Part shown: positions 1-64,000 of the stretch, one piece after another | Layout of the letters: every line of letters begins with the position of its first letter | How positions within the stretch are numbered: position 1 is the first letter of the stretch | Source: Chthonomonas sp. | Lineage (GTDB): Bacteria > Armatimonadota > Fimbriimonadia > Fimbriimonadales > Fimbriimonadaceae | Direction of reading: 5' to 3' | Length of the DNA stretch: 64,000 bases | NCBI GenBank assembly: GCA_016788425.1 | Contig: JAEURQ010000002.1 | Location: 62,001 to 126,000, forward strand | The notes under the pieces: generated by a model | The model's input: the letters and a program-made list of their open reading frames with translations, nothing else | Told to the model about the DNA's origin: nothing | Database searches by the model: none | Made by a program: the position numbers and the translations under genes

Positions 1-5
1 AAAGT

Positions 6-455
6 ATGTCGTCTCAAGAGGAGTCTTGCTATCTAGAGTTGTGGAAGTACGCCTTCGTCGGGCTGCAAACCATGATCAAGGAAATCGGCGCCGACATGGA
101 TCAGGCGGGCAGTCTCTCGCTGGAAGCCTATGACCTTCTCTTGCAACTCGAGATGTCGCCCGGCATGGCTCTGCGCATGAGCGACTTGGCCGAACGCGCG
201 TTGCTCAGCCCGAGCGGAATCACCCGCGCCATTGACCGCCTGGAGAAGCTGGGTTACGTGCAGCGAGAAGCCGATGCGACCGATGGCCGCGCGACTCTCG
301 CCGTGCTCACTCCGGCGGGCAAAGCCGCCCGCAAGGAGTCCTGGTGTAGCTATCGCCAGGCGATTCTTTCGCGATTCAAAGAGCGATTCACCCCGGAAGA
401 AGCGAAGGCGGCCACCGAGATCCTGCGCAAACTTCGCCCCGGCTGGCTGGATTAA
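6..455 (+). CDS. MarR family transcriptional regulator
   Basis: A 149-residue winged-helix protein. The central segment reads as a MarR DNA-binding domain: a helix-turn-helix around residues 60-80 (LLSPSGITRAIDRLEKLGYV) followed by the wing with D-A-T-D-G-R-A, the usual MarR signature. Helices on both sides would form the dimer interface. MarR proteins are dimeric repressors or activators that often respond to small phenolic ligands; no ligand can be read from the sequence. The ATG lies six bases from the window edge, so upstream control elements and any earlier start are unseen. It precedes nuoF on the same strand by 33 bp, but a functional link is only an inference. Confidence 0.85.
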   Translation: MSSQEESCYLELWKYAFVGLQTMIKEIGADMDQAGSLSLEAYDLLLQLEMSPGMALRMSDLAERALLSPSGITRAIDRLEKLGYVQREADATDGRATLAVLTPAGKAARKESWCSYRQAILSRFKERFTPEEAKAATEILRKLRPGWLD

Positions 456-488
456 CCCCGAAATGGAGCGGTAGAATAGCGAAGGTCC

Positions 489-1793
489 ATGGCTGAATAC
501 AAGCTGCTTTTTGAACACGCTCACGACGCGAGCTACCGAACCCTTGACGGCTACAAAAGTAAGGGTGGATATAAGGCCTTGGAAAAGGCGCTGAAGATGG
601 AGCGTCAGGCGATCATTGACGAAGTGAAGGCGAGCGGTCTTCGCGGTCGCGGCGGCGCCGGATTCCCTACTTGGATCAAGTGGAACGGCATTCCGAAAGA
701 GAAGACTTTCAAAAAGCACTACGTGCTGTGCAACGCCGACGAAGGCGAGCCCGGCACGTTTAAAGACAAGCAATTGATGGAGGAAACTCCGTTCCTGCTC
801 ATCGAAGGGATGACCATCGCCGGACTCGCCACGCAGGGTGACGCCGGATACATCTACATTCGCGGCGAGTTTATTGACGCCGCTAAGAACCTTCGGGCGG
901 CGATTGACGAAGCGTACGCCGCCGGTTATCTGGGCAAGAACATCCAGGGTTCGGGCCGCGATTTTGACCTTTACATCCACCTTGGCGCGGGCTCCTACGA
1001 GTGCGGCGAGGAAAGCGCGCTGATGTCGAGCCTCATGGGCGAGCGCGGCATGCCGCGGCTGAAGTTCCCCCACGCGCCGCTTCCGACGATCGCCGGGCTG
1101 TGGGATTCGCCTACGCTCATCAACAACGTCGAGACCTACGCGTGCGCGCCGTTTATCGTCAACAAGGGCGGCGAGTGGTATGCCACGCTCGGCGCTTCGA
1201 CCAAGAACTCGCGCGGCACCAAGCTGTTCTCGGTGAGCGGTCACGTGAACAAGCCGGGCAACTACGAAATCGAATTCGGCACGTCGCTCGCCGAACTGCT
1301 CGAAATGTCGGGCGGCATGAAGGGCGGCGCGCTCAAGGCGTGCGTTCCGGGCGGAAGCTCGGTGCCGATCATCAACGCCGAAGCCGTGAACAAGGCGATT
1401 ATCGGCTACGAAGAAATGTCCGACGTGCAGAGCATGGTCGGGTCGGGTGGCTGCATGTTCCTCAACGAGCACACGTGCATCGTCAGCTTTATCTGGCGCA
1501 CCGCGCATTTTTACGCCATGGAAAGCTGTGGCAAGTGCACGCCGTGCCGCGAGGGCACCAAGTGGATGCTGCAGATCATGGATCGCATCGTCAAGGGCAA
1601 CGGCCAACCGGGCGACAAGGAACTGCTGCTAGATATCTGTAGCCAGATTGATGGCCGTTCGTTCTGCGGTTTGGGCGACGCCGCCGCGTGGCCCGTGGCC
1701 GCCGCCATTCGCGTTTTCCCCGAGGAATTTGACTACTTTATTGCAAACGGCAAGAGCATGGTGAAGTCGGCCAAAGACCTGTTGCCGGTGTAA
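489..1793 (+). CDS. nuoF: NADH-quinone oxidoreductase subunit F
   Basis: This is the NADH-oxidising flavoprotein of respiratory complex I, passing electrons from NADH to FMN and then to an iron-sulfur cluster at the inner membrane. The FMN/NADH-binding glycine-rich motif GRGGAGFP is at residues 53-60 and NADEGEPGTFKD at 82-93. The N3-type [4Fe-4S] ligands are C347, C350 and C353 (SCGKCTPCREG) plus C393 (FCGLGDAA). The 434-residue length is normal for the family. A weak GAAGG lies just before the ATG and a TAGAAT -10-like box at 472-477. No nuoE or nuoG is adjacent; NuoF-like subunits also occur in formate dehydrogenases and hydrogenases, but full-length similarity favours complex I. Confidence 0.93.
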   Translation: MAEYKLLFEHAHDASYRTLDGYKSKGGYKALEKALKMERQAIIDEVKASGLRGRGGAGFPTWIKWNGIPKEKTFKKHYVLCNADEGEPGTFKDKQLMEETPFLLIEGMTIAGLATQGDAGYIYIRGEFIDAAKNLRAAIDEAYAAGYLGKNIQGSGRDFDLYIHLGAGSYECGEESALMSSLMGERGMPRLKFPHAPLPTIAGLWDSPTLINNVETYACAPFIVNKGGEWYATLGASTKNSRGTKLFSVSGHVNKPGNYEIEFGTSLAELLEMSGGMKGGALKACVPGGSSVPIINAEAVNKAIIGYEEMSDVQSMVGSGGCMFLNEHTCIVSFIWRTAHFYAMESCGKCTPCREGTKWMLQIMDRIVKGNGQPGDKELLLDICSQIDGRSFCGLGDAAAWPVAAAIRVFPEEFDYFIANGKSMVKSAKDLLPV

Positions 1794-1796
1794 CTT

Positions 1797-2987
1797 ATGC
1801 TCAGCGCCATTGCCGTTCTTACTCTAGCGCCGGTGCAAACCGGCCTCGACGTGTGGCGTTCGCAACAGTTCGCCGAGCTCAAAGGCAAGCGCGTCGGCCT
1901 CATCACTAACCCCACGGGAGTAGACGTCAACCTCGATGCGAATGTGGACTTGATGCTGAAAGCCGGCATCAAAGTGGTGGCGCTGTTCGGGCCGGAGCAC
2001 GGAGTGCGCGGCGGCACGCCCGCCGGCGTGAAGGTCGAGGATACGGTCGACCCTTATACGGGGATCCCCGAGTTTTCGCTGTACGGTAAGCTTAGCCGCC
2101 ACAACGAGGAGATGTTCAAGAGCGTGGATGTCTTGGTGTTCGACATTCAGGATATCGGTTCGCGGAGCTACACCTACATTGCGACGCTCGGCGTGTGCAT
2201 GGAGTCCGCGGCGAAGTTCAAAAAGCCGATCTACGTGATTGATCGCCCGAACCCCATCGGCGGCGAACGCATCGAAGGGAACTTGGTGGAACCTGCGTTT
2301 CAGACTTTTGTTTCGCCCTACGCGATCCCGTATTGCCACGGCCTGACCATCGGCGAACTCGCGCAGATGATCAAGGGCGAGAATTGGAATCGGGCGGGCA
2401 AAGCCGATGTGCGCGTCGTGAAGATGCGCGGCTGGCGGCGCGACATGCTCTGGAGCGAAACTGGCCTGCCGTGGGTGCCGACGTCACCCCACATTCCGCA
2501 TGCCGAAACCTCGGCCTTTTATGCCGCGACCGGCATTGTCGGCGAACTCAAATCGGTGTCGATCGGCGTTGGCTACACATCGCCGTTCGAACTGGTCGGC
2601 GCGCCCGGATTGTTAGCGAAGGCGCTGGCGGATGAACTTACGAAGCGCAAGTTGCCGGGCGTTACTTTCCGGCAAACTTGGTGGACGCCCTACTACGCGG
2701 CGTTCAAAGGCGAGAGTTGCAGCGGCGTGCAGGTACATCTCACCGATCCGCGCCGAGCGCCGCTCACGCGCATTAACTTTGAGGTGATGGGCGCGATCCG
2801 CAAGCTCAAACCGGGCTATGATTTCTTTGTCGGCGGGCGCGGCGACATGTTCGACAAGGTGAGTGGCACGGCCTCGCTCAGGAAAGGATTCGAAGCAGGC
2901 GAGAGCATTGACAAGCTCTACAACGACTGGAATTCGGCCGCCAAGGACTTTCGCGTCAAGCGCGAGAAATACCTGCTGTACAAGTAG
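1797..2987 (+). CDS. namZ: DUF1343 / NamZ-type exo-beta-N-acetylmuramidase
   Basis: A 396-residue protein of the DUF1343 family, whose characterised Bacillus member NamZ (YbbC) cleaves terminal MurNAc from peptidoglycan fragments. Family landmarks are visible: GKRVGLITNPTGVD near residue 30, the conserved FGPEHGVRG around residue 62 with the likely catalytic Glu, DIQDIGSRSYTY near 118 and DRPNPIGG near 147. A short hydrophobic N-terminus (LSAIAVLTLAPVQT) suggests export. It starts 3 bp after the nuoF stop, so it is probably co-transcribed, though the two functions are unrelated. Substrate specificity is inferred from the family only. Confidence 0.85.
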   Translation: MLSAIAVLTLAPVQTGLDVWRSQQFAELKGKRVGLITNPTGVDVNLDANVDLMLKAGIKVVALFGPEHGVRGGTPAGVKVEDTVDPYTGIPEFSLYGKLSRHNEEMFKSVDVLVFDIQDIGSRSYTYIATLGVCMESAAKFKKPIYVIDRPNPIGGERIEGNLVEPAFQTFVSPYAIPYCHGLTIGELAQMIKGENWNRAGKADVRVVKMRGWRRDMLWSETGLPWVPTSPHIPHAETSAFYAATGIVGELKSVSIGVGYTSPFELVGAPGLLAKALADELTKRKLPGVTFRQTWWTPYYAAFKGESCSGVQVHLTDPRRAPLTRINFEVMGAIRKLKPGYDFFVGGRGDMFDKVSGTASLRKGFEAGESIDKLYNDWNSAAKDFRVKREKYLLYK

Positions 2988-2995
2988 TGGGAGAA

Positions 2996-3072
2996 TGGTC
3001 GGGATGGCGGGATTCGAACCCACGACCTCTGCGTCCCGAACGCAGCGCTCTACCAAGCTGAGCTACATCCCG
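2996..3072 (-). tRNA. tRNA-Pro (CGG)
   Basis: The reverse strand folds into a full cloverleaf. The acceptor stem CGGGATG pairs with CATCCCG, the D-arm carries AGCTCAGCTTGGTAGAGC, the anticodon stem CTGCG/CGCAG encloses loop TTCGGGA with anticodon CGG, and the T-arm contains GGTTCGAATCC. C1-G72 is typical of bacterial tRNA-Pro. Discriminator A at 2999 is followed by an encoded CCA (2996-2998). A TACCAT box at 3084-3089 could serve as -10, or the tRNA may be read from the gene at 3092-3790 just upstream on the same strand. Confidence 0.96.
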
Positions 3073-3091
3073 AAGGAGCCATCATGGTACC

Positions 3092-3790
3092 TCAGAGAAG
3101 GCGGCGCTGTTTGGGGATGCGGAGCGAGTGCACGACCTCAAACCAGTTGCGTTGGTAGCTGGCCAGACGAGTGAGTTGGGAAAGTGCGGCCTGATACTGC
3201 GGCAGTTGCAGTGCCTTCTCCACGAGCGAGACATCGCTCCACTGCGCGTACGAAAACGTTTGGCTGCGGGTGGTCGCGCTAAGCATAGCCGCGCCCATAA
3301 ATCCGCGAACATTTCGCACTGTCACATCGTGGAGCTGCAGGTAGAGCCGCATCACCTCATCCGCATCATCCGGCGAATGGTTGGCCACCGTAAAGCTGGT
3401 TTGGCAACACTTGTCGCCGATCACAAGGCCGCTCGCGGCGAGGAGCGGGGCCTTGGCTCGTGATGGTGGCAGGACTATTTTCTCGGTGCGGCAACTCGTG
3501 TAGGTCACCTCGCAAAGCGTGCGTAACTCTTGAAAATAGGGATGAAGTTTTGTGTCGCGCGTGACTTGGATGACGGCTTCTTCTGATTCCCACTGCGAAA
3601 TGGTGCAGATGCCATTTCCTTCAATTTTTCGGTGAATGGCCACTCCCACCAAACCGATCAGATTGGGGCCCACTTCCGCATAGTAGTTTTGCAAAAGCTC
3701 TTCAATGCGGGCGATGTTTGTCGGCGCACAGTTGTAGTCGCCAACAAACGTTAGCCACTCTTCCCCGGGCGACAAGATCATGCTAGGCAT
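3092..3790 (-). CDS. two-domain ABM-like (dimeric alpha-beta barrel) protein
   Basis: A 232-residue protein with no signal peptide or membrane segment. It looks like two tandem ferredoxin-like domains of about 100 residues, each with a phrase resembling antibiotic-biosynthesis-monooxygenase (ABM) domains: ISQWESEEAVIQV...HPYFQEL in the first and YAQWSDVSLVEKALQLPQY in the second. Each has a conserved W after the third strand. ABM domains are small oxygenases or structural dimers, so no reaction can be assigned. ATG codons at 3790 and 3781 are both possible starts; no clear ribosome binding site decides. tRNA-Pro lies 19 bp downstream on the same strand. Confidence 0.6.
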   Translation of the reverse strand: MPSMILSPGEEWLTFVGDYNCAPTNIARIEELLQNYYAEVGPNLIGLVGVAIHRKIEGNGICTISQWESEEAVIQVTRDTKLHPYFQELRTLCEVTYTSCRTEKIVLPPSRAKAPLLAASGLVIGDKCCQTSFTVANHSPDDADEVMRLYLQLHDVTVRNVRGFMGAAMLSATTRSQTFSYAQWSDVSLVEKALQLPQYQAALSQLTRLASYQRNWFEVVHSLRIPKQRRLL

Positions 3791-3853
3791 TAAGACCTAC
3801 CAATAGTGTTGTACGAGATGAAGCCCGAAAAAGGTAGACTGATTGATGATAAC

Positions 3854-3867
3854 GCGGAAAAGTCCGC
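3854..3867 (+). promoter_or_regulatory. small hairpin in helicase upstream region
   Basis: GCGGA and TCCGC form a 5-bp stem around loop AAAG in the 122-bp gap between the divergent ABM-like gene and the DEAD-box helicase. It would lie in the helicase 5' untranslated region if transcription begins upstream. It is short and may be chance. No Shine-Dalgarno site precedes the helicase start. Confidence 0.25.
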
Positions 3868-3912
3868 AATCTTTGCTCACATGCAACCCCTTGATGAGCG
3901 ATTTTTTCCCTC

Positions 3913-5334
3913 ATGCAAGTCTCTCCCCCAACAACTTTTCGTAACCTCGCGCTTCCGGCTTCGCTTTGCGACCGCCTCGCCGAACAAGGCATCACTATTC
4001 CCACCCCCATCCAAGCCGGCGCAATTCCGCTTGGCATGATGGGTCGCGACGTCATTGGCGTGGCGCAGACCGGTACCGGCAAAACGCTCGCCTTCGGCAT
4101 CCCGATGGCCATGCGACTTGACCAACAACGCCAAGGTTTGGTCATTGCGCCGACCCGCGAATTGGCCCAACAAATTGAAGAAACCCTGCAAAAGCTGCGC
4201 TTGCAAAGCGTGCTTTTGGTCGGTGGCGCGTCCATGCGCAACCAACTTAACGAGCTCAAGAAGCGACCGACGGTAATCGTCGCGACTCCGGGCCGATTGA
4301 TTGACCACATGGAGCAAGGCACGGTACGGCTCGACCGCGTTTCGTGCGTGGTGCTCGACGAAGCGGACCGCATGCTCGACATGGGCTTCGCACCAGCGAT
4401 TCAGCGCATCATGCGCAGCCTGCCGACCGATCGCCAAACCATGCTGTTTAGCGCGACAATGCCCGACGAAATCAAGTCGCTGGCCGAAAGCTTCTTGCGC
4501 AATCCCGAGCGCGTGGAAGTCGCTCGCGAAGGCGAACCCAGCGAGCTCGTCGAGCAAGAGTTGGTGTTCCTTGAGGTCGGTGAAAAGACCGAGTACCTCG
4601 ACATGTTGCTCTACAAGAATCAGGGCACGGTTTTGATTTTCTCGCGGACTCGTCACGGCGCGCGCAAACTCGCTCGATGGATCAGCAAGGGCGGCCACAA
4701 AGTCGCCGAGATTCACTCCGACCGCTCGCTGGCCCAACGCCGCGAAGCGCTCGAAGGCTTTAAGAAGGGTCGCTACCGCATCTTGGTCGCCACGGATATC
4801 GCCGCCCGCGGCATTGACGTCAAGGAAATTTCGCTCGTCATCAACTACGATCTGCCCGACCAGCCCGAAGACTACGTGCACCGCATTGGCCGCACCGGTC
4901 GAGCTGGTCACCGAGGACGCGCGATCTCGCTGGCGCTGGGCGACCAAGGCAAGTTGGTGCGACAGATTGAAAAGGTGATGGGCAAGGAAATGCCGATCAG
5001 CCAAGAAAGCACGATTCGCCCGGTGTTGCCGCCGATTCCGAAGCCCAGCCGCGTGCATCGCAAGGTCGCCAAGGCGGCTCCGGCTCCCCCGCCCATGGCC
5101 GCGCCGAAGCCAAAGGTTCGCTTTGAATCGAAGGAACGCGCTCACCCGCATCCTTCGCACAATCCCAAGCCGAAGGTGGAGCACGCCCAAGCGCCAAAGG
5201 TGGCTCACAACGCCAAGCCAAAGCCCAAGCACTACGCCAAGCCGCAAGGTACGGGTGGGGTTGGCGGGTTCGGTGGTGGTGCCGGCGCAAAGAGTCGCTT
5301 CAATCGCCGCGGCAAGGGTCGCCCGGCCCGGTAG
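3913..5334 (+). CDS. DEAD-box ATP-dependent RNA helicase
   Basis: A 473-residue superfamily 2 helicase that remodels RNA using ATP. All core motifs are readable in order: Q motif (ITIPTPIQAGAIPLG, about 26-40), motif I AQTGTGKT, Ia PTRELAQQ, motif II DEAD, motif III SAT, then ARGIDV and motif VI HRIGRTGRAG in the second RecA domain. After about residue 370 a basic tail rich in Pro, Lys, Ala and His (PKPKV, AKPKPK and a Gly-rich end) replaces any folded domain. This RhlE-like layout suggests non-specific RNA binding in ribosome assembly or mRNA decay. It stands alone on its strand. Confidence 0.95.
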   Translation: MQVSPPTTFRNLALPASLCDRLAEQGITIPTPIQAGAIPLGMMGRDVIGVAQTGTGKTLAFGIPMAMRLDQQRQGLVIAPTRELAQQIEETLQKLRLQSVLLVGGASMRNQLNELKKRPTVIVATPGRLIDHMEQGTVRLDRVSCVVLDEADRMLDMGFAPAIQRIMRSLPTDRQTMLFSATMPDEIKSLAESFLRNPERVEVAREGEPSELVEQELVFLEVGEKTEYLDMLLYKNQGTVLIFSRTRHGARKLARWISKGGHKVAEIHSDRSLAQRREALEGFKKGRYRILVATDIAARGIDVKEISLVINYDLPDQPEDYVHRIGRTGRAGHRGRAISLALGDQGKLVRQIEKVMGKEMPISQESTIRPVLPPIPKPSRVHRKVAKAAPAPPPMAAPKPKVRFESKERAHPHPSHNPKPKVEHAQAPKVAHNAKPKPKHYAKPQGTGGVGGFGGGAGAKSRFNRRGKGRPAR

Positions 5335-5374
5335 TTTTCCGCAAAGGGGGCGAGCATAATGTTAACAATTCGTT

Positions 5375-6391
5375 ATGAAATTCCGCCCCGCTTTCGCCCT
5401 GATTGCGCTCTCCGCGCTCGCCCCGGCCTTCGCTGACGACAAAGGAAAGTTGTCGGGCGTGATGTTCGGCGACATGTACTTCTTCGGGAAGCATAACGAC
5501 GCCGCGATTCAGGGCAAGCAGGGCTTTTGGTTGCGCCGGATAACCCTGCAATACGATCGCGAAATCGACGCGAAGTTGAGCGCGCGAGTCCAAATCGAAT
5601 CAAAGGATCCCGGTGATTTCACGAATAACACCGCGATGCAAGTGACGATGCGCGACGCCTGGGTGCAGTTCAAGGATGGTCGCGACACATGGCGACTCGG
5701 TTTGATCCCCACGGCAACTTGGGGTGTTACGGAGCAGAAACTGGGGTATCGCCCGATCGAAAAGGCGCCCATGGAACTGTATCGAATGGGCTCCTCCCGC
5801 GATATCGGCATTTCCTACAATACGAACCTCGACAAGAGCGGCAAGACGGCCCTGATGCTGGCGGTGGGGAATGGCAATGGCCAACGAAGTTCGGACGGCG
5901 AATCAGCCGCCGCCTACGCGCGCATTACTCACGACCTCAACAACGTGATGACCGTGAATCTGTATGCCGATGCCCAGAAGCGTCCCAACCAGGAGTATTG
6001 GCGGTCGGCAAAAGCCGAGTTCTTTGTCGTCGGCCGAGACTACAAAGGTGGGTTGGTCTTCGCGAATCAGGCGCGTTCGCGTCCCAACGCAAGCGACTTG
6101 AACCTGAATCTTTTGTCCCTTTACGTTGAAGGCAAAGCAAGCGAAAAGGCGCGGCCTTTCCTTCGCTGGGATCAGGTATCGGACGCTCTTCCCGACGCGG
6201 ACAAGATCGAATTCTATCGAATGAGCCCGCAGGGCAAGCCGACCCTTTTTATGGTCGGAGTGCGGATGAAGATTCACCCGAACTTTGAGATCGTGCCGAA
6301 CATCGCCAACATTTCGTACCGCCGGGGCAGCGGTGGCATTAAGCCCAAGTCAGATACGATTTTCCGTGTAACGTTTAGCGCGAACTTCTAA
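5375..6391 (+). CDS. porin-like outer-membrane beta-barrel protein
   Basis: A 338-residue exported protein. A clear signal peptide (MKFRPAFALIALSALAPAFA) is followed by alternating amphipathic strands such as GKLSGVMFGDMYFFG and KQGFWLRRITLQYDREID, and the chain ends in Phe (VTFSANF), the usual C-terminal aromatic of outer-membrane barrels. The pattern recalls phosphate-selective porin O/P-like proteins, though the chain is short and the substrate unknown. The preceding gap holds AT-rich CATAATGTTAACAAT (5355-5369), a plausible promoter region. The gene is monocistronic, ending 37 bp before the Gfo/Idh/MocA gene. Presence of such a protein supports a diderm host. Confidence 0.7.
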   Translation: MKFRPAFALIALSALAPAFADDKGKLSGVMFGDMYFFGKHNDAAIQGKQGFWLRRITLQYDREIDAKLSARVQIESKDPGDFTNNTAMQVTMRDAWVQFKDGRDTWRLGLIPTATWGVTEQKLGYRPIEKAPMELYRMGSSRDIGISYNTNLDKSGKTALMLAVGNGNGQRSSDGESAAAYARITHDLNNVMTVNLYADAQKRPNQEYWRSAKAEFFVVGRDYKGGLVFANQARSRPNASDLNLNLLSLYVEGKASEKARPFLRWDQVSDALPDADKIEFYRMSPQGKPTLFMVGVRMKIHPNFEIVPNIANISYRRGSGGIKPKSDTIFRVTFSANF

Positions 6392-6428
6392 GGACATTCG
6401 AACCCGCGCGGTGGGGTAAAAGGGAGGA

Positions 6429-7805
6429 GTGAGCACTGACAACTCCTCCCTTTCTCGTCGGAAGGTCCTGACCGCCACTGGCTCGCTGGTCGCGGCCACT
6501 GCCTTACCCTCCGCTTCGTTCGCTGGTTATCACACCGAAAGCGCCGACCTCATCCAAGTCGCCCTTGTCGGGAGCGGCGGTCGCGGTAGCGGCGCGGCGG
6601 TCAACGCCATGCGCACCAAGACCGGTCCGATGAAGCTGGTCGCGATGGCCGATGCATTCCAAGATCGCTTGAATGACAGCCACAAGTACGTCTCGAGCGA
6701 GATTAAGGACCAAATGAGCGTGCCGAAAGAACGGCAGTTCGTCGGCCTGGACGCTTACAAAAAGGCGATGGATTGTCTTCGCCCCGGCGACATCGTCATT
6801 CTCGCCACGCCGCCTGCGTTCCGCTGGGTGCACTTCCAGTACGCCATCGAGAAGAAGCTCAACGTGTTTATGGAAAAGCCGGTGACGGTGGATGGCCCGA
6901 CCAGCGTGAAGATGCTGGAACTCGCGGCCAAGGCCGAGAAAATGGGCCTAAAAGTGGGCGTCGGCCTCATGTCGCGTCACGCCCGCAACCTCCAAGAACT
7001 GCACAAGCGCGTGGGCGACGGCGAAATCGGCGACGTGATGCTGATGCGCGGTTACCGCATGCACGGCCCCGCCGGCACCTCGCAATCCACGGCCAAGCCG
7101 GCCGGAATGTCGGAAGTGGAATACCAAATCCGGCGATTCCACAGCTTCCTCTGGGCCAGCGGCGGCTGCTACAGCGACTTCTACATTCACCTGATTGACC
7201 ACATGAGTTGGATGAAGAATGCCCTGCCGGTCTCAGCGCGAGCCTCCGGCGGACGCCACTACAAGGCCGACGACAAGGGCGCTCAGTTTGTTGACCAAAA
7301 CTTTGACTCGTACTCGGTTGAGTACACCTGGGCGGATGGCGCGAAGTTCTACTTCGACGGTCGCTGTGTCGAAGGTGCGCAAGGCGTGTATTCCAGCTAT
7401 CTGCACGGCACCAAGGGGTGCGCCATCGCCAGCCGCGCCAACGATTGCGGCGGACCTTCGGCCACCTTTAAGGGCGGCAGCATGAGCGAGGGCAACCTCA
7501 TCTGGCAATCCAGCGATCGCTCGAACCCCTATCAAAACGAGTGGGATGCGCTGGTGGCCGCGATCCGCAATAATACGCCGCACAACGAGGTGCGCCGTGG
7601 CGTGGAAACGAGCGTCATGACGAGCATGGGCCGCATGGCCGCTCACACGGGGCAGGAGATCACCTACGAAGCGATGCTCAACTGCGAGCACGAGTTTGCC
7701 CCGGGTCTCGACAAGCTCACCATGAGCTCGGCCCCGCTGACCGGCGATGCGAGCGGCAAGTACGATCAGCCGATGCCTGGTCACAAGCCCGATCGCGAAT
7801 ACTGA
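6429..7805 (+). CDS. Tat-exported Gfo/Idh/MocA family oxidoreductase
   Basis: A 458-residue NAD(P)-dependent sugar or polyol dehydrogenase-like protein. The N-terminus carries a twin-arginine motif (SLSRRKVLTATGS) and hydrophobic stretch, so it is probably exported folded with its cofactor. The Rossmann part begins IQVALVGSGGRGSGA near residue 41, and the family MEKPVTVDGP stretch lies near 145. The C-terminal part resembles Gfo/Idh dehydrogenases from Planctomycetes and Armatimonadota. The GTG start has GGGAGG only one base upstream, too close for an ordinary Shine-Dalgarno, but the Tat N-region requires this start. Substrate unknown; adjacent genes give no pathway. Confidence 0.85.
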   Translation: MSTDNSSLSRRKVLTATGSLVAATALPSASFAGYHTESADLIQVALVGSGGRGSGAAVNAMRTKTGPMKLVAMADAFQDRLNDSHKYVSSEIKDQMSVPKERQFVGLDAYKKAMDCLRPGDIVILATPPAFRWVHFQYAIEKKLNVFMEKPVTVDGPTSVKMLELAAKAEKMGLKVGVGLMSRHARNLQELHKRVGDGEIGDVMLMRGYRMHGPAGTSQSTAKPAGMSEVEYQIRRFHSFLWASGGCYSDFYIHLIDHMSWMKNALPVSARASGGRHYKADDKGAQFVDQNFDSYSVEYTWADGAKFYFDGRCVEGAQGVYSSYLHGTKGCAIASRANDCGGPSATFKGGSMSEGNLIWQSSDRSNPYQNEWDALVAAIRNNTPHNEVRRGVETSVMTSMGRMAAHTGQEITYEAMLNCEHEFAPGLDKLTMSSAPLTGDASGKYDQPMPGHKPDREY

Positions 7806-7806
7806 G

Positions 7807-8748
7807 CTACTTCAGGCTCTTGATGAATACCTTCGCCTTCGTATGGAGGCGGAGGTATTCGCCTCTTTCGGCCGGCGACATCACGGTCAGGGCGGTGCTC
7901 ATCGGATCGCTGTCGAGCCCATATTGAACGATGACCGTGCTCTGAATCCGGTTCGTGAGCGCCTGACCCGTGCGTGGGTCCACCACGTGGGAATACTGCA
8001 CGCCGTCAATGATCGTGAATTGTTCGGTATCTCCGCTGGTCGAAACCGCGCAGTGCTTAAACTCCAGTTCCTTCGCGCCGTCGGCGGTGGCGTTCGGCAC
8101 AAGAATCGTCCACCCAGCCTTGCCCGGCGGAGGTCCAGTGACGACGATATCACCCCCAAACTCAACCAGGGCCCGACTGATTCCGTGCTGCTTGAGCACG
8201 CGTTGGGCGGCGTCACCCGCGTAACCCTTGGCGATTCCGCCGAGGTCTAGCTGCATCCCGGCATGAGAGAGAGTGACCGTGCGGCTCGTCGGGTCAAGCC
8301 GCATCTTGTCCCGACCTACGAGGCGCATCGCGGCTTGGAGCGCGGTGGGATCAGGCAACTTTTTGCTCTTGCGGGCGGCTCGCCACAGCCTTATCACGGG
8401 TCCAGCCGTGACGTCGAACGCACCCTTGGTTTCGCGCGAGACTTGGCTCGCTTTCGTCAAGACTCGCCACAGGTCGGCAGACACGCGCACCGGTTGGTTG
8501 GCGGGCGCGGCGCACAACTTGTTGAGTTCGCTGTCAGGTTTGTAGTCGCTCATGATCGCATCGAGCTGGCCGATACGTCTAAATGCTGCGGAACATGCTT
8601 CTTGCGCTTGTTGCTCGGTCTCGGCGTAGACCACAATGCGCGCTTCCATGCCCATGTGAACCTCGGAATAGGTGTACCGAGTAAGATGGGTTTGGGGGAG
8701 CCACGCTCCGTTTGCCATCACCATCATGCATCCCAAAAGTGCTCTCAT
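7807..8748 (-). CDS. apbE: FAD:protein FMN transferase (ApbE family)
   Basis: ApbE proteins transfer FMN from FAD onto Thr/Ser of target flavoproteins, usually in the periplasm. The family signatures DLGGIAKGYAGDAAQRVL and HVVDPRTGQ are present, as is the early MGMEARIVVYAET segment. From ATG 8748 the protein is 313 residues with a short hydrophobic leader (RALLGCMMVMANGAW). ATGs at 8727, 8724 and 8718 are alternatives. The start region overlaps that of the divergent SUMF1-like gene (ATG 8726), so the promoters must lie inside each other's coding region or only one of these starts is real. It converges with the preceding gene across 1 bp. Confidence 0.92.
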   Translation of the reverse strand: MRALLGCMMVMANGAWLPQTHLTRYTYSEVHMGMEARIVVYAETEQQAQEACSAAFRRIGQLDAIMSDYKPDSELNKLCAAPANQPVRVSADLWRVLTKASQVSRETKGAFDVTAGPVIRLWRAARKSKKLPDPTALQAAMRLVGRDKMRLDPTSRTVTLSHAGMQLDLGGIAKGYAGDAAQRVLKQHGISRALVEFGGDIVVTGPPPGKAGWTILVPNATADGAKELEFKHCAVSTSGDTEQFTIIDGVQYSHVVDPRTGQALTNRIQSTVIVQYGLDSDPMSTALTVMSPAERGEYLRLHTKAKVFIKSLK

Positions 8749-9502
8749 TTTGCTGTTTCTCGGTTCGGCGGCCACCTCGTTTGCGCAGGTGTCCAACCTC
8801 AAGTCCTATACCGAGACGATACCTAAGTCGGTGGTGAAGCTCGACATGGTGGCGGTCCCTGCCGGTAAGGACATCAAAGCGTTTTACATCGCCAAGACTG
8901 AAACGGTGTGGGAGTTGTTTGACCTGTTTTTAAAGAGCGGTCCTCCCAGCAAGGCTTACGACCAAACCGCGTTTGCCGCCGACGCCATCGCTCGCCCGAG
9001 TCGGAGCTATATCCTGCCCGACCTTGGTTGGGGCCATAACGGCTACCCGGTGATCAATTCCAGCATCACCAACACGACCATGTTTGTGCGGTGGCTGGCT
9101 TCCCTGACCGGCAAAAAGTATCGCCTGCCGACCGAAGCCGAGTGGGAATGGGCGTGCCGGGGAGCGAGTTCCGCGCCGTGGAAGCTCGACGAAGCGGCTT
9201 ACGCCAAGCAGGCTTGGTACGCGAAGAACTCGGCGGATACCACGCACCCGGTGGCCAAGCGAGCCGCGAATGCCTTGGGCCTCTACGACATGCTCGGCAA
9301 CGCTGGCGAGTGGGCGATGGATGCCAAAGGCGAGCCCGTGTTGTGCGGCCCGACCTACCTGGATAGCTTCAAGGATTCGAGCCCGACGCGCCGTCAGCGC
9401 TGGAACAAGAGTTGGCAGGAAACCGATCCGCAGATTCCGAAGAGTCGCTGGTGGCTCAGCGACGGCTCGTTTGTCGGGTTCCGCGTGGTTTGTGAGCCGT
9501 GA
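8726..9502 (+). CDS. SUMF1/FGE-fold secreted protein
   Basis: A 258-residue protein starting with a signal peptide (HPKSALILLFLGSAATSFAQ). The sulfatase-modifying-factor fold is indicated by KKYRLPTEAEWEWACRGAS, GLYDMLGNAGEWAMD and the terminal GFRVVCEP. In true formylglycine-generating enzymes the fold binds copper through two cysteines near the C-terminal half; here that region shows a single Cys in VLCGPTYLDS, so sulfatase activation is unlikely. Such variants also act as binding or structural modules. The ThuA-like gene follows with a 4-bp GTGA overlap, indicating an operon. GTG at 8672 would add 18 residues and hide the signal peptide, so ATG 8726 is preferred. Confidence 0.8.
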   Translation: MHPKSALILLFLGSAATSFAQVSNLKSYTETIPKSVVKLDMVAVPAGKDIKAFYIAKTETVWELFDLFLKSGPPSKAYDQTAFAADAIARPSRSYILPDLGWGHNGYPVINSSITNTTMFVRWLASLTGKKYRLPTEAEWEWACRGASSAPWKLDEAAYAKQAWYAKNSADTTHPVAKRAANALGLYDMLGNAGEWAMDAKGEPVLCGPTYLDSFKDSSPTRRQRWNKSWQETDPQIPKSRWWLSDGSFVGFRVVCEP

Positions 9503-10407
9503 TCCTGCTCGCCGCCCTCAGCATGTTTTGGTTGGAGATTGAGCCGACCGGGCACGGCGTGGGCGACGACAAGCGGGTTGTGCTGATTGCCGCCGACCCC
9601 GAATATCGGTCCGAACAAGCGATGCCGCAGTTGGCGCGCATCTTCGCGCGGCACGGGTTTCAGTGCACGGTGCTCTTTGCGCAAGACCCGGCGGGCACCG
9701 TCAATCCGACGCACACGGGTTTGGTCCCCGGCTTAAGCAAGCTGGAGAACGCCGACCTTTGCGTGCTGATGGCGCGATTTCAGCATTGGGCCGACCGCGA
9801 CATGCGCCATTTTGCGAAGTACGTGGCGGCAGGGAAGCCACTCATCGCGCTTCGAACCAGCACCCACGCGTTCGCCTATCCGGCGGACTCGCAATCCGAG
9901 TTCAAGTCATGGAGTTGGGATCAGCCGGACGGTGGGTTCGGTCGCCGGGTTTTGGGCGAAACCTGGGTCGCCCACTGGGGACGGCACGGCGCCGAAGGCA
10001 CCCGCGCTACGCCGGTCGGTGACCATCCCGTGCTGCGCGGAGTTGGGCCGATTGAGGTGAGCACCGATGCCTACGAGGCGCATCCGCCCGCGTCGGCGCA
10101 GGTGCTGTTGCGCGGCGCAAACATGGCGGGATTAGCGGCGGGCAGCCCGCTCGTCAACGATCCGAAGCGCGGCCCGATGCCCGTGGCGTGGATTCCGGCG
10201 GTGCGGGCCCGTGTGCTCACGACGACGATGGGCAGCTCGCGGGATTTACTCGATGCAAACTTTCGCCGGCTGCTGTTGAACGCGGCGGCCTGGGCGGTCG
10301 GTCGCACCGCAAATGGCAAGGAAGACGTCGGCCTGGTGGGCGACTACCGGCCCTCGGAATGGTGTTTTGGCAAGCACCGCGTGGGCGTTCCGGTGGCCGA
10401 TCACTAG
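9499..10407 (+). CDS. ThuA-like domain protein
   Basis: A 302-residue protein whose start (VVLIAADPEYRSEQAMPQLARIFARHGF) and following LVPGLSKLENADLCVLMAR and AGKPLIALRTSTHAFAYP match the trehalose-utilisation ThuA glutamine-amidotransferase-like fold. Members are common in Planctomycetes and Armatimonadota next to secreted hydrolases and oxidoreductases, with largely unknown catalytic roles. The GTG start overlaps the previous stop by 4 bp, so it is translationally coupled to the SUMF1-like gene. A short hydrophobic N-terminus (ILLAALSMFWLEI) could be a weak signal. It ends shortly before the AlkD gene, which has its own -10 box. Confidence 0.75.
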   Translation: MILLAALSMFWLEIEPTGHGVGDDKRVVLIAADPEYRSEQAMPQLARIFARHGFQCTVLFAQDPAGTVNPTHTGLVPGLSKLENADLCVLMARFQHWADRDMRHFAKYVAAGKPLIALRTSTHAFAYPADSQSEFKSWSWDQPDGGFGRRVLGETWVAHWGRHGAEGTRATPVGDHPVLRGVGPIEVSTDAYEAHPPASAQVLLRGANMAGLAAGSPLVNDPKRGPMPVAWIPAVRARVLTTTMGSSRDLLDANFRRLLLNAAAWAVGRTANGKEDVGLVGDYRPSEWCFGKHRVGVPVADH

Positions 10408-10410
10408 GGG

Positions 10411-10416
10411 TAGGAT
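10411..10416 (+). promoter_or_regulatory. -10 box of leaderless alkD-like transcript
   Basis: TAGGAT is followed by exactly six bases (TTCGGC) and then the ATG at 10423. This spacing would put the transcription start at or within a base or two of the ATG. No Shine-Dalgarno sequence is present. The same arrangement recurs at many starts in this window. Confidence 0.5.
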
Positions 10417-10422
10417 TTCGGC

Positions 10423-11088
10423 ATGACATGCCAAGAAGTTCTCGACCGGATGGAGGCGACCGGAACCGAGCGAATGCGCCAGTTCAACGTGAAGAACGGC
10501 TACCAGGGAGCGCAATTCGGGCTGAAAATGGGCGATCTTCGCGTGGTCGCCAAAGAGGTGAAAACCGACCACGCGCTGGCGAAGGAACTCTGGGCGAGCG
10601 GCAACCTGGACGCCCGGCTGCTCGCGACCTTGGTTTGCAAGCCCAAGCAGTTCACCATGGACGAACTCAGAGCCATGGTCACCGAAGCCACGCTGCCGCA
10701 ACTCGCGGACTGGCTGAATTCGTACGTCATCAAGCAGCACGCGGACAAGGAGACGATGCGCCTGGAGTGGGAAACCGAGAGCGACCCGATGCTCCAGCGA
10801 ACCTCATGGAGTCTCACGACCGAACGCATCAACAAGGCGGCGGAGGGGCTCGACCTTGATGCAATCCTCGCCACGCTCGCCGAAAAAATGCCATCCGCTC
10901 CCGAGGCCGCGCGGTGGCTGATGAACTTTGCCCTCATCGCGGTTGGCACGCAATCGGCGGAGCACCGCGAGGCGGCCATTGCTCTCGGCGACCGACTTGG
11001 CTTCTATCGCGACTATCCCACGTCGCCCGGTTGCACTTCGCCTTTCGCGCCGATTGCCATCCGCGAATTAGCGCGCCGAGCGGGATAA
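10423..11088 (+). CDS. AlkD-like DNA alkylation repair protein
   Basis: A 221-residue all-helical protein resembling the AlkD/ALK HEAT-like repeat glycosylase family, which removes alkylated purines from DNA. Visible family features are the start MTCQEVLDRMEATGTERMRQ, FGLKMGDLRVVAKEV, LASGNLDARLLATLV-type helices (here LWASGNLDARLLATLV), and a tail of repeated helices ending CTSPFAPIAIREL. Length fits the family. Catalytic activity is inferred; some AlkD-like members lack it. A TANNNT box six bases before the ATG suggests its own leaderless transcript. Confidence 0.78.
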   Translation: MTCQEVLDRMEATGTERMRQFNVKNGYQGAQFGLKMGDLRVVAKEVKTDHALAKELWASGNLDARLLATLVCKPKQFTMDELRAMVTEATLPQLADWLNSYVIKQHADKETMRLEWETESDPMLQRTSWSLTTERINKAAEGLDLDAILATLAEKMPSAPEAARWLMNFALIAVGTQSAEHREAAIALGDRLGFYRDYPTSPGCTSPFAPIAIRELARRAG

Positions 11089-11091
11089 ACT
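11086..11091 (+). promoter_or_regulatory. -10 box of leaderless transcript
   Basis: TAAACT, six bases (GCGGCC), then ATG at 11098. The box overlaps the stop region of the alkD-like gene. No Shine-Dalgarno site is present, so the mRNA is probably leaderless or read through from alkD. Confidence 0.45.
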
Positions 11092-11097
11092 GCGGCC

Positions 11098-11736
11098 ATG
11101 CTTGCAATCGCAATCTCGGCTTTTGTGCTCGTCCAAACGCCCAACTACGGGCTCACGCCCGCTCAGGCCTCGGGCATGTCGGTGGACGGCTACTTGGCGC
11201 ACGCCGAAAAGGTACGCAAAGTAGCGATGCCGGAGTACGAAGTGCGGGCCGCGCTGTACACCTTTTCGTTGGCGATCGATGGTCGCAACGCGGCGACAAT
11301 GGCACGCCTCAGCAGTACCAGCCGCGGCCAACTCTCGGGCTTGCAAAAATCGCTAGACCAGTTCTTAATCAATCTCAACGGCTACGAAACCATGGCTGCC
11401 GGAGGCGGGACGATGTATCTGACGTTTCACGCTTTTCGCTACGCCGAGGCGCGTGTGCTGATGCGCGACCTGCTCGAAGGCAAGCTCAAAGACCCAGGTA
11501 GCCGGGTTGTGAGCGACGGAACGAACGCGATTCTCAAAGTGGTCGGCCCGGCCCTCGCGGGGAAATCCGATCAAGAGATGGGGCAGGACCCGAAAGCGGT
11601 GAAGGCTTCCGCCGAAGCCCTTGTTTCGAGTTACAAGGCGGTCTGTGAGAGCCTAAAATCTCGTCCCCGCGCTCAGTCGAATGCGGTGATTCAGTTCTGC
11701 ATGGACAAGGTCAAAGCGGAAATCGGCGAGAAATAA
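11098..11736 (+). CDS. hypothetical secreted protein
   Basis: I do not recognise this 212-residue protein. It opens with a short hydrophobic segment (LAIAISAFVLVQT) that could be a signal peptide. The rest is mainly helical and soluble, with LTPAQASGMSVDGYLAHAEKVRKVAMPEYEVRAA-like segments split over residues 18-55 and a second helical part with VVGPALAGKSDQEMGQ. There are two cysteines near the C-terminus and no catalytic motif. Its stop codon lies within the A-tract of a terminator that serves the convergent PEP-CTERM gene. Confidence 0.6.
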   Translation: MLAIAISAFVLVQTPNYGLTPAQASGMSVDGYLAHAEKVRKVAMPEYEVRAALYTFSLAIDGRNAATMARLSSTSRGQLSGLQKSLDQFLINLNGYETMAAGGGTMYLTFHAFRYAEARVLMRDLLEGKLKDPGSRVVSDGTNAILKVVGPALAGKSDQEMGQDPKAVKASAEALVSSYKAVCESLKSRPRAQSNAVIQFCMDKVKAEIGEK

Positions 11737-11758
11737 AAAAGCCCCCATCACTGGGGGC
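11735..11758 (-). terminator. intrinsic terminator of PEP-CTERM gene
   Basis: On the reverse strand GCCCCC-AGTGAT-GGGGGC is followed by six T residues. This is a classic Rho-independent terminator 35 bp after the stop of the 11793-12509 gene. On the forward strand the hairpin lacks a T-tract, so it acts mainly for the minus-strand gene. Confidence 0.85.
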
Positions 11759-11792
11759 GATACCACTCCACGGAGAAAGTAGGTAAGAGCTC

Positions 11793-12509
11793 TTACTTGC
11801 GGCGTCGCAGGAGAGCGACGGCGCCCAGACCAAGAGCCATGATCGAACCGGGTTCCGGCACGGGGTTGGCGTTGACGGTCACCATGTCGAAGCGAACCGT
11901 ACCGGCCGTTCCGTAGGTACCGGTCGTGCTGGCCGCGGCGTAAGCCGTGGTGCTTGGAGCGAACACAGCCACAACTCGGAATGCGAAGTTGGCGTTGTTG
12001 TTGACAGCCGCGATGGTGCTGAGGTCAACCGAGCGGTTGTTGAACCACGTGTCGCCAGCCGTTGCTTCGAAGAGGCCGCTGTTGAGCAGGCCAGCCGACG
12101 AGAACGAAGTGCCATCGGTGGTGTATTGGAACTGGAGCCAGCGGCTGCTGGTGTTGCTATGGCGGTTGTCCCAGTTGACCACGATGTCCTTCTGGCCCAG
12201 GGTCGAGACGGCGAAGTTAGCGCCGCGCGTGCCCGATCCCGCGCCTTGAGCGGCCCAGGTCGTGAGGTTCCATGCGGTGTCGTCGGTGCTCAGTTCGGGG
12301 TCGGTCGAACCACCGTTCGAGTTGCCCGAAGCGAAGGTTGCCGTCACGCCGCCGAGCAGCGAAGCGGTGCCGAGGCCGATGCTCGGGGTCGTCGTACCGG
12401 TTGTGCCGCTACCATCGAGCGTGTTGAAGTTCCATTGCGTGTAAACCACGGCTTGTGCGGAGGCGACGGCCACGAGACCGGCCACCACGAGAATGTTCTT
12501 AATTGTCAT
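11793..12509 (-). CDS. PEP-CTERM sorting domain protein
   Basis: A 238-residue exported protein. From ATG 12509 it has a signal peptide (TIKNILVVAGLVAVASAQA), a Gly/Thr/Ser/Asn-rich beta domain, and a C-terminal PEP-CTERM tripartite tail: VPEPGS, hydrophobic IMALGLGAVALL, then RRRK. The tail is the signal recognised by exosortase, which is not in this window. A good Shine-Dalgarno (AAAGGAAAAGGTG) precedes the ATG, unlike most genes here, and favours this start over an upstream in-frame codon at 12557. The body shows no enzyme motif; roles in extracellular matrix or surface display are typical guesses for the class. It follows argH by 101 bp with its own likely promoter. Confidence 0.9.
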   Translation of the reverse strand: MTIKNILVVAGLVAVASAQAVVYTQWNFNTLDGSGTTGTTTPSIGLGTASLLGGVTATFASGNSNGGSTDPELSTDDTAWNLTTWAAQGAGSGTRGANFAVSTLGQKDIVVNWDNRHSNTSSRWLQFQYTTDGTSFSSAGLLNSGLFEATAGDTWFNNRSVDLSTIAAVNNNANFAFRVVAVFAPSTTAYAAASTTGTYGTAGTVRFDMVTVNANPVPEPGSIMALGLGAVALLRRRK

Positions 12510-12527
12510 CACCTTTTCCTTTGTTGC

Positions 12528-12540
12528 GCGGAAGTTCCGC
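12528..12540 (-). promoter_or_regulatory. 5'UTR hairpin of PEP-CTERM gene
   Basis: GCGGAA-G-TTCCGC forms a palindrome in the presumed 47-nt leader, just before the Shine-Dalgarno. The other PEP-CTERM gene in the window (44426) also has a leader hairpin before its ribosome binding site. A regulatory role is inference. Confidence 0.35.
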
Positions 12541-12562
12541 ACGGAAATAGTGTGCAAGGGCT

Positions 12563-12591
12563 AAGTTAAGTCGCCGTTAGAACACAGTTAA
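12563..12591 (-). promoter_or_regulatory. candidate sigma70-type promoter of PEP-CTERM gene
   Basis: On the reverse strand TTAACT (12586-12591) and TAACTT (12563-12568) are separated by 17 bp. Both are imperfect matches to TTGACA and TATAAT. The predicted start near 12556 leaves a leader of about 47 nt containing the hairpin and ribosome binding site. No other feature is seen between argH and this gene. Confidence 0.4.
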
Positions 12592-12610
12592 GGTTCGGTG
12601 AATTGCGGAT

Positions 12611-13807
12611 TTACGTTGAAAGTTCTTGCGCGACGCGATGATACGCGGCTCGAAAACTCAGGCCCTCGTTCTGAACCAACTCAAAAGCGCGCGTGGCGGC
12701 GTGGATGCTCGGGTCGGTGATCGCTTTCGCCCGCGCGGCATCGAAGGTGATTTTGCCCAGCGCATACGCGGCCACATCAAGCACCAGGTGCGCGCGGTCA
12801 ATCACGCGGAACAAGGGCTCCTTCATGAGTTGATAGTCGCGGTGATAGCCTGAAGTCAGCTTTTCGGTGAGCGTGAGAATCGCGATCAGGTCGGCCGTGG
12901 CCTGCGAGCCGTGCGCCCGAATGAGTTCGAACACGTCGGGGTTGCGCTTCTGCGGCATGATGCTGGAGCCGGTCGAGATCGAATCGTCGAGGCGGATGAT
13001 ACCGAACTCTTGGCTGGCGAAGAGGCATACATCCGCCGCCATTCGCCCGAGGTCGTGGAGAATTTGCGTCAGCGCAAAGGCGAGCGCCGACTCGGCCTTG
13101 CCTCGGCTGGTCTGGCAGGCGGTCACCGGTTGTTGCGGTGCGGCGAATCCGAGTTCCTCGCTCGTACGATCTCGGTCGAGCGACAGCCCGGGCGTGCCAT
13201 AGCCCGCCGCCGAACCGAGCGGGCACAAGCTGGCAAGATCATCCGCCGCCCGTAGAAGGGCCAAGTTGGAGCGCAAGTTACTCGCGAATCCGCCCGCCCA
13301 AAGCGCTACCGAACTCGGCATCGCCTGTTGTAAGTGCGTGTATCCCGGAATCGAAATCTCGCCACTCGTAGCGGTGAGCTTGTCGAACGCCACGGCGACC
13401 TGTTCGAGCTGAGCCGTGAACTGCTCGATTTCGGCGCGCAGGTACAGCCGAATCGCGGTGAGCACCTGGTCGTTGCGACTGCGGCCCAAGTGAACCTTGC
13501 CGCCGAGATCGCCGAGTCGGGCGGTGAGTTGCGCCTCAATCGCGGTGTGGCAATCTTCCTGATCGAGCGAAATCTGCCATCCGCCCGCCTCGTGATCCAG
13601 GCCGACTTGAGCCAAGCCGTCGAGCAGTCCCTGCGCCTCCTCGGACGTCAGCAACCCTTTAGCCGCAAGCATGCGCACGTGCGCCCGGCTGGCGCGGATG
13701 TCGTGCGCCACAAGCCGCTGATCGAGCAGGTAATCGTGGCCGACCGTGAATTCGAGAATCTGTTGGTCGGTGGATTTGCCCTGCCCCCAAAGTCGCGGCG
13801 AACTCAC
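12611..13807 (-). CDS. argH: argininosuccinate lyase
   Basis: Splits argininosuccinate into arginine and fumarate, the last step of arginine synthesis. The fumarase-superfamily signature GSSIMPQKRNPDVFELIRA is present, along with KVHLGRSRNDQV and YTHLQQAMPSS that form the shared active site. The GTG start at 13807 overlaps the argB stop by 4 bp (GTGA). At 398 residues it is shorter than the usual 450-470: it ends just after FRAAYHRVAQELST, so the short C-terminal extension seen in many homologues is missing while the catalytic parts are complete. It is the last gene of the operon. Confidence 0.95.
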   Translation of the reverse strand: MSSPRLWGQGKSTDQQILEFTVGHDYLLDQRLVAHDIRASRAHVRMLAAKGLLTSEEAQGLLDGLAQVGLDHEAGGWQISLDQEDCHTAIEAQLTARLGDLGGKVHLGRSRNDQVLTAIRLYLRAEIEQFTAQLEQVAVAFDKLTATSGEISIPGYTHLQQAMPSSVALWAGGFASNLRSNLALLRAADDLASLCPLGSAAGYGTPGLSLDRDRTSEELGFAAPQQPVTACQTSRGKAESALAFALTQILHDLGRMAADVCLFASQEFGIIRLDDSISTGSSIMPQKRNPDVFELIRAHGSQATADLIAILTLTEKLTSGYHRDYQLMKEPLFRVIDRAHLVLDVAAYALGKITFDAARAKAITDPSIHAATRAFELVQNEGLSFRAAYHRVAQELST

Positions 13808-14676
13808 GGCGTCACCATCGTGCCGCATCCTTCGTTGGTAAATAGCTCGGCCAAGACGCTGTCCGGATACTCGTACGAAATCACGTGCACCCGCTCGACC
13901 CCGCCGGTGAGCGCGGACTTGGCCGCGCCGGACTTGGGCAGCATCCCTGCGTGGACAACGCCCTTGGCTTCCAGGGCCTCGAGCTCGGCAATGGTGATTT
14001 CGCTCATGAGCGTCTCCGGCTTGTCCACGTCGCCCATAATCCCGCGCGGCTTCGTGATGAGAATCAGTTTGCTCGCGCCGAGCGCGACGGCAATCGCCGA
14101 AGCGACATCGTCGGCGTTGATGTTGAGCACCGTCCCGGCGTCGTCGGCAGCCAGCGAACTCACCACGGGCACGAAACCCTGCTCGACCATCATCCGTAGC
14201 GGTGACACATCGAGCGAGGCGATATCGCCAACCTGCCCGAAGTCCACCGTCTCGCCGGTGGGTAGCTTGCGCGGAGGTCGCTGCGTGGCTTTCACAATGC
14301 CGGCGTCAATGCCGCTCACTCCCAACACGTTGAGGTGTTGCGCTCGGCATGCGGCAAGAATTTTGGTGCGAACGGTTCCGTTGAGCGCCATCACCATCGC
14401 TTCCACCATCGCGGGCGAGGTCACCCGCCGCCCGGCTACAAAGTGCGACTCGACGCCGAGTTGCTCGCCGAGAGCCGTGGCTTGCGGGCCGCCGCCGTGG
14501 ACAATCACCAACCCGATTCCGAGTTGGTGCAACACGTTGAGTTGCTCCACCAACTGCCGAAGCCGCGACTCGTCCTCCACGGCCTCGCCACCGACCTTGA
14601 CGACGAGCAGCTGATTGCGAAACAGCCGCAGGTAGGGCACGGCAGTCTTAAGGGAGAGAAGGTTGGCTAGTTCCAT
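13804..14676 (-). CDS. argB: acetylglutamate kinase
   Basis: Phosphorylates N-acylglutamate using ATP. The amino-acid kinase fold is shown by LLVVKVGGEAVED near residue 20, the nucleotide loop VIVHGGGPQATALGEQLG near 50, and LNINADDVASAIAVALGASKLILIT in the second half. 290 residues is normal. ATG 14676 is chosen because it gives the usual N-terminus and overlaps the argF' stop by 10 bp, consistent with coupled translation. The N-terminal extension typical of arginine-feedback-inhibited kinases is short here (about 15 residues), so feedback control cannot be read from the sequence. Whether it acts on the acetyl or succinyl form depends on the argF' specificity. Confidence 0.95.
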   Translation of the reverse strand: MELANLLSLKTAVPYLRLFRNQLLVVKVGGEAVEDESRLRQLVEQLNVLHQLGIGLVIVHGGGPQATALGEQLGVESHFVAGRRVTSPAMVEAMVMALNGTVRTKILAACRAQHLNVLGVSGIDAGIVKATQRPPRKLPTGETVDFGQVGDIASLDVSPLRMMVEQGFVPVVSSLAADDAGTVLNINADDVASAIAVALGASKLILITKPRGIMGDVDKPETLMSEITIAELEALEAKGVVHAGMLPKSGAAKSALTGGVERVHVISYEYPDSVLAELFTNEGCGTMVTP

Positions 14677-15659
14677 GGAGTCAGGTTTTCGAGTTGAGAA
14701 ATGAGGACGCTCTTTTGGGCGTGGAGTCGGTTTTCGGCTTGCTGAATGACCACCGAGCGCGGCCCATCGAGCACTTCGTCGGCGACCTTCACGTTGCGGC
14801 GAACCGGAAGACAGTGCATAAACTTGGCTTGCGGGTCGGCGGTGGCGAACCACGATTCGCGCACGCACCAGTCGCGTAGGTCGGCGCGCTTGGCCAGTTC
14901 GGCTTCGGGTTGGCCGTAGAATTCCGGGCTGCACCACGACTTGCAATAGAGCACCTGGGCGCCGTCCATCGCATCCGCGCGGTCGTGAGACGTGCGGATG
15001 TGCGCTCCGGCTTCGGTCATCATCGCCTCGGGCAGGTCGTAGCCCTCGGGGCATAGCACTGTGATGTCCATGCCTCGTAGTGCGGCCATGTTGAGCGCCG
15101 CGCGCGGAACCGCGTACGGCAGCGGCTTGGGGTGCCAAGCCCAGCTCAGGACGAACTTGCCGTTCGCGGGCACCTGCAACTCGTCCAGCGTCATCCAATC
15201 GGCGAGCGCCTGGCAAGGGTGGTCGCTGGCGGATTCCATGTTGATCACCGGCTTGGGACTCAGCGCGGCCAAGTGCCGCATGCGCTGGTCGGCCAAATCG
15301 GTGGCGATGTAGGTTTGGTCGGCGAACGAGCGGATGCCAAGCACGTCGCAGTAGGCAGCCAGAACCGGGATCGCCTCCCGGACGTGCTCCACGGCCGCTC
15401 CATCCATCACCGCGCCGTCATGAAACTCGAGCGTCCACGAACCCGCGCCGGGCTGGATGACGACGGACGTTCCGCCTTGCTGCCCGACCGCCGCCTGAAA
15501 CGAGGCTAGCGTCCGCAGACTGGGATTCATAAACAGCAGGCCGATCACGCGCTTGTGGAGGCGGTCCCCATGCGGATTCGCTTTGAGTTCGCGCCCGAGG
15601 TCAACCAAGGCTTGAATCTGCTCGCGCGAGAAGTCGCGAAGAGAAAGGAAATGGTTCAC
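14667..15659 (-). CDS. argF': N-acylornithine carbamoyltransferase (AOTCase/SOTCase type)
   Basis: A 330-residue carbamoyltransferase that would carbamoylate N-acetyl- or N-succinylornithine, not free ornithine. Carbamoyl-phosphate motif NPSLRT is present (with LAS after it where RTR/RMS is usual), then SWTLEFHDGAVMDG, HPCQALADWMTLDE, the diagnostic HPKPLPYAVP and HCLPVRRNV, and the C-terminal AENRLHAQKSVL. These long segments match the Xanthomonas/Bacteroides enzymes rather than standard ArgF. The choice of acetyl or succinyl cannot be made from sequence alone: features of both are mixed. The GTG start at 15659 overlaps the argD stop by 4 bp. No deacylase for the resulting N-acylcitrulline is found in the window. 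Confidence 0.88.
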   Translation of the reverse strand: MNHFLSLRDFSREQIQALVDLGRELKANPHGDRLHKRVIGLLFMNPSLRTLASFQAAVGQQGGTSVVIQPGAGSWTLEFHDGAVMDGAAVEHVREAIPVLAAYCDVLGIRSFADQTYIATDLADQRMRHLAALSPKPVINMESASDHPCQALADWMTLDELQVPANGKFVLSWAWHPKPLPYAVPRAALNMAALRGMDITVLCPEGYDLPEAMMTEAGAHIRTSHDRADAMDGAQVLYCKSWCSPEFYGQPEAELAKRADLRDWCVRESWFATADPQAKFMHCLPVRRNVKVADEVLDGPRSVVIQQAENRLHAQKSVLISQLENLTPWN

Positions 15660-16804
15660 GCCAGCACCTCGCGGAGCGCGGTCGTGAACGCCCCGACGTC
15701 GCTCGCCGAGATGATGAGCGGCGGCAGTAATCGGACGATGTTGGGGTTTTTGGCGTCTCCGGTGAGGAATCCGCGCTGTAGCAACTCGGTTCGAACCGGA
15801 GCCGCGGGTGTGTCCAAATGCAACCCAAGGAGCAAGCCACGACCCGTGACCTGTCGAACTCCGGCCTGCAAGCAGCCATGGATGAGTTGCTCGGACCGCT
15901 CTCGAACTTGCCCCAAGAACCCGGGCGCGCTCACGGCGTGGAGTACAGCTTGCATCGCCGCGCACGCGACCGGTCCGCCGCCGAAGGTCGTGCCGAGCAT
16001 GCCGCGCTTGGCCACTGCGGCGACGGGTGCCGAGCACAGCACCGCCGCGACCGGGATGCCGCCGCCGAGGCCCTTGGCAACGGTGAGAATGTCGGGTTGC
16101 ACCGCCGCGTGCTCGACGGCGAACATCGTGCCGCAGCGTCCGACGCCGGTTTGGACTTCGTCGGCGATGAGGAGAATGCCGCGCTCCTTGGCCAGGCGAG
16201 CCGCCGCTTGCAGAAACGCGGTTTCGCATTCCACGGCTCCGGCGACGCCTTGCACCGGCTCAAAAATGACTGCCGCCGTGTCGTCGGTCATGGCTTGGTC
16301 GAGCGCGGCAATGTCGTTGATCGGCACGCGGTCTACGGCAAATGGCGTCTGCGGAAACGCGTACCAACTCGCGTTGTGGTCGGTCACGGCACCCGCGGCC
16401 GCAGTGCGTCCGTGGAATCCGCCCTGCAAACAGGTCACTCGAGTGCGTCCGGTGTGCAAGAACGCCAGGCGCAGGGCGTTTTCGTTCGCTTCGGCACCGC
16501 TGTTAACCAAGAACGCATGGCCGAGCGGTGCCACCGACGCCAAGGTCGCCAAGGCTTCGCGGCGAATCGCGACGTCAACGGCATTGGTTTGGAAAATCAG
16601 TTGCTGCGCTTGGCTTTGGATGGCCGCGGTGAGCGCCGGATGCGCATAACCGAGAGCGGTCACCGCGTGACCGCCGTAAAAGTCAAGGTACACCTTCCCG
16701 TTCGAATCCCACACCTGACAGCCCGCGCCGCGCACAATCTCCACCGGGAGACGGGCGTAGACGTCGAGCTCGGTGGGCGCGTCAGATCCAGCCAGGAACG
16801 GCAT
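15656..16804 (-). CDS. argD: acetylornithine/succinylornithine aminotransferase
   Basis: A class-III PLP aminotransferase of 382 residues making N-acylornithine from the semialdehyde with glutamate as donor. The PLP lysine lies in TVAKGLGGGIP, the phosphate-binding region in NSGAEANENALR, and LLIADEVQTGVGRCGTMF is the family signature. It starts at ATG 16804 inside the end of argC (23-bp overlap) and ends inside the argF' start. The protein is close to the ArgD group used in the Bacteroidetes-type cluster. Related enzymes also act in lysine synthesis; the location argues for arginine. Confidence 0.94.
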   Translation of the reverse strand: MPFLAGSDAPTELDVYARLPVEIVRGAGCQVWDSNGKVYLDFYGGHAVTALGYAHPALTAAIQSQAQQLIFQTNAVDVAIRREALATLASVAPLGHAFLVNSGAEANENALRLAFLHTGRTRVTCLQGGFHGRTAAAGAVTDHNASWYAFPQTPFAVDRVPINDIAALDQAMTDDTAAVIFEPVQGVAGAVECETAFLQAAARLAKERGILLIADEVQTGVGRCGTMFAVEHAAVQPDILTVAKGLGGGIPVAAVLCSAPVAAVAKRGMLGTTFGGGPVACAAMQAVLHAVSAPGFLGQVRERSEQLIHGCLQAGVRQVTGRGLLLGLHLDTPAAPVRTELLQRGFLTGDAKNPNIVRLLPPLIISASDVGAFTTALREVLA

Positions 16805-17831
16805 TGACCAGGCCCTCCTTTTCGTCGAGGCTAAACAGGCGATTCATCCACTGCACCGCGCCGCCCGCCGCGCCCTTCACCAAGTTGTCGATGACCGACG
16901 TGATGACGACCTGGTTGCCGCTGACGGCCACGCCCAAGTGGCAGCGATTGCTGCCCACGATTTCCTTGAGAGTGGGCATTCCCGCCGCGACCTTGACGAA
17001 CGGCGTATGTGCATAAAATGCAGAAATGAGGTCGGTTACAGCGGCGGTGGACATCGGCTTGCGAAGAGTCGCGAAGCACGTCGCATGAATCCCGCGGGCG
17101 AACGGCCCCGAGTGCGGCACAAAGGCGACGGTCAGGTCGGGCGCGTGGGCTTGCAGAAGCCGGCGGATCTCCGGCGTGTGGCGGTGCACCAGCGGTTGAT
17201 ACGCCCACATAGAGCTTTGGCGATGCGGATGGTGAGTGCCCGCGCCAAGTTGACGCCCCGCGCCCGTGCTCCCCGTGATGGCGCTGACCTGAACCTGCGG
17301 CTCAATGAGCTGGTTCGCGACGAGCGGCGCGATTGCGAGTGTTATGCCGGTGGTGAAGCAGCCTGGGTGCGAGATCATCGCTTCCGGCGTTTCCTTGTCC
17401 AGGTCCGGCAACCCGAAATGAAACTGCGGCAAGAGCGTTGGCCCCTCATGCGGCTTGCCATAAATCTGCTCGTACTCGGCGGCATCGCTGGTGCGGAAGT
17501 CCGCCGAGATATCCACGACGCGAGCCGACGTTCCGCCGGCCAAGAGTTCTTCTAGCACGCGCGCCGTTTCGCCATGCGGCATCGCGCTGAACAGGGCCAC
17601 TTGCCGCTTGCCCGCCAATCGCGGCTTGGCGGATTCGAGATCAGTGAAGGTCAGGTCTTCGGCGACACCGGTGAGGTGCGGAAACACTTCGTCGATGCGC
17701 GTGCCGACCTGACTGGTGGATACCACCGATTCGATGCGGAAATAAGGGTGATTGAGCAAGAGGCCAAGGCATTCAGCGGCGACGTAGCCGCTGCCGCCCA
17801 GGACGATGGTGGGAATGGATTTGTTAAGCAT
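16782..17831 (-). CDS. argC: N-acyl-gamma-glutamyl-phosphate reductase
   Basis: Reduces acylglutamyl phosphate to the semialdehyde with NADPH. VLGGSGYVAAECLGLLLNHP is the Rossmann start, and SHPGCFTTGITLAIAPL contains the catalytic Cys. 349 residues is normal. ATG 17831 overlaps the upstream P-loop gene by 8 bp; an in-frame TTG six bases earlier is less likely. A 13-bp palindrome nearly identical to the argR promoter operator lies inside this gene at 17010-17022. Confidence 0.94.
   Translation of the reverse strand: MLNKSIPTIVLGGSGYVAAECLGLLLNHPYFRIESVVSTSQVGTRIDEVFPHLTGVAEDLTFTDLESAKPRLAGKRQVALFSAMPHGETARVLEELLAGGTSARVVDISADFRTSDAAEYEQIYGKPHEGPTLLPQFHFGLPDLDKETPEAMISHPGCFTTGITLAIAPLVANQLIEPQVQVSAITGSTGAGRQLGAGTHHPHRQSSMWAYQPLVHRHTPEIRRLLQAHAPDLTVAFVPHSGPFARGIHATCFATLRKPMSTAAVTDLISAFYAHTPFVKVAAGMPTLKEIVGSNRCHLGVAVSGNQVVITSVIDNLVKGAAGGAVQWMNRLFSLDEKEGLVNAVPGWI
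17010..17022. promoter_or_regulatory. candidate intragenic ArgR box in argC
   Basis: TGCATAAAATGCA differs at one position from TGCATAATATGCA in the argR promoter operator. Both have TGCAT/ATGCA arms with a 3-bp A/T centre. Under random equal base use about 0.04 matches this good are expected in 64 kb, and AT-rich sites are rarer still in this GC-rich segment. Function is inferred. Confidence 0.45.
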
Positions 17832-18876
17832 GTGCAAGGGAAATGGTGTGGAGCAGGTGGTCGGTCAGGTCCTGTGGATCGTGGCGCGCGTTGATGCTGC
17901 GCACCTTGGTTTCGCGTTCGATCGCCGAGACGCCGGCGAGGTTGTCGGTGGCCGGCCCGGTGATGAGCGCGAGCGGAAGCTGGTGCCGATCGCGCACGAG
18001 GTTGGCGCCGCCGAGCGCGCCGACGGGGTCGGCGGCGGCGAGAATGACGCAGCGCAGGTGCGGCGCGATCTCGGGGTCGTCCAGAATCGCGCCGACGCCA
18101 TAGTCGCCGATCAGCCCGTCGCCGAGTTCAAGCACAATCACGTCCGGCCGAGCCTGGGCGAGGCGGTGAATCATCTGCTTGGTGAGCGTTGGCGCGTTGC
18201 TGGCCTGGGTCGTGACAACGCCCAGGTCGGTGAAAATGACCACCTCGCTCGCGCCCGCGTCCTGCATGCCGAGGATGTCGCGGCGCAGACTCACGCCGGT
18301 GGTTTTGGCTGCGCTCACCTTGAGTCCGCGGTGCGTCAGTTGCTGAATCACCGTGAGGCACGCTTCGGTCTTGCCCGAGTTCATGCTCGTGCCGACCACC
18401 GCGATGATCGGTGGCAAGTCGCGCAGTTGCGTTGATGGAAGGCTCAGGTCGGCGGCGATGTTGGCCGGAACCCCACGTCGGCTGTTGAGGTCAGGGAACG
18501 CCATGACGTTCCCGATGACCTCGCACACGTGCGGCTGGCCGACCATCGGCGAATAGCTCGTGCAGGTGCCGAGCACGCCGCCAAGGTTTAGTAGGTTAAT
18601 CTGGTCGCCGGTCTTGAGCGACGTTGGGATGACACCGGCATAGCCCTGAACCGCGTTTCGGTGGCCAAGCGCCCCGGCGATGATATCGCCCGGCTTGATC
18701 GTGGACATGCGGCCCGAAATGAGTTCGAGCGAGTTGTACTGCGACTTGCTCGTGAGCACGCGGACGGCAATGACATCACCCTCGCGGCAAGGGTACTGAT
18801 CGTCCAGCCGAGCCTCGCGTCGCAGGTTACAGTTCAGCGTGACGCTGGCGATTTTGTCGAGCGTGACCGGTCTCAC
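17824..18876 (-). CDS. P-loop NTPase of BioD/MobB/DUF1611 type in arginine operon
   Basis: A 350-residue cytosolic protein of unknown role. Residues about 1-150 form a beta-rich domain (REGDVIAVRVLTSKSQYNSL, GDIIAGALGHR), followed by a SIMIBI-class P-loop, AVVGTSMNSGKTEACL near 159, with downstream acidic motif VIVLELGDGLIGDYGVG. The P-loop resembles those of dethiobiotin synthetase, MobB and the DUF1611 C-terminal domain. It is placed between argG (4-bp overlap) and argC (8-bp overlap), so it is co-translated with arginine enzymes. None of the known arginine steps needs such a protein; regulation, amidation/ligation or transport of an intermediate are all open. I do not assign a function. 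Confidence 0.7.
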   Translation of the reverse strand: MRPVTLDKIASVTLNCNLRREARLDDQYPCREGDVIAVRVLTSKSQYNSLELISGRMSTIKPGDIIAGALGHRNAVQGYAGVIPTSLKTGDQINLLNLGGVLGTCTSYSPMVGQPHVCEVIGNVMAFPDLNSRRGVPANIAADLSLPSTQLRDLPPIIAVVGTSMNSGKTEACLTVIQQLTHRGLKVSAAKTTGVSLRRDILGMQDAGASEVVIFTDLGVVTTQASNAPTLTKQMIHRLAQARPDVIVLELGDGLIGDYGVGAILDDPEIAPHLRCVILAAADPVGALGGANLVRDRHQLPLALITGPATDNLAGVSAIERETKVRSINARHDPQDLTDHLLHTISLAHA

Positions 18877-20066
18877 GAATCGCCTCCGGCGCGGCCATGG
18901 AGGATTCCGGCTAGGCCATAGAGGCGGCTAAAGCCCTTGGCGTCATCGGCGGTCCATTCGCCCATGGCCTCGCCGTACACGGCGCGCGAGGCGGCGTGCA
19001 AGGAGTGCGGCGAAGAAACTCCGGTGACGAACATGTTGCCGGGGCGAAGTTCGAATTTGACCTCACCGGTCACGCGCTGCTGCGAACTCAGGAAAAGCGC
19101 CTCGATTTCGCGGGCCGCGGGTTCGGTGAAAAGGCCCTCGTGGACCCACTCGCCGTAGCTCGCCGCCACGGTGTCCTTGAGCGCGATCTGGCGCTTCGTG
19201 AGGGTCAGCTTTTCGAGCTCGCGGTGGGCCGGCAGGATGACGCTCGCCGCCGGGGCTTCGAAGGCGACACGGCCCTTGATACCCAGGATGGTTTCGCCAA
19301 GATGGATGCCGCGGCCCAGGCCATAAGCCGCGGCCAACTGGTCAACGGCCAGAATAATCTGCACCGGCGAGCCGGTTACGCCGTCGAGCGCGACCGGTTC
19401 GCCTTGGCGAAACTCCAGCGTGTGAGTACTCGGTCGCAGGGCTTGTTCGAACGCGCCTTGGGTGCGCTGCCAAGCCTCGTTGGGGATGCTGAGCTCGGTG
19501 CCGGTGGTTTCCGCCCCGCCAATCGTCACACCCCACAGCCCCGAATTGATGCTGTAAGTCGCCTTCTGGCCGGGGAAGTCGAGCCCCTCGCTGGCCAGCA
19601 AAGCGAGTTGCTCGTCGCGTCGTGGCGCTTGGTCGCGAACTGGAGCCACGATTTCGACGCCCGGCGCCACCGTGCGCAGGGCGACTTCGAATCGGACTTG
19701 GTCGTTTCCGGCGGCGGTGCACCCGTGGGCAACCGCACCGGCTCCGATTTGGGCGGCGACTTTCGCGGTTTCGCGAGCCTGCAGCGCGCGCTCGGCTCCC
19801 ACGCACAGCGGATAGAGTCCGCCGCGCAAGACGTTGCCGGCGATGAGCCAGCGAACGACCTCACGATAGAACAATTCGGTTGCGGGCACGACGATGTGCT
19901 CCGCCGCGCCGAGCTTCGCGCTGCGTTCGGCGATCTGGCCGAGTTCGTCCGGCGAGAATCCGCCAACGTCAACGGTTACGGTCGTGATTTCGTACCCGGC
20001 TTGGCGCAGAACCGGGATGCACCAACAGGTGTCGAGCCCGCCCGAGAAAGCAAGCGCGAGCTTCAT
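18873..20066 (-). CDS. argG: argininosuccinate synthase (Bacteroidetes/Xanthomonas-like type)
   Basis: Joins citrulline and aspartate using ATP. The PP-loop is LALAFSGGLDTCWCIPVL (Cys where Ser is usual after SGGLDT). GGLYPLCVGAERALQA and HGCTAAGNDQVRFEV correspond to the divergent ArgG branch found with N-acylornithine carbamoyltransferases, not to the common YPLGTSLARP form. 397 residues. ATG 20066 overlaps the argR stop by 4 bp and its stop overlaps the P-loop gene by 4 bp. The enzyme branch supports the N-acylated route. Confidence 0.92.
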   Translation of the reverse strand: MKLALAFSGGLDTCWCIPVLRQAGYEITTVTVDVGGFSPDELGQIAERSAKLGAAEHIVVPATELFYREVVRWLIAGNVLRGGLYPLCVGAERALQARETAKVAAQIGAGAVAHGCTAAGNDQVRFEVALRTVAPGVEIVAPVRDQAPRRDEQLALLASEGLDFPGQKATYSINSGLWGVTIGGAETTGTELSIPNEAWQRTQGAFEQALRPSTHTLEFRQGEPVALDGVTGSPVQIILAVDQLAAAYGLGRGIHLGETILGIKGRVAFEAPAASVILPAHRELEKLTLTKRQIALKDTVAASYGEWVHEGLFTEPAAREIEALFLSSQQRVTGEVKFELRPGNMFVTGVSSPHSLHAASRAVYGEAMGEWTADDAKGFSRLYGLAGILHGRAGGDS

Positions 20067-20479
20067 GCCGTCGCTCCCAGCGCGCTCATCAGCGAGGCTT
20101 GGTCGGCGGCGGTGGCGGTGGCCACAAAGATTGTGTCGTCGCCCGCGACGGTGCCAACGATCTCCGAGCGACCTAAGTTGTCCAGTCTCACCGCGACTAA
20201 CTGCGCCGCGCCGATCGCCGTGCGCAGTACGAGCAGGTTCGGCCCGGCGGGTTTGAGCGACACCAGACCCAGTTCCTGGCTCTGCGGCGGCGTCGGCAGC
20301 ATGTAGCGGCCACGTTGCTTTTGTACGCCCAGGTCGGCCAGGTCCCGGCTGACGCTGCTTTGCGTGACCGCGTAGCCCGCCTGGGTCAGGCTGGTCTGCA
20401 GGTCCTCTTGCGAGCGCACCTCCTGCGCCGTGAGCAGGGAGCGGATGAGCTGCAGCCGTGCGTCCTTTGTCTGTGACAT
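20063..20479 (-). CDS. argR: arginine repressor
   Basis: ArgR/AhrC binds arginine as a hexamer and represses arginine genes. The N-terminal winged helix includes VTQSSVSRDLADLGVQK, and the C-terminal core ends with GTVAGDDTIFVATATAADQASLM containing the GDDT arginine-binding turn. From ATG 20479 it has 138 residues. A consensus promoter is placed so that transcription would begin at this ATG; the ATG at 20485 falls within six bases of the -10 box and is therefore unlikely. First gene of the operon, so autoregulation is expected. Confidence 0.95.
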   Translation of the reverse strand: MSQTKDARLQLIRSLLTAQEVRSQEDLQTSLTQAGYAVTQSSVSRDLADLGVQKQRGRYMLPTPPQSQELGLVSLKPAGPNLLVLRTAIGAAQLVAVRLDNLGRSEIVGTVAGDDTIFVATATAADQASLMSALGATA

Positions 20480-20480
20480 G

Positions 20481-20504
20481 TGCATATTATGTGCATAATA
20501 TGCA
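20481..20504. promoter_or_regulatory. ArgR operator (inverted repeat)
   Basis: Perfect 10-bp arms TGCATATTAT and ATAATATGCA flank GTGC. The right part also reads as the 13-mer palindrome TGCATAATATGCA (20492-20504). It covers the argR -10 box and spacer, so bound repressor would block the argR promoter. The motif resembles known ARG boxes (TGAATAATxATTCA-like and CATGCAT-like forms). Confidence 0.75.
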
Positions 20505-20514
20505 AAATTGTCAA
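20486..20514 (-). promoter_or_regulatory. argR promoter, leaderless
   Basis: On the reverse strand TTGACA (20509-20514), 17-bp spacer, CATAAT (20486-20491). Six bases later is the argR ATG at 20479, where transcription would start. There is no room for a ribosome binding site, so the mRNA should be leaderless. Confidence 0.75.
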
Positions 20515-20535
20515 CCCCCAGACTTGGGTTATACT
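20508..20535 (+). promoter_or_regulatory. promoter of metal-efflux operon, leaderless
   Basis: TTGTCA (20508-20513), 16-bp spacer, TATACT (20530-20535), then six bases (CGCAGC) and ATG at 20542. Its -35 hexamer overlaps the argR -35 hexamer on the other strand by five bases because TTGTCAA reads as a -35 in both directions. Confidence 0.65.
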
Positions 20536-20541
20536 CGCAGC

Positions 20542-20931
20542 ATGAGGAAGGTTGCGCCCTGGCTAATGCTTTGGTGCCTGCTCGTGGGTCTCGTCCACGA
20601 CCTCTTGCCGCACCATCATCACGGGTCGGCGGGCGCGGTGAGCGCCGAGCTTTGCTTCACGCAGGTTCACGGTCCTCATCAGGCCAATATTGAGTGTGGA
20701 GACCATGGCTGCCACGAGGAGATTTCTGGGCACGAAGATCGCGTCGCGGCCCAAACTCGGTCGCGCAACCTGGTGGTTGAGCCCTTCACTTGCAACCCCG
20801 TCGTGGCGTTGGGCATCGCGTTTCCGAGCCACACAATTCGCGAGCCCTTCATCGATCCGGTCGCTCAGGTGGCCAGTGGAGAAGGGGAGCATCGGCCCAA
20901 TCGTGGCCCGCCCGCGCTAGTTCTTAGCTAG
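20542..20931 (+). CDS. His-rich secreted or membrane-anchored small protein of efflux operon
   Basis: A 129-residue protein with a hydrophobic N-terminal segment (APWLMLWCLLVGLVHDLL) followed by potential metal ligands: HHHH immediately after it, then CFTQVHGPHQANIECGDHGCHEE with three Cys and several His. The remainder is a soluble tail. I do not know the family; position as first gene before the tripartite efflux genes and the His/Cys cluster suggest periplasmic metal binding. ATG 20542 is supported by the promoter spacing and by the N-terminal segment; upstream in-frame codons overlap the promoter. Confidence 0.6.
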   Translation: MRKVAPWLMLWCLLVGLVHDLLPHHHHGSAGAVSAELCFTQVHGPHQANIECGDHGCHEEISGHEDRVAAQTRSRNLVVEPFTCNPVVALGIAFPSHTIREPFIDPVAQVASGEGEHRPNRGPPALVLS

Positions 20932-21003
20932 CGCGACGAAGGTGTTTTGGCCGGCCGACGTCGCCGTTTTCGGCATGTTCGGCCCCGATGACCAATCCCT
21001 TCA

Positions 21004-22209
21004 ATGAAAGCAACTCGAATATTTTCCCTCGTAATTTTAACAGGGTCTTTCCATGCCTTGGCATTCGGCCAAGACTTGGGTGACCTGGTGCAAGTCGCGC
21101 TCAGCAAGAGCCAGCGCATCGCGGCTCAACGCCACTTGGTGCGGGAGGCCGAACTGGCGGCCGGATCGCTGCGATCCCCGCTCAACCCCGAACTCGAGAT
21201 CGCCCCGGGGGTGGGGTTCACCAACTCTGGCTTCGCGTTGGGGCAAAGCTTCGATGTCTCGGGCCAGCGTCGCGCGCTTGCCCAGATGGCCTTGACGTCC
21301 GTGTCGCTGGCCCAGGCCGAGGTCCGCAAAACGGAGCTTGAGGTCGGCGCGCAGGTGGTCGAGCAGTTGATGCGACACGCCGCGGCTCGCCGCGAGGCGG
21401 CCCTGGCTCAGACTGCGCTGAACCTCGCACGGACCACGCGCGACGCCGTGAAAAAGCGGCAGGAGATCGGCGAAGTCCCAGCGATTCAAACCAGTCGCGC
21501 CGAGCTTCAGGTGATCCGCGCCGAGCAGACCCTTGCCATCGCGCAGGCGCAGGTCGCCGATCAGAAACTCGCGCTGGGATTTTGGTTCGACTCCTCGATC
21601 ACCGATAGCCTGGAAGACGAACTGACCTTCGACAACACGGTTGACGGCAAGCCCAATCGGCCCGAGTCGGCGATCGCCATGGCTCACGTCGGGGTTGCGC
21701 TAGCCGACGAGCAGGTCGCCCGACGGGAGTCGGCGCCCAAGCTTTTCGTCGGTATCGCCGCCGACACGTGGAGTCTGGATCGACGACCTTTTCGTAGCGA
21801 GAACATTGGCCTGCAAGCGCGGTTGACGATGCAGCCGTTTGACCGTCGCACCAACCGCAAGCAGGTGCAATCCAAGGAGGCGGCCACCCGCGCCGCCCGG
21901 GCCGAGCTTGTCGAAATCGACCGCCGCATTGCCTTGGAGGTGGCGCGGGCGCAAGCCGAACTGGCCGCCGCCCAAGCCGTACGGGAGCGATACGCGAGCG
22001 GGGTTGTGCCCCGAGCCGCCGAACTGGTGCGAGCCATGCAAGACGGCTACACGCAGGGATTCGTGACCCTTCTGGAACTCCTTGAGGCGCAGAACACGCT
22101 CGCCGAAACCGCAACCGAAGCCTCGGCGGCGACGCTCCGATTCCAGTTGGCCCAACTCAAACTCATGACCGCCTTGGGGCAAGTCCCGGGCACGGAGGTG
22201 ACGCGATGA
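21004..22209 (+). CDS. TolC/CzcC-like outer-membrane efflux protein
   Basis: A 401-residue outer-membrane factor that forms the exit duct of an RND efflux system. It has a signal peptide (TRIFSLVILTGSFHALAFG) and two repeats of long coiled-coil helices with the OEP pattern, for example LVQVALSKSQRIAAQRHLVREAEL and the second-repeat LVRAMQDGYTQGFVTLLELLEAQNTLAET. It ends by overlapping the adaptor gene by 4 bp. The 72-bp gap upstream shows no clear promoter, so it is likely transcribed from 20535. Confidence 0.88.
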   Translation: MKATRIFSLVILTGSFHALAFGQDLGDLVQVALSKSQRIAAQRHLVREAELAAGSLRSPLNPELEIAPGVGFTNSGFALGQSFDVSGQRRALAQMALTSVSLAQAEVRKTELEVGAQVVEQLMRHAAARREAALAQTALNLARTTRDAVKKRQEIGEVPAIQTSRAELQVIRAEQTLAIAQAQVADQKLALGFWFDSSITDSLEDELTFDNTVDGKPNRPESAIAMAHVGVALADEQVARRESAPKLFVGIAADTWSLDRRPFRSENIGLQARLTMQPFDRRTNRKQVQSKEAATRAARAELVEIDRRIALEVARAQAELAAAQAVRERYASGVVPRAAELVRAMQDGYTQGFVTLLELLEAQNTLAETATEASAATLRFQLAQLKLMTALGQVPGTEVTR

Positions 22210-24371
22210 AACGAACCTTACTGTTGACATCGCTGCTTCTTGCGGCGACCATGGCTCGAGCGGGCGAGGAAGATCACGCGCATGGGCCGGACGGTCGGCA
22301 CCTTCCGCCCACCCAGACCACCTCGAATCCGGAATCGCAACTGCTGAGTCACCACGACCTTCGGATTGAGGGCGCGGACGGCAAGTCCATGCTCGGCTGC
22401 ACCGTGGAGAGCAAGATTTGGCGCAAGGACAAGCCGAGCGAAATCGTGCACACCGAGGCGAACGCCTATGAGGCGGAGAACGAGGTTTACGGCTCGCACA
22501 TGACTTATCGCGCGCCCGGCGAGTACGTGATTTCGGAGGGCATTACATTCCCCGATGGCCGTAAGACGACGGTCGAGTTTCCGATTATTGTTGCGGCGGA
22601 ACAAGCCGCTGCCGCCGAAGACGAGCATGCTCACGGGCCGAACTATCTGGCCATTGTCGGCGGAATTCTCGGCGTTGGCGCGGCTCTAGTGATCGCTTTC
22701 CGCATGGGTAAACGGAGCGGACGCGGCCCGATGGTGGCCATGCTTTTGCTCAGCGGCGTGCTGGTCACTGGGCCACGCGCGCAGGAATCCGAGGCGGCGC
22801 ATGCGCACGGACCCGATGGTCGGCACATCATTCCGATGGCCAGCAAGGGTTCGGTCGGGCCGAAACTGCCTGCTTACGTGGGCCAAGCGGGTTCGGAATC
22901 CCAAACGAAAACTGTTGAGGGCGTGAAGTTCACCCTCACGATAGAGAACGAAGAAACTGTCCCCGACCCCGACGTCGTGCAACTTTCCGAGCAGGAAGTC
23001 CGGCTCACCGGACTGAAAACTGCCCAGGTGCAGGTGTCGCCTGCCGCGGGCGGCATGTACGCCACCGGGCGAGTGCAGGCCAACCCGAACGGGCGGGTGA
23101 TTGTAAACTCGCGAACCGGCGGTCGTGTGCTGACGCTTAGCGCGTTGCCGGGCACCGAGGTGCGAAAGGGCCAGGTTCTGGCGGTGCTTGAAAGCACCGA
23201 ATTGGCCGATGCGCAAGCCTCCATGAGTGCGGCAATTGCCGACCAGCGGCAAGTGGCGGCCGCCGTGCAAAGCGCTCGCTCGGCGATTGCCGCGGCCGAG
23301 AGTCGCGTAGCGACCGCGGAGCGAACCCTCGCTCGGCAACGACAGTTTGCAAAGGCGGGAGAATTTAGTTCGCCGACGCTTGAAGCAGCCAAAGCCGAAG
23401 CATCTCGGGTCGCCGCAGAACTCAGTTCGGCGCGGACTCGATTGATGGCCACTGAGGCGACGGTGGGGCGGTTGGCGCGTGGCGTGGCGAGCGGTGTTGT
23501 GGCTCAGCGCGAACTTGATGCCGCGCGCGCCGAAGTCGCGTTGGCCAATACCGCGCTCGGAAATGCCCATCGCCAGGATGCCGTGGCGAAGGCGGCGCTC
23601 GCCCGCGAACAAGGGATCGCCAAGCAAGGCTTGCGCGACGCGAAGGAAGTTGAACAAGCCGCGGCGGACCTGAGCCAAGCTCGGGCCGAACTCACGAGTC
23701 GGCGCAGTGACCTGACTCGGGCCATCGCCGATCAGGCTCGCGCGGCAACCGCGCTGCGGATTAGCGGCGATCAGGTTCGCCTGCTTGGCGGGCGACCCGG
23801 CGGCGGCCATCGCATTAGCATCACGGCGCCCATTTCGGGCGAAGTGGAATCGCGGTCGGTCAGCCTCGGCGAGACCATCGCGAGCGGGCAGCAACTCTTT
23901 GAGCTGCTCAATGCGAGCGTGGTTTGGGTGATCTGCGACATCTACGAAAAAGACATTCGCCGGGTGCAGATCGGTCAGCATGTGGACGTCGTGGCCGATG
24001 CGCTGCCAGGGCTGACTTTCCCCGGCGAGATCGCGTTTGTCCACAACGAGGTCGAGGAGAAAACTCGCACCACCAAGGTACGCGTGGCGATCAACAATCC
24101 CGGCGAGCGGCTGAAGCAAAACATGTTCGTGCGAGCCCAAATCGGCATCGAATCGGGCCGCCAAGTGACGGTTCCCACGAGCGCCGTTCAGATCGTTAAG
24201 GGCATGTCCATGGTCTTTCTCAAGCAGGGTGAAGGCGTGTTCCGCAAACACATCGTGCAGGTGCAGAGCACCCTCGGCGACAAGACGATTTTGCGGACGG
24301 AGCTACCGCCCGCGAGCGTTGTGGTCACCGACGGGTCTTACCAGTTGGCGGCGATTGCCGGGAGTCGGTAA
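22206..24371 (+). CDS. RND periplasmic adaptor fused to N-terminal FixH/YtkA-like domain
   Basis: A 721-residue protein, much longer than ordinary CzcB/CusB adaptors (about 400-500). A first signal peptide (RTLLLTSLLLAATMARA) is followed by HAHGPDGRH (24-32), an Ig-like FixH/YtkA-type domain (about 40-130), HAHGP (141-145) and a membrane helix at 147-165. A second hydrophobic segment beginning at Met176 looks like another signal peptide and leads to a second HAHGPDGRH (199-207). From about 245 on it is a standard adaptor: beta-barrel and lipoyl halves, a long alpha hairpin (about 335-510), and the membrane-proximal barrel TAPISGEVESRSVSLGE. Two once-separate genes appear joined. The His motifs suggest metal capture. 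Confidence 0.85.
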   Translation: MKRTLLLTSLLLAATMARAGEEDHAHGPDGRHLPPTQTTSNPESQLLSHHDLRIEGADGKSMLGCTVESKIWRKDKPSEIVHTEANAYEAENEVYGSHMTYRAPGEYVISEGITFPDGRKTTVEFPIIVAAEQAAAAEDEHAHGPNYLAIVGGILGVGAALVIAFRMGKRSGRGPMVAMLLLSGVLVTGPRAQESEAAHAHGPDGRHIIPMASKGSVGPKLPAYVGQAGSESQTKTVEGVKFTLTIENEETVPDPDVVQLSEQEVRLTGLKTAQVQVSPAAGGMYATGRVQANPNGRVIVNSRTGGRVLTLSALPGTEVRKGQVLAVLESTELADAQASMSAAIADQRQVAAAVQSARSAIAAAESRVATAERTLARQRQFAKAGEFSSPTLEAAKAEASRVAAELSSARTRLMATEATVGRLARGVASGVVAQRELDAARAEVALANTALGNAHRQDAVAKAALAREQGIAKQGLRDAKEVEQAAADLSQARAELTSRRSDLTRAIADQARAATALRISGDQVRLLGGRPGGGHRISITAPISGEVESRSVSLGETIASGQQLFELLNASVVWVICDIYEKDIRRVQIGQHVDVVADALPGLTFPGEIAFVHNEVEEKTRTTKVRVAINNPGERLKQNMFVRAQIGIESGRQVTVPTSAVQIVKGMSMVFLKQGEGVFRKHIVQVQSTLGDKTILRTELPPASVVVTDGSYQLAAIAGSR

Positions 24372-27300
24372 ATGTTGAACCGACTGATTGAATTGAGCCT
24401 GCGCCAGCGGGTTCTGGTGGTGGTACTCGCCATCATGGTGTGCCTTGGCGGGGTCGCCACGGTCATGCGCATGGACGTGGACGTGTTGCCCGACCTTAAC
24501 CGGCCGGTGGTCACCGTGATGACCGAGGCGCACGGCATGGCGCCGGAGGAAACCGAGGCGCTCGTTTCGTTCCCCATCGAAACCATGATGAACGGCGCGA
24601 CCGGCGTACAGCGGGTCCGCTCGGCGAGCAGCGCCGGGTTCAGCATCGTGTTTGTCGAGTTCGATTGGGGGATGGACATCTTCCGGGCGCGGCAGATTGT
24701 TAGCGAAAAGCTGCAACTCGCGCAGGCGCGGTTGCCGCAAGGATCGGTGGCGTCGCTGGCTCCAATCAGCTCGATCATGGGCGAGATCATGCTGGTCTCG
24801 CTCTCGAGCAAATCGGGCAAAACCACACCGCTCGACCTACGCGCGCAAGCCGACTTTGTGGTGCGTCCGCGGCTGCTCGCGGTGCCCGGAGTTTCGCAGG
24901 TGGTGCCGATCGGCGGCGGAACAAAGCAGTATCAAATCCTCACCACGCCCGAGCGTCTTAAGAGCGCCGATGTGACCGTGGACGAACTGGTTGAGGCAGC
25001 GAAAAACAGCAATGTCAACGCCGGGGCCGGCTTCGTTCAGGAGGCTCATCAAGAGTCGGTGGTTCGGATTTTGGGTCGAGTGCGCGATCTGGACGACATC
25101 GCGCAGACGCCGATCAAGTCGGTGGATGGCGTGCCGGTTACGATCGGCCAAGTCGCCGATTTGCAGTTTGCCAAGGGGCAGCCTCGCGGCGACGCCAGCG
25201 TAGATGGGCGGGCCGCGGTGATCCTTTCGGTGCAGAAGCAGCCCGACGCCAACACGCTTGCGCTGACCAAGAACCTGGATCGCGCGCTAGCCGAGGTGGG
25301 CGCCACCTTGCCCGACGACATCGAGCTGAACAAGAACCTGTTCCGGCAGGAGACGTTCATTAACACCGCGATCCGCAACGTGGTTCGGGCGCTGGTTGAG
25401 GCTGGACTCATCGTGCTGGTGATCGTGCTCGGGTTCTTGCTGAACGTCCGTGCCACGCTCATCTCGCTCGTGAGCATCCCGGTCTCGTTCATCGTCACCA
25501 TGTTGCTGCTCGACCGGTTCGGCATCAGCGTCAACACGATGACGCTGGGCGGGCTCGCCATCGCCATCGGCTTGGTCGTGGATGACAGCATCGTGGACGT
25601 GGAGAACGTGGTGCGCCGCTTGCGGTTGAACGCTCTCTCGGCGGAGCCGCAGTCGCCGCTGCGCGTGATTTATCATGCCAGCGCCGAGGTGCGAAACAGC
25701 ATCGTCTTTGCGACGCTGATCATCGTGCTCGTGTTCGTGCCGCTGCTCTCGCTAGAAGGCATGGAAGGGCGCGTGTTCTTGCCGCTCGGACTCGCCTTTA
25801 TCTTCTCGATGATGGCCTCGCTGTTGGTCTCGCTGACCCTCACGCCGGCACTTTGTGCGTTGCTACTGCGGCATTCGCGTCCGGCCGCCGAGGAGCACGA
25901 ACCCAAGCTGGTCGCGTGGCTCAAAAAGCTCAACGCCCCGTTGGTTCGTTGGTCGATCCGACATCCTTGGACAGTGATGGGCGCGACGGCGGTGATCTCG
26001 ATTGGCGCGCTCGCCTGCCTGCCGCTGCTGGGGCGGGAATTCTTGCCCAAGTTCAACGAGGGTTCGCTCGCGATCGCCGCTACGTTACCGCCCGGCACGA
26101 GTCTCGGCGAGAGCAACCGGATTGCGACGATCATTGAGAAAGCGGCCCTCACGGTGCCGGAGGTGACGCACGTTGGACGCCGCACAGGGCGGGCAGAACT
26201 CGACGAACACGCGGAAGGTGTGAACCACTCCGAGCTGGATATCGGGCTCCGAAACTCCAAACGAGGAAAGGACGCGGCGGCGAAGGAACTCCGCGAAAAG
26301 CTGGGCGAGATTCCCGGCGTGTATATGGCATTTGGTCAACCGATTAGTCACCGACTCGACCACCTTTCCTCGGGCGTGAGGGCAGCCTTGGCGGTCAAAG
26401 TCTTCGGGCCGGATCTCGATGAATTGCGCCGCTTGGCCAAGGACGTTGAAGCCACGATGCGCACGATTCCGGGCGTGGTGGATCTGCAGATTGAGCCGCA
26501 AGTGGAGGTGCCGCAGTACAGCATCAGCATTGATCGCGCGGCGGCGGGTCGCTACGGCGTCACGCCGGAGCACTTGGCGGAGACGCTCGAAGTGGCGATC
26601 GGCGGGCACGTGGTTTCGCAGGTGTTGCAGGGTCAGCTGACCTTTGATCTCGCCGTGTGGTTTGCGCCTGAGGCTCGGCGCGACCTCGCGGCTATGCAGT
26701 CCATGCTCATCAACACACCCGCCGGCGTGGCAATTCCGCTTTCGCAAGTGGCGACGGTGCGTCGCGAAACTGGCCCCAACACGATCAATCGTGAGAACGC
26801 CTCGCGACGAATTGTGGTGCAGGCGAATGTGGAGGGGCGCGACCTCGACGGCGTCGTGCGAGAACTCCAATCGAACCTCGGGACCAAGCAAAAGGCGTGG
26901 CCGCGCGGTTACTACGTCGAGTTCGGCGGGCAGTTCCAATCGCAGCAGAGCGCGATGGCCCGGATCCTTCTGCTCGGCGGATTCACCGTCATCGGGGTGT
27001 TCTTGCTACTGCAACTGGCGCTGAAATCGTGGCGGCTTGCGCTCCAGGTGATGGTCAACCTGCCCATGGCGATGGTCGGTGGGGTGGTCGCGCTGCTTCT
27101 CACCGGCGGAATCCTCTCGGTGGCGTCCATGGTCGGGTTCATCACCTTGTTCGGCATCGTCACGCGCAACGGCATCATGATGCTGGCGCACTATATGCAC
27201 CTGATGCGCGAGGAAGGCGAGGAGTTCAGCGAGGCCATGATTGTCCGGGGCACCCAGGAGCGGCTTGCGCCGGTGCTCATGACCGCGCTCGCCGCCGCGC

Positions 27301-27479
27301 TCGGGTTGCTGCCGCTGGCCATTAGTTTTGGTCAGCCCGGCAAGGAGTTGCTGCAGCCAATCGCGGTCGTGATTTTGGGCGGCTTGCTGTTCAGCACGTT
27401 CCTGGATCAGGTCGTGATGCCGGCGATGTTTTGGGTGTTCGGACGCCACGAGCGGCCGACCGAACCGGACTTCGTCTAA
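24372..27479 (+). CDS. heavy-metal RND efflux pump (CzcA/CusA family)
   Basis: A 1035-residue inner-membrane proton-driven pump. The HME-RND pattern is clear: MLNRLIELSLRQRVLVVVLA at TM1, the periplasmic porter region RMDVDVLPDLNRP, and TM4 with acidic residues in IGLVVDDSIVDVENVVRR used in proton relay. GREFLPKFNEGSLAI begins the second half and TM10-12 close it. It starts 1 bp after the adaptor stop. Metal specificity (Co/Zn/Cd or Cu/Ag) cannot be fixed; a CusA-type methionine pair is not obvious. Its stop overlaps the convergent PadR gene by 4 bp. Confidence 0.93.
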   Translation: MLNRLIELSLRQRVLVVVLAIMVCLGGVATVMRMDVDVLPDLNRPVVTVMTEAHGMAPEETEALVSFPIETMMNGATGVQRVRSASSAGFSIVFVEFDWGMDIFRARQIVSEKLQLAQARLPQGSVASLAPISSIMGEIMLVSLSSKSGKTTPLDLRAQADFVVRPRLLAVPGVSQVVPIGGGTKQYQILTTPERLKSADVTVDELVEAAKNSNVNAGAGFVQEAHQESVVRILGRVRDLDDIAQTPIKSVDGVPVTIGQVADLQFAKGQPRGDASVDGRAAVILSVQKQPDANTLALTKNLDRALAEVGATLPDDIELNKNLFRQETFINTAIRNVVRALVEAGLIVLVIVLGFLLNVRATLISLVSIPVSFIVTMLLLDRFGISVNTMTLGGLAIAIGLVVDDSIVDVENVVRRLRLNALSAEPQSPLRVIYHASAEVRNSIVFATLIIVLVFVPLLSLEGMEGRVFLPLGLAFIFSMMASLLVSLTLTPALCALLLRHSRPAAEEHEPKLVAWLKKLNAPLVRWSIRHPWTVMGATAVISIGALACLPLLGREFLPKFNEGSLAIAATLPPGTSLGESNRIATIIEKAALTVPEVTHVGRRTGRAELDEHAEGVNHSELDIGLRNSKRGKDAAAKELREKLGEIPGVYMAFGQPISHRLDHLSSGVRAALAVKVFGPDLDELRRLAKDVEATMRTIPGVVDLQIEPQVEVPQYSISIDRAAAGRYGVTPEHLAETLEVAIGGHVVSQVLQGQLTFDLAVWFAPEARRDLAAMQSMLINTPAGVAIPLSQVATVRRETGPNTINRENASRRIVVQANVEGRDLDGVVRELQSNLGTKQKAWPRGYYVEFGGQFQSQQSAMARILLLGGFTVIGVFLLLQLALKSWRLALQVMVNLPMAMVGGVVALLLTGGILSVASMVGFITLFGIVTRNGIMMLAHYMHLMREEGEEFSEAMIVRGTQERLAPVLMTALAAALGLLPLAISFGQPGKELLQPIAVVILGGLLFSTFLDQVVMPAMFWVFGRHERPTEPDFV

Positions 27480-28057
27480 GGCTGTGGGCGGAGCGTGTCG
27501 AGGATGCGCTCCGCCCAACCGGGTTCGGCGTTTATGGGTTGAACAACCCACTCGCGGACAATCCGCAGCCAGGCGATGCGGGCCCGGGTTTCCAGCACCG
27601 ACGACACCGTGGCGAGCGCCCCAAAGTAGTCGCCGATGTCCTCGTTTTGCGGGATCAAACCCTCGCAGCGCCGTTCAAACTCCTGGAGCTTGCGGATCGA
27701 TACATCGATGAAGGCGAGCCGATCGGCGGGCGAAAGTGCCTCCAGAAAAAAGAACCGCAGGCGCAGCAGATCGGCGGAGTGGGCGACATCCATCATCGGC
27801 ACGTCGGGGCCAACCCAATCGGCCAAGACTCGCTGGCCTTCGGGCGTGATCTGAACCCGGCCATCTTCGAGCGACTCGATGAGGCCGAGTTTCAGCAAGC
27901 GTTTCGCGACCGAATACGCGGTTCCGGCCCGCGATTTGTGATAGGTGCTCGCCGAGGAGGAGAGTTCCATCATCACCGCGTAGGTGGTGCTGGGTCCGCG
28001 CAGATACGTCATGCCGAGCACGGTCATTTCGATCGTCGAAAACTTTCTGGCAGCCAT
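27476..28057 (-). CDS. PadR family transcriptional regulator
   Basis: A 193-residue winged-helix repressor. The N-terminal domain (MTVLGMTYLRGPSTTYAVMMELSSSASTYHKSRAGTAY in residues about 12-50) matches PadR, with wing LIESLEDGRVQITPEGQRVL, and the C-terminal part is the helical dimerisation domain of the PadR_C/Vir type. ATG 28057 is used; an in-frame TTG six bases earlier is also possible. A palindrome in the intergenic region with the divergent hydrolase gene is the likely operator. Inducer unknown. Confidence 0.86.
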   Translation of the reverse strand: MAARKFSTIEMTVLGMTYLRGPSTTYAVMMELSSSASTYHKSRAGTAYSVAKRLLKLGLIESLEDGRVQITPEGQRVLADWVGPDVPMMDVAHSADLLRLRFFFLEALSPADRLAFIDVSIRKLQEFERRCEGLIPQNEDIGDYFGALATVSSVLETRARIAWLRIVREWVVQPINAEPGWAERILDTLRPQP

Positions 28058-28083
28058 GGTCAAAATCCTGGAACTCTCTGATT

Positions 28084-28098
28084 ATTACAAAATGTAAT
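28084..28098. promoter_or_regulatory. PadR operator candidate
   Basis: ATTACA-AAA-TGTAAT is a perfect inverted repeat with 6-bp arms in the 48-bp gap between the PadR gene and the divergent hydrolase. It resembles PadR boxes built on ATGTAA/TTACAT arms. It overlaps the hydrolase -10 box (28095-28100), so binding should repress that gene. Confidence 0.65.
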
Positions 28099-28100
28099 AT
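28095..28100 (+). promoter_or_regulatory. -10 box of hydrolase gene, leaderless
   Basis: TAATAT lies five bases before the ATG at 28106, with no Shine-Dalgarno site. No convincing -35 hexamer is seen at the right distance. Confidence 0.5.
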
Positions 28101-28105
28101 CTACC

Positions 28106-29446
28106 ATGGTCATTGCTGCCTCCGCTCTCATCGCTCACCTCATTGTACAGCCCGACTTGCCTCGGCGCGGATCGCTGGGATTGGGGTTCACGCCCTTGGC
28201 CCCCGAGATCGCGAAGGAGCACAAACTGGGCGAGGGCGAAGGCTTGCTGGCGGCGAAGCCCGTGCCCGGGGGGACCGGTGAACTGGCGGGCGTGCGCGAA
28301 GGCGACATCGTGATCAGCATCAACGGCCGCACGGCCAAGGCGCAAGGGCTTTCGGCGTGGGTTCGTACGCTTCCGAGCGGCGGAAAGACCAGGTTTAGCG
28401 TGATCCGCGACGGTAAGAAGGTGGAACTGACGGCGAAGCTGGTGGAACGGCCACGCGACCCGGGCGGCGACAACTACACCGTCTCCTACAGCTCGGTCAA
28501 CACCGCGGCCGGGCGGATGCGCACCATCATCACGACGCCGAAGAAGCCGGGCAAGCATCCGGCGTTCATGTTCATCCAGGGACTTTCACCGCTTTCTTAT
28601 GACTTCAATCTCGCCACCTCGAAGGGCGATGTCGCGACCATTGACGGCCCGCTACTTCACGAGATCGCGAACTCGAATTATGTGACGATGCGCGTGGAGA
28701 AGCCCGGTGTCGGCGATAGCGAAGGCGGGCCTTACGAGACGCTGGACTTTATGACCGAGGCCGACATCTACCGCCAGGCGATGAAGCAACTGGTCGCCAA
28801 TCCGGGCATTGACAAGGGCAACCTATTCATTTTCGGGCACAGCATGGGTGGCTCGTTTGGGCCGATGATGGCGTGCGAGTTTCCGGTGAAAGGCATTGCC
28901 ACCTACGGCACCGCCGGTCGCACGTGGTTTGAGTATCTCATCGACGTGATCCGCTATCAGGGGTTGGTCGCGGGCGATTCGTTTGAAAACGCCGACGACA
29001 GCGTGCGGCAGGTGTCGCACATCATGGCGCTGGCCATTCTCGAAAAGAAGGAGCTTGCCGAGATCAAGAAGCTGCATCCGGAGCTCGCGCCGCTGGTGGA
29101 CGCGTACTTCCCGGGCGGTTTGTTCAATGGCAAGGCGCTCCCGTTTTGGCGTCAACTCAACGACACGAACTTCGCCAAGTTCTGGGCGAAGTGCGGCTCG
29201 CATGTGTTGGCCGCGCGCGGGGTTTCCGACTTTGTCACTTATGACGCCGACCACAAGCTGATCGCCGATATCGCCAACCGGGCCAAGCCAGGCTCGGGCA
29301 AGTTTGTGATGGTGCCGAGTTCGGACCACTTGTTCCATCGCTTCGCGACCGAGAAGGAGAGCATGCAGAACTTTAGCAAGGGCACGTTTACGCTTGAGTT
29401 CACGACCATGCTGAAGGCGTGGATGGCCGAGGTAATGGCGAGATAG
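28106..29446 (+). CDS. PDZ-domain alpha/beta hydrolase
   Basis: A 446-residue probably exported protein: a short hydrophobic N-terminus (VIAASALIAHLIV), a PDZ-like domain (about 25-110, with LAGVREGDIVISINGRTAKAQ), then an alpha/beta hydrolase. The nucleophile elbow is FIFGHSMGGSFGP near residue 248 and the likely catalytic His is in SSDHLFHRF near 415. The fold resembles the lipase/esterase-like hydrolases in which PDZ segments occur in some Acidobacteria and Armatimonadota. Substrate unknown. Divergent to the PadR gene and likely repressed by it. Confidence 0.78.
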   Translation: MVIAASALIAHLIVQPDLPRRGSLGLGFTPLAPEIAKEHKLGEGEGLLAAKPVPGGTGELAGVREGDIVISINGRTAKAQGLSAWVRTLPSGGKTRFSVIRDGKKVELTAKLVERPRDPGGDNYTVSYSSVNTAAGRMRTIITTPKKPGKHPAFMFIQGLSPLSYDFNLATSKGDVATIDGPLLHEIANSNYVTMRVEKPGVGDSEGGPYETLDFMTEADIYRQAMKQLVANPGIDKGNLFIFGHSMGGSFGPMMACEFPVKGIATYGTAGRTWFEYLIDVIRYQGLVAGDSFENADDSVRQVSHIMALAILEKKELAEIKKLHPELAPLVDAYFPGGLFNGKALPFWRQLNDTNFAKFWAKCGSHVLAARGVSDFVTYDADHKLIADIANRAKPGSGKFVMVPSSDHLFHRFATEKESMQNFSKGTFTLEFTTMLKAWMAEVMAR

Positions 29447-29483
29447 TCGGGAAAAATTGTGCAAAACGTGTGCGGTAGGGCCC

Positions 29484-29612
29484 TTGACTGTTACACTTGA
29501 TCCATGGACCGAAGTTGGGCCGGAAGCGCGAGTGGACCTGAACGGCGACGGAATTATCGATATTGCGGATTATTCAATCCTCGCCGCGAATTTCGACGCG
29601 GTTGGCGATTAG
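29484..29612 (+). pseudogene. remnant of dockerin-type C-terminus
   Basis: In the 184-bp gap after the hydrolase one frame reads a dockerin/EF-hand repeat: VDLNGDGIIDIADYS followed by ILAANFDAVGD and a TAG. It closely matches the last repeat of the 43084-44184 protein (DLNGDGIVDIADYTLLALNFDG). The open frame begins after a TAA at 29433 and has no ATG and no signal peptide, only rare-start candidates such as TTG 29484. It therefore looks like the broken tail of a secreted protein gene. Confidence 0.6.
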
Positions 29613-29618
29613 ACCGGG

Positions 29619-29624
29619 TAACGT
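29619..29624 (+). promoter_or_regulatory. -10 box of TPR-thioredoxin gene, leaderless
   Basis: TAACGT is followed by six bases (GCCTCT) and the ATG at 29631. No Shine-Dalgarno site. Confidence 0.4.
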
Positions 29625-29630
29625 GCCTCT

Positions 29631-31769
29631 ATGTTTGGTCGTCAGCTCGCCGTTGCGCTGGTGGTTGTTTCGTCGTGGGTCGCCGCCGCCCAGGATAAGC
29701 CCGAAGTCGGGCACTCGCACTTAGGATCCGCGTTCGACTCTGGCTTGCGGAGTAAGCCGTGGAAGTTCAAAGGGCTGGGGTCGGCGCCATTTCCGATCTC
29801 GACCAAAGTCAAGGAGATGCAGTCTTGGTACAACCAGGGCAACGAACTGCTCCACAGCTTTTGGTTTGAGGAGGCCGAGCGTACATTTCGCTGGTGCCTA
29901 AAGCTCGACCGCGAAAACGCGATGGTGTACTTTGGGTTGGCGCGTTGCGGCCTGAACTGGTTCACCATTGGTTCCTCGCCCGGCGAAGGAAACAAGCGAT
30001 TTTATGACTTCTTGAAGGAGGCAGTCAAGCGCAAGAGTACGGTCAGCAACCGAGAAAGCCTTTACATCGAAGCGTGGGACGCCGCCTTTGCCCTGAAGGA
30101 CGAAGAGGCCAGAAAAGAGATGGTGCGGCAGTTGCAAAAGCTGTGCATTCTCTACCCCGACGACCTGGAAGCTAAAACTCAGTTGGCGTTCTACAACATC
30201 GGGCAGGGGAGCACGTTGGCCAACGAGTTTCTCATTCAGCAGGTGCTTAAGGTAAACCCCATGCATCCCGGTGCGCACCACGCGCGGATTCACAACTGGG
30301 ATGGTCAAGATGGCGGCGTAGCCCTGGCCAGCTGCGAACTCTATGGCAAGGCGGCACCGGGCGTGGGCCATGCCTTGCACATGCCCGGGCACATCTATTC
30401 GGGGATCGGTATGTGGCACGAGGCGGCGATTGCCATGGATAGCGCGACCCGGGTGGAATTGCGCCACATGAACGAGCGCCTCGCGCTCCCCTTTGAAAAC
30501 TGGAACTACGCCCACAATCGCGATTACCTTTGCTACATTCAGGAGCAATTGGGTCATGCCCAGGCGAGCATTCAAGGCAGTCTGGATATTCTGAATTCGC
30601 CCCGCGATCCCGCGTATAAGGAAGCAGTTTATCAAGGGCTTATGGCGCTCGCACGAGCGTACACGAAGTTCGAAATGTGGGATCGGATCCTTGACGAGAA
30701 GTCGTTGCCGACCCCCGAGGACAAGGACGTGGCCGAAATGGTGGCGATGGTCCGAGCGGTTGCCTACGCGGAAACGGGCCAGCCGGCCAAAGGGCGCGAA
30801 TTGCAGAAGTCGGTGAAGGCTCCCCCTGGCATGGGGCTTTTCCCCGCGCCCGCAATCTTCGATATTTTGGAAGCAAAGCTTCTGCTCGCCGAAGGCAAAC
30901 ACGAGGAGGGGCTGGGGATTTTGCTGAAGGCGGCGACCAACGAACGCAAGCAGCGAGCCAAGGGTGAATACCCCAACGACCCGCCATTTGAAGCGTGGCC
31001 GACGATGCGACTTGTTGGCGATGCCTACCTGGCGGCGAAGGACCCCGCAAAGGCGATTTCCGCCTACACCGAATCTCTCTCCCAAGTGCCAAACGATGCA
31101 TGGAGTTTGGCCGGGCTAGCCAAGGCCTATGTGGCGCAGGGCAAGCCCGCCATGGCGATGCCTTTTGCCGAGCGATTTATGGCGGTATGGAGTGGGGCCG
31201 ACCCGAACCTCAAGCTCATGAACGAGGTCCTCGCGTTGAACCTGAATGCGAAGCCGCGGGCGGAGACCTTCCGTCCGGAGCGAGTCTATCGGCCCGCCGA
31301 CCTTGCGAAGTGGGGGCCCAGCAACTGGCAACCATTCGACGCGCCGGAGCTCGACTGCCTGGACATGAACGGCAAGCGCGTTCGCCTCACCGACTTTCGG
31401 GGCAAAAACGTGCTGCTGGTCTTCTATCTTTCGGATCAGTGCATCCACTGCGTCGAGCAGCTCGGCGCGATTGACAAGCGAAACAAGGATTTCCAGGACC
31501 TCAACACGGTGGTGTTGGCGGTGAGCGCGACGTCGCCGGAAGCGAACAAAGATTCCGTGAAGCTTTCTCCGTTCAACGCGAAGTTGTTGTCGGACACGAA
31601 CCACGTCAACGCGCGGCGATTCGCGAGTTACGACGACTTTGAGGATATCGAACTGCACTCGACGACGCTGATTGACGCGCAGGGCCGCGTGCGCTGGAAG
31701 CGCTCCGGCGGCGACCCGTTTAGCGACGTGGACTTTTTGCTTGGCGAGATCCGCCGTTGGCCGCGCTAG
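29631..31769 (+). CDS. secreted TPR protein with C-terminal thioredoxin-like domain
   Basis: A 712-residue exported protein with a signal peptide (RQLAVALVVVSSWVAAAQ). Residues about 60-540 form helix pairs of tetratricopeptide type (WYNQGNELLHSFWFEEAERTFRWCLKLDRENAMVYFGLARC split across the first repeats; later AISAYTESLSQVPNDAWSLAGLAKAYVAQGKP). The last 150 residues form an AhpC/TlpA-like fold with MNGKRVRLTDFRGKNVLLVF and redox motif CIHC. It probably acts in the periplasm as a redox scaffold; the partner is unknown. The GHSH near the mature N-terminus is noted. Confidence 0.8.
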   Translation: MFGRQLAVALVVVSSWVAAAQDKPEVGHSHLGSAFDSGLRSKPWKFKGLGSAPFPISTKVKEMQSWYNQGNELLHSFWFEEAERTFRWCLKLDRENAMVYFGLARCGLNWFTIGSSPGEGNKRFYDFLKEAVKRKSTVSNRESLYIEAWDAAFALKDEEARKEMVRQLQKLCILYPDDLEAKTQLAFYNIGQGSTLANEFLIQQVLKVNPMHPGAHHARIHNWDGQDGGVALASCELYGKAAPGVGHALHMPGHIYSGIGMWHEAAIAMDSATRVELRHMNERLALPFENWNYAHNRDYLCYIQEQLGHAQASIQGSLDILNSPRDPAYKEAVYQGLMALARAYTKFEMWDRILDEKSLPTPEDKDVAEMVAMVRAVAYAETGQPAKGRELQKSVKAPPGMGLFPAPAIFDILEAKLLLAEGKHEEGLGILLKAATNERKQRAKGEYPNDPPFEAWPTMRLVGDAYLAAKDPAKAISAYTESLSQVPNDAWSLAGLAKAYVAQGKPAMAMPFAERFMAVWSGADPNLKLMNEVLALNLNAKPRAETFRPERVYRPADLAKWGPSNWQPFDAPELDCLDMNGKRVRLTDFRGKNVLLVFYLSDQCIHCVEQLGAIDKRNKDFQDLNTVVLAVSATSPEANKDSVKLSPFNAKLLSDTNHVNARRFASYDDFEDIELHSTTLIDAQGRVRWKRSGGDPFSDVDFLLGEIRRWPR

Positions 31770-31794
31770 CCCGGGCCGGTAGACTGCGGCAACG

Positions 31795-34419
31795 GTGTTT
31801 CCTCAGCGACCCAACCCGGATGATCTGCTTCAAGCGGTCGAACGCGAAACTTCGGCGCGCGGTCGCCTAAAGATCTTCCTTGGCGCTTCGGCAGGCGTCG
31901 GCAAGACCTACGCCATGCTGACCGAAGCGCAGGATTTGCGGCGGAACGGCGTGGATGTGGTGCTCGGCTACGTCGAATCGCATCGACGAGCAGAAACTCA
32001 GGCCCTGGTCGAGGGGTTGGAGCAAGTGCCTCTGCTGGAACTTGAGCACCGCGGTGCCGTCTTATCCGAGGTCGATGTGGAGGCTGTCATTGCGCGTCGG
32101 CCAGCCCTGGTTTTGATCGACGAACTCGCTCACACCAATGCGCCCGGCTCGCGCCACGCCAAGCGTTGGCAGGATGTGCAGGATGTGTTGGATGCCGGCA
32201 TCGATGTCTTCACGGCGCTTAATATTCAGCACTTAGAGAGCCTCAACGACGTGGTGGCCCAGGTCACTGGCGTTCGTGTATCCGAGACCGTGCCGGACTC
32301 ATTTCTGGACCGAGCGGATGAAATCACGGTGATTGACCTTCCGCCCGCGGAACTGCGAAAGCGACTCCAGGAAGGCAAGGTCTATCTGCCCGAAAGGGTG
32401 GACCACGCGCTGGAAGGCTTCTTCAAGACGTCGAACCTCACTGCCTTGCGGGAGCTTGCGTTGCGCAAAGCCGCGGACACAATCGACGCCGAAGTGCAGC
32501 GCCTCAAAACCAAAGAGGGAGCGACCGGCCCCTGGGCAACTCGCGAGCGAATCGTCGTTTGCATCGCGCCGAATCGCATGGCCTCGCGCGTGTTGAGAGC
32601 GGCAGCCCGCCTTGGCAGTTCGTCGCATGCCGAACTCATCGCGGTGTATGTCGAGAGCGACCGCCAAGTGGGTCGCACCGACGAGGAGCACGAGGCTGTG
32701 CAGGGAGCGTTTGAACTCGCGTCGCAACTTGGTTTGGAGGTGGCTACGCTTAGCGGGCACGACATTGTGGCCGAGGTCATGGCGTTCGCGCAGCGCCGCA
32801 ACGCGACGCTGATCATCGTCGGCAAGCCGATTCGGCCCCGCTGGCGAGAGATTTTGTTTGGCTCGGTCGTGGACGAGTTGGTGCGCGCGAGCGGTGACAT
32901 TGATGTCCATGTGATCACGGCGGATCGCGAACCGCAAGTCGCCCGGCGCGCACCCCGTCGCAGTGATTCCGCGGTTACACCCACAGGCGTCTCGATCGTC
33001 GTTGCCGCAGCCGCGCTTTCAACCGGCGTCGGGTTGCTGCTGATCCAGGGGTTTGGTCTGGCGAATGTGGCGATGATCTACTTGTTGGGGGTTGCGTTAG
33101 GAGCGACCCGCGTCTCGCGGATCGAATCCATGGCCGGCGCCCTGCTCAGCGTTCTGTGCTTCAACTTCTTCTTTGTCGAACCTCGTTACACGTTCGCCGT
33201 CCACGACGCCCGGTACCTTCTGCTGTTCGTCGTCATGCTGATTGTGGCGCTGGTCATCAGCTCCCTCACTCACCAATTGCGAGGGCAATTGCAGGCCACC
33301 GCCGAGCGCGAAAGGCGCACGCAGAGCCTTTACACTCTGAGTCGCCAGCTCACGGCCCAGCGCGGAAAACGGGAACTTGCGGCGGCGGCGGCCAAGGAGA
33401 TTCGCGGCGTGTTTCAGGGCGATGTCGCCGTGTTTTTGTCCGAGGGCGCAAGCCTCAGCCTTATCGAGCGGTCGGAGACGGGCTTCGAATCCGAGTCCAA
33501 CGAAGTCGCGGTGGCGACATGGGTCGCCGAACACGGGGTTCAGGCGGGACGCGACACCGATACGTTGCCGGGTGCGTCGGCGCTCTACCTGCCGCTCGCG
33601 ACGGCCGAAGCAACCATCGGGGTGCTCGCGTTTCGGCCCGAACGTGAGCTACCGAAGCTCGCGCAGCGGCAACTTCTGGAAACGTTTGCGAACGCGTTGG
33701 GCCTCGCGCTAGAGCGGGCGGTGCTGGCCAAAGCGAGTAACGACGCGCGGGTCCAGGCGGAATCCGAGCGCATTCGCAGCGCGCTGCTGAGTTCCATTTC
33801 GCACGATTTGCGAACCCCGCTCACCAGCATTACGGGTGCGGCGAGCAGCATTTTGGCGGGCAGCCCAAACTCGCACGAATTGGCGGGCACGATTGTTGAG
33901 GAGTCGGTGCGCCTCAATCAGCAGATTCAAAACTTGCTCGATATGACCCGCCTGCAGGGCGAGGAGGTAAAGCTCAACCGGGAGTGGCATGCGCCCGGCG
34001 ACTTGGTGGCTTCTGCTCTTCGCCAGATTGCGCCGAGTCTGGGGTCGCGAAGGGTGGACGTTGACCTTCAGCCGATGCTCGAACTGCTTTGGGTGGATGG
34101 CTTGCTCGTCGAAAAAGCACTCGTGAATCTGTTGGAGAACGCCGCTCGTTACTCCGGAGCGACCGCCGCGGTGCGAATCGCGGTCACTCGGCGTACCAAG
34201 GATCTCGTGTTCACTGTGTCCGATTCCGGACCCGGGCTACCTGGCGACCCGAGCCAAGTCTTCCGTCTAGGCCGCGAAGGGTTGGGGTTGGCGATCGTCC
34301 AGGCGATCGTCGATCTGCACGGTGGCCGCGCCTCGGCGCGCAATGTGCCCGGCTCGGGCGCTGAGTTCCAGATTGCGTTGCCCCTGCCCGACTCGCAGCC
34401 GGAGGCGCCCGTTGGCTAA
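31795..34419 (+). CDS. kdpD: osmosensitive K+ channel histidine kinase KdpD
   Basis: An 874-residue sensor kinase. N-terminal KdpD domain with Walker A GASAGVGKTYAM near 30 and Walker-B-like LVLIDELAHTNAPG, then a USP-like domain (about 250-375), four membrane helices (about 395-495), a GAF-like linker, and the kinase: H-box SSISHDLRTPLTSITG near 665, N-box EKALVNLLENAARYSG and DSGPGLP/GLGLAIV in the ATPase domain. Start is GTG, with a TAGACT -10 box nine bases upstream. It overlaps kdpE by 8 bp. It should autophosphorylate in response to low K+ or osmotic change. Confidence 0.96.
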   Translation: MFPQRPNPDDLLQAVERETSARGRLKIFLGASAGVGKTYAMLTEAQDLRRNGVDVVLGYVESHRRAETQALVEGLEQVPLLELEHRGAVLSEVDVEAVIARRPALVLIDELAHTNAPGSRHAKRWQDVQDVLDAGIDVFTALNIQHLESLNDVVAQVTGVRVSETVPDSFLDRADEITVIDLPPAELRKRLQEGKVYLPERVDHALEGFFKTSNLTALRELALRKAADTIDAEVQRLKTKEGATGPWATRERIVVCIAPNRMASRVLRAAARLGSSSHAELIAVYVESDRQVGRTDEEHEAVQGAFELASQLGLEVATLSGHDIVAEVMAFAQRRNATLIIVGKPIRPRWREILFGSVVDELVRASGDIDVHVITADREPQVARRAPRRSDSAVTPTGVSIVVAAAALSTGVGLLLIQGFGLANVAMIYLLGVALGATRVSRIESMAGALLSVLCFNFFFVEPRYTFAVHDARYLLLFVVMLIVALVISSLTHQLRGQLQATAERERRTQSLYTLSRQLTAQRGKRELAAAAAKEIRGVFQGDVAVFLSEGASLSLIERSETGFESESNEVAVATWVAEHGVQAGRDTDTLPGASALYLPLATAEATIGVLAFRPERELPKLAQRQLLETFANALGLALERAVLAKASNDARVQAESERIRSALLSSISHDLRTPLTSITGAASSILAGSPNSHELAGTIVEESVRLNQQIQNLLDMTRLQGEEVKLNREWHAPGDLVASALRQIAPSLGSRRVDVDLQPMLELLWVDGLLVEKALVNLLENAARYSGATAAVRIAVTRRTKDLVFTVSDSGPGLPGDPSQVFRLGREGLGLAIVQAIVDLHGGRASARNVPGSGAEFQIALPLPDSQPEAPVG

Positions 34420-35098
34420 GCCGACCAAGCTGTTGGTGATTGACGACGAGGCGCCGATTCGCAAGTTTCTGCGAGCTGGAGTCGATCCCCTTTTGTTTGA
34501 AGTCGTGGAAGCCGAGAACGGGGCAACCGGCGTGCGACTCGCCGCGACCGAACACCCCGACGTGGTGCTCCTGGACCTGGGACTGCCCGATTTTGATGGG
34601 CTCGAGGTCACGCGTCGCATTCGAGAATGGTCGGCGGTGCCGATCATCATTTTGTCCGCCCGCGGCGACGAGATGAACAAGGTGGAAGCGCTGGACGCCG
34701 GAGCGAACGACTATCTCACCAAGCCGTTTGGCTTGCCCGAACTGTTTGCCCGCATTCGGGTGGCGCTTCGAAACTCGCCGGGCGAGGCCTCGCAAGCGGT
34801 GATCGAATTCAACAACATCCGGGTTGACCTGGAAGCCCATGTCGTGACGAAAGCAGGGGTCGAAGTGCGTCTGACGCCCACTGAGTTTCGGCTTCTCGCC
34901 TTGCTTGCTCGCCACTTGGGAAAGGTCTTGACGCACGGTCAAATCCTGCGCGAAGTATGGGGGCCGGAATACGCGGATGAGCTGCACTACTTGCGGGTTT
35001 ACGCTCAGCAGTTGCGGGGGAAGATTGAGGATGACCCCACGCTGCCCACGCTGCTGATCACCGAAACCGGCGTGGGTTACCGATTGCGCGCGGAATAG
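34412..35098 (+). CDS. kdpE: response regulator KdpE
   Basis: A 228-residue OmpR-class regulator. Receiver domain: KLLVIDDEAPIRKFL at the start, phospho-Asp in VVLLDLGLPDFDG near residue 52, KPFG near 105. Winged-helix effector domain from about 130 (LTPTEFRLLALLARHLGKVLTH and YVRVYAQQLR-like, here LRVYAQQLRGKIE). The likely start is TTG 34412, overlapping kdpD by 8 bp; the long upstream in-frame region is out of frame with KdpD sequence and not receiver-like. Expected to activate the pump genes 86 bp downstream. Confidence 0.95.
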   Translation: MAKPTKLLVIDDEAPIRKFLRAGVDPLLFEVVEAENGATGVRLAATEHPDVVLLDLGLPDFDGLEVTRRIREWSAVPIIILSARGDEMNKVEALDAGANDYLTKPFGLPELFARIRVALRNSPGEASQAVIEFNNIRVDLEAHVVTKAGVEVRLTPTEFRLLALLARHLGKVLTHGQILREVWGPEYADELHYLRVYAQQLRGKIEDDPTLPTLLITETGVGYRLRAE

Positions 35099-35121
35099 TC
35101 TTGATAAAATCTTGAGGTCGG

Positions 35122-35150
35122 TTGACCCGGTCCGTTGACACGGCATTGAC
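35122..35150 (+). repeat. TTGAC direct repeats upstream of kdp pump genes
   Basis: TTGAC occurs at 35122, 35135 and 35146 within the 86-bp gap between kdpE and the first small kdp gene. The 35135 copy continues to a perfect TTGACA but no -10 box lies 16-18 bp downstream. The repeats could be KdpE sites or alternative -35 elements. Confidence 0.3.
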
Positions 35151-35184
35151 GCCGTTCGCGGGAACACTCAACGTGAGAAATGTT

Positions 35185-35289
35185 ATGCAGGACTCACTAT
35201 TTGTACTTCTCATCGTTGGCAGCATTGCGCTGCTGGTCGCCCTCGTCAACGGCCTTGAGCGCCTCCGCCATGGAGCCTCGCATGAGTGA
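35185..35289 (+). CDS. small membrane protein upstream of kdpF
   Basis: A 34-residue peptide MQDSLFVLLIVGSIALLVAL followed by VNGLERLRHGASHE. It has a single membrane helix and a short charged tail with a L-E-R-L-R motif. It overlaps kdpF by 8 bp, giving coupled translation. I recall similar short single-helix peptides ending in ERLR before kdpF in other phyla, so it may be a conserved pump accessory. No ribosome binding site is clear. Very short, hence moderate confidence. Confidence 0.6.
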   Translation: MQDSLFVLLIVGSIALLVALVNGLERLRHGASHE

Positions 35290-35368
35290 GCTCGCCATTC
35301 TTGGCGTGGTCTGTTTGGCCCTCACCGCCTACTTGGTTTACGCCCTGTTGCAACCGGAGAAGTTCTGA
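35282..35368 (+). CDS. kdpF: potassium-transporting ATPase subunit KdpF
   Basis: A 28-residue single-helix protein, MSELAILGVVCLALTAYLVY then ALLQPEKF. The L-x-P-E-x-F ending is the KdpF hallmark. It lies between the small membrane ORF and kdpA and its stop overlaps the kdpA start (TGATG). KdpF sits at the interface of KdpA and stabilises the pump. Confidence 0.92.
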   Translation: MSELAILGVVCLALTAYLVYALLQPEKF

Positions 35369-37122
35369 TGTTTCTCATCGTTCTTTACTTCCTGATTGTG
35401 CTCGCGGTGACCGTGCCGATGGGCAACTACCTCTTCCGCGTGTTCTCCGGTGAGATCAGATTCTTAGCTCGGGTCGAACGAGGAATCTATCGGCTGCTTG
35501 GCATTCAGCCGGACGAGGACCAGAACTGGAAGTCCTACGCCGGGAGCCTGCTCGCCTTCACGCTGGTGTCGCTGCTCATCTCGTACGGGTTGCTGCGGTT
35601 GCAGGGGGTTTTGCCGCTCAATCCGCAGGGATATGGTGCCGCGCAGATGCCGGCGAATCTCGCCTTTAATACCGCGACTTCGTTTACGACCAACACAAAC
35701 TGGCAGTCATATTCGCCGGAGTTGGCGCTGTCCACCTTCAGCAACATGGTCTCGCTGGCCATTCACAACTGGGCGTCGGCCGCCGTGGGGTTGGCGGTCG
35801 CCGTGGCTTTGGTCCGCGGTCTCGCCCGCAAGTCGGCGGGCGGTTTGGGCAATTTTTGGACCGATATTATGCGCGGAACGCTGTACGTGTTCCTGCCAAT
35901 TTGCTTGGTGGGTGCGCTGGCTTATGTGGCCATGGGTGTGCCGCAAACATTCGACGGATCGCGGGTGGTGCAGACCCTGGAGGGTGCGAAGCAAACCATC
36001 GCGCTCGGGCCGGTCGCCTCGCAAGAGATCATCAAGCAGCTTGGGACGAACGGTGGTGGGTTTTTCAATGCGAATTCCGCTCACCCGTTTGAGAATCCAT
36101 CCGCGTTGAGCAACATGTTCACGCTCATTCTCATCTTCCTGATCCCGGCTGGTCTCACGGCCATGTTCGGTCGCATGGTGGGCAACTCCCGCCAAGGCTG
36201 GTCAGTTTTTGCCGCGATGTCGGTGTTGTTCCTGGCGGGCGCATTCATTGGCCACGCGGCAGAGCAAGCGGGCAACCCCGCCTTCGCGAAGTTCGGCGTG
36301 GAGACCGCCAACATGGAAGGCAAGGAAGTCCGGTTTGGCATTGCCGCTTCCACCTTGTTTGCGAGCGTCACAACCGGAGCAAGTTGCGGCGCGGTGAACT
36401 CGATGCACGGTTCGTACACCCCTATCGGCGGCATGGTGCCGTTGTTCAACATCCTCAGCGGGGAGGTGATATTCGGCGGCGTGGGTGCGGGCCTTTACGG
36501 CATGCTCATCTTCGCGATTCTGGCGGTGTTCATTGCGGGCCTCATGGTCGGGCGAACCCCCGAGTACTTGGGCAAAAAGATCGGCAAGTTCGAGGTCCAA
36601 ATGGCCATGGTGGCGGTGCTCGCAATGGCCTTTAGCATCCTCGGGATGTCCGCCGTCGGGAGCGTTGTCGAGCTGCCTAAGGAAGGTCCGATCGCGGCCC
36701 TCAACACCTTCCCCGGAGCGGCCTACGGCGGAGCCGATAGCGCGTACGGGGCCATGACGGGCAACCTGAATAACCCCGGCGCTCGAGGCTTTACGGAAAT
36801 GCTGTACGCCTTTACGTCGGCCACCGGCAACAACGGTTCGGCCATCGCCGGAATCACCGCGAACACCCCGATTTACAACACGATGCTCGGTGTCGCGATG
36901 CTCATTGGGCGGTTCTTGGTGATCCTGCCCGTGCTGGCGATTGCCGGCCACATGGCCCGCAAAAAAGTGAGCCCGGCCTCGGCGGGGACTTTCCCCACCG
37001 ATTCGGGCACGTTCGCGTGGCTACTCGTCGGCGTGGTCATTATCGTGGGTGCCCTCACCTTCTTCCCGGCCCTTGCTCTCGGCCCCGTGGTCGAACACCT
37101 TCAAATGACGGGAGGTCATTAA
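35368..37122 (+). CDS. kdpA: potassium-transporting ATPase subunit KdpA
   Basis: The 584-residue K+ channel-like subunit that selects K+ in the KdpFABC pump. Ten membrane helices are expected; the selectivity segments [34 protein letters not shown], and [20 protein letters not shown] and the fourth [10 protein letters not shown] are visible. Its start overlaps the kdpF stop by 1 bp and it ends 1 bp before kdpB. Confidence 0.97.
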
Positions 37123-37123
37123 C

Positions 37124-39169
37124 ATGGCTCAATCAACATCTCTTTTTCAACCTGAACTCATTCGCCGGGCATCCGGCGATGCTTTCCGCAAACTCGACCC
37201 GCGCGTTGTCGCCAAGAATCCGGTGATGTTCGTGGTTTTGGTCGGCAGCGTTGTGACCACGATCTTCTTCTTCCGCGATGTCGCTTCGGGCAAAGGTGAC
37301 GCGCTGTTTACCGGGCAACTCGCATTGTGGCTCTGGTTCACGGTGCTGTTTGCCAACTTCGCCGAGGCGATGGCCGAGGGACGGGGAAAGGCGCAAGCGG
37401 ATTCGCTTCGCAAGGCGCGAACCACCATGTCGGCTCGTCGGCTTTTGCCCGACGGACGCGAAGAAAGTGTGCCCGCTCCGGCCTTGGCCAAGGGCGATCT
37501 CTTTGTTTGCGAAACGGGTGACGCGATCCCGGCTGACGGCGAGATTGTGGAAGGGATAGCGAGCGTGGACGAGAGCGCCATCACCGGCGAATCGGCGCCC
37601 GTGATCCGCGAGTCGGGCGGAGATCGAAGCGCCGTCACCGGGGGCACTCGCGTGCTGAGCGACCGCATTGTGGTGCGAGTAACCCAAGACCCCGGCAACT
37701 CATTTTTGGATCGCATGATTTCGCTTGTCGAAGGTGCGAAGCGCCAAAAAACCCCGAACGAGATTGCGCTTTCTATTTTGCTGAGCGGGCTCACGCTCGT
37801 GTTCTTGGTCACAACGGTGACACTTCTGCCGTTTGCTCAGTACGCGGTGAACCAGGCGGGGAAGGGCGAAACGCCGAGCGTGCCGGTGTTGGCCGCGCTC
37901 CTGGTTTGCCTGATTCCGACCACGATTGGCGGGCTGCTCAGCGCAATCGGAATTGCGGGGATGGACCGGGTGATGCAGCGCAATGTGCTCGCGATGTCGG
38001 GCCGCGCGGTGGAAGCCGCCGGTGACGTGACCACGCTGCTGCTCGATAAAACCGGGACGATCACGCTGGGCAATCGGCAAGCGAGCGCTTTTCACCCGGC
38101 GCCTGGCGTAAGTGAACAAGAGCTTGCCGAAGCCGCGCAACTCTCGTCGCTGGCCGACGAGACGCCCGAAGGACGTAGCATCGTCGTGCTGGCAAAAGAG
38201 CGCTTCGGCATCCGCGAACACGACTTGGAGGCGATGGGCGCCGAGTTCGTTCCGTTTACCGCCCAAACCCGCATGAGCGGGATCAACGCGGGAGATCGCG
38301 AGGTTCGCAAAGGTGCGGCCGAATCGGTCCGCGCCTTTGTTGAGGAGCGCGGCGGCTCGGTACCGGCTGAGGTTCTAGCTTCCGCGCAGCGGGTCGCCAA
38401 GGAGGGTTCGACGCCATTGGTCGTGGCCGACGGCGCGAAGATTTTGGGCGTGGTGCAACTGAAAGACATCGTCAAAGGCGGCATGAAGCAGCGATTCGCG
38501 CAGATGCGTGAGATGGGCATCAAGACGGTGATGATCACCGGCGACAACCCCTTGACCGCGGCGGCGATTGCCGCCGAAGCAGGCGTGGACGACTTTATCG
38601 CTGAGGCCACGCCCGAGCAAAAGCTCGCCTACATCCGCGAAGAACAGTCGGGCGGACGCTTGGTGGCGATGACCGGCGACGGCACCAACGATGCTCCGGC
38701 CCTGGCGCAAGCCGACGTGGGCGTGGCCATGAACACCGGGACCCAAGCGGCAAAGGAAGCCGGCAACATGGTGGACCTGGACAGCAATCCCACCAAGCTG
38801 ATTGAGGTGGTGGAGATCGGCAAGCAACTGCTGATGACCCGCGGCGCGCTCACCACGTTTAGCATCGCCAACGATGTCGCCAAGTACTTTGCGATTATCC
38901 CGGCCATGTTCATCGTCACCTACCCCGAGTTGCAGCGGCTCAACTTCTTGACCAACCCAAAGTCGGCGGTGCTGGCGGCGGTGATTTTCAACGCGCTGGT
39001 CATCATCGCGCTGATTCCGCTTGCCCTTCGCGGCGTGGCGTACCGGCCCATGGGCGCGGCTAAGGCCCTGCGGCGCAACTTGCTGCTGTATGGCCTGGTG
39101 GGCGTGGTGATTCCGTTCCCTTGCATTTGGCTGATTGACAAAGCCCTCGTCCTTTTGAAACTCGCATGA
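37124..39169 (+). CDS. kdpB: potassium-transporting ATPase subunit KdpB
   Basis: The 681-residue P-type ATPase subunit that hydrolyses ATP. Actuator motif ITGESAPV, phosphorylation motif [13 protein letters not shown], nucleotide-domain KGAAESV and hinge [12 protein letters not shown] are all present. The family TM4 motif region [17 protein letters not shown] is intact. Overlaps kdpC by 4 bp. Confidence 0.97.
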
Positions 39170-39750
39170 AACACCTTCGACCTGCTCTCGTTCTCACCTT
39201 CTTCTTTATCGTTGTCACCGGATTGCTATTTCCGTTTATTGTCACCGCGATCGCCCAAGTGGCTTTGCCAAAACAAGCCAACGGCTCGATGTTGGAGGTG
39301 AACGGCAAGGTGGTGGGCAGCGAGTTAATCGGCCAAGCCTTCGCGGGTGCTGGCTTCTTCCACCCGCGGCCCTCGGCGGCGGGCAGCGGATACGATGCGA
39401 ATTCCTCTAGTGGCACCAACCTTGGCCCCACCAACCCCAAGCTTCTCACCGGCGCCGACGGATTTGATGGCGTTGAGCAGTTGGCCGCGTCCTATCGCAA
39501 GTTGAACGGCGTGGCGGCCGATGTGAAACTTCCGGTGGACGCCGTCACTCGATCGGCTTCGGGGCTCGACCCCCACATTTCGGTACGAAACGCCGAACTG
39601 CAGGCGGCTCGGGTTGCGCGGGCGCGCGGCTTGAATGAGAGCCGCGTGCGGGCGCTGATCGCGGCGAACACCGCTCAGCCACTTGCGGGCGTGCTCGGCG
39701 AGCCGATGGTGAACGTGCTCAAGCTCAATATTGCGCTGGCCAAGGGCTAG
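39166..39750 (+). CDS. kdpC: potassium-transporting ATPase subunit KdpC
   Basis: A 194-residue subunit with one N-terminal membrane helix ([24 protein letters not shown]) and a periplasmic domain carrying [20 protein letters not shown] and SGLDPHIS, both family signatures. It completes kdpFABC. It converges with the ADP-ribosylglycohydrolase gene across 2 bp. Confidence 0.95.
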
Positions 39751-39752
39751 GC

Positions 39753-40799
39753 TTAGCCGCCCGGATAGCGCTTCCAGAAGTCGTCGGCGCTGCCAAACTT
39801 GACGTCCACTAGATCCTGCGCGACTTGATCAATCACGTCGCGCAGTTCCAGGTCGCGGAGCCAAGTCTCGGGGAGGACGGCCATGCCAAACGCGGCGCCA
39901 ATAATATTGCCGCAAATACTTCCGGTCGAATCTGAATCGCCGGAATGGTTGACCGCCATGCGCAGGCCGGCGATCAGATCGTCTTGAGCGCGCAGCGCGC
40001 AGAACACGGCGACTGCCAAGGCTTCCTCGGCCACCCAGCCCTCGCCCAACTCGGTGATGGCGTCGAGAGCCGACGCATCGCTGGCGGACAATTCGCACGC
40101 TCGCACCAGCGCCTTGGCAGTGAGCGTTTCCGCATCGATCAAACGAAGAGTTGCTTCGACCGCGGCCAAAATCGTGCTTTCCTCGTACACCAGTTCCTGA
40201 ACAATTTGGGCCAGCGCGATGGCCGAGGTGCGAGCCTCAACGTGGCCGTGGGTGAGGTCGGAGCTCTTCCCGGCCACTTCTTCGACCGCCGGATAGAATC
40301 CGAACGGGGCGGAGCGCATGACGGTGCCGCACCCCTTGCTGTTGTTTGTCGCGGCGTGGCGGGTGCTTTTCCACTCGCGCAGACCAGCCAAACAGGTGTT
40401 GCCCGGCGCGCGACGCTGGTGCAGGCCGCGCTCGCCGATCAGCCAGCCCGGCGCTTCCATGGCAAACTTATGCGGCTCTTCGCCCTGGGTGAGCAGCCAC
40501 CGCTGGTAGGCATAGGCCACCACTCCCGGCGGGTAGCAAACGCCCTTGAGTTGCTGACGCACCCACGCGCGGATCAATCCCTCCGCGCTGAAAAGGGTCA
40601 TTTGCGTGTCGTCGGTGATGGCGCCGCGCACGCCGTAGGCCACGTCGTACTGCTGGATTCCAGCCGGCCCATACTTGCGCTGGATCTCGCTCCAACTATC
40701 AAACTCGACCGCCGCGCCCAGGGCATCCCCCATCGCGCCAGCGAGCAGGCAGGCTCGGGCTCGGTCGCGCAGAAACTCGTGGCGGTTATCGTTTTGCAT
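39753..40799 (-). CDS. ADP-ribosylglycohydrolase family protein
   Basis: A 348-residue DraG/ARH-type hydrolase that removes ADP-ribose from proteins or small molecules. The metal-binding N-terminal motif GAMGDALGAAVEF near 20 and ITDDTQMTLFSAEGLI near 60, and the C-terminal NHSGDSDSTGSICGNIIGA, hold the Mg2+ ligands (D-D and D-S-D-S). The ATG is preceded by TACACT six bases upstream and by a palindrome covering it. Substrate (protein, ADP-ribosyl nucleotide) unknown; no ADP-ribosyltransferase is in the window. Confidence 0.9.
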   Translation of the reverse strand: MQNDNRHEFLRDRARACLLAGAMGDALGAAVEFDSWSEIQRKYGPAGIQQYDVAYGVRGAITDDTQMTLFSAEGLIRAWVRQQLKGVCYPPGVVAYAYQRWLLTQGEEPHKFAMEAPGWLIGERGLHQRRAPGNTCLAGLREWKSTRHAATNNSKGCGTVMRSAPFGFYPAVEEVAGKSSDLTHGHVEARTSAIALAQIVQELVYEESTILAAVEATLRLIDAETLTAKALVRACELSASDASALDAITELGEGWVAEEALAVAVFCALRAQDDLIAGLRMAVNHSGDSDSTGSICGNIIGAAFGMAVLPETWLRDLELRDVIDQVAQDLVDVKFGSADDFWKRYPGG

Positions 40800-40801
40800 G
40801 G

Positions 40802-40817
40802 GTTTAGTGTACTAAAC
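40802..40817. promoter_or_regulatory. operator/promoter of ADP-ribosylglycohydrolase gene
   Basis: GTTTAGT-GT-ACTAAAC is a perfect 7-bp inverted repeat. On the reverse strand it contains the -10 box TACACT (40806-40811), six bases before the ATG at 40799, so a bound regulator would block this leaderless promoter. A third GTTTAGT half-site lies at 40841-40847. No matching regulator is in the window. Confidence 0.55.
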
Positions 40818-40911
40818 TGAGGTGGTTGCGATTCTCGCACGTTTAGTTTGTTGAGGGTTTTGGAGTGAACGCCTTCTCTTAGGATGTCTTTGGAATGGCG
40901 TCAAGGAACTG

Positions 40912-41610
40912 CTATCCCTTGCCAGAACCCTTCTCCCACTTTCGCATGAACCGCAGGTGCGTGATGGCTCCGATGTAGATGAGGCCGCCGACCACCAGCC
41001 CGGGCCCGGAGAAGCAGAATAAGCTGGCAACAATGTCATCCGTTTGCGAGCGAGCAGGTTCGTTCCGATTCATTCCGCCCATAACTTCGATGACATATCC
41101 AGCGCGACCCGTGATGACGAGCGTGATGATGATCAGGCAGATTGGGACCAGCAAAACCGACGCCGAGATTGGCCACGAGTTTTTGCAACCTCGGCAAAAG
41201 AAGTGCAGCGCCAACGCAACTCGCCACGTTGCAACGAGGGCCAAGAACGTAGTGTTTGCTCCTTGCGCACTAGCGGTATCCATGAACATTTCCACCGGAA
41301 TGCCATAGATCAAGCCCGGTGCGGCGGTCAAGGAGACCACGGTTAGCACCTTCATGAGTGATGGTCGCGAGTGCGAAACTGGTCGGAGGAAAAGCCATAA
41401 GACCGGGCTGAGAATAAAGATGTACGCGATGGAGGCAAGCCCAAGTTTCGCAAACCATGGGGCCGACGGGAAGTCCCAGTTTCGCGCGATACCCACGAGC
41501 CACGTGGTGAGCAGTCCGAGCAAAAAATGCGGCTTGCCGAATCGATCGTAATCCTCAGTTGTCGCCCGGAATGTTAGGAACTTGAATAGGTCTTGCGCGG
41601 ATTCCTTCAT
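40912..41610 (-). CDS. integral membrane protein, unknown
   Basis: A 232-residue protein with about five or six hydrophobic helices (LLGLLTTWLVGIA, LGLASIAYIFILSPVLWLFL, VLTVVSLTAAPGLIYGI, ISASVLLVPICLIIITLVIT, FCFSGPGLVVGGLIYIGAI). Layout somewhat recalls Yip1-type domains but no motif settles it. A CRGC pair lies between helices. It starts 2 bp after the radical SAM gene stop, so it is co-transcribed with it. Confidence 0.6.
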   Translation of the reverse strand: MKESAQDLFKFLTFRATTEDYDRFGKPHFLLGLLTTWLVGIARNWDFPSAPWFAKLGLASIAYIFILSPVLWLFLRPVSHSRPSLMKVLTVVSLTAAPGLIYGIPVEMFMDTASAQGANTTFLALVATWRVALALHFFCRGCKNSWPISASVLLVPICLIIITLVITGRAGYVIEVMGGMNRNEPARSQTDDIVASLFCFSGPGLVVGGLIYIGAITHLRFMRKWEKGSGKG

Positions 41611-41612
41611 GG

Positions 41613-42920
41613 CTAACCTGTTAATCTCTTTCGAAAAATGGAGTTTCGCATGGCCCTCCGTTTGTCGGCGGCTTCAATAGAATACACACTCTCGATCATG
41701 TTGTGAAACTCTTGTTCTAGTTGAGAAGGAGTAAAGTTCTTCGGCCTGAACGTGACGTCGAAAAGCGTGCATTGATCCCAAAACGTTTCGGCGAGCAACC
41801 GACCTTCCGCCCGCAGTTGACGGTGCAGTGCGGTGCCCGGAAACGGAGTGAGCACCGTGAGCTGAACCTCGCTGAGGCCGCATTCCTCGATGAACTCGCG
41901 GGTGGCAGCAAAAGTTCCTAGCGTGTCGCTATCAAAGCCAAAGGCGAAACATCCGTTCACAGAGATGCCGTGGTCTTGAATTCGCCGCACTTTTTCCGCA
42001 TATTGCGGTTGCTGCCGCCGCTTCCAAAGGCCGGAATCAGTTTCGGCAAGGGCTTCGGGCGAAACCGATTCAAGCCCGATGAGCACTTGGGCGCAACCAG
42101 ATTTCGCGAGGAGCGAGAGAAGTTCTTCGTTGTCGGCCAACGAGATATCGGATTCAGTAAACCACTTGACTTGCGGATATTCGCTTAACAGTTGGGCGAG
42201 TTCGCGCGCCCACTTCTTGTTGACAAACGAGTTATCGTCGGCGAGTTCGATGAACGGATCGGGCCAGATGTTGAGAATCGCCTCAAGCTCCTGGCGGATG
42301 CGCGCGATCGGCTTGCGCTTGTAGGGGCTGATGAGCCGGCTCGCCGCGCAAAAGGCGCAATCCAACGGGCAGCCGCGCGTGGTTTGCAGGGGGATTCGGT
42401 TGTATTTCGCCGGGTCTAGCAGGTCGAATCGCGGGATCGGGGTTGTCGCGAGGTCGTCGGTCACGTGCATGCCGTCGTAGCGTCTGGCCAGTTCACCCCG
42501 TCCGAAGTCGGCGACGAGTTTCGGCCAGACCCACTCTCCTTGGCCCACCACCACCGCATCGGCGTGGAGCGCGACCTCGTCGGGCAACACGCTGGCATGC
42601 AGACCCCCGATGACGACCGAAATGCCCTGCGCGCGGATGGCATCGGCGAGAGCATAGGCGTCGTTGATGCGCGCTGAAAGGGAACTGATGGCGACGAGAT
42701 CGGCCTCGACCTGCGGTAGCTCGGCCATGTCGTCAACCTCGTGGTAGGAAATAGTCCAGTGAGGGGGCGTGGCCCCGGCGATGGTGAGCAACCCCAGGCT
42801 GGGAATGGACGCGATGACCTTGCCGCGCTCGATGAATCCAGGCAGGGTGAGCCCGAGGGCGCGAAGCTCGGGATTGACAATCCGCACCCCGCTCATCGCG
42901 ATCAGCATGAGGTGTGGCAT
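41613..42920 (-). CDS. B12-binding-domain radical SAM protein
   Basis: A 435-residue enzyme. Residues about 45-150 form a cobalamin-binding-like Rossmann domain (DLVAISSLSARINDAYALADAIRA, VVIGGLHASVLPDEV), followed by a radical SAM domain with the [4Fe-4S] motif TTRGCPLDCAFCAASR near residue 190. It resembles the BchE/HpnJ-type B12 radical SAM group, including members that modify lipids, tetrapyrroles or peptides; the substrate is unknown. The TAACCT box seven bases before the ATG suggests a leaderless transcript. Confidence 0.87.
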   Translation of the reverse strand: MPHLMLIAMSGVRIVNPELRALGLTLPGFIERGKVIASIPSLGLLTIAGATPPHWTISYHEVDDMAELPQVEADLVAISSLSARINDAYALADAIRAQGISVVIGGLHASVLPDEVALHADAVVVGQGEWVWPKLVADFGRGELARRYDGMHVTDDLATTPIPRFDLLDPAKYNRIPLQTTRGCPLDCAFCAASRLISPYKRKPIARIRQELEAILNIWPDPFIELADDNSFVNKKWARELAQLLSEYPQVKWFTESDISLADNEELLSLLAKSGCAQVLIGLESVSPEALAETDSGLWKRRQQPQYAEKVRRIQDHGISVNGCFAFGFDSDTLGTFAATREFIEECGLSEVQLTVLTPFPGTALHRQLRAEGRLLAETFWDQCTLFDVTFRPKNFTPSQLEQEFHNMIESVYSIEAADKRRAMRNSIFRKRLTG

Positions 42921-42927
42921 ACCGCGC

Positions 42928-42933
42928 AGGTTA
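42928..42933 (-). promoter_or_regulatory. -10 box of radical SAM gene, leaderless
   Basis: On the reverse strand TAACCT, seven bases (GCGCGGT), then ATG 42920. No Shine-Dalgarno site. Confidence 0.4.
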
Positions 42934-42977
42934 CCTGGGTGGTGAAGTAGAGCCCTCAGAGGCCAAGGAATGTTGAT

Positions 42978-43053
42978 TGGTGGAGGTAAGGGGACTCGAA
43001 CCCCTGGCCTGTTCGTTGCGAACGAACCGCTCTCCCAACTGAGCTATACCCCC
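42978..43053 (-). tRNA. tRNA-Ala (CGC)
   Basis: Reverse-strand cloverleaf with acceptor GGGGGTA/TACCTCC containing the G3-U70 wobble that identifies alanine tRNA. D-arm AGCTCAGTTGGGAGAGC, anticodon stem GTTCG/CGAAC around loop TTCGCAA (anticodon CGC), T-arm GGGGTTCGAGTCCCC. Discriminator A and an encoded CCA at 42978-42980. A TATGAT -10-like box at 43066-43071 lies 12 bases before the 5' end. Confidence 0.97.
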
Positions 43054-43083
43054 GCCGTCGAACCCATCATACCCACGGCCACC

Positions 43084-44184
43084 TTACGGCAAATCCACGC
43101 CCACACCATCGAAGTTGAGCGCCAAAAGCGTGTAGTCGGCAATATCCACAATGCCATCGCCATTCAGGTCCGCGCGCACATCGTAAAGGGGATCGCCCAG
43201 AACGCGATCAAATCGGGCCGCGAGAAGAGAGTAATCCGCAATGTCCACGATGTTGTTGCCATCGCAGTCGCCGTTATTCAGTGCGAACGAGCAGCAATTC
43301 AGCCCGGCCGTCACGCCGGTTTGCACCTTGCGCAAGAATGTCCGCCCCTTCAAATACACATCAACCGGCCCGGAGAAGTTCGTGCTGAACAGGAACTCAC
43401 CGGTCACCGGATTGATCGTCGTCGCCCGGGTCTCGGTGTTCGCACCCTGTTTAATCACCACCGTTGCCGGCACAGGGTCGGTGCCCACATAGCCCTGCAG
43501 CGTGGCCGTCCCCGAACAGCGATTTCCGATATCGAGCAGGAAGTCGAATTGGTGACTTTGTGTGGCGGTCGGATTCGCCGTTGTCGAAGTCGCATTCGAA
43601 TTTATGCCGGTGATCAGGCGCCAGGATCCGGCCACCATCGTTCCTGTATTGCTAAATGCGCCCGTCGCGCTAAGAGAGAACGAACTGAACTGGTCCACCC
43701 AACCGAATCCGTTAAAGCGCTGCAACCGGATATAGCGGGACGCCTGAGGCAAGAAGCTCACGTTGCCCGAAATGCGATAGGCGGTAAGGTTCGGCACCGT
43801 AAACTCCAACCGCAGCTGATTATTGTTGGTGGAGATGCCCGCCGAAGCAGCACCATCGGCACTCGCGGTCGAAATGCTCAACGCAAGTGCCGAGATGCTT
43901 TCCACGTCGGTGAGCAGGCCACTGATTTCGTAGGCGTGAGAGTTCACCGCGTTCACGCTCGCCGCGATTGGCGGGAGCGAAGAGCCGCTGAACGGAAAGT
44001 TTAACTCTGCAAAAGGCGCGAGCGTGTTATCACTTGTGCTGGGCGTGCCGCTGTTCACACTTCCCCCAAAGCCGTAAACGTAACTGAGGGCAGCCTCGCT
44101 TAGCCTTCCGGTCAGTTGCACCTGGGCACTCGCGAGTCCACACAAACATCCGCACGTGGCGAGAGCCACAATTCTTCTCAACAT
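43084..44184 (-). CDS. secreted protein with C-terminal dockerin-type repeats
   Basis: A 366-residue exported protein. From ATG 44184 the signal peptide is LRRIVALATCGCLCGLASA. The body is Ser/Asn/Thr-rich beta structure; around 215-290 there is a Pro/Val carboxypeptidase-regulatory-like stretch. The C-terminal 60 residues contain two EF-hand dockerin repeats: CDGNNIVDIADYSLLAARFD and DLNGDGIVDIADYTLLALNF. Such repeats bind calcium; in planctomycetes and armatimonads they often end secreted proteins without any cellulosome. ATG 44184 is fixed by a consensus TATAAT six bases upstream. Confidence 0.82.
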   Translation of the reverse strand: MLRRIVALATCGCLCGLASAQVQLTGRLSEAALSYVYGFGGSVNSGTPSTSDNTLAPFAELNFPFSGSSLPPIAASVNAVNSHAYEISGLLTDVESISALALSISTASADGAASAGISTNNNQLRLEFTVPNLTAYRISGNVSFLPQASRYIRLQRFNGFGWVDQFSSFSLSATGAFSNTGTMVAGSWRLITGINSNATSTTANPTATQSHQFDFLLDIGNRCSGTATLQGYVGTDPVPATVVIKQGANTETRATTINPVTGEFLFSTNFSGPVDVYLKGRTFLRKVQTGVTAGLNCCSFALNNGDCDGNNIVDIADYSLLAARFDRVLGDPLYDVRADLNGDGIVDIADYTLLALNFDGVGVDLP

Positions 44185-44190
44185 AAACCT

Positions 44191-44220
44191 ATTATAAGGG
44201 GCTTTCTCCCGTTGGGACAA
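44191..44220 (-). promoter_or_regulatory. promoter of dockerin gene, leaderless
   Basis: On the reverse strand TTGTCC (44215-44220), 18-bp spacer, TATAAT (44191-44196), six bases, ATG 44184. The perfect TATAAT makes this the clearest leaderless example. Confidence 0.7.
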
Positions 44221-44354
44221 GTTTCTCACAGCATTGCCAGGGTTTTCAGTCACTTAGCGGAATGAGACACGCAGATGTACGGTGCTCTCGGCCTGCATGG
44301 GCCCGCTCGGCACGGACTCTGCCCCGTATTTTCACGAGTTTTCCGCTTGCCCCC

Positions 44355-44383
44355 TTGGGAATTTGTTCATCAAGTGTTAAGCT
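44355..44383 (+). promoter_or_regulatory. candidate promoter of PEP-CTERM gene
   Basis: TTGGGA (44355-44360), 17-bp spacer, TAAGCT (44378-44383). Predicted start near 44390 leaves a leader of about 36 nt with the hairpin and ribosome binding site. The rest of the 241-bp gap between the divergent starts shows nothing else convincing. Confidence 0.35.
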
Positions 44384-44392
44384 AAGGGCGTT

Positions 44393-44411
44393 GCGAGAGT
44401 TTTTGTCTCGC
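44393..44411 (+). promoter_or_regulatory. 5'UTR hairpin before PEP-CTERM gene
   Basis: GCGAGA and TCTCGC pair around a 7-nt loop GTTTTTG, placed directly before the AAGGAG ribosome binding site (44416-44421). Could act in mRNA stability or translation control. Confidence 0.4.
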
Positions 44412-44425
44412 CAAAAAGGAGCAAT

Positions 44426-45046
44426 ATGAAGAAAATTACCCTCATCGCAGGGCTTTCGGTCGCTAGCGCCGTTGCCTTCGCACAAGTCCCCTTCACCGGT
44501 CAACTGCAAAAGCGAACCCTCGACATGGGTTCGGGCATTGGCACCGAACTCACCTCAACCCCGGTTTACAGCCACATGGACAGCCCCTACGTGGCGTTCG
44601 CGGCACGCGGCGGTGGGCTCGGTTTTGATGACTACACGGCTTCACCGAACGCGAGCTTCGCGCTGACTGAAATGCGCTTCATTGGTGGCGTCACGGCAGC
44701 GGGCGGGCAACTCCGATTCGACTTCTTCGACTCGGCTTCCGTGTTTGTGACCTCTTTCACGTCCACTTTTGGCACGGCCGGCAACTTCATTTGGAGTATC
44801 ACCGGATTGGGCGCATTGGGCATCACGCTTCCGGGTTCGGGCGTTATGCAAATCACTGCTCTCGGCTCAACGACCGGTCAATTCTTCCTGAGCAATTCGG
44901 CCGCAACCGTAGGCAGCCACGTGTCTTCGGTTGGTTCGACCACCACGCACCAGCACAGCTTCGAACTCAGCACGGTTCCCGAGCCGGGTTCCATGATGGC
45001 GCTCTTGGGTGGCTTTGCCCTCCTTGCTCGCCGACGCCGCAGCTAA
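44426..45046 (+). CDS. PEP-CTERM sorting domain protein
   Basis: A 206-residue exported protein. Signal peptide KKITLIAGLSVASAVAFAQ, beta-rich body, and the tripartite tail VPEPGSMMALLGGFALLARR followed by RRS. A strong AAGGAG lies five bases before the ATG. Same architecture and similar size as the 11793-12509 protein, though the bodies share little obvious sequence. Exosortase target; function unknown. It ends at a strong terminator. Confidence 0.9.
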   Translation: MKKITLIAGLSVASAVAFAQVPFTGQLQKRTLDMGSGIGTELTSTPVYSHMDSPYVAFAARGGGLGFDDYTASPNASFALTEMRFIGGVTAAGGQLRFDFFDSASVFVTSFTSTFGTAGNFIWSITGLGALGITLPGSGVMQITALGSTTGQFFLSNSAATVGSHVSSVGSTTTHQHSFELSTVPEPGSMMALLGGFALLARRRRS

Positions 45047-45070
45047 GCCCCGCTTAAGTTGCAAACTTCG

Positions 45071-45102
45071 TCAGGGTGGCCGCATGGCCACCCTGATTTT
45101 TT
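45071..45102 (+). terminator. intrinsic terminator
   Basis: A perfect 11-bp stem TCAGGGTGGCC/GGCCACCCTGA with loop GCAT is followed by six T residues. It ends the PEP-CTERM transcript. Confidence 0.92.
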
Positions 45103-45188
45103 GCGGGGTTCTCGCGCGTCTTAACCGCAAAGTGAAAATTCTTTGAACCCTCGGGCCGCCCGCCATCACTCAGTGACGGAGATGCGCA

Positions 45189-45698
45189 ATGAAGGTGCTC
45201 GCAATGAGTAAACAAGGCAAGGCCAACATCGATATCGTAGAGCTCGCCGAGCGATACTACGAAGACGTGGTGGCGTTTTGCACTCGCCGGGTTGGCTACG
45301 ACCGGGCGGGCGACATGGCGCAAGAAACATTCCTGACGGCGCAAAGGATTGCTGGCAAGTTCCAGGGCAAAAGCACGGTGAAAACCTGGCTGCTGGGCAT
45401 TGCCAACAATCACTGCCGCGAGGAATGTCGCCGCCACGGCCGCGAGATTCTCGCTGATCCGGAAGTTTTCGAGCTGCCGGATAACGGCCCCGAACTCGTG
45501 GAGCGCGTCGTGTTAGAAGAAGCGATTCTCAAGCTCACCTTGGAGCACCGCGAAGTGGTGGTGCTGCACGAGCTTGATGGCCTGACTTACGATGAAATCA
45601 GCGGTGTTCTGGGCGTTCCGTCCGGCACCGTCAAGTCGCGTTTGCACCACGCATTTGTGCATCTCCGCAAAAATCTAGGAGTGTCTGTACCCGCATGA
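45189..45698 (+). CDS. ECF-type RNA polymerase sigma factor
   Basis: A 169-residue sigma-70 family factor with only regions 2 and 4. Region 2: LAERYYEDVVAFCTRRVGY followed by AGDMAQETFLTAQR. Region 4: LEHREVVVLHELDGLTYDEI with SGVLGVPSGTVKSRLHHA as the helix-turn-helix. Starts at 45189 or 45204 (M6) are both possible; GGAG eight bases upstream favours 45189. It overlaps the anti-sigma-like gene by 4 bp, the usual sigma/anti-sigma layout. Confidence 0.92.
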   Translation: MKVLAMSKQGKANIDIVELAERYYEDVVAFCTRRVGYDRAGDMAQETFLTAQRIAGKFQGKSTVKTWLLGIANNHCREECRRHGREILADPEVFELPDNGPELVERVVLEEAILKLTLEHREVVVLHELDGLTYDEISGVLGVPSGTVKSRLHHAFVHLRKNLGVSVPA

Positions 45699-46897
45699 AT
45701 CAGTATCGAGAAGACCTGAAAGCATACGTCGACGGCGAACTTTCGCCAGCGCGCACGCAGGAACTTGAGCAAGCCATGAAGGCGGATCCGGCCCTTTTGG
45801 ACGAGGCGAATATGCTCAAACGAATTAAAGAATCATTTGTTGACCACACCGATAAGGAGCTGATGCTCCGGGAGGCCAGAGTGGATCCGCGCAAGGCCCA
45901 GCTCATTTCCAAGTTGCGGGAAGCGCCCGCTCGAAAAGGAGTTTGGAGCCGAATGGGCTCTTATCGATGGGTTGCCGCAATGGCGGTGGGCATCGCGCTG
46001 TTTGCGACATTCGTGCCAACGTACCAACAAACTCGCCGGGCCGGAGGAGGAGTTGCTACTGCCGGCGCAAGTATGGAAATGGCATCGGCCCCGGCAATGC
46101 CGATGACCGAAATGGATCTAGGCGTCCAGAACGCACCCGCCGAATCGGAAGCCAAAGCAACAGCGGATTACGGTCGGATCGCCGAAAGAGCGCGGGTGGC
46201 ACCGAGCAAAACCCGCGGCGAGGTCCCAACTCTGCGCTCGGAGCGAGAAGTCATACAGTCCGCCAGCATCGGGGTCGCGGTGGAATCTGCGTACAAGGGT
46301 CTGAATCAGGTGAACGCGATTGCGATTTCAAATGGCGGATACCTGGATAACAAGAACTATAACAAAAATGAGGGCGGCGCGCCGGTGGCCATGGCGACGA
46401 TCAAGGTGCCAGCGGCGAAGTACGACATGACCATGGAGCGTGTGCGGGAACTCGGCGAAGTGCGCGAAGAATCGCAAGCGGCCGACGACGTGACGAAACA
46501 GGCGGTGGCGTATCGCGCCGAAATCGACCAACTCAAGCGAAAGATCAACGCGCTGGACGCTCGTTTGCGCACGGCTCGAGGCCGAGAGGCAAGTGAGATC
46601 CGCTGGCGATTGAGCGATCTGCAGGGGCAGTTGAACTCGCAGCAAGTAGCCAGCAAGCAGTTGGCCGGTGAAACCGCGATTTCGACGATCGTCGTGAACC
46701 TCTACGAAAAGGACAAGATCGCGCTTAGTCCTGAGAATCAAAACTGGTCGAACAACATTTGGAACCAAGCGGCTAACAATTTCACGGTGGTGGGCCGCGG
46801 ACTCGGCGCAGTGGCCGTCAACATCCTTGTGTTCAGCCCCATCTGGCTGCCGTTTGCGCTCATCGTCTGGTGGAAGAATCGCGCCGCCAAGAAGTAG
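45695..46897 (+). CDS. DUF4349 anti-sigma-like membrane protein
   Basis: A 400-residue protein. The N-terminal 70 residues (YREDLKAYVDGELSPARTQELEQAM) resemble anti-sigma N-domains but have no zinc-binding His-Cys-Cys set. A membrane helix follows at about 90-108 (WVAAMAVGIALFATFV). The rest is a DUF4349 domain (about 185-395: IQSASIGVAVESAYKGLNQV, AISNGGYLDNKN, a coiled coil RAEIDQLKRKINALDARLR) and a second membrane helix near the C-terminus (NILVFSPIWLPFALIVWW). Overlap with the sigma gene supports it as the cognate anti-sigma factor sensing the cell envelope. Confidence 0.85.
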   Translation: MNQYREDLKAYVDGELSPARTQELEQAMKADPALLDEANMLKRIKESFVDHTDKELMLREARVDPRKAQLISKLREAPARKGVWSRMGSYRWVAAMAVGIALFATFVPTYQQTRRAGGGVATAGASMEMASAPAMPMTEMDLGVQNAPAESEAKATADYGRIAERARVAPSKTRGEVPTLRSEREVIQSASIGVAVESAYKGLNQVNAIAISNGGYLDNKNYNKNEGGAPVAMATIKVPAAKYDMTMERVRELGEVREESQAADDVTKQAVAYRAEIDQLKRKINALDARLRTARGREASEIRWRLSDLQGQLNSQQVASKQLAGETAISTIVVNLYEKDKIALSPENQNWSNNIWNQAANNFTVVGRGLGAVAVNILVFSPIWLPFALIVWWKNRAAKK

Positions 46898-46919
46898 CGC
46901 CGTAGAGTAAGGTGAAAGG

Positions 46920-47798
46920 ATGATCGCGCAAGCCATGATCATCCTTTCCGCCATGTCTGCCCCGCTCGATCTCACCAAAGTCTTGGAAGCTGCCGTGGTT
47001 GCGGCGGCCAAGGTGCAGCAGCCGTTTTCCGAAAAGGATGTGGCGATGACGCTTTGGCAGATCGACGACAACGCGGTTCTTGATAAAGCTGAGTTTCGCG
47101 GTGAAGAGTCGTTCATCACGGCGAGCGTGGTCAAGCTGTTCTGGCTTGCCTTCGCCGCGCATGAGGTAAACGCGGGGCGCATCAAGAAGTCGGAGGAATT
47201 CGAGCGAGCCGTCCGCGACATGATTGTGGACAGCAGCAACGACGCGACCGGCTATATCGTCAACGCGACGACTGGCGCTCTACCCGGCCCCGAACTCGCC
47301 GGAAAGCAACTCGACGATTGGAACCGCAAGCGCCAGGCGGCAAATCGTTGGTTCAAATCATTAGGGTACCAAAATATCAATGTCATTCATCGGACTTACA
47401 ACGAAGGAGCGTACGGGCGCGAACGACAAGCCTTTGGGAAGGATCTGGAGTTAAGGAACCGATTGACTACAAATGCAACCGTGCGCATGATGACAGAGAT
47501 CATGCAGGGCAAGGTGGTGAGCCCGCAGCAGTGCGAATGGATGCGTGCCCGCTTAAGTCGCAACGTCCCCGCCGATGATCCCAAAGCCGATGGTCAATCC
47601 AAGTACATCGGCTCGGCGTTGCCGAGCGGCTCGAAGCTGTGGAGCAAGGCCGGTTGGACCAGCCTCAACCGCCACGACGTCGCCGCGTTCAAGCTTCCGG
47701 ATGGCCGAATGTACGTGCTGGCGATTTTCACCAACTATGGCGGGAACGACAAAATCGTCCCCACCATGGCCAAAATGGTGGTGGATCAACTGCAATGA
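46920..47798 (+). CDS. class A beta-lactamase-like serine hydrolase
   Basis: A 292-residue protein of the beta-lactamase/PBP fold. The three catalytic motifs are SVVK (69-72), DSSN (104-107, in place of SDN) and KAG (in LWSKAGWTS, in place of KTG). The Glu166 region is not clear, so lactamase activity is doubtful; a peptidoglycan or peptide hydrolase role is equally possible. A short hydrophobic N-terminus suggests export. Preceded by GGTGAAAGG and overlapping the next gene by 4 bp. Confidence 0.82.
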   Translation: MIAQAMIILSAMSAPLDLTKVLEAAVVAAAKVQQPFSEKDVAMTLWQIDDNAVLDKAEFRGEESFITASVVKLFWLAFAAHEVNAGRIKKSEEFERAVRDMIVDSSNDATGYIVNATTGALPGPELAGKQLDDWNRKRQAANRWFKSLGYQNINVIHRTYNEGAYGRERQAFGKDLELRNRLTTNATVRMMTEIMQGKVVSPQQCEWMRARLSRNVPADDPKADGQSKYIGSALPSGSKLWSKAGWTSLNRHDVAAFKLPDGRMYVLAIFTNYGGNDKIVPTMAKMVVDQLQ

Positions 47799-48808
47799 AT
47801 GCTCTCATCGCCGCCGCCATCCTCGCGCCTCCGCCGAGTTTCGAACCCCTCGCTAAGCAACTCGTCGCCGATAGGGTTGTCCCAGGAGTCGCCATCGCCG
47901 TCCAGCGAAACGGCAAGATGGTCTACGGTCGCGGGTTTGGGGCGCAGAACCTCGAAACCAACACCGGAATGACGCTCGACTCGGTGCACGAGATGGCATC
48001 CGTGAGCAAGCAGTTCACCGCCACGGCGATCCTTCAACTGGTTGCCGCGGGGAAATTGAAGCTGACCGACTCCATTTGCGACTTGCTGCCCACCGCGCCC
48101 GAATCGTGGCGACCCGTGACCATTCACCACCTGCTTAGCCACACGGGTGGCCTCGCCGACTACATCGGCTCCGGCAATCTGGCGCTCACCACCAGCGAGC
48201 AAGCGCAGATCGTGGCCCTGAAAGACAAGCCGGTCCGCTTTGCGCCGGGCGCAAAGTTTGAGTATTCCAACACGGGCTACATGCTGCTCGGTGCGATCGT
48301 CGCGAACGTGACCAAGCGGCCGTTTGGCGACGTCCTCAAGTCCGATGTTTTCGCCAAAGCCGGCATGACAAAGGCAACCATCGCCAACCCGGAAGCGATC
48401 ATTCCGAACCGCGCGATGGGCTACCAATGGTCCGGATCGCAGTGGCGCAACGAGCAATATGTGCACGCCAAATGGAGCGCCTTCGGCGACGGCATGGTCA
48501 TGGCGAGCGCCCGCGACCTGCTCCGCTGGCACAACGCGTTGCGCACCGATGCGGTGCTTCCGGCGAACATGCGCAAACTCGCGTGGACGAGTCACAGTGA
48601 TGGCAGCTACGGCTACGGCTGGGCCATCAACCGGCCCGGGCTGCAAGGGCGCGTGTTCCACACCGGCGGCTGGGTGGGCACAACCACGATTGTGGTGAGC
48701 GATTTTGAGCGCAACGATTGCGCGGTGATTCTCATCAACACCGACCGTCGCGACCAGAAAATTGGACAACTCCACGAGGCCGTGATCCGCTGGATGGATG
48801 CGCAATGA
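47795..48808 (+). CDS. class C beta-lactamase-like serine hydrolase
   Basis: A 337-residue protein of the AmpC/esterase/D-aminopeptidase family. SVSK (69-72) is the nucleophile motif, YSN near 155 (FEYSNTGYMLLGA) the second, and HTGGWVG near 289 replaces KTG. TIHHLLSHTGGLADY is another family mark. The first residues may be a signal or an anchor. Start ATG 47795 overlaps the previous stop by 4 bp. Substrate unknown. Confidence 0.88.
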   Translation: MNALIAAAILAPPPSFEPLAKQLVADRVVPGVAIAVQRNGKMVYGRGFGAQNLETNTGMTLDSVHEMASVSKQFTATAILQLVAAGKLKLTDSICDLLPTAPESWRPVTIHHLLSHTGGLADYIGSGNLALTTSEQAQIVALKDKPVRFAPGAKFEYSNTGYMLLGAIVANVTKRPFGDVLKSDVFAKAGMTKATIANPEAIIPNRAMGYQWSGSQWRNEQYVHAKWSAFGDGMVMASARDLLRWHNALRTDAVLPANMRKLAWTSHSDGSYGYGWAINRPGLQGRVFHTGGWVGTTTIVVSDFERNDCAVILINTDRRDQKIGQLHEAVIRWMDAQ

Positions 48809-49146
48809 GACTCGCGCGCATCATCCTGTTCGTTCGCAACGTGGCGGAGGTCGCCGAGTTTTATCAGAAGTTCTTTGCGATGGAGCCGCAGCCGGGCGCG
48901 AGCGCGGATTGGGTTGAACTTGCGGGGCCCGGGGGCAATATCGCCGTTCACAAGGCGCATGGCGGCGCTCATCCGGGCCCGGCATCGCCGGTCAAAATCG
49001 TGTTCTATTGCGACAATATTGAAGCTGCGAAGCAGAGTTTCTCGGAACAAGGGCTGGTGTTTGGCAAAACGCATTCGTACGGCGAATTGCAGTTCGCCGA
49101 TGCGGTTGATCCGGCGGGGAACCCGATTCAGATTTCAAACCGTTAG
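48805..49146 (+). CDS. VOC/glyoxalase-like protein
   Basis: A 113-residue single-module vicinal-oxygen-chelate protein: RIILFVRNVAEVAEFYQKFF at the start, then GNIAVHKAHGG, PVKIVFYCDNIEAAKQSF and FADAVDPAGNPIQI. Such proteins act as glyoxalases, dioxygenases or binding proteins; too general to assign. ATG 48805 overlaps the previous gene by 4 bp (ATGA), making a three-gene operon. Confidence 0.85.
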   Translation: MRLARIILFVRNVAEVAEFYQKFFAMEPQPGASADWVELAGPGGNIAVHKAHGGAHPGPASPVKIVFYCDNIEAAKQSFSEQGLVFGKTHSYGELQFADAVDPAGNPIQISNR

Positions 49147-49150
49147 CCGC

Positions 49151-50659
49151 TTATTGGTTCGCCCACTTGTTGATCAGCCACCACGATGCCTGGTCATAGG
49201 GGCAGAACCGCGGGTGGGTGAGCACCTCAAACGCAGGCCGATAGCCAAGCTGGCCGCTGCCATATTGCCGCAGCCGTTTGATCACGGTCTCGACATGTTC
49301 GCGCGCAATGCGGCAACGCTCGATATCGGCGAGCGATCCGCCGATGCGCTGGTGCGTACGGCGCGCGACCTTGGCCAAGTCGTCAAACAGTTGCCGCGTG
49401 AGGGTGAGCTTGGCAATGGCGCGCTCGGGGCTGCCAGCGGCATATTCAGCGGCCGCGTCGTCGGCAAGGCGCACCCATTCCACCGCGGCCCGAGCCCACA
49501 GAGTCACGCCGCGCTCGGCCTCGGTTTGCGCGTGGAAGAGCGCCTGGTCCAGGTGATCCAGTATCGCTTTGCCGTGCGAACCCCGCAATTCCTCGCCGTG
49601 ATGCACCCACGCTAAAAACGGGTTCGCCATCAGCAGTGTGCGTGTTTTTAGCGAGTTGCGGATGCGCCCGGAAGTGAACACGCCGCCAAACTTTTCCAGG
49701 TCGGAGCTCATCATCTGCGCCCACTTTTGGCCCTCGCCAAACCAATCCACAAGGGGGCCCGACCGGTCGCTCGTCGCCCAGCGCAGAATCGGAAACAGCG
49801 AATCGTAGGCGGCAAACATGCCGATCTCCCAGGTGGTGACGCACAGACCAAAGAGCCCGCCCGATTCCACGTCCGCGGCGACTTCGCGAATGTTCGTTTC
49901 GGTCGCGCCGAGGTGACACCAGGTCGCGCTGTACGTGATGACGCACGGGCAACCGACCACGCGAAACCCTTGCTCAGTGAACTTCGGCGCGGTTTCGGCG
50001 ACGCCATTGAAATACTGCCAGTCGAAGATAATGCTCTCCTTGGGAATGTAGCGAAGCGCGGAGGGGTGGGCCAGAAACATGTCGCCCCACAGCGCGGGCG
50101 TTCGACCCGCGGCCACCACACGGTGCGCGAGCGGTCCAAAGTGCGCGCCGTAAAGCTCGGCTTTGCCATCCACGTCGGGCTTAGCCTCGCTTTGCTCCAC
50201 CCGCGCGCGGCAGAGCTGGCACTGGCCGAGCTGCGCGGTTTCGTCGCCGCCAATGTGGATGATCTCGTCGTCGAAGGCGGCCAAAATGTCGTCAATCATG
50301 CCTTCGCAAAGGCGAATGAAGTCGGGATTGCTAGGGCAGGCTTGAAGACCCTCCAGCGGCGCCTCGCGAAACTGCGCGCCTCCCTCCGTGTAGAGGAATC
50401 CCTCGAAGTGGCCCAGCAAATTGATAAACGGGATGAGCCGCAGAGCGGGGAAGTCGCGCCGCAACTGGGCGATCATCTCGGGCGTAATGCAGTCGTTGCC
50501 GTGCACCCAGGGCACGCTCGGATAGGCAAATCGGTGCTCCAGATAAAGGCCCATCGCGTCGTAGCCGGCTTCGAGGCTAAGCCGGGCGAAGGTCGCCAAG
50601 TGCTCGTAGGAGAGGTGCTGCTCGCGGGCGACATCGAGCATCCACATTTTCAACTGCAT
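49151..50659 (-). CDS. GH20-like beta-hexosaminidase-type glycoside hydrolase
   Basis: A 502-residue protein without signal peptide. DEIIHIGGDETAQLG around residue 145 is the GH20 catalytic motif (H-x-G-G-D-E), preceded by the barrel start LAFARLSLEAGYDAMGLY-like region (THLATFARLSLEAGYDAMGLYL split) and ITPEMIAQLRRDFPALRLIPF. It lacks the GH20 N-terminal beta domain, so it belongs to a short GH20 group. A CQLCRARV pair follows the catalytic motif. ATG 50659 is preferred by the CATAAT box six bases upstream. Likely acts in the cytoplasm on GlcNAc or related oligosaccharides. Confidence 0.78.
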   Translation of the reverse strand: MQLKMWMLDVAREQHLSYEHLATFARLSLEAGYDAMGLYLEHRFAYPSVPWVHGNDCITPEMIAQLRRDFPALRLIPFINLLGHFEGFLYTEGGAQFREAPLEGLQACPSNPDFIRLCEGMIDDILAAFDDEIIHIGGDETAQLGQCQLCRARVEQSEAKPDVDGKAELYGAHFGPLAHRVVAAGRTPALWGDMFLAHPSALRYIPKESIIFDWQYFNGVAETAPKFTEQGFRVVGCPCVITYSATWCHLGATETNIREVAADVESGGLFGLCVTTWEIGMFAAYDSLFPILRWATSDRSGPLVDWFGEGQKWAQMMSSDLEKFGGVFTSGRIRNSLKTRTLLMANPFLAWVHHGEELRGSHGKAILDHLDQALFHAQTEAERGVTLWARAAVEWVRLADDAAAEYAAGSPERAIAKLTLTRQLFDDLAKVARRTHQRIGGSLADIERCRIAREHVETVIKRLRQYGSGQLGYRPAFEVLTHPRFCPYDQASWWLINKWANQ

Positions 50660-50665
50660 CCGTTG

Positions 50666-50671
50666 ATTATG
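50666..50671 (-). promoter_or_regulatory. -10 box of GH20-like gene, leaderless
   Basis: On the reverse strand CATAAT, six bases (CAACGG), ATG 50659. No Shine-Dalgarno site. Confidence 0.5.
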
Positions 50672-50712
50672 GGACCCATGAAACCTCGCCCGCGAGAAGG
50701 CGTCCAAGTTGT

Positions 50713-51630
50713 ATGCGAACGCGCTTTTTCGTCTGTCTAACCTTGCTGTTGTGCGCCTTTTTGGCGACGGCCCAAACCGTCAAATGGCGGACCGTAGCCG
50801 AAGGGAATAGCTCGCAGGTCGGGAAGTATCTGTTCCGACAGATTCAAACCGAGGGCGATTGGCAACAGATTTGGAAGGCGTTGGGCCAACGCGGCTCCGC
50901 GCCGAGCGTGGACTTCACCAAGCAAGAAATGGTGATTCTGAACCTCGACAAGCAGAACGTCGGCGGCACGTCGGTGTATGTCGAAACGATGACGTTCGAA
51001 GCCGGCCAACTGATGGTTAAGGCCGTGCGCAAGAGCCTGCGCGACGCCCCTCGCGGCAGCAGCAACCCTTGGGTTGCCGTCGCGCTGGATCGTTTGGGCG
51101 GTCATTTGAAGCTGCAAATGCGCGATATCGTCGGTTACCCGGTGTTCACTCCCAGCCCGTGCTCGTGCGCCCGCCCGTGCCGCATCGTGCATTGCTCGTG
51201 TCGCTGTCACATGCCAGATTTCCCCTACCCGCTGGATTGGGAAGTGGAGTACGACAACTCGTACTGCCCGGTCAACATTCAGGGCGCGTATGTGATCTCC
51301 TCGACGAACGACCTCAACCAATATTGGTCGCAAGTGTTTGGCCGAGTGGCGGAAGACGACCGACCCGATAAGCCCCGCATGAACTTCCGCGAGGAATCGC
51401 TGGTGGCCATCCACCTGGGGCAACGTGGTTCGGGCGGCTACAGCATCGGCATCGAATCGCTGCAGGTGAATAACGCGGCCGAGACGACGCTACGCTACTG
51501 GGAGAACTCGCCGAACTTTGGCGATCGCGTGACGAACGCGATTACGCGACCTTATGCGTGGCTCCGAATTCCGCGAGTAACCGCGCGGGTGACCGTGATC
51601 AAGTTGCCGGGCAAACCGCTCGGACGCTAA
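50713..51630 (+). CDS. secreted protein with two PrcB_C-like domains and Cys-rich linker
   Basis: A 305-residue exported protein, signal peptide RTRFFVCLTLLLCAFLATAQ. Two domains of about 100 residues resemble PrcB_C (protease-complex-associated): the first includes VDFTKQEMVILNLDKQNVGG and YVETMTFEAGQLMVKAV, the second MNFREESLVAIHLGQRGSGG and SIGIESLQVNNAAETTL. Between them is a linker with seven cysteines around residues 154-174 (PSPCSCARPCRIVHCSCRCH). It may bind metal or form disulfides. Its function is unknown; in Bacteroides PrcB associates with a dentilisin-like protease. Confidence 0.65.
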   Translation: MRTRFFVCLTLLLCAFLATAQTVKWRTVAEGNSSQVGKYLFRQIQTEGDWQQIWKALGQRGSAPSVDFTKQEMVILNLDKQNVGGTSVYVETMTFEAGQLMVKAVRKSLRDAPRGSSNPWVAVALDRLGGHLKLQMRDIVGYPVFTPSPCSCARPCRIVHCSCRCHMPDFPYPLDWEVEYDNSYCPVNIQGAYVISSTNDLNQYWSQVFGRVAEDDRPDKPRMNFREESLVAIHLGQRGSGGYSIGIESLQVNNAAETTLRYWENSPNFGDRVTNAITRPYAWLRIPRVTARVTVIKLPGKPLGR

Positions 51631-51631
51631 C

Positions 51632-52630
51632 TTAGTCTGGCTTTTTCGGACGATTCCGCGGCGGCGGGGGCATATCGGCCCTCGCCGTTCGGTCTACTGG
51701 CGGCTTGCCGGTCCACCAAAGCCCGGTCAAATCGTCAATCGGCGGATAGTGGGCCGGCGGCTCGCCCTCTTTTCGGAGCAAGCATGCGAAGGCGCCCGCG
51801 CCCAGACCCTGATGCGGGAAAAGCCGGTAGCAGGGGAACTCGGCCTTGGAGCTTTGGAACGCGGCGAGTTTGTCCACCACCACCGGTTTCATGGCCGGAA
51901 ACGTCTCCATGATCCACGCGATGATCTTCTCATTCTCCTTCGCCGAGAACGTGCACGTGCTGTAGAACATGTGCCCGCCGGGCCGCAAACACGCTACCGC
52001 GTGCGCGGCGATGCGTCGTTGCCGACCGACGTTCATGTCGATCATGGCGGGGGTGAACGCGCCGGGAGCGGGCTCGCCTTTTGCCATGAGCGATTGGCCC
52101 GAGCAAGGCGCATCGACGAGCACCAGATCAAAGGATTCGGGCCAGCGCCGCGCGTACACGCTGGGATCCGCCGACCAAACGCGGGCGCCGGTGATGTCGC
52201 AACGCGTGAGGTTGTCAATGAGCATGCCGCAACGCTTACGGATCGTCTCGTTGCAGGCGAGCACTTCGGGTTGGAACAATCGCCACGCGAAAATCGCCTT
52301 GCCGCCGGGCGCGGAGCAAAGGTCGAGAACGCGGCGGACGGGCTGTTGAATCGCGGTCATCACCGAGCTCGAGAACACGGACGAAAAATCGAGCGAGTAG
52401 AAGTGCCCTTTCTCGTAGAGCGGGTGTTTGCCGGGACGAAAGTCGGCGTCGAGCCGCATGACAAAATCGGGCTGCCAACTGGTCGGGCCGAGGCGCGGGA
52501 ACACGCGCAGCGCGGAATGATCGCGCAGGATGATGAGCGATTGCTCGCGGCCGACGCCGGTGAGCAGGGCGTTGATGAACGCCTCGCGCTCGGTGGGGTC
52601 GGGGAACAGGTATTCCGACGCCTTCACCAT
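51632..52630 (-). CDS. RsmB/NOP2-like RNA m5C methyltransferase
   Basis: A 332-residue SAM-dependent enzyme that methylates cytosine-5 in rRNA or tRNA. Motif I is LDLCSAPGGKAIFAWR, motif IV DLVLVDAPCSGQSLMAKGE with the DAPCSG, and motif VI STCTFSAKENEKII with the catalytic TC. An N-terminal part carries RsmF-like sequences. ATG 52630 has AGGA six bases upstream; TTG 52681 is possible but weaker. C-terminus is basic and Pro-rich. Exact target unknown. Confidence 0.86.
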   Translation of the reverse strand: MVKASEYLFPDPTEREAFINALLTGVGREQSLIILRDHSALRVFPRLGPTSWQPDFVMRLDADFRPGKHPLYEKGHFYSLDFSSVFSSSVMTAIQQPVRRVLDLCSAPGGKAIFAWRLFQPEVLACNETIRKRCGMLIDNLTRCDITGARVWSADPSVYARRWPESFDLVLVDAPCSGQSLMAKGEPAPGAFTPAMIDMNVGRQRRIAAHAVACLRPGGHMFYSTCTFSAKENEKIIAWIMETFPAMKPVVVDKLAAFQSSKAEFPCYRLFPHQGLGAGAFACLLRKEGEPPAHYPPIDDLTGLWWTGKPPVDRTARADMPPPPRNRPKKPD

Positions 52631-52691
52631 GTGAATTCCTGGCCCGGTTCGAGGCGGGCGTCGAGATTTTGTTCTTGCCAAACCGCCTTCA

Positions 52692-53390
52692 GTGTATCAC
52701 CCGCCCCTTGTCAGCCGTCTGATCAACGTGATTCTCGCCCTCGCCGCGGCCCTCGTTGACCCGTTCCCGACCACTTTTTCGCCCGAATTGGGTGCCGCCG
52801 CGAGCTACGTGATGACACGGCGCTATGAGGATAGCGAGGACAAAACCGTGACCGAGTGGCGCGACCGGGTGCGCGTGATGGTGCGGCAAAAGGATTCGAG
52901 CGGCGCGGTGGTTTTGGAGGTGGCCGGGCAACCGCTCGAGGTTCCGGATGGCGAAACGCGCGACCAATGGAAGTACACGGTGACGCTGGGCAAGCAAGCC
53001 GAGTTTCGCGATCGCAGCGAGGATTCGGAAGACCAGTTGCTGGCCATTCGCTACGCGATGGCGGGGCTGATTATCCGCCCGAGTCAAGTCGTGAAAGTGG
53101 GCGAATCGTGGATGGCCGGGCAGGCGCCGGACGTGCTCAACGGGGCGAAATGGAATTACAAATACACCTTCGAAAAGGAAGAAGTGCTGCTGGACAAGAG
53201 CGCGCTCATGCGCGTGGGATTGCGATTCAACGAGCAAGTGGCGCGCGGATTTCGGGGGCAAGGCTGGGCCCGGGTGCGCCGCGACAACCAGATGACCCAC
53301 GACGGCCAGTGGGAGTTTGAGCGCACGTATCTGCCGAGCGACGAACTCCAAGTACCGCAACGCCTCACCCTCACTTTGGCGTCAAAATAG
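52692..53390 (+). CDS. hypothetical secreted protein
   Basis: A 232-residue protein of unknown family. The start is uncertain: GTG 52692 or GTG 52728; either gives a hydrophobic segment NVILALAAALVDPF. The body has beta strands and repeated acidic segments (RYEDSEDKTVTEWRDRVRVM, ALMRVGLRFNEQVARGF). The architecture resembles the DUF6263-like lipocalin-type secreted proteins found in Planctomycetes and Armatimonadota and the Met-rich 62636 protein. It ends 5 bp before the esterase gene. Confidence 0.6.
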   Translation: MYHPPLVSRLINVILALAAALVDPFPTTFSPELGAAASYVMTRRYEDSEDKTVTEWRDRVRVMVRQKDSSGAVVLEVAGQPLEVPDGETRDQWKYTVTLGKQAEFRDRSEDSEDQLLAIRYAMAGLIIRPSQVVKVGESWMAGQAPDVLNGAKWNYKYTFEKEEVLLDKSALMRVGLRFNEQVARGFRGQGWARVRRDNQMTHDGQWEFERTYLPSDELQVPQRLTLTLASK

Positions 53391-53395
53391 GGGTA

Positions 53396-54025
53396 ATGCC
53401 CCTGCTCCAAGAATCGATTTCCGCGGCGAATCCGCGGGCCACGCTGGTCGTGTTGCACGGCTACGGCTCGAACGAACGGGACCTGCTCGGCTTGGCTGAG
53501 CACATCGGCTTACCGCTTGAGGTCATCGCGTTTCGGGCGCCGATTAGTCTCGGCATGGGCTCCTTCGCTTGGTACAACCTCAGCTTCGACGAGCAGGGAA
53601 TTCGGCACTACAACGAGCAGGAATCGCTGGCCGCGCAGGCTATGTTGGTGGAGGAGCTGGAGGCGTTGCGGGCAACGCGCCCGCGCCTCTTCTTGGCGGG
53701 CTTCAGCCAAGGCTGCATTCAGTCGCTCGGCATCGCTTTGCGGCGGCCCGACTTGGTGGACGCAGTGTGGCTGATGAGCGGCGCGCTCAATCCTGAATTC
53801 GTTCCTTCGTCGGTCTCGGCGGAGTTTCTCGCCTTGCCGAAACTAGTTCAACACGGCACCTTCGACCCGGTGTTGCCGATTGAATTTGGGCGCGGAATCC
53901 GCGACTACTTGGTGCAAGTGGGCGCAGCCCATGAGTACCTGGAGTATCCAATGGCGCACCAGGTCTCGGCGGAAAGTCTCGCCGATGGAGTCGCGCGCTT
54001 AAGCCTTTGGCTCGAACGCGAGTAG
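53396..54025 (+). CDS. phospholipase/carboxylesterase family hydrolase
   Basis: A 209-residue cytosolic alpha/beta hydrolase. VVLHGYGSNERDLLGLAE carries the oxyanion HGYG, LFLAGFSQGCIQSLG the nucleophile Ser (GFSQG), and LEYPMAHQVSAESL the catalytic His with HGTFDPVLP holding the Asp. It matches the serine esterase YpfH/lysophospholipase-like group. It follows the previous gene by 5 bp and its end overlaps the convergent nuclease gene by 27 bp. Confidence 0.88.
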   Translation: MPLLQESISAANPRATLVVLHGYGSNERDLLGLAEHIGLPLEVIAFRAPISLGMGSFAWYNLSFDEQGIRHYNEQESLAAQAMLVEELEALRATRPRLFLAGFSQGCIQSLGIALRRPDLVDAVWLMSGALNPEFVPSSVSAEFLALPKLVQHGTFDPVLPIEFGRGIRDYLVQVGAAHEYLEYPMAHQVSAESLADGVARLSLWLERE

Positions 54026-55447
54026 GGCGTCGTACACCTTTACCATCGCGAGCGTGTCGAGTCGGCAATAGGCCAACATGTCGGCGCGTAACTGGTCACC
54101 TTCCGGGGTTCCTAACAGCTGAATCAGGCGACCATATTGGATAGCGGCGGTGATGCCATCTTGGATGGCCAGCTCTTTGTAACTAAGCTCGGGTACCCAC
54201 GCGGGCAGCACGCTCTTAATGCTGAACGAACCGCGGTACTTGGGGTGATACGTGTGTCGCTTCACGACTTTGTAAAGGTCGATTTCGCATTGCTCCAACT
54301 TGGCTACGTTAAGATCGGCAAACTCGAACTCGTTCTTGAGCATGTTACGAAGTTGGGTGCCTTCGTAATGTGAGTAGGTGAAGATTGTGCCCGCGTCTTT
54401 GATAATCTGATGGAGGCGTGCGCCGAACTCGGCTCGCGGGTCTTGATCGTGCTCGGGCAGATACTCAACGTGCTGGAGTTCAGCGCCCGCATGTTCCCGA
54501 ATGTGGGCCGAGAATTGGAACTGCAACTGGTCGTAGGGTTTGGTGCCGGCGAAGATCGGCAACCGCGCGGCGAAGACCTCGAAATCCAGAAACACTTGCG
54601 GGAAACTGGCATCGGCAAGAGTCTGTTTTCCCTCTGCGGTTACGCAGCCTTGCTGCTTCAAAGCATGCGAGAAATTGACGCGTTGAAAGTCTTTGACCTT
54701 GGTCGGATTGTCAGAGAATACGATGGTGCCGCCTCCGCGAACGGTTTCGAACTCTTTGGTGGTCATGCCCGGTAAGAAAAGTTGATGATCATCGGGTAAC
54801 ACGCCATGGCAGTGCTCGATCAAATGACATCCTTTGCACACAAACTTCAGGTCGGCGTCCGGAACCTTGTCCGCGTTCATCACGTTGTGCATGAGCGCAA
54901 GGTTCACCGAGGTGACATCGAGCTCGTTGACAATATGAGGTGTGACTTCGGTGATGCTCAGCAAGTCCGTGGTGTAGGACGAACCATCGTAAAGCGAATC
55001 GCCATTAACGTGGATGATAAAGTATCCCGAAATGCGGACGCCATTTTCCGCCGCGACCACACCCTGAATCGCTAACTCGTAGTAGTAACTGTCCTTGGCC
55101 GATTTCGCCGACTTTGCCTCGTAAGCGTGGTATGTGCCATCGGGCTGCCGGACCAAAACATCAAGGATAGCTACGGCCTGACCTCCCTGAAAAGCGGCTT
55201 CATAGATCACCGGCGTTTGTTCCTCGATCAGTTCCCGCGTGCGCTCGAATTTGTCATCCGAAAATGGGACGAGCACCCCACCCGGAAAAAGAGCGCGCGC
55301 GAGTTCGCCAATCGTGTTGCCGACGGCGATGCTGTACCGCGCCGATTCGTCGCGCTCCTCTTGCAGTTGCGGCTCCTTGCGCAAAAGAGCCATGAGTCGC
55401 GCGCAAGTTTGCCCGTTTCTATAATCCCGCTTGTTGACAAAAATCAT
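53999..55447 (-). CDS. DUF2779 protein: Cas4-like nuclease fused to DEDD exonuclease
   Basis: A 482-residue two-domain nuclease. The N-terminal part (about 1-220) has a PD-(D/E)XK core: D96 in AVAILDVLVRQ and E110-x-K112 in HAYEAKSAK. Cysteines C15 and C204, C207, C213 (C-x2-C-x5-C) give the Cas4/AddB iron-sulfur arrangement. The C-terminal part has DEDD-type exonuclease motifs: VFLDFEVF (D288, E290), YSHYEGTQL, and YCRLDTLAMVKVYDAL. This is the DUF2779 family. The ATG overlaps the MlaE stop (TGATG). Function unknown; CRISPR is not present. Confidence 0.82.
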   Translation of the reverse strand: MIFVNKRDYRNGQTCARLMALLRKEPQLQEERDESARYSIAVGNTIGELARALFPGGVLVPFSDDKFERTRELIEEQTPVIYEAAFQGGQAVAILDVLVRQPDGTYHAYEAKSAKSAKDSYYYELAIQGVVAAENGVRISGYFIIHVNGDSLYDGSSYTTDLLSITEVTPHIVNELDVTSVNLALMHNVMNADKVPDADLKFVCKGCHLIEHCHGVLPDDHQLFLPGMTTKEFETVRGGGTIVFSDNPTKVKDFQRVNFSHALKQQGCVTAEGKQTLADASFPQVFLDFEVFAARLPIFAGTKPYDQLQFQFSAHIREHAGAELQHVEYLPEHDQDPRAEFGARLHQIIKDAGTIFTYSHYEGTQLRNMLKNEFEFADLNVAKLEQCEIDLYKVVKRHTYHPKYRGSFSIKSVLPAWVPELSYKELAIQDGITAAIQYGRLIQLLGTPEGDQLRADMLAYCRLDTLAMVKVYDALLAFEPKA

Positions 55448-56181
55448 CAGTAAAGTACCGCCGCCAACAAGAAGTTTACGACATAAATGAGCACCATGCT
55501 GATGACCACGGTTTGCGTGGTGGAACGACCGACGCCGACCGCCCCGTTTCGGGTGGCCAGGCCCTGCTGACAGGCGACCACGGCGATGATGATGCCGAAG
55601 GCAACCGCCTTGATCATCCCGCCCCAAAAATCCCACGGTTCAACGAATTGCTTCAGCGAGTTCAGGAAAGCCCCGCTGGCGACGCCTTTGGAAATGGAGA
55701 GCAGATACCCGCCACCGACGCCGCTGAAGACCCCGACCAGGCAAAGAATCGGGACCATGAGGAGCCCGGCCAGCAGGCGGGGAAGAATCAGATAATCGGT
55801 GGGGTGAACCCGCAAGGTGCGCAGTGCGTCAACCTGCTCGGTGACCTTCATGCTGCCGATTTGCGCCGCCATCGCGGAGCCGCAGCGTGCGGCGACCATG
55901 ATTCCGGCGAGCACGGGCGCGATCTCCCGGGTGACGGCCAGGCCGATCGTGGCCCCGGCCAGCCCCGAGGCGCCGTATCGTACCAAAACTTCGGTGCTGT
56001 AGAGAGCCAAAACCGAGCCGCTAAAGAACGTCGTAAGAGCGACAATCGGCACCGAGTTGACGCCGACAAAGCTCATCTGGTTGAGCATCTCGCCGGCCTC
56101 CCAACGACCGGTAAACAGCCGCCGAAATGCGTCCCCGAGAATCAGGATGCACTCGCCCACAAACTCAAACAATCCGCGCAT
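55447..56181 (-). CDS. mlaE: MlaE/YrbE family ABC-transporter permease
   Basis: A 244-residue permease of the lipid-asymmetry ABC system. FFSGSVLALYSTEVLVRYG, TREIAPVLAGIMVAARCGSAMAAQIGSM-type segments and ALRTLRVHPTDYLILPRLLAG are family marks; five membrane helices are expected. It moves phospholipids between membranes. MlaF and MlaD partners are not adjacent; instead hslU is upstream and a nuclease downstream. Its start follows the hslU stop by 6 bp, with a GGCAGG just before the ATG. Confidence 0.9.
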   Translation of the reverse strand: MRGLFEFVGECILILGDAFRRLFTGRWEAGEMLNQMSFVGVNSVPIVALTTFFSGSVLALYSTEVLVRYGASGLAGATIGLAVTREIAPVLAGIMVAARCGSAMAAQIGSMKVTEQVDALRTLRVHPTDYLILPRLLAGLLMVPILCLVGVFSGVGGGYLLSISKGVASGAFLNSLKQFVEPWDFWGGMIKAVAFGIIIAVVACQQGLATRNGAVGVGRSTTQTVVISMVLIYVVNFLLAAVLY

Positions 56182-56187
56182 CCTGCC

Positions 56188-57570
56188 CTATAGGACGCGC
56201 GAGTTCCGCTGAGCGTCGCGAACTAGATTGCCAAGCTTTTCCCGCACCTCGCCCGCGCCAAGCGTCATCTTCTTCGCGCCGCAATCGGGCGCGTCGAACA
56301 ACATCTCTTCAAGCAGCCGCTCCATCAACGTGTGCAGGCGGCGCGCGCCAATGTTTTCCACCTTTTGGTTGACCTCGGTGGCGAAGTGGGCGATCTCATC
56401 CAGACCGTCGCTGGTGAACTCAAGCTCAATCCCGTCCACGCCCAGCAGAAGCTGATATTGGCGGGTGAGGGCGTTCTTCGGTTCGCTCAAAATGCGGCGG
56501 AAATCATCTTCGCCCAAGTTGTCCAGTTCGACCCGAATCGGCAAGCGACCTTGAAGTTCAGGAATCAGTTCGCTGGGCTGGCTGATGTGGAACGCGCCGG
56601 CGCAGATAAAGAGGATGTGATCGGTGCGGACCGGGCCAAATTTGGTTTGCACCGTCGAGCCCTCGATGATCGGTAGCAGGTCACGCTGCACGCCTTCGCG
56701 AGAGACATCGGGTCCCGATCCGCCGGTTCTGCCGGCGACCTTGTCAATTTCGTCAATGAAAATGATGCCAGTCTGCTCGGCGCGGTGAACGGCTTCCTTG
56801 TGGAGACTCGCCGAATCGATGTTGTTGCGCGCCATCTGCTCAGTGAGATACTCCTTGGCGTCCATTACCTTCATGCGGCGGCTGATGTTGCGCGTTTGGT
56901 TGGCGCCCGGCATGTTGGCCATGTCCAGCCCCATTTCCTCCATGCCTTGCGGGCCAAACACCTGCAGAAACGGATTGGATTTCTCCTCGTATTCGACCTC
57001 GACGAGTTCGTGATCCCACTTGCCGTCGATGATTTCTTGGCGCAGGGCGGCGCGCTTGGCTTCGATGTCGGCCAGGTCCACTTGCGGCTCAGTCGCAGTT
57101 TCGTCGTAGGTGGGGAAGTAGCCAAAGAGCGGCGGCACCCCGGCCCGTTCGGATAGCTGTTCCACCAACGAATCCAGCGCCTGCTCCAGCCCGGCCACGC
57201 GATTGAGTTCGACGAATTCGGCTTCGACGAGGCGAACCGCGGCGGCTGCGAGATCGCGGATCATCGCGTCCACGTCCCTACCCACGTAGCCGACTTCGGT
57301 GAACTTGGTTGCCTCGACCTTGATGAGAGGCGCTTTGGCGAGTTGGGCCAAGCGTCGCGCGATTTCGGTCTTGCCCACGCCGGTCGGTCCAATCATCAGA
57401 ATGTTTTTGGGCATGATGTCGTCGCGGGTTCCGGGAGGGAGTTGCTGACGGCGATATCGGTTACGCAGAGCGACCGCCACGGCCTTTTTGGCGGCGTTTT
57501 GGCCGACGATGTACTGGTCGAGCTGCGCCACGATTTGGCGGGGGGTGAGGGATTCAATGGGGAGTTCCAT
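56188..57570 (-). CDS. hslU: ATP-dependent protease ATPase subunit HslU (ClpY)
   Basis: A 460-residue AAA+ unfoldase that feeds the HslV protease. Walker A MIGPTGVGKTEIARRL near 55, GYVGRDVDAMIRDLA, the I-domain (about 110-240), Walker B IIFIDEIDKVA, and C-terminal VENIGARRLHTLMERLLEE with the family ending. The start MELPIESLTPRQIV from ATG 57570 is the standard N-terminus. The C-terminal tail that docks into HslV is NSRVL, somewhat different from the common FIL. hslV is not adjacent, which is unusual. CATAAT lies ten bases before the ATG. Confidence 0.95.
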   Translation of the reverse strand: MELPIESLTPRQIVAQLDQYIVGQNAAKKAVAVALRNRYRRQQLPPGTRDDIMPKNILMIGPTGVGKTEIARRLAQLAKAPLIKVEATKFTEVGYVGRDVDAMIRDLAAAAVRLVEAEFVELNRVAGLEQALDSLVEQLSERAGVPPLFGYFPTYDETATEPQVDLADIEAKRAALRQEIIDGKWDHELVEVEYEEKSNPFLQVFGPQGMEEMGLDMANMPGANQTRNISRRMKVMDAKEYLTEQMARNNIDSASLHKEAVHRAEQTGIIFIDEIDKVAGRTGGSGPDVSREGVQRDLLPIIEGSTVQTKFGPVRTDHILFICAGAFHISQPSELIPELQGRLPIRVELDNLGEDDFRRILSEPKNALTRQYQLLLGVDGIELEFTSDGLDEIAHFATEVNQKVENIGARRLHTLMERLLEEMLFDAPDCGAKKMTLGAGEVREKLGNLVRDAQRNSRVL

Positions 57571-57587
57571 CAATAGCCTTATTATGG

Positions 57588-57666
57588 CGAGGGCCAGCCC
57601 GCCCGGTGCCGCGCCCTTCCATCGTTCGCGGGGCTCACGTCGGGACTGCGCCCGGGCTGGCCCTCG
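57588..57666. repeat. 14-bp inverted repeat between cysteine desulfurase and hslU
   Basis: CGAGGGCCAGCCCG (57588-57601) and CGGGCTGGCCCTCG (57653-57666) are perfect complements separated by 51 bp. It lies right after the desulfurase stop and before the hslU start on the same strand. It may act as a transcript-end structure, an attenuator or an mRNA stabiliser. The intervening 51 bases show no obvious further stem. Confidence 0.55.
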
Positions 57667-57673
57667 TTGGGAG

Positions 57674-58807
57674 TCAGCGCCCGGCGATCCGCGAGGCTTC
57701 GGCGAGCACAATCTCGGCGGCTTCCAACGCCTCGCCCGGAGTCGTTTCGGGCCCAAACGAAAACCGCAACCCGCCTTGCGCCTCGCTCATGTCGTAACCC
57801 GCGGCAAGCAACACGTGGCTGGGATCGAGGCTCCCGCTACTGCACGCCGAACCGCTACTGGCCGAAACACCGCGCCGGTCAATGGCGATGAGCAGACTCG
57901 TAGCGAGGACGTTGGCGAACCGCACGTGGGCGTGGCCGCTCAGGGTGGGCTGGCCCGGCGAAACCGTGCGAATCGCCTGCGGGCCGAGCGCGGCAAGAAA
58001 CGCGTCGCGGGCTGCGAGCTTGGCGGATTCTTCGATGTCGCGTCGTTCGGCCGTGATGTCCCACGCGTCGGCGAACGCCACGATTCCGGCGACGTTCTCG
58101 GTGCCGCCGCGCAGATCGCGCTCCTGGCCGCCGCCGCGCACCAGCGCCTCGACTTGCGTGCCGGACTTAATCCACAGCGCGCCAACGCCCTTGGGGCCGC
58201 CGAATTTGTGGCTGGAAAACGTCATGATGTCCGCGCCCATCGCCTCCGGGCGAAGCTCGTAGTGGCCGGCGGTCTGCACCGCATCAACGATGAGGAGCGA
58301 GCCGTGCTCGTCGCAGAGACCGCGAATCGCGGCGAGATCGTTGAACGTACCGAACTCGTTGTTGGCGTGCATCGCGACGACCGCCAGCACGTCGTCGCCC
58401 ATCATCTCGGCGAGCGCCTCGGTGTCCACGCGCGCGTCGGCGTCAATGGGAATCTCTTCGAGCTCGAATCCGAGCCGCTTCAACACCGGTCCCGGGTGCA
58501 GCATGCAGTGGTGCTCGGCGGCGGAGACGAGAATGCGTCGCCGCTCGCTGGTGGTACCGATTGCTAAGCCAAGCAGAGCCAGGTTCGCGGCCTCGGTGCC
58601 GCTCCCGACAAAGCAGATCTCGCCGAACAGCACGCCGAGCTGGGCCGACACGCGCTCTCGCGCGACGTCAATCGCCGCTTTGGCGGCGCGACCGTGGGCG
58701 TGCGAGGAACTCGGGTTGCCGAGCAACTCAAGCCACGGCTGCATGCGCTCGCGCACTTCAGGGCGAAGCAGAGTCGTGGCGGCGTGATCGAGATAGTAGC
58801 GTTTCAT
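57674..58807 (-). CDS. cysteine desulfurase family (NifS/IscS-like)
   Basis: A 377-residue PLP enzyme that takes sulfur from cysteine for Fe-S or thio-modification. MKRYYLDHAATTLLRPEV is the usual start, PLP Lys in MTFSSHKFGGPKGVGALW near 200, and the catalytic Cys loop in SASSGSACSSGSLDPSHVL near 325. RGGTENVAGIVAFADA is another mark. ATG 58807 overlaps the upstream CPBP gene stop by 1 bp. No iscU or mnmA is adjacent, so partner unknown. Confidence 0.92.
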   Translation of the reverse strand: MKRYYLDHAATTLLRPEVRERMQPWLELLGNPSSSHAHGRAAKAAIDVARERVSAQLGVLFGEICFVGSGTEAANLALLGLAIGTTSERRRILVSAAEHHCMLHPGPVLKRLGFELEEIPIDADARVDTEALAEMMGDDVLAVVAMHANNEFGTFNDLAAIRGLCDEHGSLLIVDAVQTAGHYELRPEAMGADIMTFSSHKFGGPKGVGALWIKSGTQVEALVRGGGQERDLRGGTENVAGIVAFADAWDITAERRDIEESAKLAARDAFLAALGPQAIRTVSPGQPTLSGHAHVRFANVLATSLLIAIDRRGVSASSGSACSSGSLDPSHVLLAAGYDMSEAQGGLRFSFGPETTPGEALEAAEIVLAEASRIAGR

Positions 58808-60105
58808 TAACCGAAGACAACAACCAGTAGGATGATTGAATTGTGGATCATGTGGACGAAGATTGATGCCCACAAGCTTCGCGACTGCACGTAGGCCACG
58901 CTGCAGGTGGCGGCGAGGACGAAGAGGACCGGCCACACCGGCGGCCCCTGCATGTGCACCACCGCAAAGATCGCCGAAGAGGCAATGATGCCGTACCGGA
59001 TCCGCCCAAAGAGGTTGCTAAAGAGAGGCAGAAGGATCGCGCGGAACAGCACCTCCTCGATGAGCGGCGCCATGATCACGGCGGAGAAAAATGCCAGCGC
59101 CAGACCGGAAGGGTCCTTGGCGAGAGAGTCGGTGAGTTCGTGCGAACCACCCGGCAGAAACTGAGAGATCAAGGTCGAGAGGATGACCCCGATAATCAGC
59201 AACGGCATCGCCCCGAGATAGCTGTAGGGCCCCCAGATAAGCGGATTGCGCTCGCCCCAGCCGAAGATGCGCTTCCAAGGAATGTTGAACCCGCTAATCG
59301 GCATGCTCATGGCAAGGATCACCAGCGGTAGGGCGAATACTCCGATGAATGAGGCGGCGATAAAGCTTAAGCAAACCAGGACGAATCGCTGGACCAGCGC
59401 GAGTTGCTCGCGTTCGGACTCGGGTTTCCAGGCGAGGGGAAGCGGCAGTTCCCTAGGTTTCAACCGCGAGTGTAAGTTCGAAATGTAGTTGATCAGCGCG
59501 GCCGCACCCAAGATCATGAAAAGGAGGGGCACACAAAGGACGGCGTAAGGATTGACGGTCACCGGTGGTGAGGCGCCGCTCGCGGCCTTCCGAAGTGCCA
59601 CGGCCCCCCAGCCACCAAGTCGGGTGAGCGCTTGGGTTTCCTGGGCCGTGAGCTTCAGAGGTTTGGTTCGAGGGCTGAAGATGCGAAGATACAGCTCTTT
59701 GGGAATGCCGAGCGGCTTCTTTGGCAAACTGAGGCGCACCTTTACCGGGATCTCCGCCCCGGTATCCGCGACCACGGGCCCGAGCAGGGCCAACCGATCC
59801 GGTTGCAACGCGTCGGGGCCGGTCAAGATATCCCGTTGATACGTGGCGGCCGCGGTCGGCGAAAGAGGTTCGGCTTGCAATTTCCGCTGCAGGAGCTCGC
59901 GGGCTAACTCGGGCGTCGGAGTCGCCGCCGGGTTCAGATACATCGCCAACCCGCTGGAGGCCATTAGCACGATCATCAGCCAAAAAGTGGCCCAGCTCAG
60001 CGAGCGCACGGCGGGGTTAACGGGTTCGATGACCGGCTCTTCTTGCAAGTTGAGAAGCGTACCCGCCTGCTTTGCGCGTATCGCCAGCGACTCGCTGTGC
60101 GTCAA
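58807..60105 (-). CDS. CPBP family intramembrane metalloprotease
   Basis: A 432-residue membrane protein. After an N-terminal helix (WATFWLMIVLMASSGLAMYL) and a long periplasmic part, the C-terminal half is a CAAX protease/bacteriocin-processing domain: EEVLFRAILLPLF near 350, AIFAVVHMQGPP and FVHMIHNSII hold Glu and His ligands. These enzymes act in membrane-protein processing or immunity. Start is uncertain: TTG 60105 is used; TTG 60048 is an alternative. The N-terminus lies only 9 bp from the divergent gene start. Confidence 0.82.
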   Translation of the reverse strand: MTHSESLAIRAKQAGTLLNLQEEPVIEPVNPAVRSLSWATFWLMIVLMASSGLAMYLNPAATPTPELARELLQRKLQAEPLSPTAAATYQRDILTGPDALQPDRLALLGPVVADTGAEIPVKVRLSLPKKPLGIPKELYLRIFSPRTKPLKLTAQETQALTRLGGWGAVALRKAASGASPPVTVNPYAVLCVPLLFMILGAAALINYISNLHSRLKPRELPLPLAWKPESEREQLALVQRFVLVCLSFIAASFIGVFALPLVILAMSMPISGFNIPWKRIFGWGERNPLIWGPYSYLGAMPLLIIGVILSTLISQFLPGGSHELTDSLAKDPSGLALAFFSAVIMAPLIEEVLFRAILLPLFSNLFGRIRYGIIASSAIFAVVHMQGPPVWPVLFVLAATCSVAYVQSRSLWASIFVHMIHNSIILLVVVFG

Positions 60106-60114
60106 AGTAGGTAT

Positions 60115-61515
60115 ATGGCCTTTTCGTCGCTGATCTTATCGCTTGCCCTCGCCCAAGCGGCACCGGGTCCGCTCGAAGTCAACGAGCAGAACTTTGACAA
60201 AATGCGCGAACTCATTCGTGCTAAGGGTCCCGACCTCATGTGGCGAGATTTGTCGTGGCAAACCGACCTGATGAAGTTTCCGACCGAGACCGCCAAGAAA
60301 GGCTCCGCGGCCTTGCTTTGGCTGGCCGAGGGCGACCCTCGTGACCAGACTGATACAACGGGCGTGAAGATGCGCCGCATGGTGTTTAGCGACCCGATGG
60401 TCAATTCGCAGGCCCGCGGGTTTGCGCTGTTTCTTGGCGATCTGCGCGAGGCTCGTGGGCGCCAGACTTGGCTCCCTGCGCCACTCACCGCCGAATTCGC
60501 GAAGCGCGGCTCGGGACTGTATGCCGTCGCGCCGAGGGGCAAACTTCTCGGCTTTACCAGCGCCACGAACGCGAGCGACGTGAGCAAGTGGATGAGCGAC
60601 ATGCTGTCGGGTTGGAATGGCCTGGCCGGCGTCGAGCGTCAATGGAGCGAAGAGTTGGCCGCAATGGCTCGCCTGAGTCCGCCGACCACACCGCCGAAGC
60701 AGGTGCAACCGCCCATGCCGAATCGCGGTCGTGCTGGCGGCGGCGTCACGGTCCGTGATACCGGACCGCAGGAAGTCCGTGGCGGGCCGGTGCAAGAGGA
60801 CACCGTCACCACGGTTCAGGGTCGCCCGACTCGCGCAAACGGCGGAACCGCCTCGGTTACTCCCGGCACGAACGCTAACAGCGCCGCGGCCGCCGCCCCG
60901 TTCGCCACCGATCTTTCGCTGAGATTCACCCAGCGAGACTTGCCGCGGAGCGGCCCGTTTGTGTGGAGCGATCTTTATAACATGGGTACCTTTGTGCTCG
61001 CCGCCGGGCGTCAGGCGCAGATCATGCCGGGCGTGAACCGCAGCGGCGAGGTCGTGAACTGGCCGACCGATTTGGTGCGGGATATGGCGACCACCGCGCT
61101 CAACGACAATGTGCGCGGACACGCCCTGACCTACACCGCCGAAAACATTTCCGTCGCTCGCATGAGCACCAAGGTCCATTCGAGTTACGGCAACACCGTG
61201 CTGTACCGCTACTACGGCAGCGTGACGGCCAGCGCCGAAGGCAACTGGGCGCTCGCTCCGGGCGAAGAGCCGAAGATGGACGAGTTGCAGAGTCGAGGCG
61301 TGGACCTCAGCGTGTATGGCCGCTCGGTCTACGACACCAAGCTCAAGAAGTTCTTGCAGTTCGATCTGGTGTTTGTCGGCAAGCGCCATGGCGGAAGCCC
61401 GAAGAATCTGCGTCGCGAAGACACCGCTCCGCAACCAATTGGGATAATGGCCACGACGGCGGGCCAAATGTGGTTCGACCAAACGAAGCCGGCCGCGGTC
61501 CAGCGCAGTTGGTGA
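60115..61515 (+). CDS. hypothetical secreted protein
   Basis: I do not recognise this 466-residue protein. Signal peptide AFSSLILSLALAQAAPG is followed by a region of helices (FDKMRELIRAKGPDLMWRDL) to about 200, a Pro/Gly/Thr-rich low-complexity linker (about 200-270: PTTPPKQVQPPMPNRGRAGG), and a C-terminal beta-rich part with SDLYNMGTFVLAAGRQAQIM and VLYRYYGSVTASAEGNW. No catalytic motif. Its stop overlaps the next gene by 4 bp. Start ATG 60115 is chosen for the signal peptide. Confidence 0.6.
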   Translation: MAFSSLILSLALAQAAPGPLEVNEQNFDKMRELIRAKGPDLMWRDLSWQTDLMKFPTETAKKGSAALLWLAEGDPRDQTDTTGVKMRRMVFSDPMVNSQARGFALFLGDLREARGRQTWLPAPLTAEFAKRGSGLYAVAPRGKLLGFTSATNASDVSKWMSDMLSGWNGLAGVERQWSEELAAMARLSPPTTPPKQVQPPMPNRGRAGGGVTVRDTGPQEVRGGPVQEDTVTTVQGRPTRANGGTASVTPGTNANSAAAAAPFATDLSLRFTQRDLPRSGPFVWSDLYNMGTFVLAAGRQAQIMPGVNRSGEVVNWPTDLVRDMATTALNDNVRGHALTYTAENISVARMSTKVHSSYGNTVLYRYYGSVTASAEGNWALAPGEEPKMDELQSRGVDLSVYGRSVYDTKLKKFLQFDLVFVGKRHGGSPKNLRREDTAPQPIGIMATTAGQMWFDQTKPAAVQRSW

Positions 61516-62576
61516 CCACCACCCTCGAAGTTGCGAGGCACGTTTTGCGCGAGGACATCCGTCCTCGCGCCGAACTTATTGACCAAAGTACCGTTGACCT
61601 CCGCGAGGCGTTTGACACGCTCGGCCAGCACGGCCTCATGGCGTTGCGCGCCCCCGCATCGCTCGGCGGCCCAGCGTGGAGCGACGCCGATTTCCGCGAG
61701 TTTCAACTCGAAGTGGCTCGCGCCAGCGGGACTCTCGCCTTCCTGCAAACTCAACAGCAGCGCGCGGTCGCGATGATCAGCAAGATGGCTCCGCCCGAAG
61801 TCGCCGAGCGGATGCTCTTGGGCACAAGCACCAACAACCGAACGATCGGGATTGCGTTTAGTCAGCTGCGCAAGGATGGGCAACCCGCCCTCACCGCGAC
61901 GCCGGACGGCGATGGCTACCGAGTCAACGGCAAAATGCCCTGGATCACGGGGCTCGGCTTTTTTGAGCACATTCTGATCGGCGCAACCTTGCCCGATGGC
62001 CGCACGCTGTTCGCCCGGACGCCGTTTGCCCCAAGCGCAAACCTTTCCCTCAGTGAGCCGATGCAGCTGGCGGCGATGGGCACCGCGCTCACGGTCTCGG
62101 GCGTTGCTCGCGACTTGCCAATTCCGGCGAGCGAGGTCGTGAGCATCGAGGCGGGCGACTGGATTCACCAGAACGATCGGCTGAACGTCACCCTCCAGGC
62201 CACCTTTGCGCTCGGCTGTTCGCGGGCGGCGATTGACTTGCTCGCGAAGACGGAAGTCGAGAACGCATTCCTCAGCAAGTGGCACGAACTCGTGGAGTTG
62301 GTCAATCAGCAAGGATTGCCCATGGCCGAGAAGCTCGCCATCCGCGCCACCGCGATCGAATTCATGGGCCGCGCCGCCCACGCCGCGCTCATCGCGAGCG
62401 GCGGTCGCGGCATCGCGCTCAGCCATTCCGCGCAGCGCATCGCCCGCGAAGCGTTCGTGTTTAGCGTGTCGGCGATCACGCCGGATGTTCAGTCGGCAGC
62501 CCTGCGGACCATCGCGAACAACCTCAATCTTGCCGAAAGTCCTAACACTTTGAACGCAAATAAAATTCGGGCGTAA
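61512..62576 (+). CDS. acyl-CoA dehydrogenase-like flavoprotein
   Basis: A 354-residue protein of the ACAD fold. N-terminal helical part (TLEVARHVLREDIRPRAELIDQ, DTLGQHGLMALRAPASLGG), middle FAD-binding part (GYRVNGKMPWITG), and C-terminal helical part. The usual catalytic Glu segment and the family RDARxxxI ending are replaced (REAFVFSVSAITPDVQ), so it may belong to the flavin monooxygenase-like or non-canonical group. GTG start 61512 overlaps the preceding gene by 4 bp (GTGA). Substrate unknown. Confidence 0.75.
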   Translation: MTTTLEVARHVLREDIRPRAELIDQSTVDLREAFDTLGQHGLMALRAPASLGGPAWSDADFREFQLEVARASGTLAFLQTQQQRAVAMISKMAPPEVAERMLLGTSTNNRTIGIAFSQLRKDGQPALTATPDGDGYRVNGKMPWITGLGFFEHILIGATLPDGRTLFARTPFAPSANLSLSEPMQLAAMGTALTVSGVARDLPIPASEVVSIEAGDWIHQNDRLNVTLQATFALGCSRAAIDLLAKTEVENAFLSKWHELVELVNQQGLPMAEKLAIRATAIEFMGRAAHAALIASGGRGIALSHSAQRIAREAFVFSVSAITPDVQSAALRTIANNLNLAESPNTLNANKIRA

Positions 62577-62635
62577 TTTTTTGGCGATGAACCCGTAAAA
62601 ACAGCTAGACTAGTTCGCTAGCTTGGGAAAAGACT

Positions 62636-63499
62636 ATGAATGCTTCGAAAACTCTCGTTTTAATGTTGGCGCTGGGCGCAGTGGGCGTGGCCCAAGCGCA
62701 GGACGCCTTCACTCTGCGCCGCATCTTCAAGATGGGCGAAACCATGACCTACAACATGGCCATGACCTCCGAAACCACGGTGGACATCAGCGCCTTCGGT
62801 CAAGGTGAGCAAAAGACCACCTTTACGCAGAGCGGCAAAATCTCGTTCAAGACCACCAAGGTTGACGAAGCGAAGAAGGAAGCCAACCTGGAAATCAAGT
62901 ACTTCGACATCGACATGAAGATGGAAGGCGGCATGCCCGGAATGGGCGGCGATATGCCGAAGGAGTACTCGGTGATGGCGACCATGGACAGCATGAACCG
63001 CATCAAGGACATGAAGATTGAAGGCATGCCGGGCATGCTCCGCATGATGTCGGAAAGCTCGATGCGACAAAGCCTCGGCGGCGTCCAATTCCCGGAAGCA
63101 GCCGTGAAGGTCGGCGACGGCTGGGACGTGAAGGTTCCGAAGGACGGCATGATGTTCGACACCGACCAAGTGCTGAAGGCCAAGTTCCTCTCGGTGAAGG
63201 ACATCAATGGCAAGAAGGCTTACGAAATCTCGGTGAAGGGCCCGCTGAACCTGAACATGGACCTGAGCAAGATGATGGAGCAAGGCGGCGGCGACAACCC
63301 GATGGCCGGCATGAAGATGGCCATCACCGGCAAGATGGACAACGATTCGGTCGTGACGATTGACGCTGAAACCGGCAACTTCCTGATCATCGATATGAAG
63401 ATGACGCAGGAAATGACGGTGGATATGGTGGACATGGGCGTGAAACTCCCGATGTTCGGCAACACCACCTCGATCATCAAGGCCTCGACGATTAAGTAA
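62636..63499 (+). CDS. Met-rich secreted protein, DUF6263-like
   Basis: A 287-residue exported protein with signal peptide KTLVLMLALGAVGVAQAQ. The mature part is beta-rich, with FTLRRIFKMGETMTYNMAMT, KVDEAKKEANLEIKYFDIDM and AVKVGDGWDVKVP, a pattern seen in secreted DUF6263 proteins. It is unusually rich in Met (GGMPGMGGDM, MMEQGG, MAGMKMA). Metal binding is possible but unproved. Ends at an intrinsic terminator shared with glyS. Confidence 0.65.
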   Translation: MNASKTLVLMLALGAVGVAQAQDAFTLRRIFKMGETMTYNMAMTSETTVDISAFGQGEQKTTFTQSGKISFKTTKVDEAKKEANLEIKYFDIDMKMEGGMPGMGGDMPKEYSVMATMDSMNRIKDMKIEGMPGMLRMMSESSMRQSLGGVQFPEAAVKVGDGWDVKVPKDGMMFDTDQVLKAKFLSVKDINGKKAYEISVKGPLNLNMDLSKMMEQGGGDNPMAGMKMAITGKMDNDSVVTIDAETGNFLIIDMKMTQEMTVDMVDMGVKLPMFGNTTSIIKASTIK

Positions 63500-63516
63500 A
63501 TCGTCAGACGCAAAGA

Positions 63517-63547
63517 AGCCCGTCGCTCGATGAGCGGCGGGCTTTTT
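63517..63547 (+). terminator. intrinsic terminator
   Basis: AGCCCGTCGCTC pairs with GAGCGGCGGGCT (one T-G wobble) around a GAT loop and is followed by five T residues. It serves the Met-rich gene and, less efficiently, the convergent glyS. Confidence 0.88.
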
Positions 63548-63551
63548 CTGT

Positions 63552-64000
63552 TTAGCCTTCGATGACGAGCTTCGTCAGATCGCCGATCTCGAGGATTTTG
63601 TCGCGGACACCCTTGGCCAGGCTGAGTCGGGCGCGGCGTGTGTCTGCGTTGTCGTCCATGATCATCGTCGACTCGAAGAAGGCGTGAATCGCCGGGCAGA
63701 GGGAGGCGATTCCCGCGGCGCCGGGTTGGGTTTGCTTCAGCTGGGCGAGGAGCGCCGAGCCCTCGGCGGAGTTGAGTGCCGCGTCGGTAATAGCTTCCAC
63801 CGCGAGCCAGTCGGTGTGGCCCTTTTCCAAAGTCGAATTCACGATCCGAACAGGCCGGAGCGCGGTCTCAACATTACTTGCGCTCGCTTGGAACGCGGTG
63901 AGTTCTTCCACCGCCTTGAGCACGCGAGCCGGGCGCACCATGTTTTGTTCGGTTAGGGCGGCGTTCAGAATGTCGTAGCGGGCATCCACCATCGCCTGAT
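63552..64000 (-). CDS. glyS: glycyl-tRNA synthetase beta subunit, C-terminal part (cut by window end)
   Basis: The reading frame is open through the right edge of the window, so this is the last ~149 residues of a larger gene. The sequence matches the GlyS C-terminal DALR-type anticodon-binding domain: AMVDARYDILNAALTE, LKAVEELTAFQASASNVETALRPVRIV-type helices, the FFESTMIMDDNADTRRARLSLAKGV stretch and the terminal ILEIGDLTKLVIEG. It binds tRNA-Gly in the tetrameric enzyme. The partner glyQ is not seen. Confidence 0.88.
   Translation of the reverse strand, partial: QAMVDARYDILNAALTEQNMVRPARVLKAVEELTAFQASASNVETALRPVRIVNSTLEKGHTDWLAVEAITDAALNSAEGSALLAQLKQTQPGAAGIASLCPAIHAFFESTMIMDDNADTRRARLSLAKGVRDKILEIGDLTKLVIEG

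Follow-up and report, generated by a model that had tools for sequence, protein, structure and literature searches.

The protein encoded between argG and argC in this stretch of the Chthonomonas sp. genome, here called X, is probably a new N-acyl-L-glutamate synthase that does not belong to the GNAT type. X would open the committed route to arginine by acylating L-glutamate on its alpha-amino group, and would pass its product to ArgB, the blocked chain then being acted on by ArgB, ArgC and ArgD. As such it would be a non-homologous replacement for ArgA and ArgJ that combines a beta-rich N-domain of its own with a P-loop domain like those of BioD, CTP synthase and DUF1611. The reaction, the acyl group, its donor and the part that individual residues of X play in it are our inferences from what was observed: the position of the gene in its operon, its conservation, its pattern of replacement across genomes, the predicted fold of its P-loop half, and the residues of the carbamoyltransferases encoded with it.

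The window, the whole stretch of 64,000 nucleotides that was analysed, carries on its minus strand arginine genes in the order argR-argG-X-argC-argD-argF'-argB-argH, with short overlaps between most of them (Table 1). Pfam assignments placed an argininosuccinate synthase on one side of X and a semialdehyde dehydrogenase on the other, followed past argC by a class-III aminotransferase, a carbamoyltransferase, an amino acid kinase and a lyase, with the arginine repressor upstream. The GTG start of X and the stop of argG share the letters GTGA, a 4-base overlap, while X overlaps argC by 8 bases if argC begins at its ATG or by 14 bases if it begins at its TTG. The initial annotation had described a 350-residue P-loop protein lying between argG and argC with overlaps on both sides, and the open reading frame and both of these overlaps bear this out. 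The overlaps by themselves are no demonstration of the stoichiometric expression that the annotation read from them. The genome (G000; 2.67 Mb in 4 contigs, 99.9% complete) contains a single copy of X. Fourteen homologues were aligned to X at 23-71% identity with 36 invariant columns, and this conservation indicates that X is a real gene.

Table 1. Arginine gene cluster of the window and parts of the X protein
Feature	Position	Strand	Basis
X, proposed N-acyl-L-glutamate synthase, 350 aa, GTG start	17824..18876	-	ORF, Pfam, homologues, neighbourhood, genome co-occurrence
N-domain of X (residues 1-150), beta-rich	18427..18876	-	Predicted structure; no confident PDB fold match
P-loop of X, GTSMNSGKT, residues 162-170; G162, M165, G168, K169, T170 in all clades	18367..18393	-	Alignment
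K-x-T-G motif of X, residues 191-194, in all clades	18295..18306	-	Alignment
E-x-x-D-G motif of X, residues 250-254; E250, D253, G254 in all clades	18115..18129	-	Alignment
argR, arginine repressor, heading the cluster	20063..20485	-	Pfam
argG, argininosuccinate synthase	18873..20066	-	Pfam
argC, N-acylglutamyl-phosphate reductase; start 17837 TTG or 17831 ATG	16782..17837	-	Pfam, sequence
argD, N-acylornithine aminotransferase	15656..16804	-	Pfam, family model
argF', N-acylornithine carbamoyltransferase; specificity residues V, P and K	14667..15659	-	Family models, alignment
argB, N-acylglutamate kinase, no acetyltransferase domain	13804..14676	-	Pfam, ArgA model
argH, argininosuccinate lyase, no acetyltransferase fusion by Pfam	12611..13828	-	Pfam

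Pattern matching in the genome collection recovered at least 594 stretches, at least 510 of which encode a relative of X, some of these relatives possibly being sister-clade proteins. Among the best 80 of these relatives, argC was the next arg gene downstream of X in all 80 loci, and the gene directly upstream was argG in 73 and argR in 5, with nothing detected in the other 2. By record title these X loci came from Armatimonadetes, Gammaproteobacteria (many of them Woeseiaceae and Steroidobacteraceae), Acidobacteria, Planctomycetota, Myxococcales and Gemmatimonadetes. X adjoined argC in all 34 of the X-bearing genomes from the window's own family, with 2-124 bases between the ends of the matches. 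The gene order around the pair was variable (D-F-B-E-G-X-C in L166, for example), but the pairing of X with argC was constant, and all arg-type loci that were read had X among arg genes. The initial annotation had named a scatter of homologues away from arg genes as one of the observations that would speak against its reading; such a scatter was found only among divergent sister clades (about 27-36% identical), and for arg-type X it was rejected.

Analysis of 85 genomes of the window's family showed that X and ArgJ were alternatives: X was found in 34 and ArgJ in 32, and none contained both, against a chance expectation of about 13 genomes. Fisher values for this exclusion ignore shared ancestry, and the pattern at the genus level, where 16 genera had X, 9 had ArgJ and one was common to both, is the fairer view. 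The 20 genomes of genus g19 comprised four with X, 15 with ArgJ, one with neither and none with both, which indicates that the switch between X and ArgJ occurs within a single genus. Sixty-six of the 68 genomes with argC carried X or ArgJ, and the 17 genomes without argC carried neither. In the other two argC genomes, G023 and G205, argC was accompanied by a LysX-like gene and by a LysW-like carrier whose sequence ends in EDWGE. The LysX model exceeded its cut-off in G023 and also in G031, a sister genome; in G205, which is 77% complete and so may simply miss X, the gene was recognized from sequence similarity only. The distribution fits X as a stand-in for ArgJ or ArgA where the rest of the pathway is present, all 68 argC genomes having X, ArgJ or a LysW/LysX-like system. 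Of 11 ArgJ genomes from this family that were read, 10 had the ArgJ gene immediately downstream of argC. A smaller sample of 61 relatives contained 17 genomes with X (one of which, G052, has a sister-clade protein), 26 with ArgJ and none with both, and a wider count of X in 39 of 291 genomes includes G052 and G169 from the sister clade and the P-loop-only matches in G242 and G320.

Any component peculiar to the acyl-citrulline pathway could show the same mutual exclusion with ArgJ. The initial annotation had suggested that X may perform a missing step, and this is supported: the arg neighbourhood is kept, ArgJ is replaced genome by genome, and the operon lacks the first step only. Its statement that no known step of arginine synthesis needs such a protein was too strong, since no other gene is assigned to the first step. 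It had also proposed that X regulates flux or links arginine to another pathway, and no positive evidence for either was obtained here. A protein linking arginine to the nucleotide, carbamoyl phosphate or proline pathway, rather than taking a step in arginine synthesis, might be suggested by the similarity in fold to CTP synthase, but the strict co-occurrence of X with argC and its exclusion from ArgJ genomes make this very unlikely.

Searches for another N-acylglutamate synthase were made with family models (ArgA, NAGS and ArgJ), which a divergent short GNAT NAGS could escape, and they found neither a classical ArgA nor a domain fusion alongside X. ArgJ was absent from all 50 of the X records tested (50 of the 80 loci). 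The ArgA model was above its cut-off in none of 80 genomes, made up of 13 with neither X nor ArgJ and 67 X entries that represent at most 65 distinct genomes (G061 is the same as G026, and G066 the same as G011), one of them, G052, from the sister clade. Where the ArgA model did match, it covered either ArgB, the counterpart of its kinase part, or weakly scoring GNAT fragments. Among the 13 genomes with neither protein, G023 alone had any match, and the result in the other 12 is in line with loss of the pathway. No C-terminal acetyltransferase was found on ArgB or ArgH, the extra residues being at most 37 in 69 ArgB and 13 in 63 ArgH proteins. There were 14 GNAT matches in 12 frames of G000, of which RimI alone was over a named cut-off and none reached a NAGS cut-off.

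Several of these 12 GNAT frames have no assignment, which would leave room for X to be an accessory or regulatory P-loop NTPase, such as a MobB- or HypB-like helper or a sensor of arginine or energy, with the true synthase an unlinked GNAT protein. The P-loop half does resemble MobB, HypB and the SRP GTPases, and in Bacteroides this step is done by BT3761 (PMC7311316). This reading is nonetheless unlikely given that ArgB and ArgH have no fused acetyltransferase domain, that X alone among the operon genes of these loci is without an assigned step, and that in the window's family the presence of X follows that of argC, except where ArgJ or LysW occurs.

Some X operons also encode a deacylase. 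A gene for an M20 deacylase of the ArgE/DapE type lay between argB and argH in 8 of the 80 loci (L070-L076 and L112), and an ArgE-like M20 gene was found in the X operon of further family members. The four operon deacylases that were scanned were M20 proteins of the ArgE/DapE kind and scored below every equivalog cut-off. These deacylase-bearing operons supply a gene for each of the other steps, so that the step left for X is the N-acylation of glutamate. No ArgE orthologue was found in G000, either in the window or among nine M20 matches, the closest M20 protein being the DapE-like L062 (28-30%); a query with the deacylase of L070, which falls outside the M20 comparison, gave no match. In G000 the deacylation step thus has no assigned gene either. 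The lack of ArgE in G000 would be explained if X itself deacylated N-acylcitrulline, a late step, and the first step were done elsewhere. This reading is very unlikely and was rejected, because X and the ArgE-like gene occur together in the 8 loci and in the further family members. The P-loop fold is also, to our knowledge, not a known deacylase fold.

The predicted model of X (mean pLDDT 90.9) consisted of a beta-rich N-domain and a P-loop alpha/beta C-domain, as the initial annotation had read from the sequence. Structural comparison of the P-loop half gave Z scores of 17.5 for CTP synthase, 17.4 (2g0t) and 16.3 (2obn) for DUF1611, 16.1 for BioD, 15.9 for HypB and 15.2 for DgcN (7xrj), all within 2.3 Z units, and SRP GTPases were also among the similarly close matches. 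With BioD, CTP synthase, HypB and SRP GTPases all resembling the P-loop half to a similar degree, its fold alone is no predictor of acyl transfer, and because CTP synthase and BioD score about as highly as DUF1611, the fold match to DUF1611 and DgcN is present but not specific. A Foldseek search with the whole model was dominated by the P-loop half. When the N-domain was modelled alone (pLDDT 89.8), Foldseek returned no match under E 0.001 (best 0.89) and the best VIA Z was 3.0, with no confident PDB fold match, which does not prove that the fold is new. PDB sequence searches with X and with the homologue alignment gave nothing convincing. The N-domain had 32 invariant columns in 22 sequences, and this high conservation suggests that it probably helps form the active site.

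Profile searches did not assign X to a characterized family. The MobB model (PF03205) matched residues 157-250 only, at 29.7 bits against a Pfam gathering score of 26.6, and this match is marginal because the homologue L147 from Peristeroidobacter agariperforans had no MobB match and the sister-clade protein L189 scored 23.8 bits. X missed the MobB equivalog cut-off (TIGR00176; 29.4 vs 76.2 bits), and the DUF1611 gathering score of 25 bits was missed by X (19.6), L147 (19.4), L208 (21.0) and L189 (20.2). A full-length match to the DUF1611 profile that included the N-domain was not obtained, as hhalign aligned 103 columns from the P-loop onward with a probability of 27.6%. No GNAT or NAT domain was present in X among Pfam or NCBIfam matches to E=1, no ArgJ domain was found by Pfam, and no NCBIfam model named X.

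X has the P-loop fold and the Walker lysine in common with BioD, CTP synthase and MobB, along with a further conserved lysine and an acidic residue that presumably parallel those of BioD and CTP synthase. They differ from X in having another N-domain, and the X operon contains no biotin, CTP or molybdenum genes. DgcN, which has the same P-loop fold, was deposited (7xrj) under the title of an N-acetyltransferase and reportedly uses acetyl-CoA. It acts in the use of D-glutamate (PMC12363236, PMC10845958), and with its deposited title this provides a precedent for a P-loop protein that acylates glutamate. X shares the fold of DgcN and DUF1611 (7xrj, 2obn and 2g0t; Z 15.2-17.4) but not their motifs, which are GTDCxxGK, RATGQTG and EGQGS in DUF1611 as opposed to GTSMNSGKT, KxTG and ExGDG in X. 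The possibility that X is DgcN was rejected, as X is below the DUF1611 gathering score, has other motifs, and is found in a genome, G000, with a separate DUF1611 gene beside a DgcA-like gene.

By analogy with DgcN, we would guess that the P-loop of X holds the nucleotide part of CoA, and an acyl-CoA donor is somewhat favoured over the ATP-driven ligation of a free acid that BioD performs. A variant in which X is still the synthase, but ligates free succinate or acetate in an ATP-dependent manner like BioD and CTP synthase, is possible though less probable. The P-loop lysine, K191, D206 and E250, kept in all clades, would suit such chemistry, as would the presence of BioD and CTP synthase among the best structural matches, while DgcN, with the same kind of P-loop and its deposition as an N-acetyltransferase, argues for transfer.

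The carbamoyltransferases of the X operons bear on which acyl group the synthase would use. N-acetylornithine enzymes have Glu92, Asn185 and Lys302, and N-succinylornithine enzymes have A/S/P/V/Q, P and V/I/E at these positions, according to PMC4581275, and GapMind reports a preference for the succinyl substrate when the first of these residues is S, P, A or V (PMC7311316). In 70 argF' sequences, from the window and 69 loci, position 92 was A in 63, V in 6 and Q in 1, and never E. Position 185 was P in 69 and A in 1, and never N, and position 302 was V in 38, A in 21, K in 8 and E in 1, with a gap in 2. The third position fits the published succinyl list in 39 of the 70 sequences, A being absent from that list. 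The enzyme of the window agrees with N-succinylornithine enzymes at two of the three positions. Over its whole length it scored 244-250 bits against what we take to be the Xanthomonas acetyl enzyme and 191-192 bits against what we take to be the Bacteroides succinyl enzyme. The assignment of these entries to Xanthomonas and Bacteroides follows in part from PMC4581275. Since the operon carbamoyltransferases mostly have the residues of N-succinylornithine enzymes, the product of X is probably N-succinylglutamate; judged from these residues, and given that X is an N-acylglutamate synthase, the acyl group is fairly probably succinyl and would otherwise be acetyl. A succinyl-arginine pathway has been established in Bacteroidetes by published genetics, with BT3761 for the first step (PMC7311316). 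The X operons are like this pathway in that the argF' residues mostly match, the arg gene set is the same and a DapE/ArgE-like deacylase is expected, and are unlike it in that X has no acetyltransferase-family match and would replace BT3761.

Alignment of 68 sequences showed that G162, M165, G168, K169, T170, K191, T193, G194, D200, D206, E250, D253, G254 and D283 were kept in all clades, as were E51, R56, D64 and R73 in the N-domain. K44, Y47, N48, Y79, N97, R199, Y259, D311 and N329 were found mainly in the arg type and are candidates for the residues that decide substrate choice. In a tree of the 68 rows, which came with long-branch warnings, the 45 arg-linked rows were on one side of a branch (95/84). 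Thirty X-family matches from a sample of 369 gammaproteobacterial genomes fell into two score classes: 9 at 402-478 bits, all of them arg-linked, and 21 at 162-225 bits, with no arg gene in the stretch read. L164 and L165 behaved like this low-score sister class, and none of 23 sister loci had arg genes in the stretch read. The nearer sister clade (L207-L209) adjoins M20 hydrolases by Pfam, and the farther one is often beside ABC transporters (by Pfam for L189 only). An M20 hydrolase beside a sister-clade gene would be expected if the X family makes N-acyl amino compounds. Tentatively, X may represent a new family of two-domain P-loop N-succinyl-L-glutamate synthases with a new beta N-fold, serving a succinyl pathway in Gammaproteobacteria, Armatimonadota and other phyla, with sister clades that N-acylate other amino compounds.

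Several unrelated enzymes are already known for the start of arginine synthesis, and the LysW/LysX system blocks glutamate's amino group by one more non-homologous route (PMC4490483). LysW/LysX differs from X in using an ATP-grasp ligase and a carrier protein, neither of which X has. ArgJ and ArgA share the proposed step with X, and X and ArgJ interchange within one bacterial family, but X has no sequence relation to either. A P-loop arginine synthase was not found in the literature searched, whose coverage left out most subscription journals. If the proposal is true, X would be a further unrelated enzyme for the first step, with a P-loop fold not known there, and would close a gap in the pathway of many species (the genome collection encodes at least 510 relatives, some perhaps from the sister clades). 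Pathway tools without the X family could misread X-bearing species as arginine auxotrophs, and the succinyl-blocked route to arginine would reach beyond Bacteroidetes.

The genome that holds the window also contains a DUF1611 (DgcN-like) gene, which is separate from X, the P-loop protein encoded between argG and argC, and is overlapped by a gene for a DgcA-like enolase-superfamily protein. A survey lists the Woeseiales among the important carriers of dgcN (PMC12363236). In surveys of this kind, X from Woeseiaceae arg operons could be mistaken for dgcN, but genuine DUF1611 genes were present in the Woeseiaceae/Woeseiales too. Two copies of X were broken, one by a frameshift and the other by a single in-frame TGA, and these represent either decay or sequencing error.

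Coordinates of gene groups and broken X copies (G, genome; C, contig; L, locus)
Feature	Position	Remark
DgcA-like and DUF1611 (DgcN-like) gene pair	L186:2620-4681	G000 (genome holding the window), contig C3, about 366,620-368,681
Apparent metal/RND efflux operon	window 21004-27479	divergent from argR; genes named by eye
X split by frameshift	G033:C1:1407912-1408954
X with in-frame TGA	G181:C6:834961-836007

The efflux operon appeared to encode an outer membrane factor, a long membrane fusion protein and a CusA-like pump.

Three loci from the window's family (L172, L173 and L184) contained LysW carrier clusters, made up of LysW, LysX, an argC-like gene, a kinase and an aminotransferase. Homoaconitase-like genes adjoin the cluster of L184, which is therefore probably for lysine. 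The archaeal title of another record (L075, Methanoregulaceae archaeon) looks wrong, because its match coordinates are identical to those of G011, a bacterial genome of the window's family.

The farther sister clade of X (L189-L206, L164 and L165) had about 27-36% identity, and arg genes were absent from the stretches read at its loci, where an ABC exporter of roughly 570 residues was often encoded next. At all three loci of the nearer sister clade (L207-L209), M20 hydrolases directly adjoin the X relative, with a flavin-reductase-like gene also found in L208 and L209. This clade is possibly another N-acyl amino acid system.

Follow-up and report, generated by a model that had tools for sequence, protein, structure and literature searches.

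A compact divergent pair of predicted leaderless promoters with a common -35 element between an arginine operon and a heavy-metal efflux operon in a Fimbriimonadaceae genome

In the divergent argECBH operon of Escherichia coli, reportedly described by Piette and colleagues in 1982, an ArgR operator lies between the divergent promoters of arginine genes. The locus analyzed here likewise has a predicted ArgR operator between divergent promoters. However, both arms of argECBH carry arginine genes, whereas here the second arm encodes a metal pump. The locus also resembles the lysG/lysE pair of Mycobacterium tuberculosis, in which a regulator and an exporter diverge from overlapping promoters and the exporter transcript is leaderless (PMC5648196), as predicted here. 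In that system LysG activates its lysine exporter (PMC5648196), while the regulator and exporter of our locus are functionally unrelated. Like the bidirectional promoters of Warman and Grainger (PMC12825309, PMC10268837), the locus is nearly symmetrical, with two polymerase orientations that would exclude each other. Those promoters are defined by overlapping -10 elements and starts 7–25 bp apart, whereas our predicted starts are 63 bp apart and the common element is the -35, placing the locus outside that class. Finally, leaderless genes of other phyla carry a -10-like signature just before the open reading frame (PMC3160421, PMC12340547), and in Deinococcus leaderless -10 promoters become stronger with a -35 placed at 17 bp (PMC12340547). 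The genome studied here shares with Deinococcus-Thermus and Actinobacteria a TANNNT motif about 12 nt before the start, mostly without a -35 (PMC12340547, PMC3160421), but it probably belongs to the Fimbriimonadaceae (Armatimonadota) and at this locus sets two opposed promoters on a common -35. Our literature search found no paper on leaderless genes in Armatimonadetes and none on back-to-back promoters with a common -35.

The window, i.e. the whole 64,000-nucleotide stretch of DNA analyzed, corresponds to positions 62001–126000 of contig C2 in a genome of 2.67 Mb. Its arginine repressor has its nearest database matches in Armatimonadetes/Fimbriimonadaceae, which makes this family the most likely source. 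Genome-wide counts were made on 2.06 Mb of this genome, taken in pieces, with crude gene calls for which the first in-frame ATG was used. For comparison, 20 related genomes were analyzed. The two operons, leftward from argR and rightward from a small exported protein, and the elements between them are as follows (coordinates are those of the window):
13804–20066, minus strand: remaining arg operon, in the order argG, P-loop/DUF1611-like gene, argC, argD, N-acetylornithine carbamoyltransferase (argF'), argB
20063–20479, minus strand: argR, arginine repressor (PF01316 and PF02863 above cut-off)
20477–20479, minus strand: predicted argR start codon (ATG whose first base is 20479), also the predicted transcription start, separated from the -10 by six bases
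20481–20490, no strand: predicted second ArgR half-box, incomplete, TGCATATTAT, overlapping the argR -10
20486–20491, minus strand: argR -10 element CATAAT (5/6; promoter scan; kept before argR in relatives)
20492–20504, no strand: predicted ArgR-type operator core TGCATAATATGCA / TGCATATTATGCA, within the argR promoter spacer
20508–20514, no strand: shared -35, TTGTCA on the plus strand (20508–20513) and TTGACA on the minus strand (20514–20509)
20513–20530, no strand: AACCC-N8-GGGTT dyad filling the efflux promoter spacer, a candidate operator from its sequence
20530–20535, plus strand: efflux-operon -10 element TATACT (5/6; promoter scan)
20542–20931, plus strand: small His-rich exported protein, 129 aa, first efflux-operon gene (signal peptide by eye, PHHHH motif)
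21004–22209, plus strand: outer-membrane efflux protein, TolC/CzcC type (PF02321, E 2.8e-31)
22206–24371, plus strand: periplasmic adaptor, CusB/CzcB type (PF16576; TIGR01730 above cut-off)
24372–27479, plus strand: RND pump, CusA/CzcA heavy-metal family (TIGR00914, 802.9 bits, cut-off 701)

The first-pass annotation had named an arginine operon and a metal efflux operon, and Pfam and NCBIfam matches support both identities, the latter as a heavy-metal RND system in which a pump above the TIGR00914 cut-off is accompanied by adaptor and outer-membrane genes. The coordinates it gave for the two promoters are all exact. Forward, TTGTCA is followed by a 16-nt spacer, TATACT, six bases and the ATG at 20542; in reverse, TTGACA is followed by a 17-nt spacer, CATAAT (20491–20486), six bases and the ATG at 20479. 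The reverse (argR) promoter matches the consensus at 11/12 positions and the forward (efflux) promoter at 10/12. A promoter scan of 5 kb returned four sites, compared with 0.6 in shuffled sequences, and these two promoters scored best. TTGACA at 17 nt from a hexamer with at least 5/6 of TATAAT occurs only five times on both strands of the 2.06 Mb. Exact TTGACA with a good -10 gave 12 matches at spacers of 16–18 nt against about 0.5 per spacer elsewhere in the same 2.06 Mb, and is therefore a real promoter signature in this genome. The two -35 matches are not independent, as any TTGACAA reads TTGTCAA on the opposite strand and TTGTCA comes automatically. The case for the forward promoter is therefore made chiefly by TATACT and by how far it lies from the ATG. 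The AACCC-N8-GGGTT pattern was found at one other place only in the 2.06 Mb, and judging by its sequence this 5-bp dyad could be a metal-sensor binding site.

The proposed back-to-back layout, with leaderless starts and one common -35, is supported by these elements together with a genome-wide leaderless signature. Of 1403 genes in the 2.06 Mb, 99 carry TANNNT precisely 12 nt ahead of their first in-frame ATG, compared with 4 of 2112 out-of-frame ATGs used as controls. With a strict -10 motif, a sharp peak appears with the first base 12 nt before the ATG (38/1403 versus 1/2112 controls), and in a first sample a TATAAT-like hexamer preceded the ATG in 20 of 563 cases against 0 of 750. Leaderless genes are thus common in this Fimbriimonadaceae genome, with the signature on about 7% of first ATGs. 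Both the argR and the efflux -10 elements lie at exactly the peak distance of 12 nt, and no Shine-Dalgarno sequence precedes either ATG 20479 or ATG 20542. By this combination of features, leaderless initiation is predicted at both promoters, with strong support. The fold at the 5′ end of the efflux mRNA is ordinary (z 0.35). At leaderless promoters as a class we found no enrichment of -35 hexamers in this genome, and a small rise of -35-like hexamers 40–42 nt upstream was taken as noise. The common hexamer may therefore be of little functional weight.

The longest argR reading frame begins at an earlier in-frame ATG at 20485, which touches the -10. In several relatives this early ATG is out of frame, which suggests that it is part of the operator and that the second ATG, at 20479, is the likely start. 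The hexamer CATAAT (CATAGT in two) precedes argR in the 20 relatives, with an in-frame start 5–8 nt after it in 15 of them. The perfect 13-bp operator core at 20492–20504 is the only exact copy genome-wide, next to one other site with a single mismatch; a matching ArgR-type box lies upstream of argR in most relatives. The ARG-box assignment is made by resemblance and position and describes a predicted operator, whose palindrome overlaps the promoter as in ArgR-controlled operons. In the canonical E. coli design, two 18-bp boxes are separated by 3 bp (PMC6640053), or about 21 bp start to start. Our locus departs from this spacing, with boxes about 11 bp apart, whereas in most relatives they are about 20 bp apart. 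The upstream box begins 13 bp from the -10 here but 21–23 bp from it in 13 of the 20 relatives, whose box spacing is close to the canonical one. The boxes here are thus about 9 bp closer than those of the relatives. A perfect TTGACA at argR also occurs only here, while relatives have 2–4 of 6 matches at the equivalent place. Probably, a shortening of about 9 bp between the operator boxes brought the hexamer to the 17-bp position, which would explain both the short box distance and the perfect TTGACA. The family appears to have conserved the autoregulation of argR by way of a -10 contained in the operator.

The efflux half shows a different pattern. Most relatives preserve the gene order of the arg operon, but not one of the 20 has this efflux operon in a divergent orientation to argR. 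The neighbor upstream of argR differs from relative to relative and frequently is not in divergent orientation; examples, named by eye, are a metal-transporter-like gene, adenosine deaminase and a ribosomal protein gene. The nearest case is genome G064, where a distant RND pump (24% identity) is encoded upstream of argR in the same orientation, with another gene in between. In a same-genus genome (L163, G036:C254), on a possibly chimeric contig, argR directly follows what by eye is an rplB-like gene. In other genomes, homologous efflux operons open with the same kind of His-rich protein, starting at the equivalent residue, but do not have this promoter layout, and neither TATACT nor its spacing is conserved in them. 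The evidence for the efflux promoter comes from one species. Sequence comparison marks the promoter and operator of argR as an ancestral trait of the family, and the efflux neighbor and the TTGACA -35 as lineage-specific. As none of the 20 relatives compared shows the pairing, nothing in the comparison points to selection maintaining a switch. The layout looks like a local accident of neighboring genes in one species and not a proven genetic switch.

The compact layout is also not unique. In the sampled genome, nine further divergent gene pairs show a -10 at 11–13 nt before each of the two starts, with 29–74 bp between start codons, compared with 3, 1 and 0 pairs at control offsets. The argR pair, which was missed by the crude gene caller, would be the tenth. 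Double-leaderless divergent pairs showed no significant excess over independence (20 observed, P = 0.096), giving no evidence of selection for the layout. A perfect common -35 was seen only at the argR/efflux pair. The promoter arrangement looks real and neat, and is an ordinary combination of known parts. Divergent leaderless genes leave so little room that promoters overlap. A broader idea is that short divergent spacers in leaderless-rich genomes routinely make two promoters overlap. Polymerase exclusion would then link operons of unrelated function, in this case for arginine synthesis and metal efflux, and ArgR would act on both; this seems to us rather unlikely.

The reading we favor, and consider quite probable, is a compact divergent pair of leaderless promoters with a common -35, in which the argR half is ancestral, coupling is weak and ArgR hinders both sides. 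A sigma-70-type promoter with its -10 within the ArgR operator would drive the arg operon leftward, with the transcript beginning at the argR ATG, and arginine-bound ArgR would switch the operon off by autorepression. The heavy-metal efflux operon would be read rightward from the second leaderless promoter. One near-palindromic hexamer would act as the -35 for both, in a genome whose leaderless promoters mostly have no recognizable -35. As two polymerases would not occupy the site simultaneously, strong activity on one side would lower the other, and at ordinary activity the coupling between the two operons would probably be weak. The data show the sequence elements, the leaderless signature across the genome, the conserved argR half and the lack of conservation of the pairing; in this scheme we infer the start sites, ArgR binding, and the competition together with its sign.

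Single polymerase occupancy would follow from the geometry, in which the two sigma-4 domains would contact one and the same 7-bp segment. Exclusive binding is plausible because 20508–20514 has no room for sigma region 4 of two holoenzymes at once. As we read it, expression of the two sides need not be mutually exclusive under single occupancy. The five E. coli bidirectional promoters that were tested, whose starts are much closer, showed no competition in basal transcription; competition arose only under strong activation of one side (PMC12825309). The ArgR footprint covers 37 nt, E. coli operators overlap the -10 and -35, and ArgR sites over the -35 repress (PMC6640053). Here only 3 bp separate the operator core from the common -35, a 37-nt footprint would reach the hexamer, and the operator sits where upstream contacts of the efflux promoter would be expected. 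With the common -35 and the DNA upstream of the efflux promoter both within its likely footprint, bound ArgR would more likely hinder both promoters than relieve efflux. An indirect rise of efflux through ArgR, as the first-pass annotation had suggested, is possible but not favored; the ArgR step of that story probably has the wrong sign, and the specific arginine-metal link is probably incidental.

A tentative alternative is that a single operator controls both sides, with ArgR strongly repressing argR and efflux as at E. coli argECBH, and an incidental dependence of efflux on arginine as the result. The operator (20481–20504) abuts the common -35, and in E. coli ArgR sites over the -35 repress (PMC6640053). 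Seen from the efflux promoter, however, the operator is upstream of the -35, in a region also used by activators, arginine and metals have no functional connection, and the pairing is not conserved. We think it improbable that the efflux promoter match arose by chance and that transcription of the operon begins at another place. TATACT stands exactly 12 nt before a homology-supported ATG, where a 5/6 hexamer occurs at 1 of 2112 control ATGs; the ATG has no Shine-Dalgarno sequence before it, and the -35 is the best among 102 leaderless candidates. These points count against chance, despite the lack of conservation in homologous operons and the automatic origin of TTGTCA from TTGACAA. Least credible is that the operons are mutually exclusive and that ArgR on the argR -10 frees the site, so that arginine sufficiency raises metal efflux: starts 63 bp apart on one common -35 and the competition possible under strong activity of one side (PMC12825309) speak for it, but basal competition was absent at the five tested E. 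coli promoters (PMC12825309), ArgR 3 bp from the -35 should obstruct efflux too, and relatives do not have the pairing.

Some further genes in or next to the two operons deserve mention. The exported protein at 20542–20931, which has a C-terminal APP-like tail besides its PHHHH motif, precedes the efflux operon in several genomes and matched no Pfam or NCBIfam family. A gene at 27479–28063 (minus strand), PadR-like by eye and with no family above cut-off, lies where the efflux operon ends and is a candidate controller of the operon. In the arg operon, the carbamoyltransferase at 14670–15611 (minus strand) is of the N-acetylornithine type (NF003384, 350 bits, cut-off 288), and arginine synthesis therefore probably runs through acetylcitrulline. 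The P-loop gene at 17824–18876 (minus strand), with weak MobB/DUF1611 matches, lies between argG and argC in the same order in 19 of the 20 relatives. Given that the pathway uses N-acetylornithine carbamoyltransferase, this gene may supply a missing step such as deacetylation.
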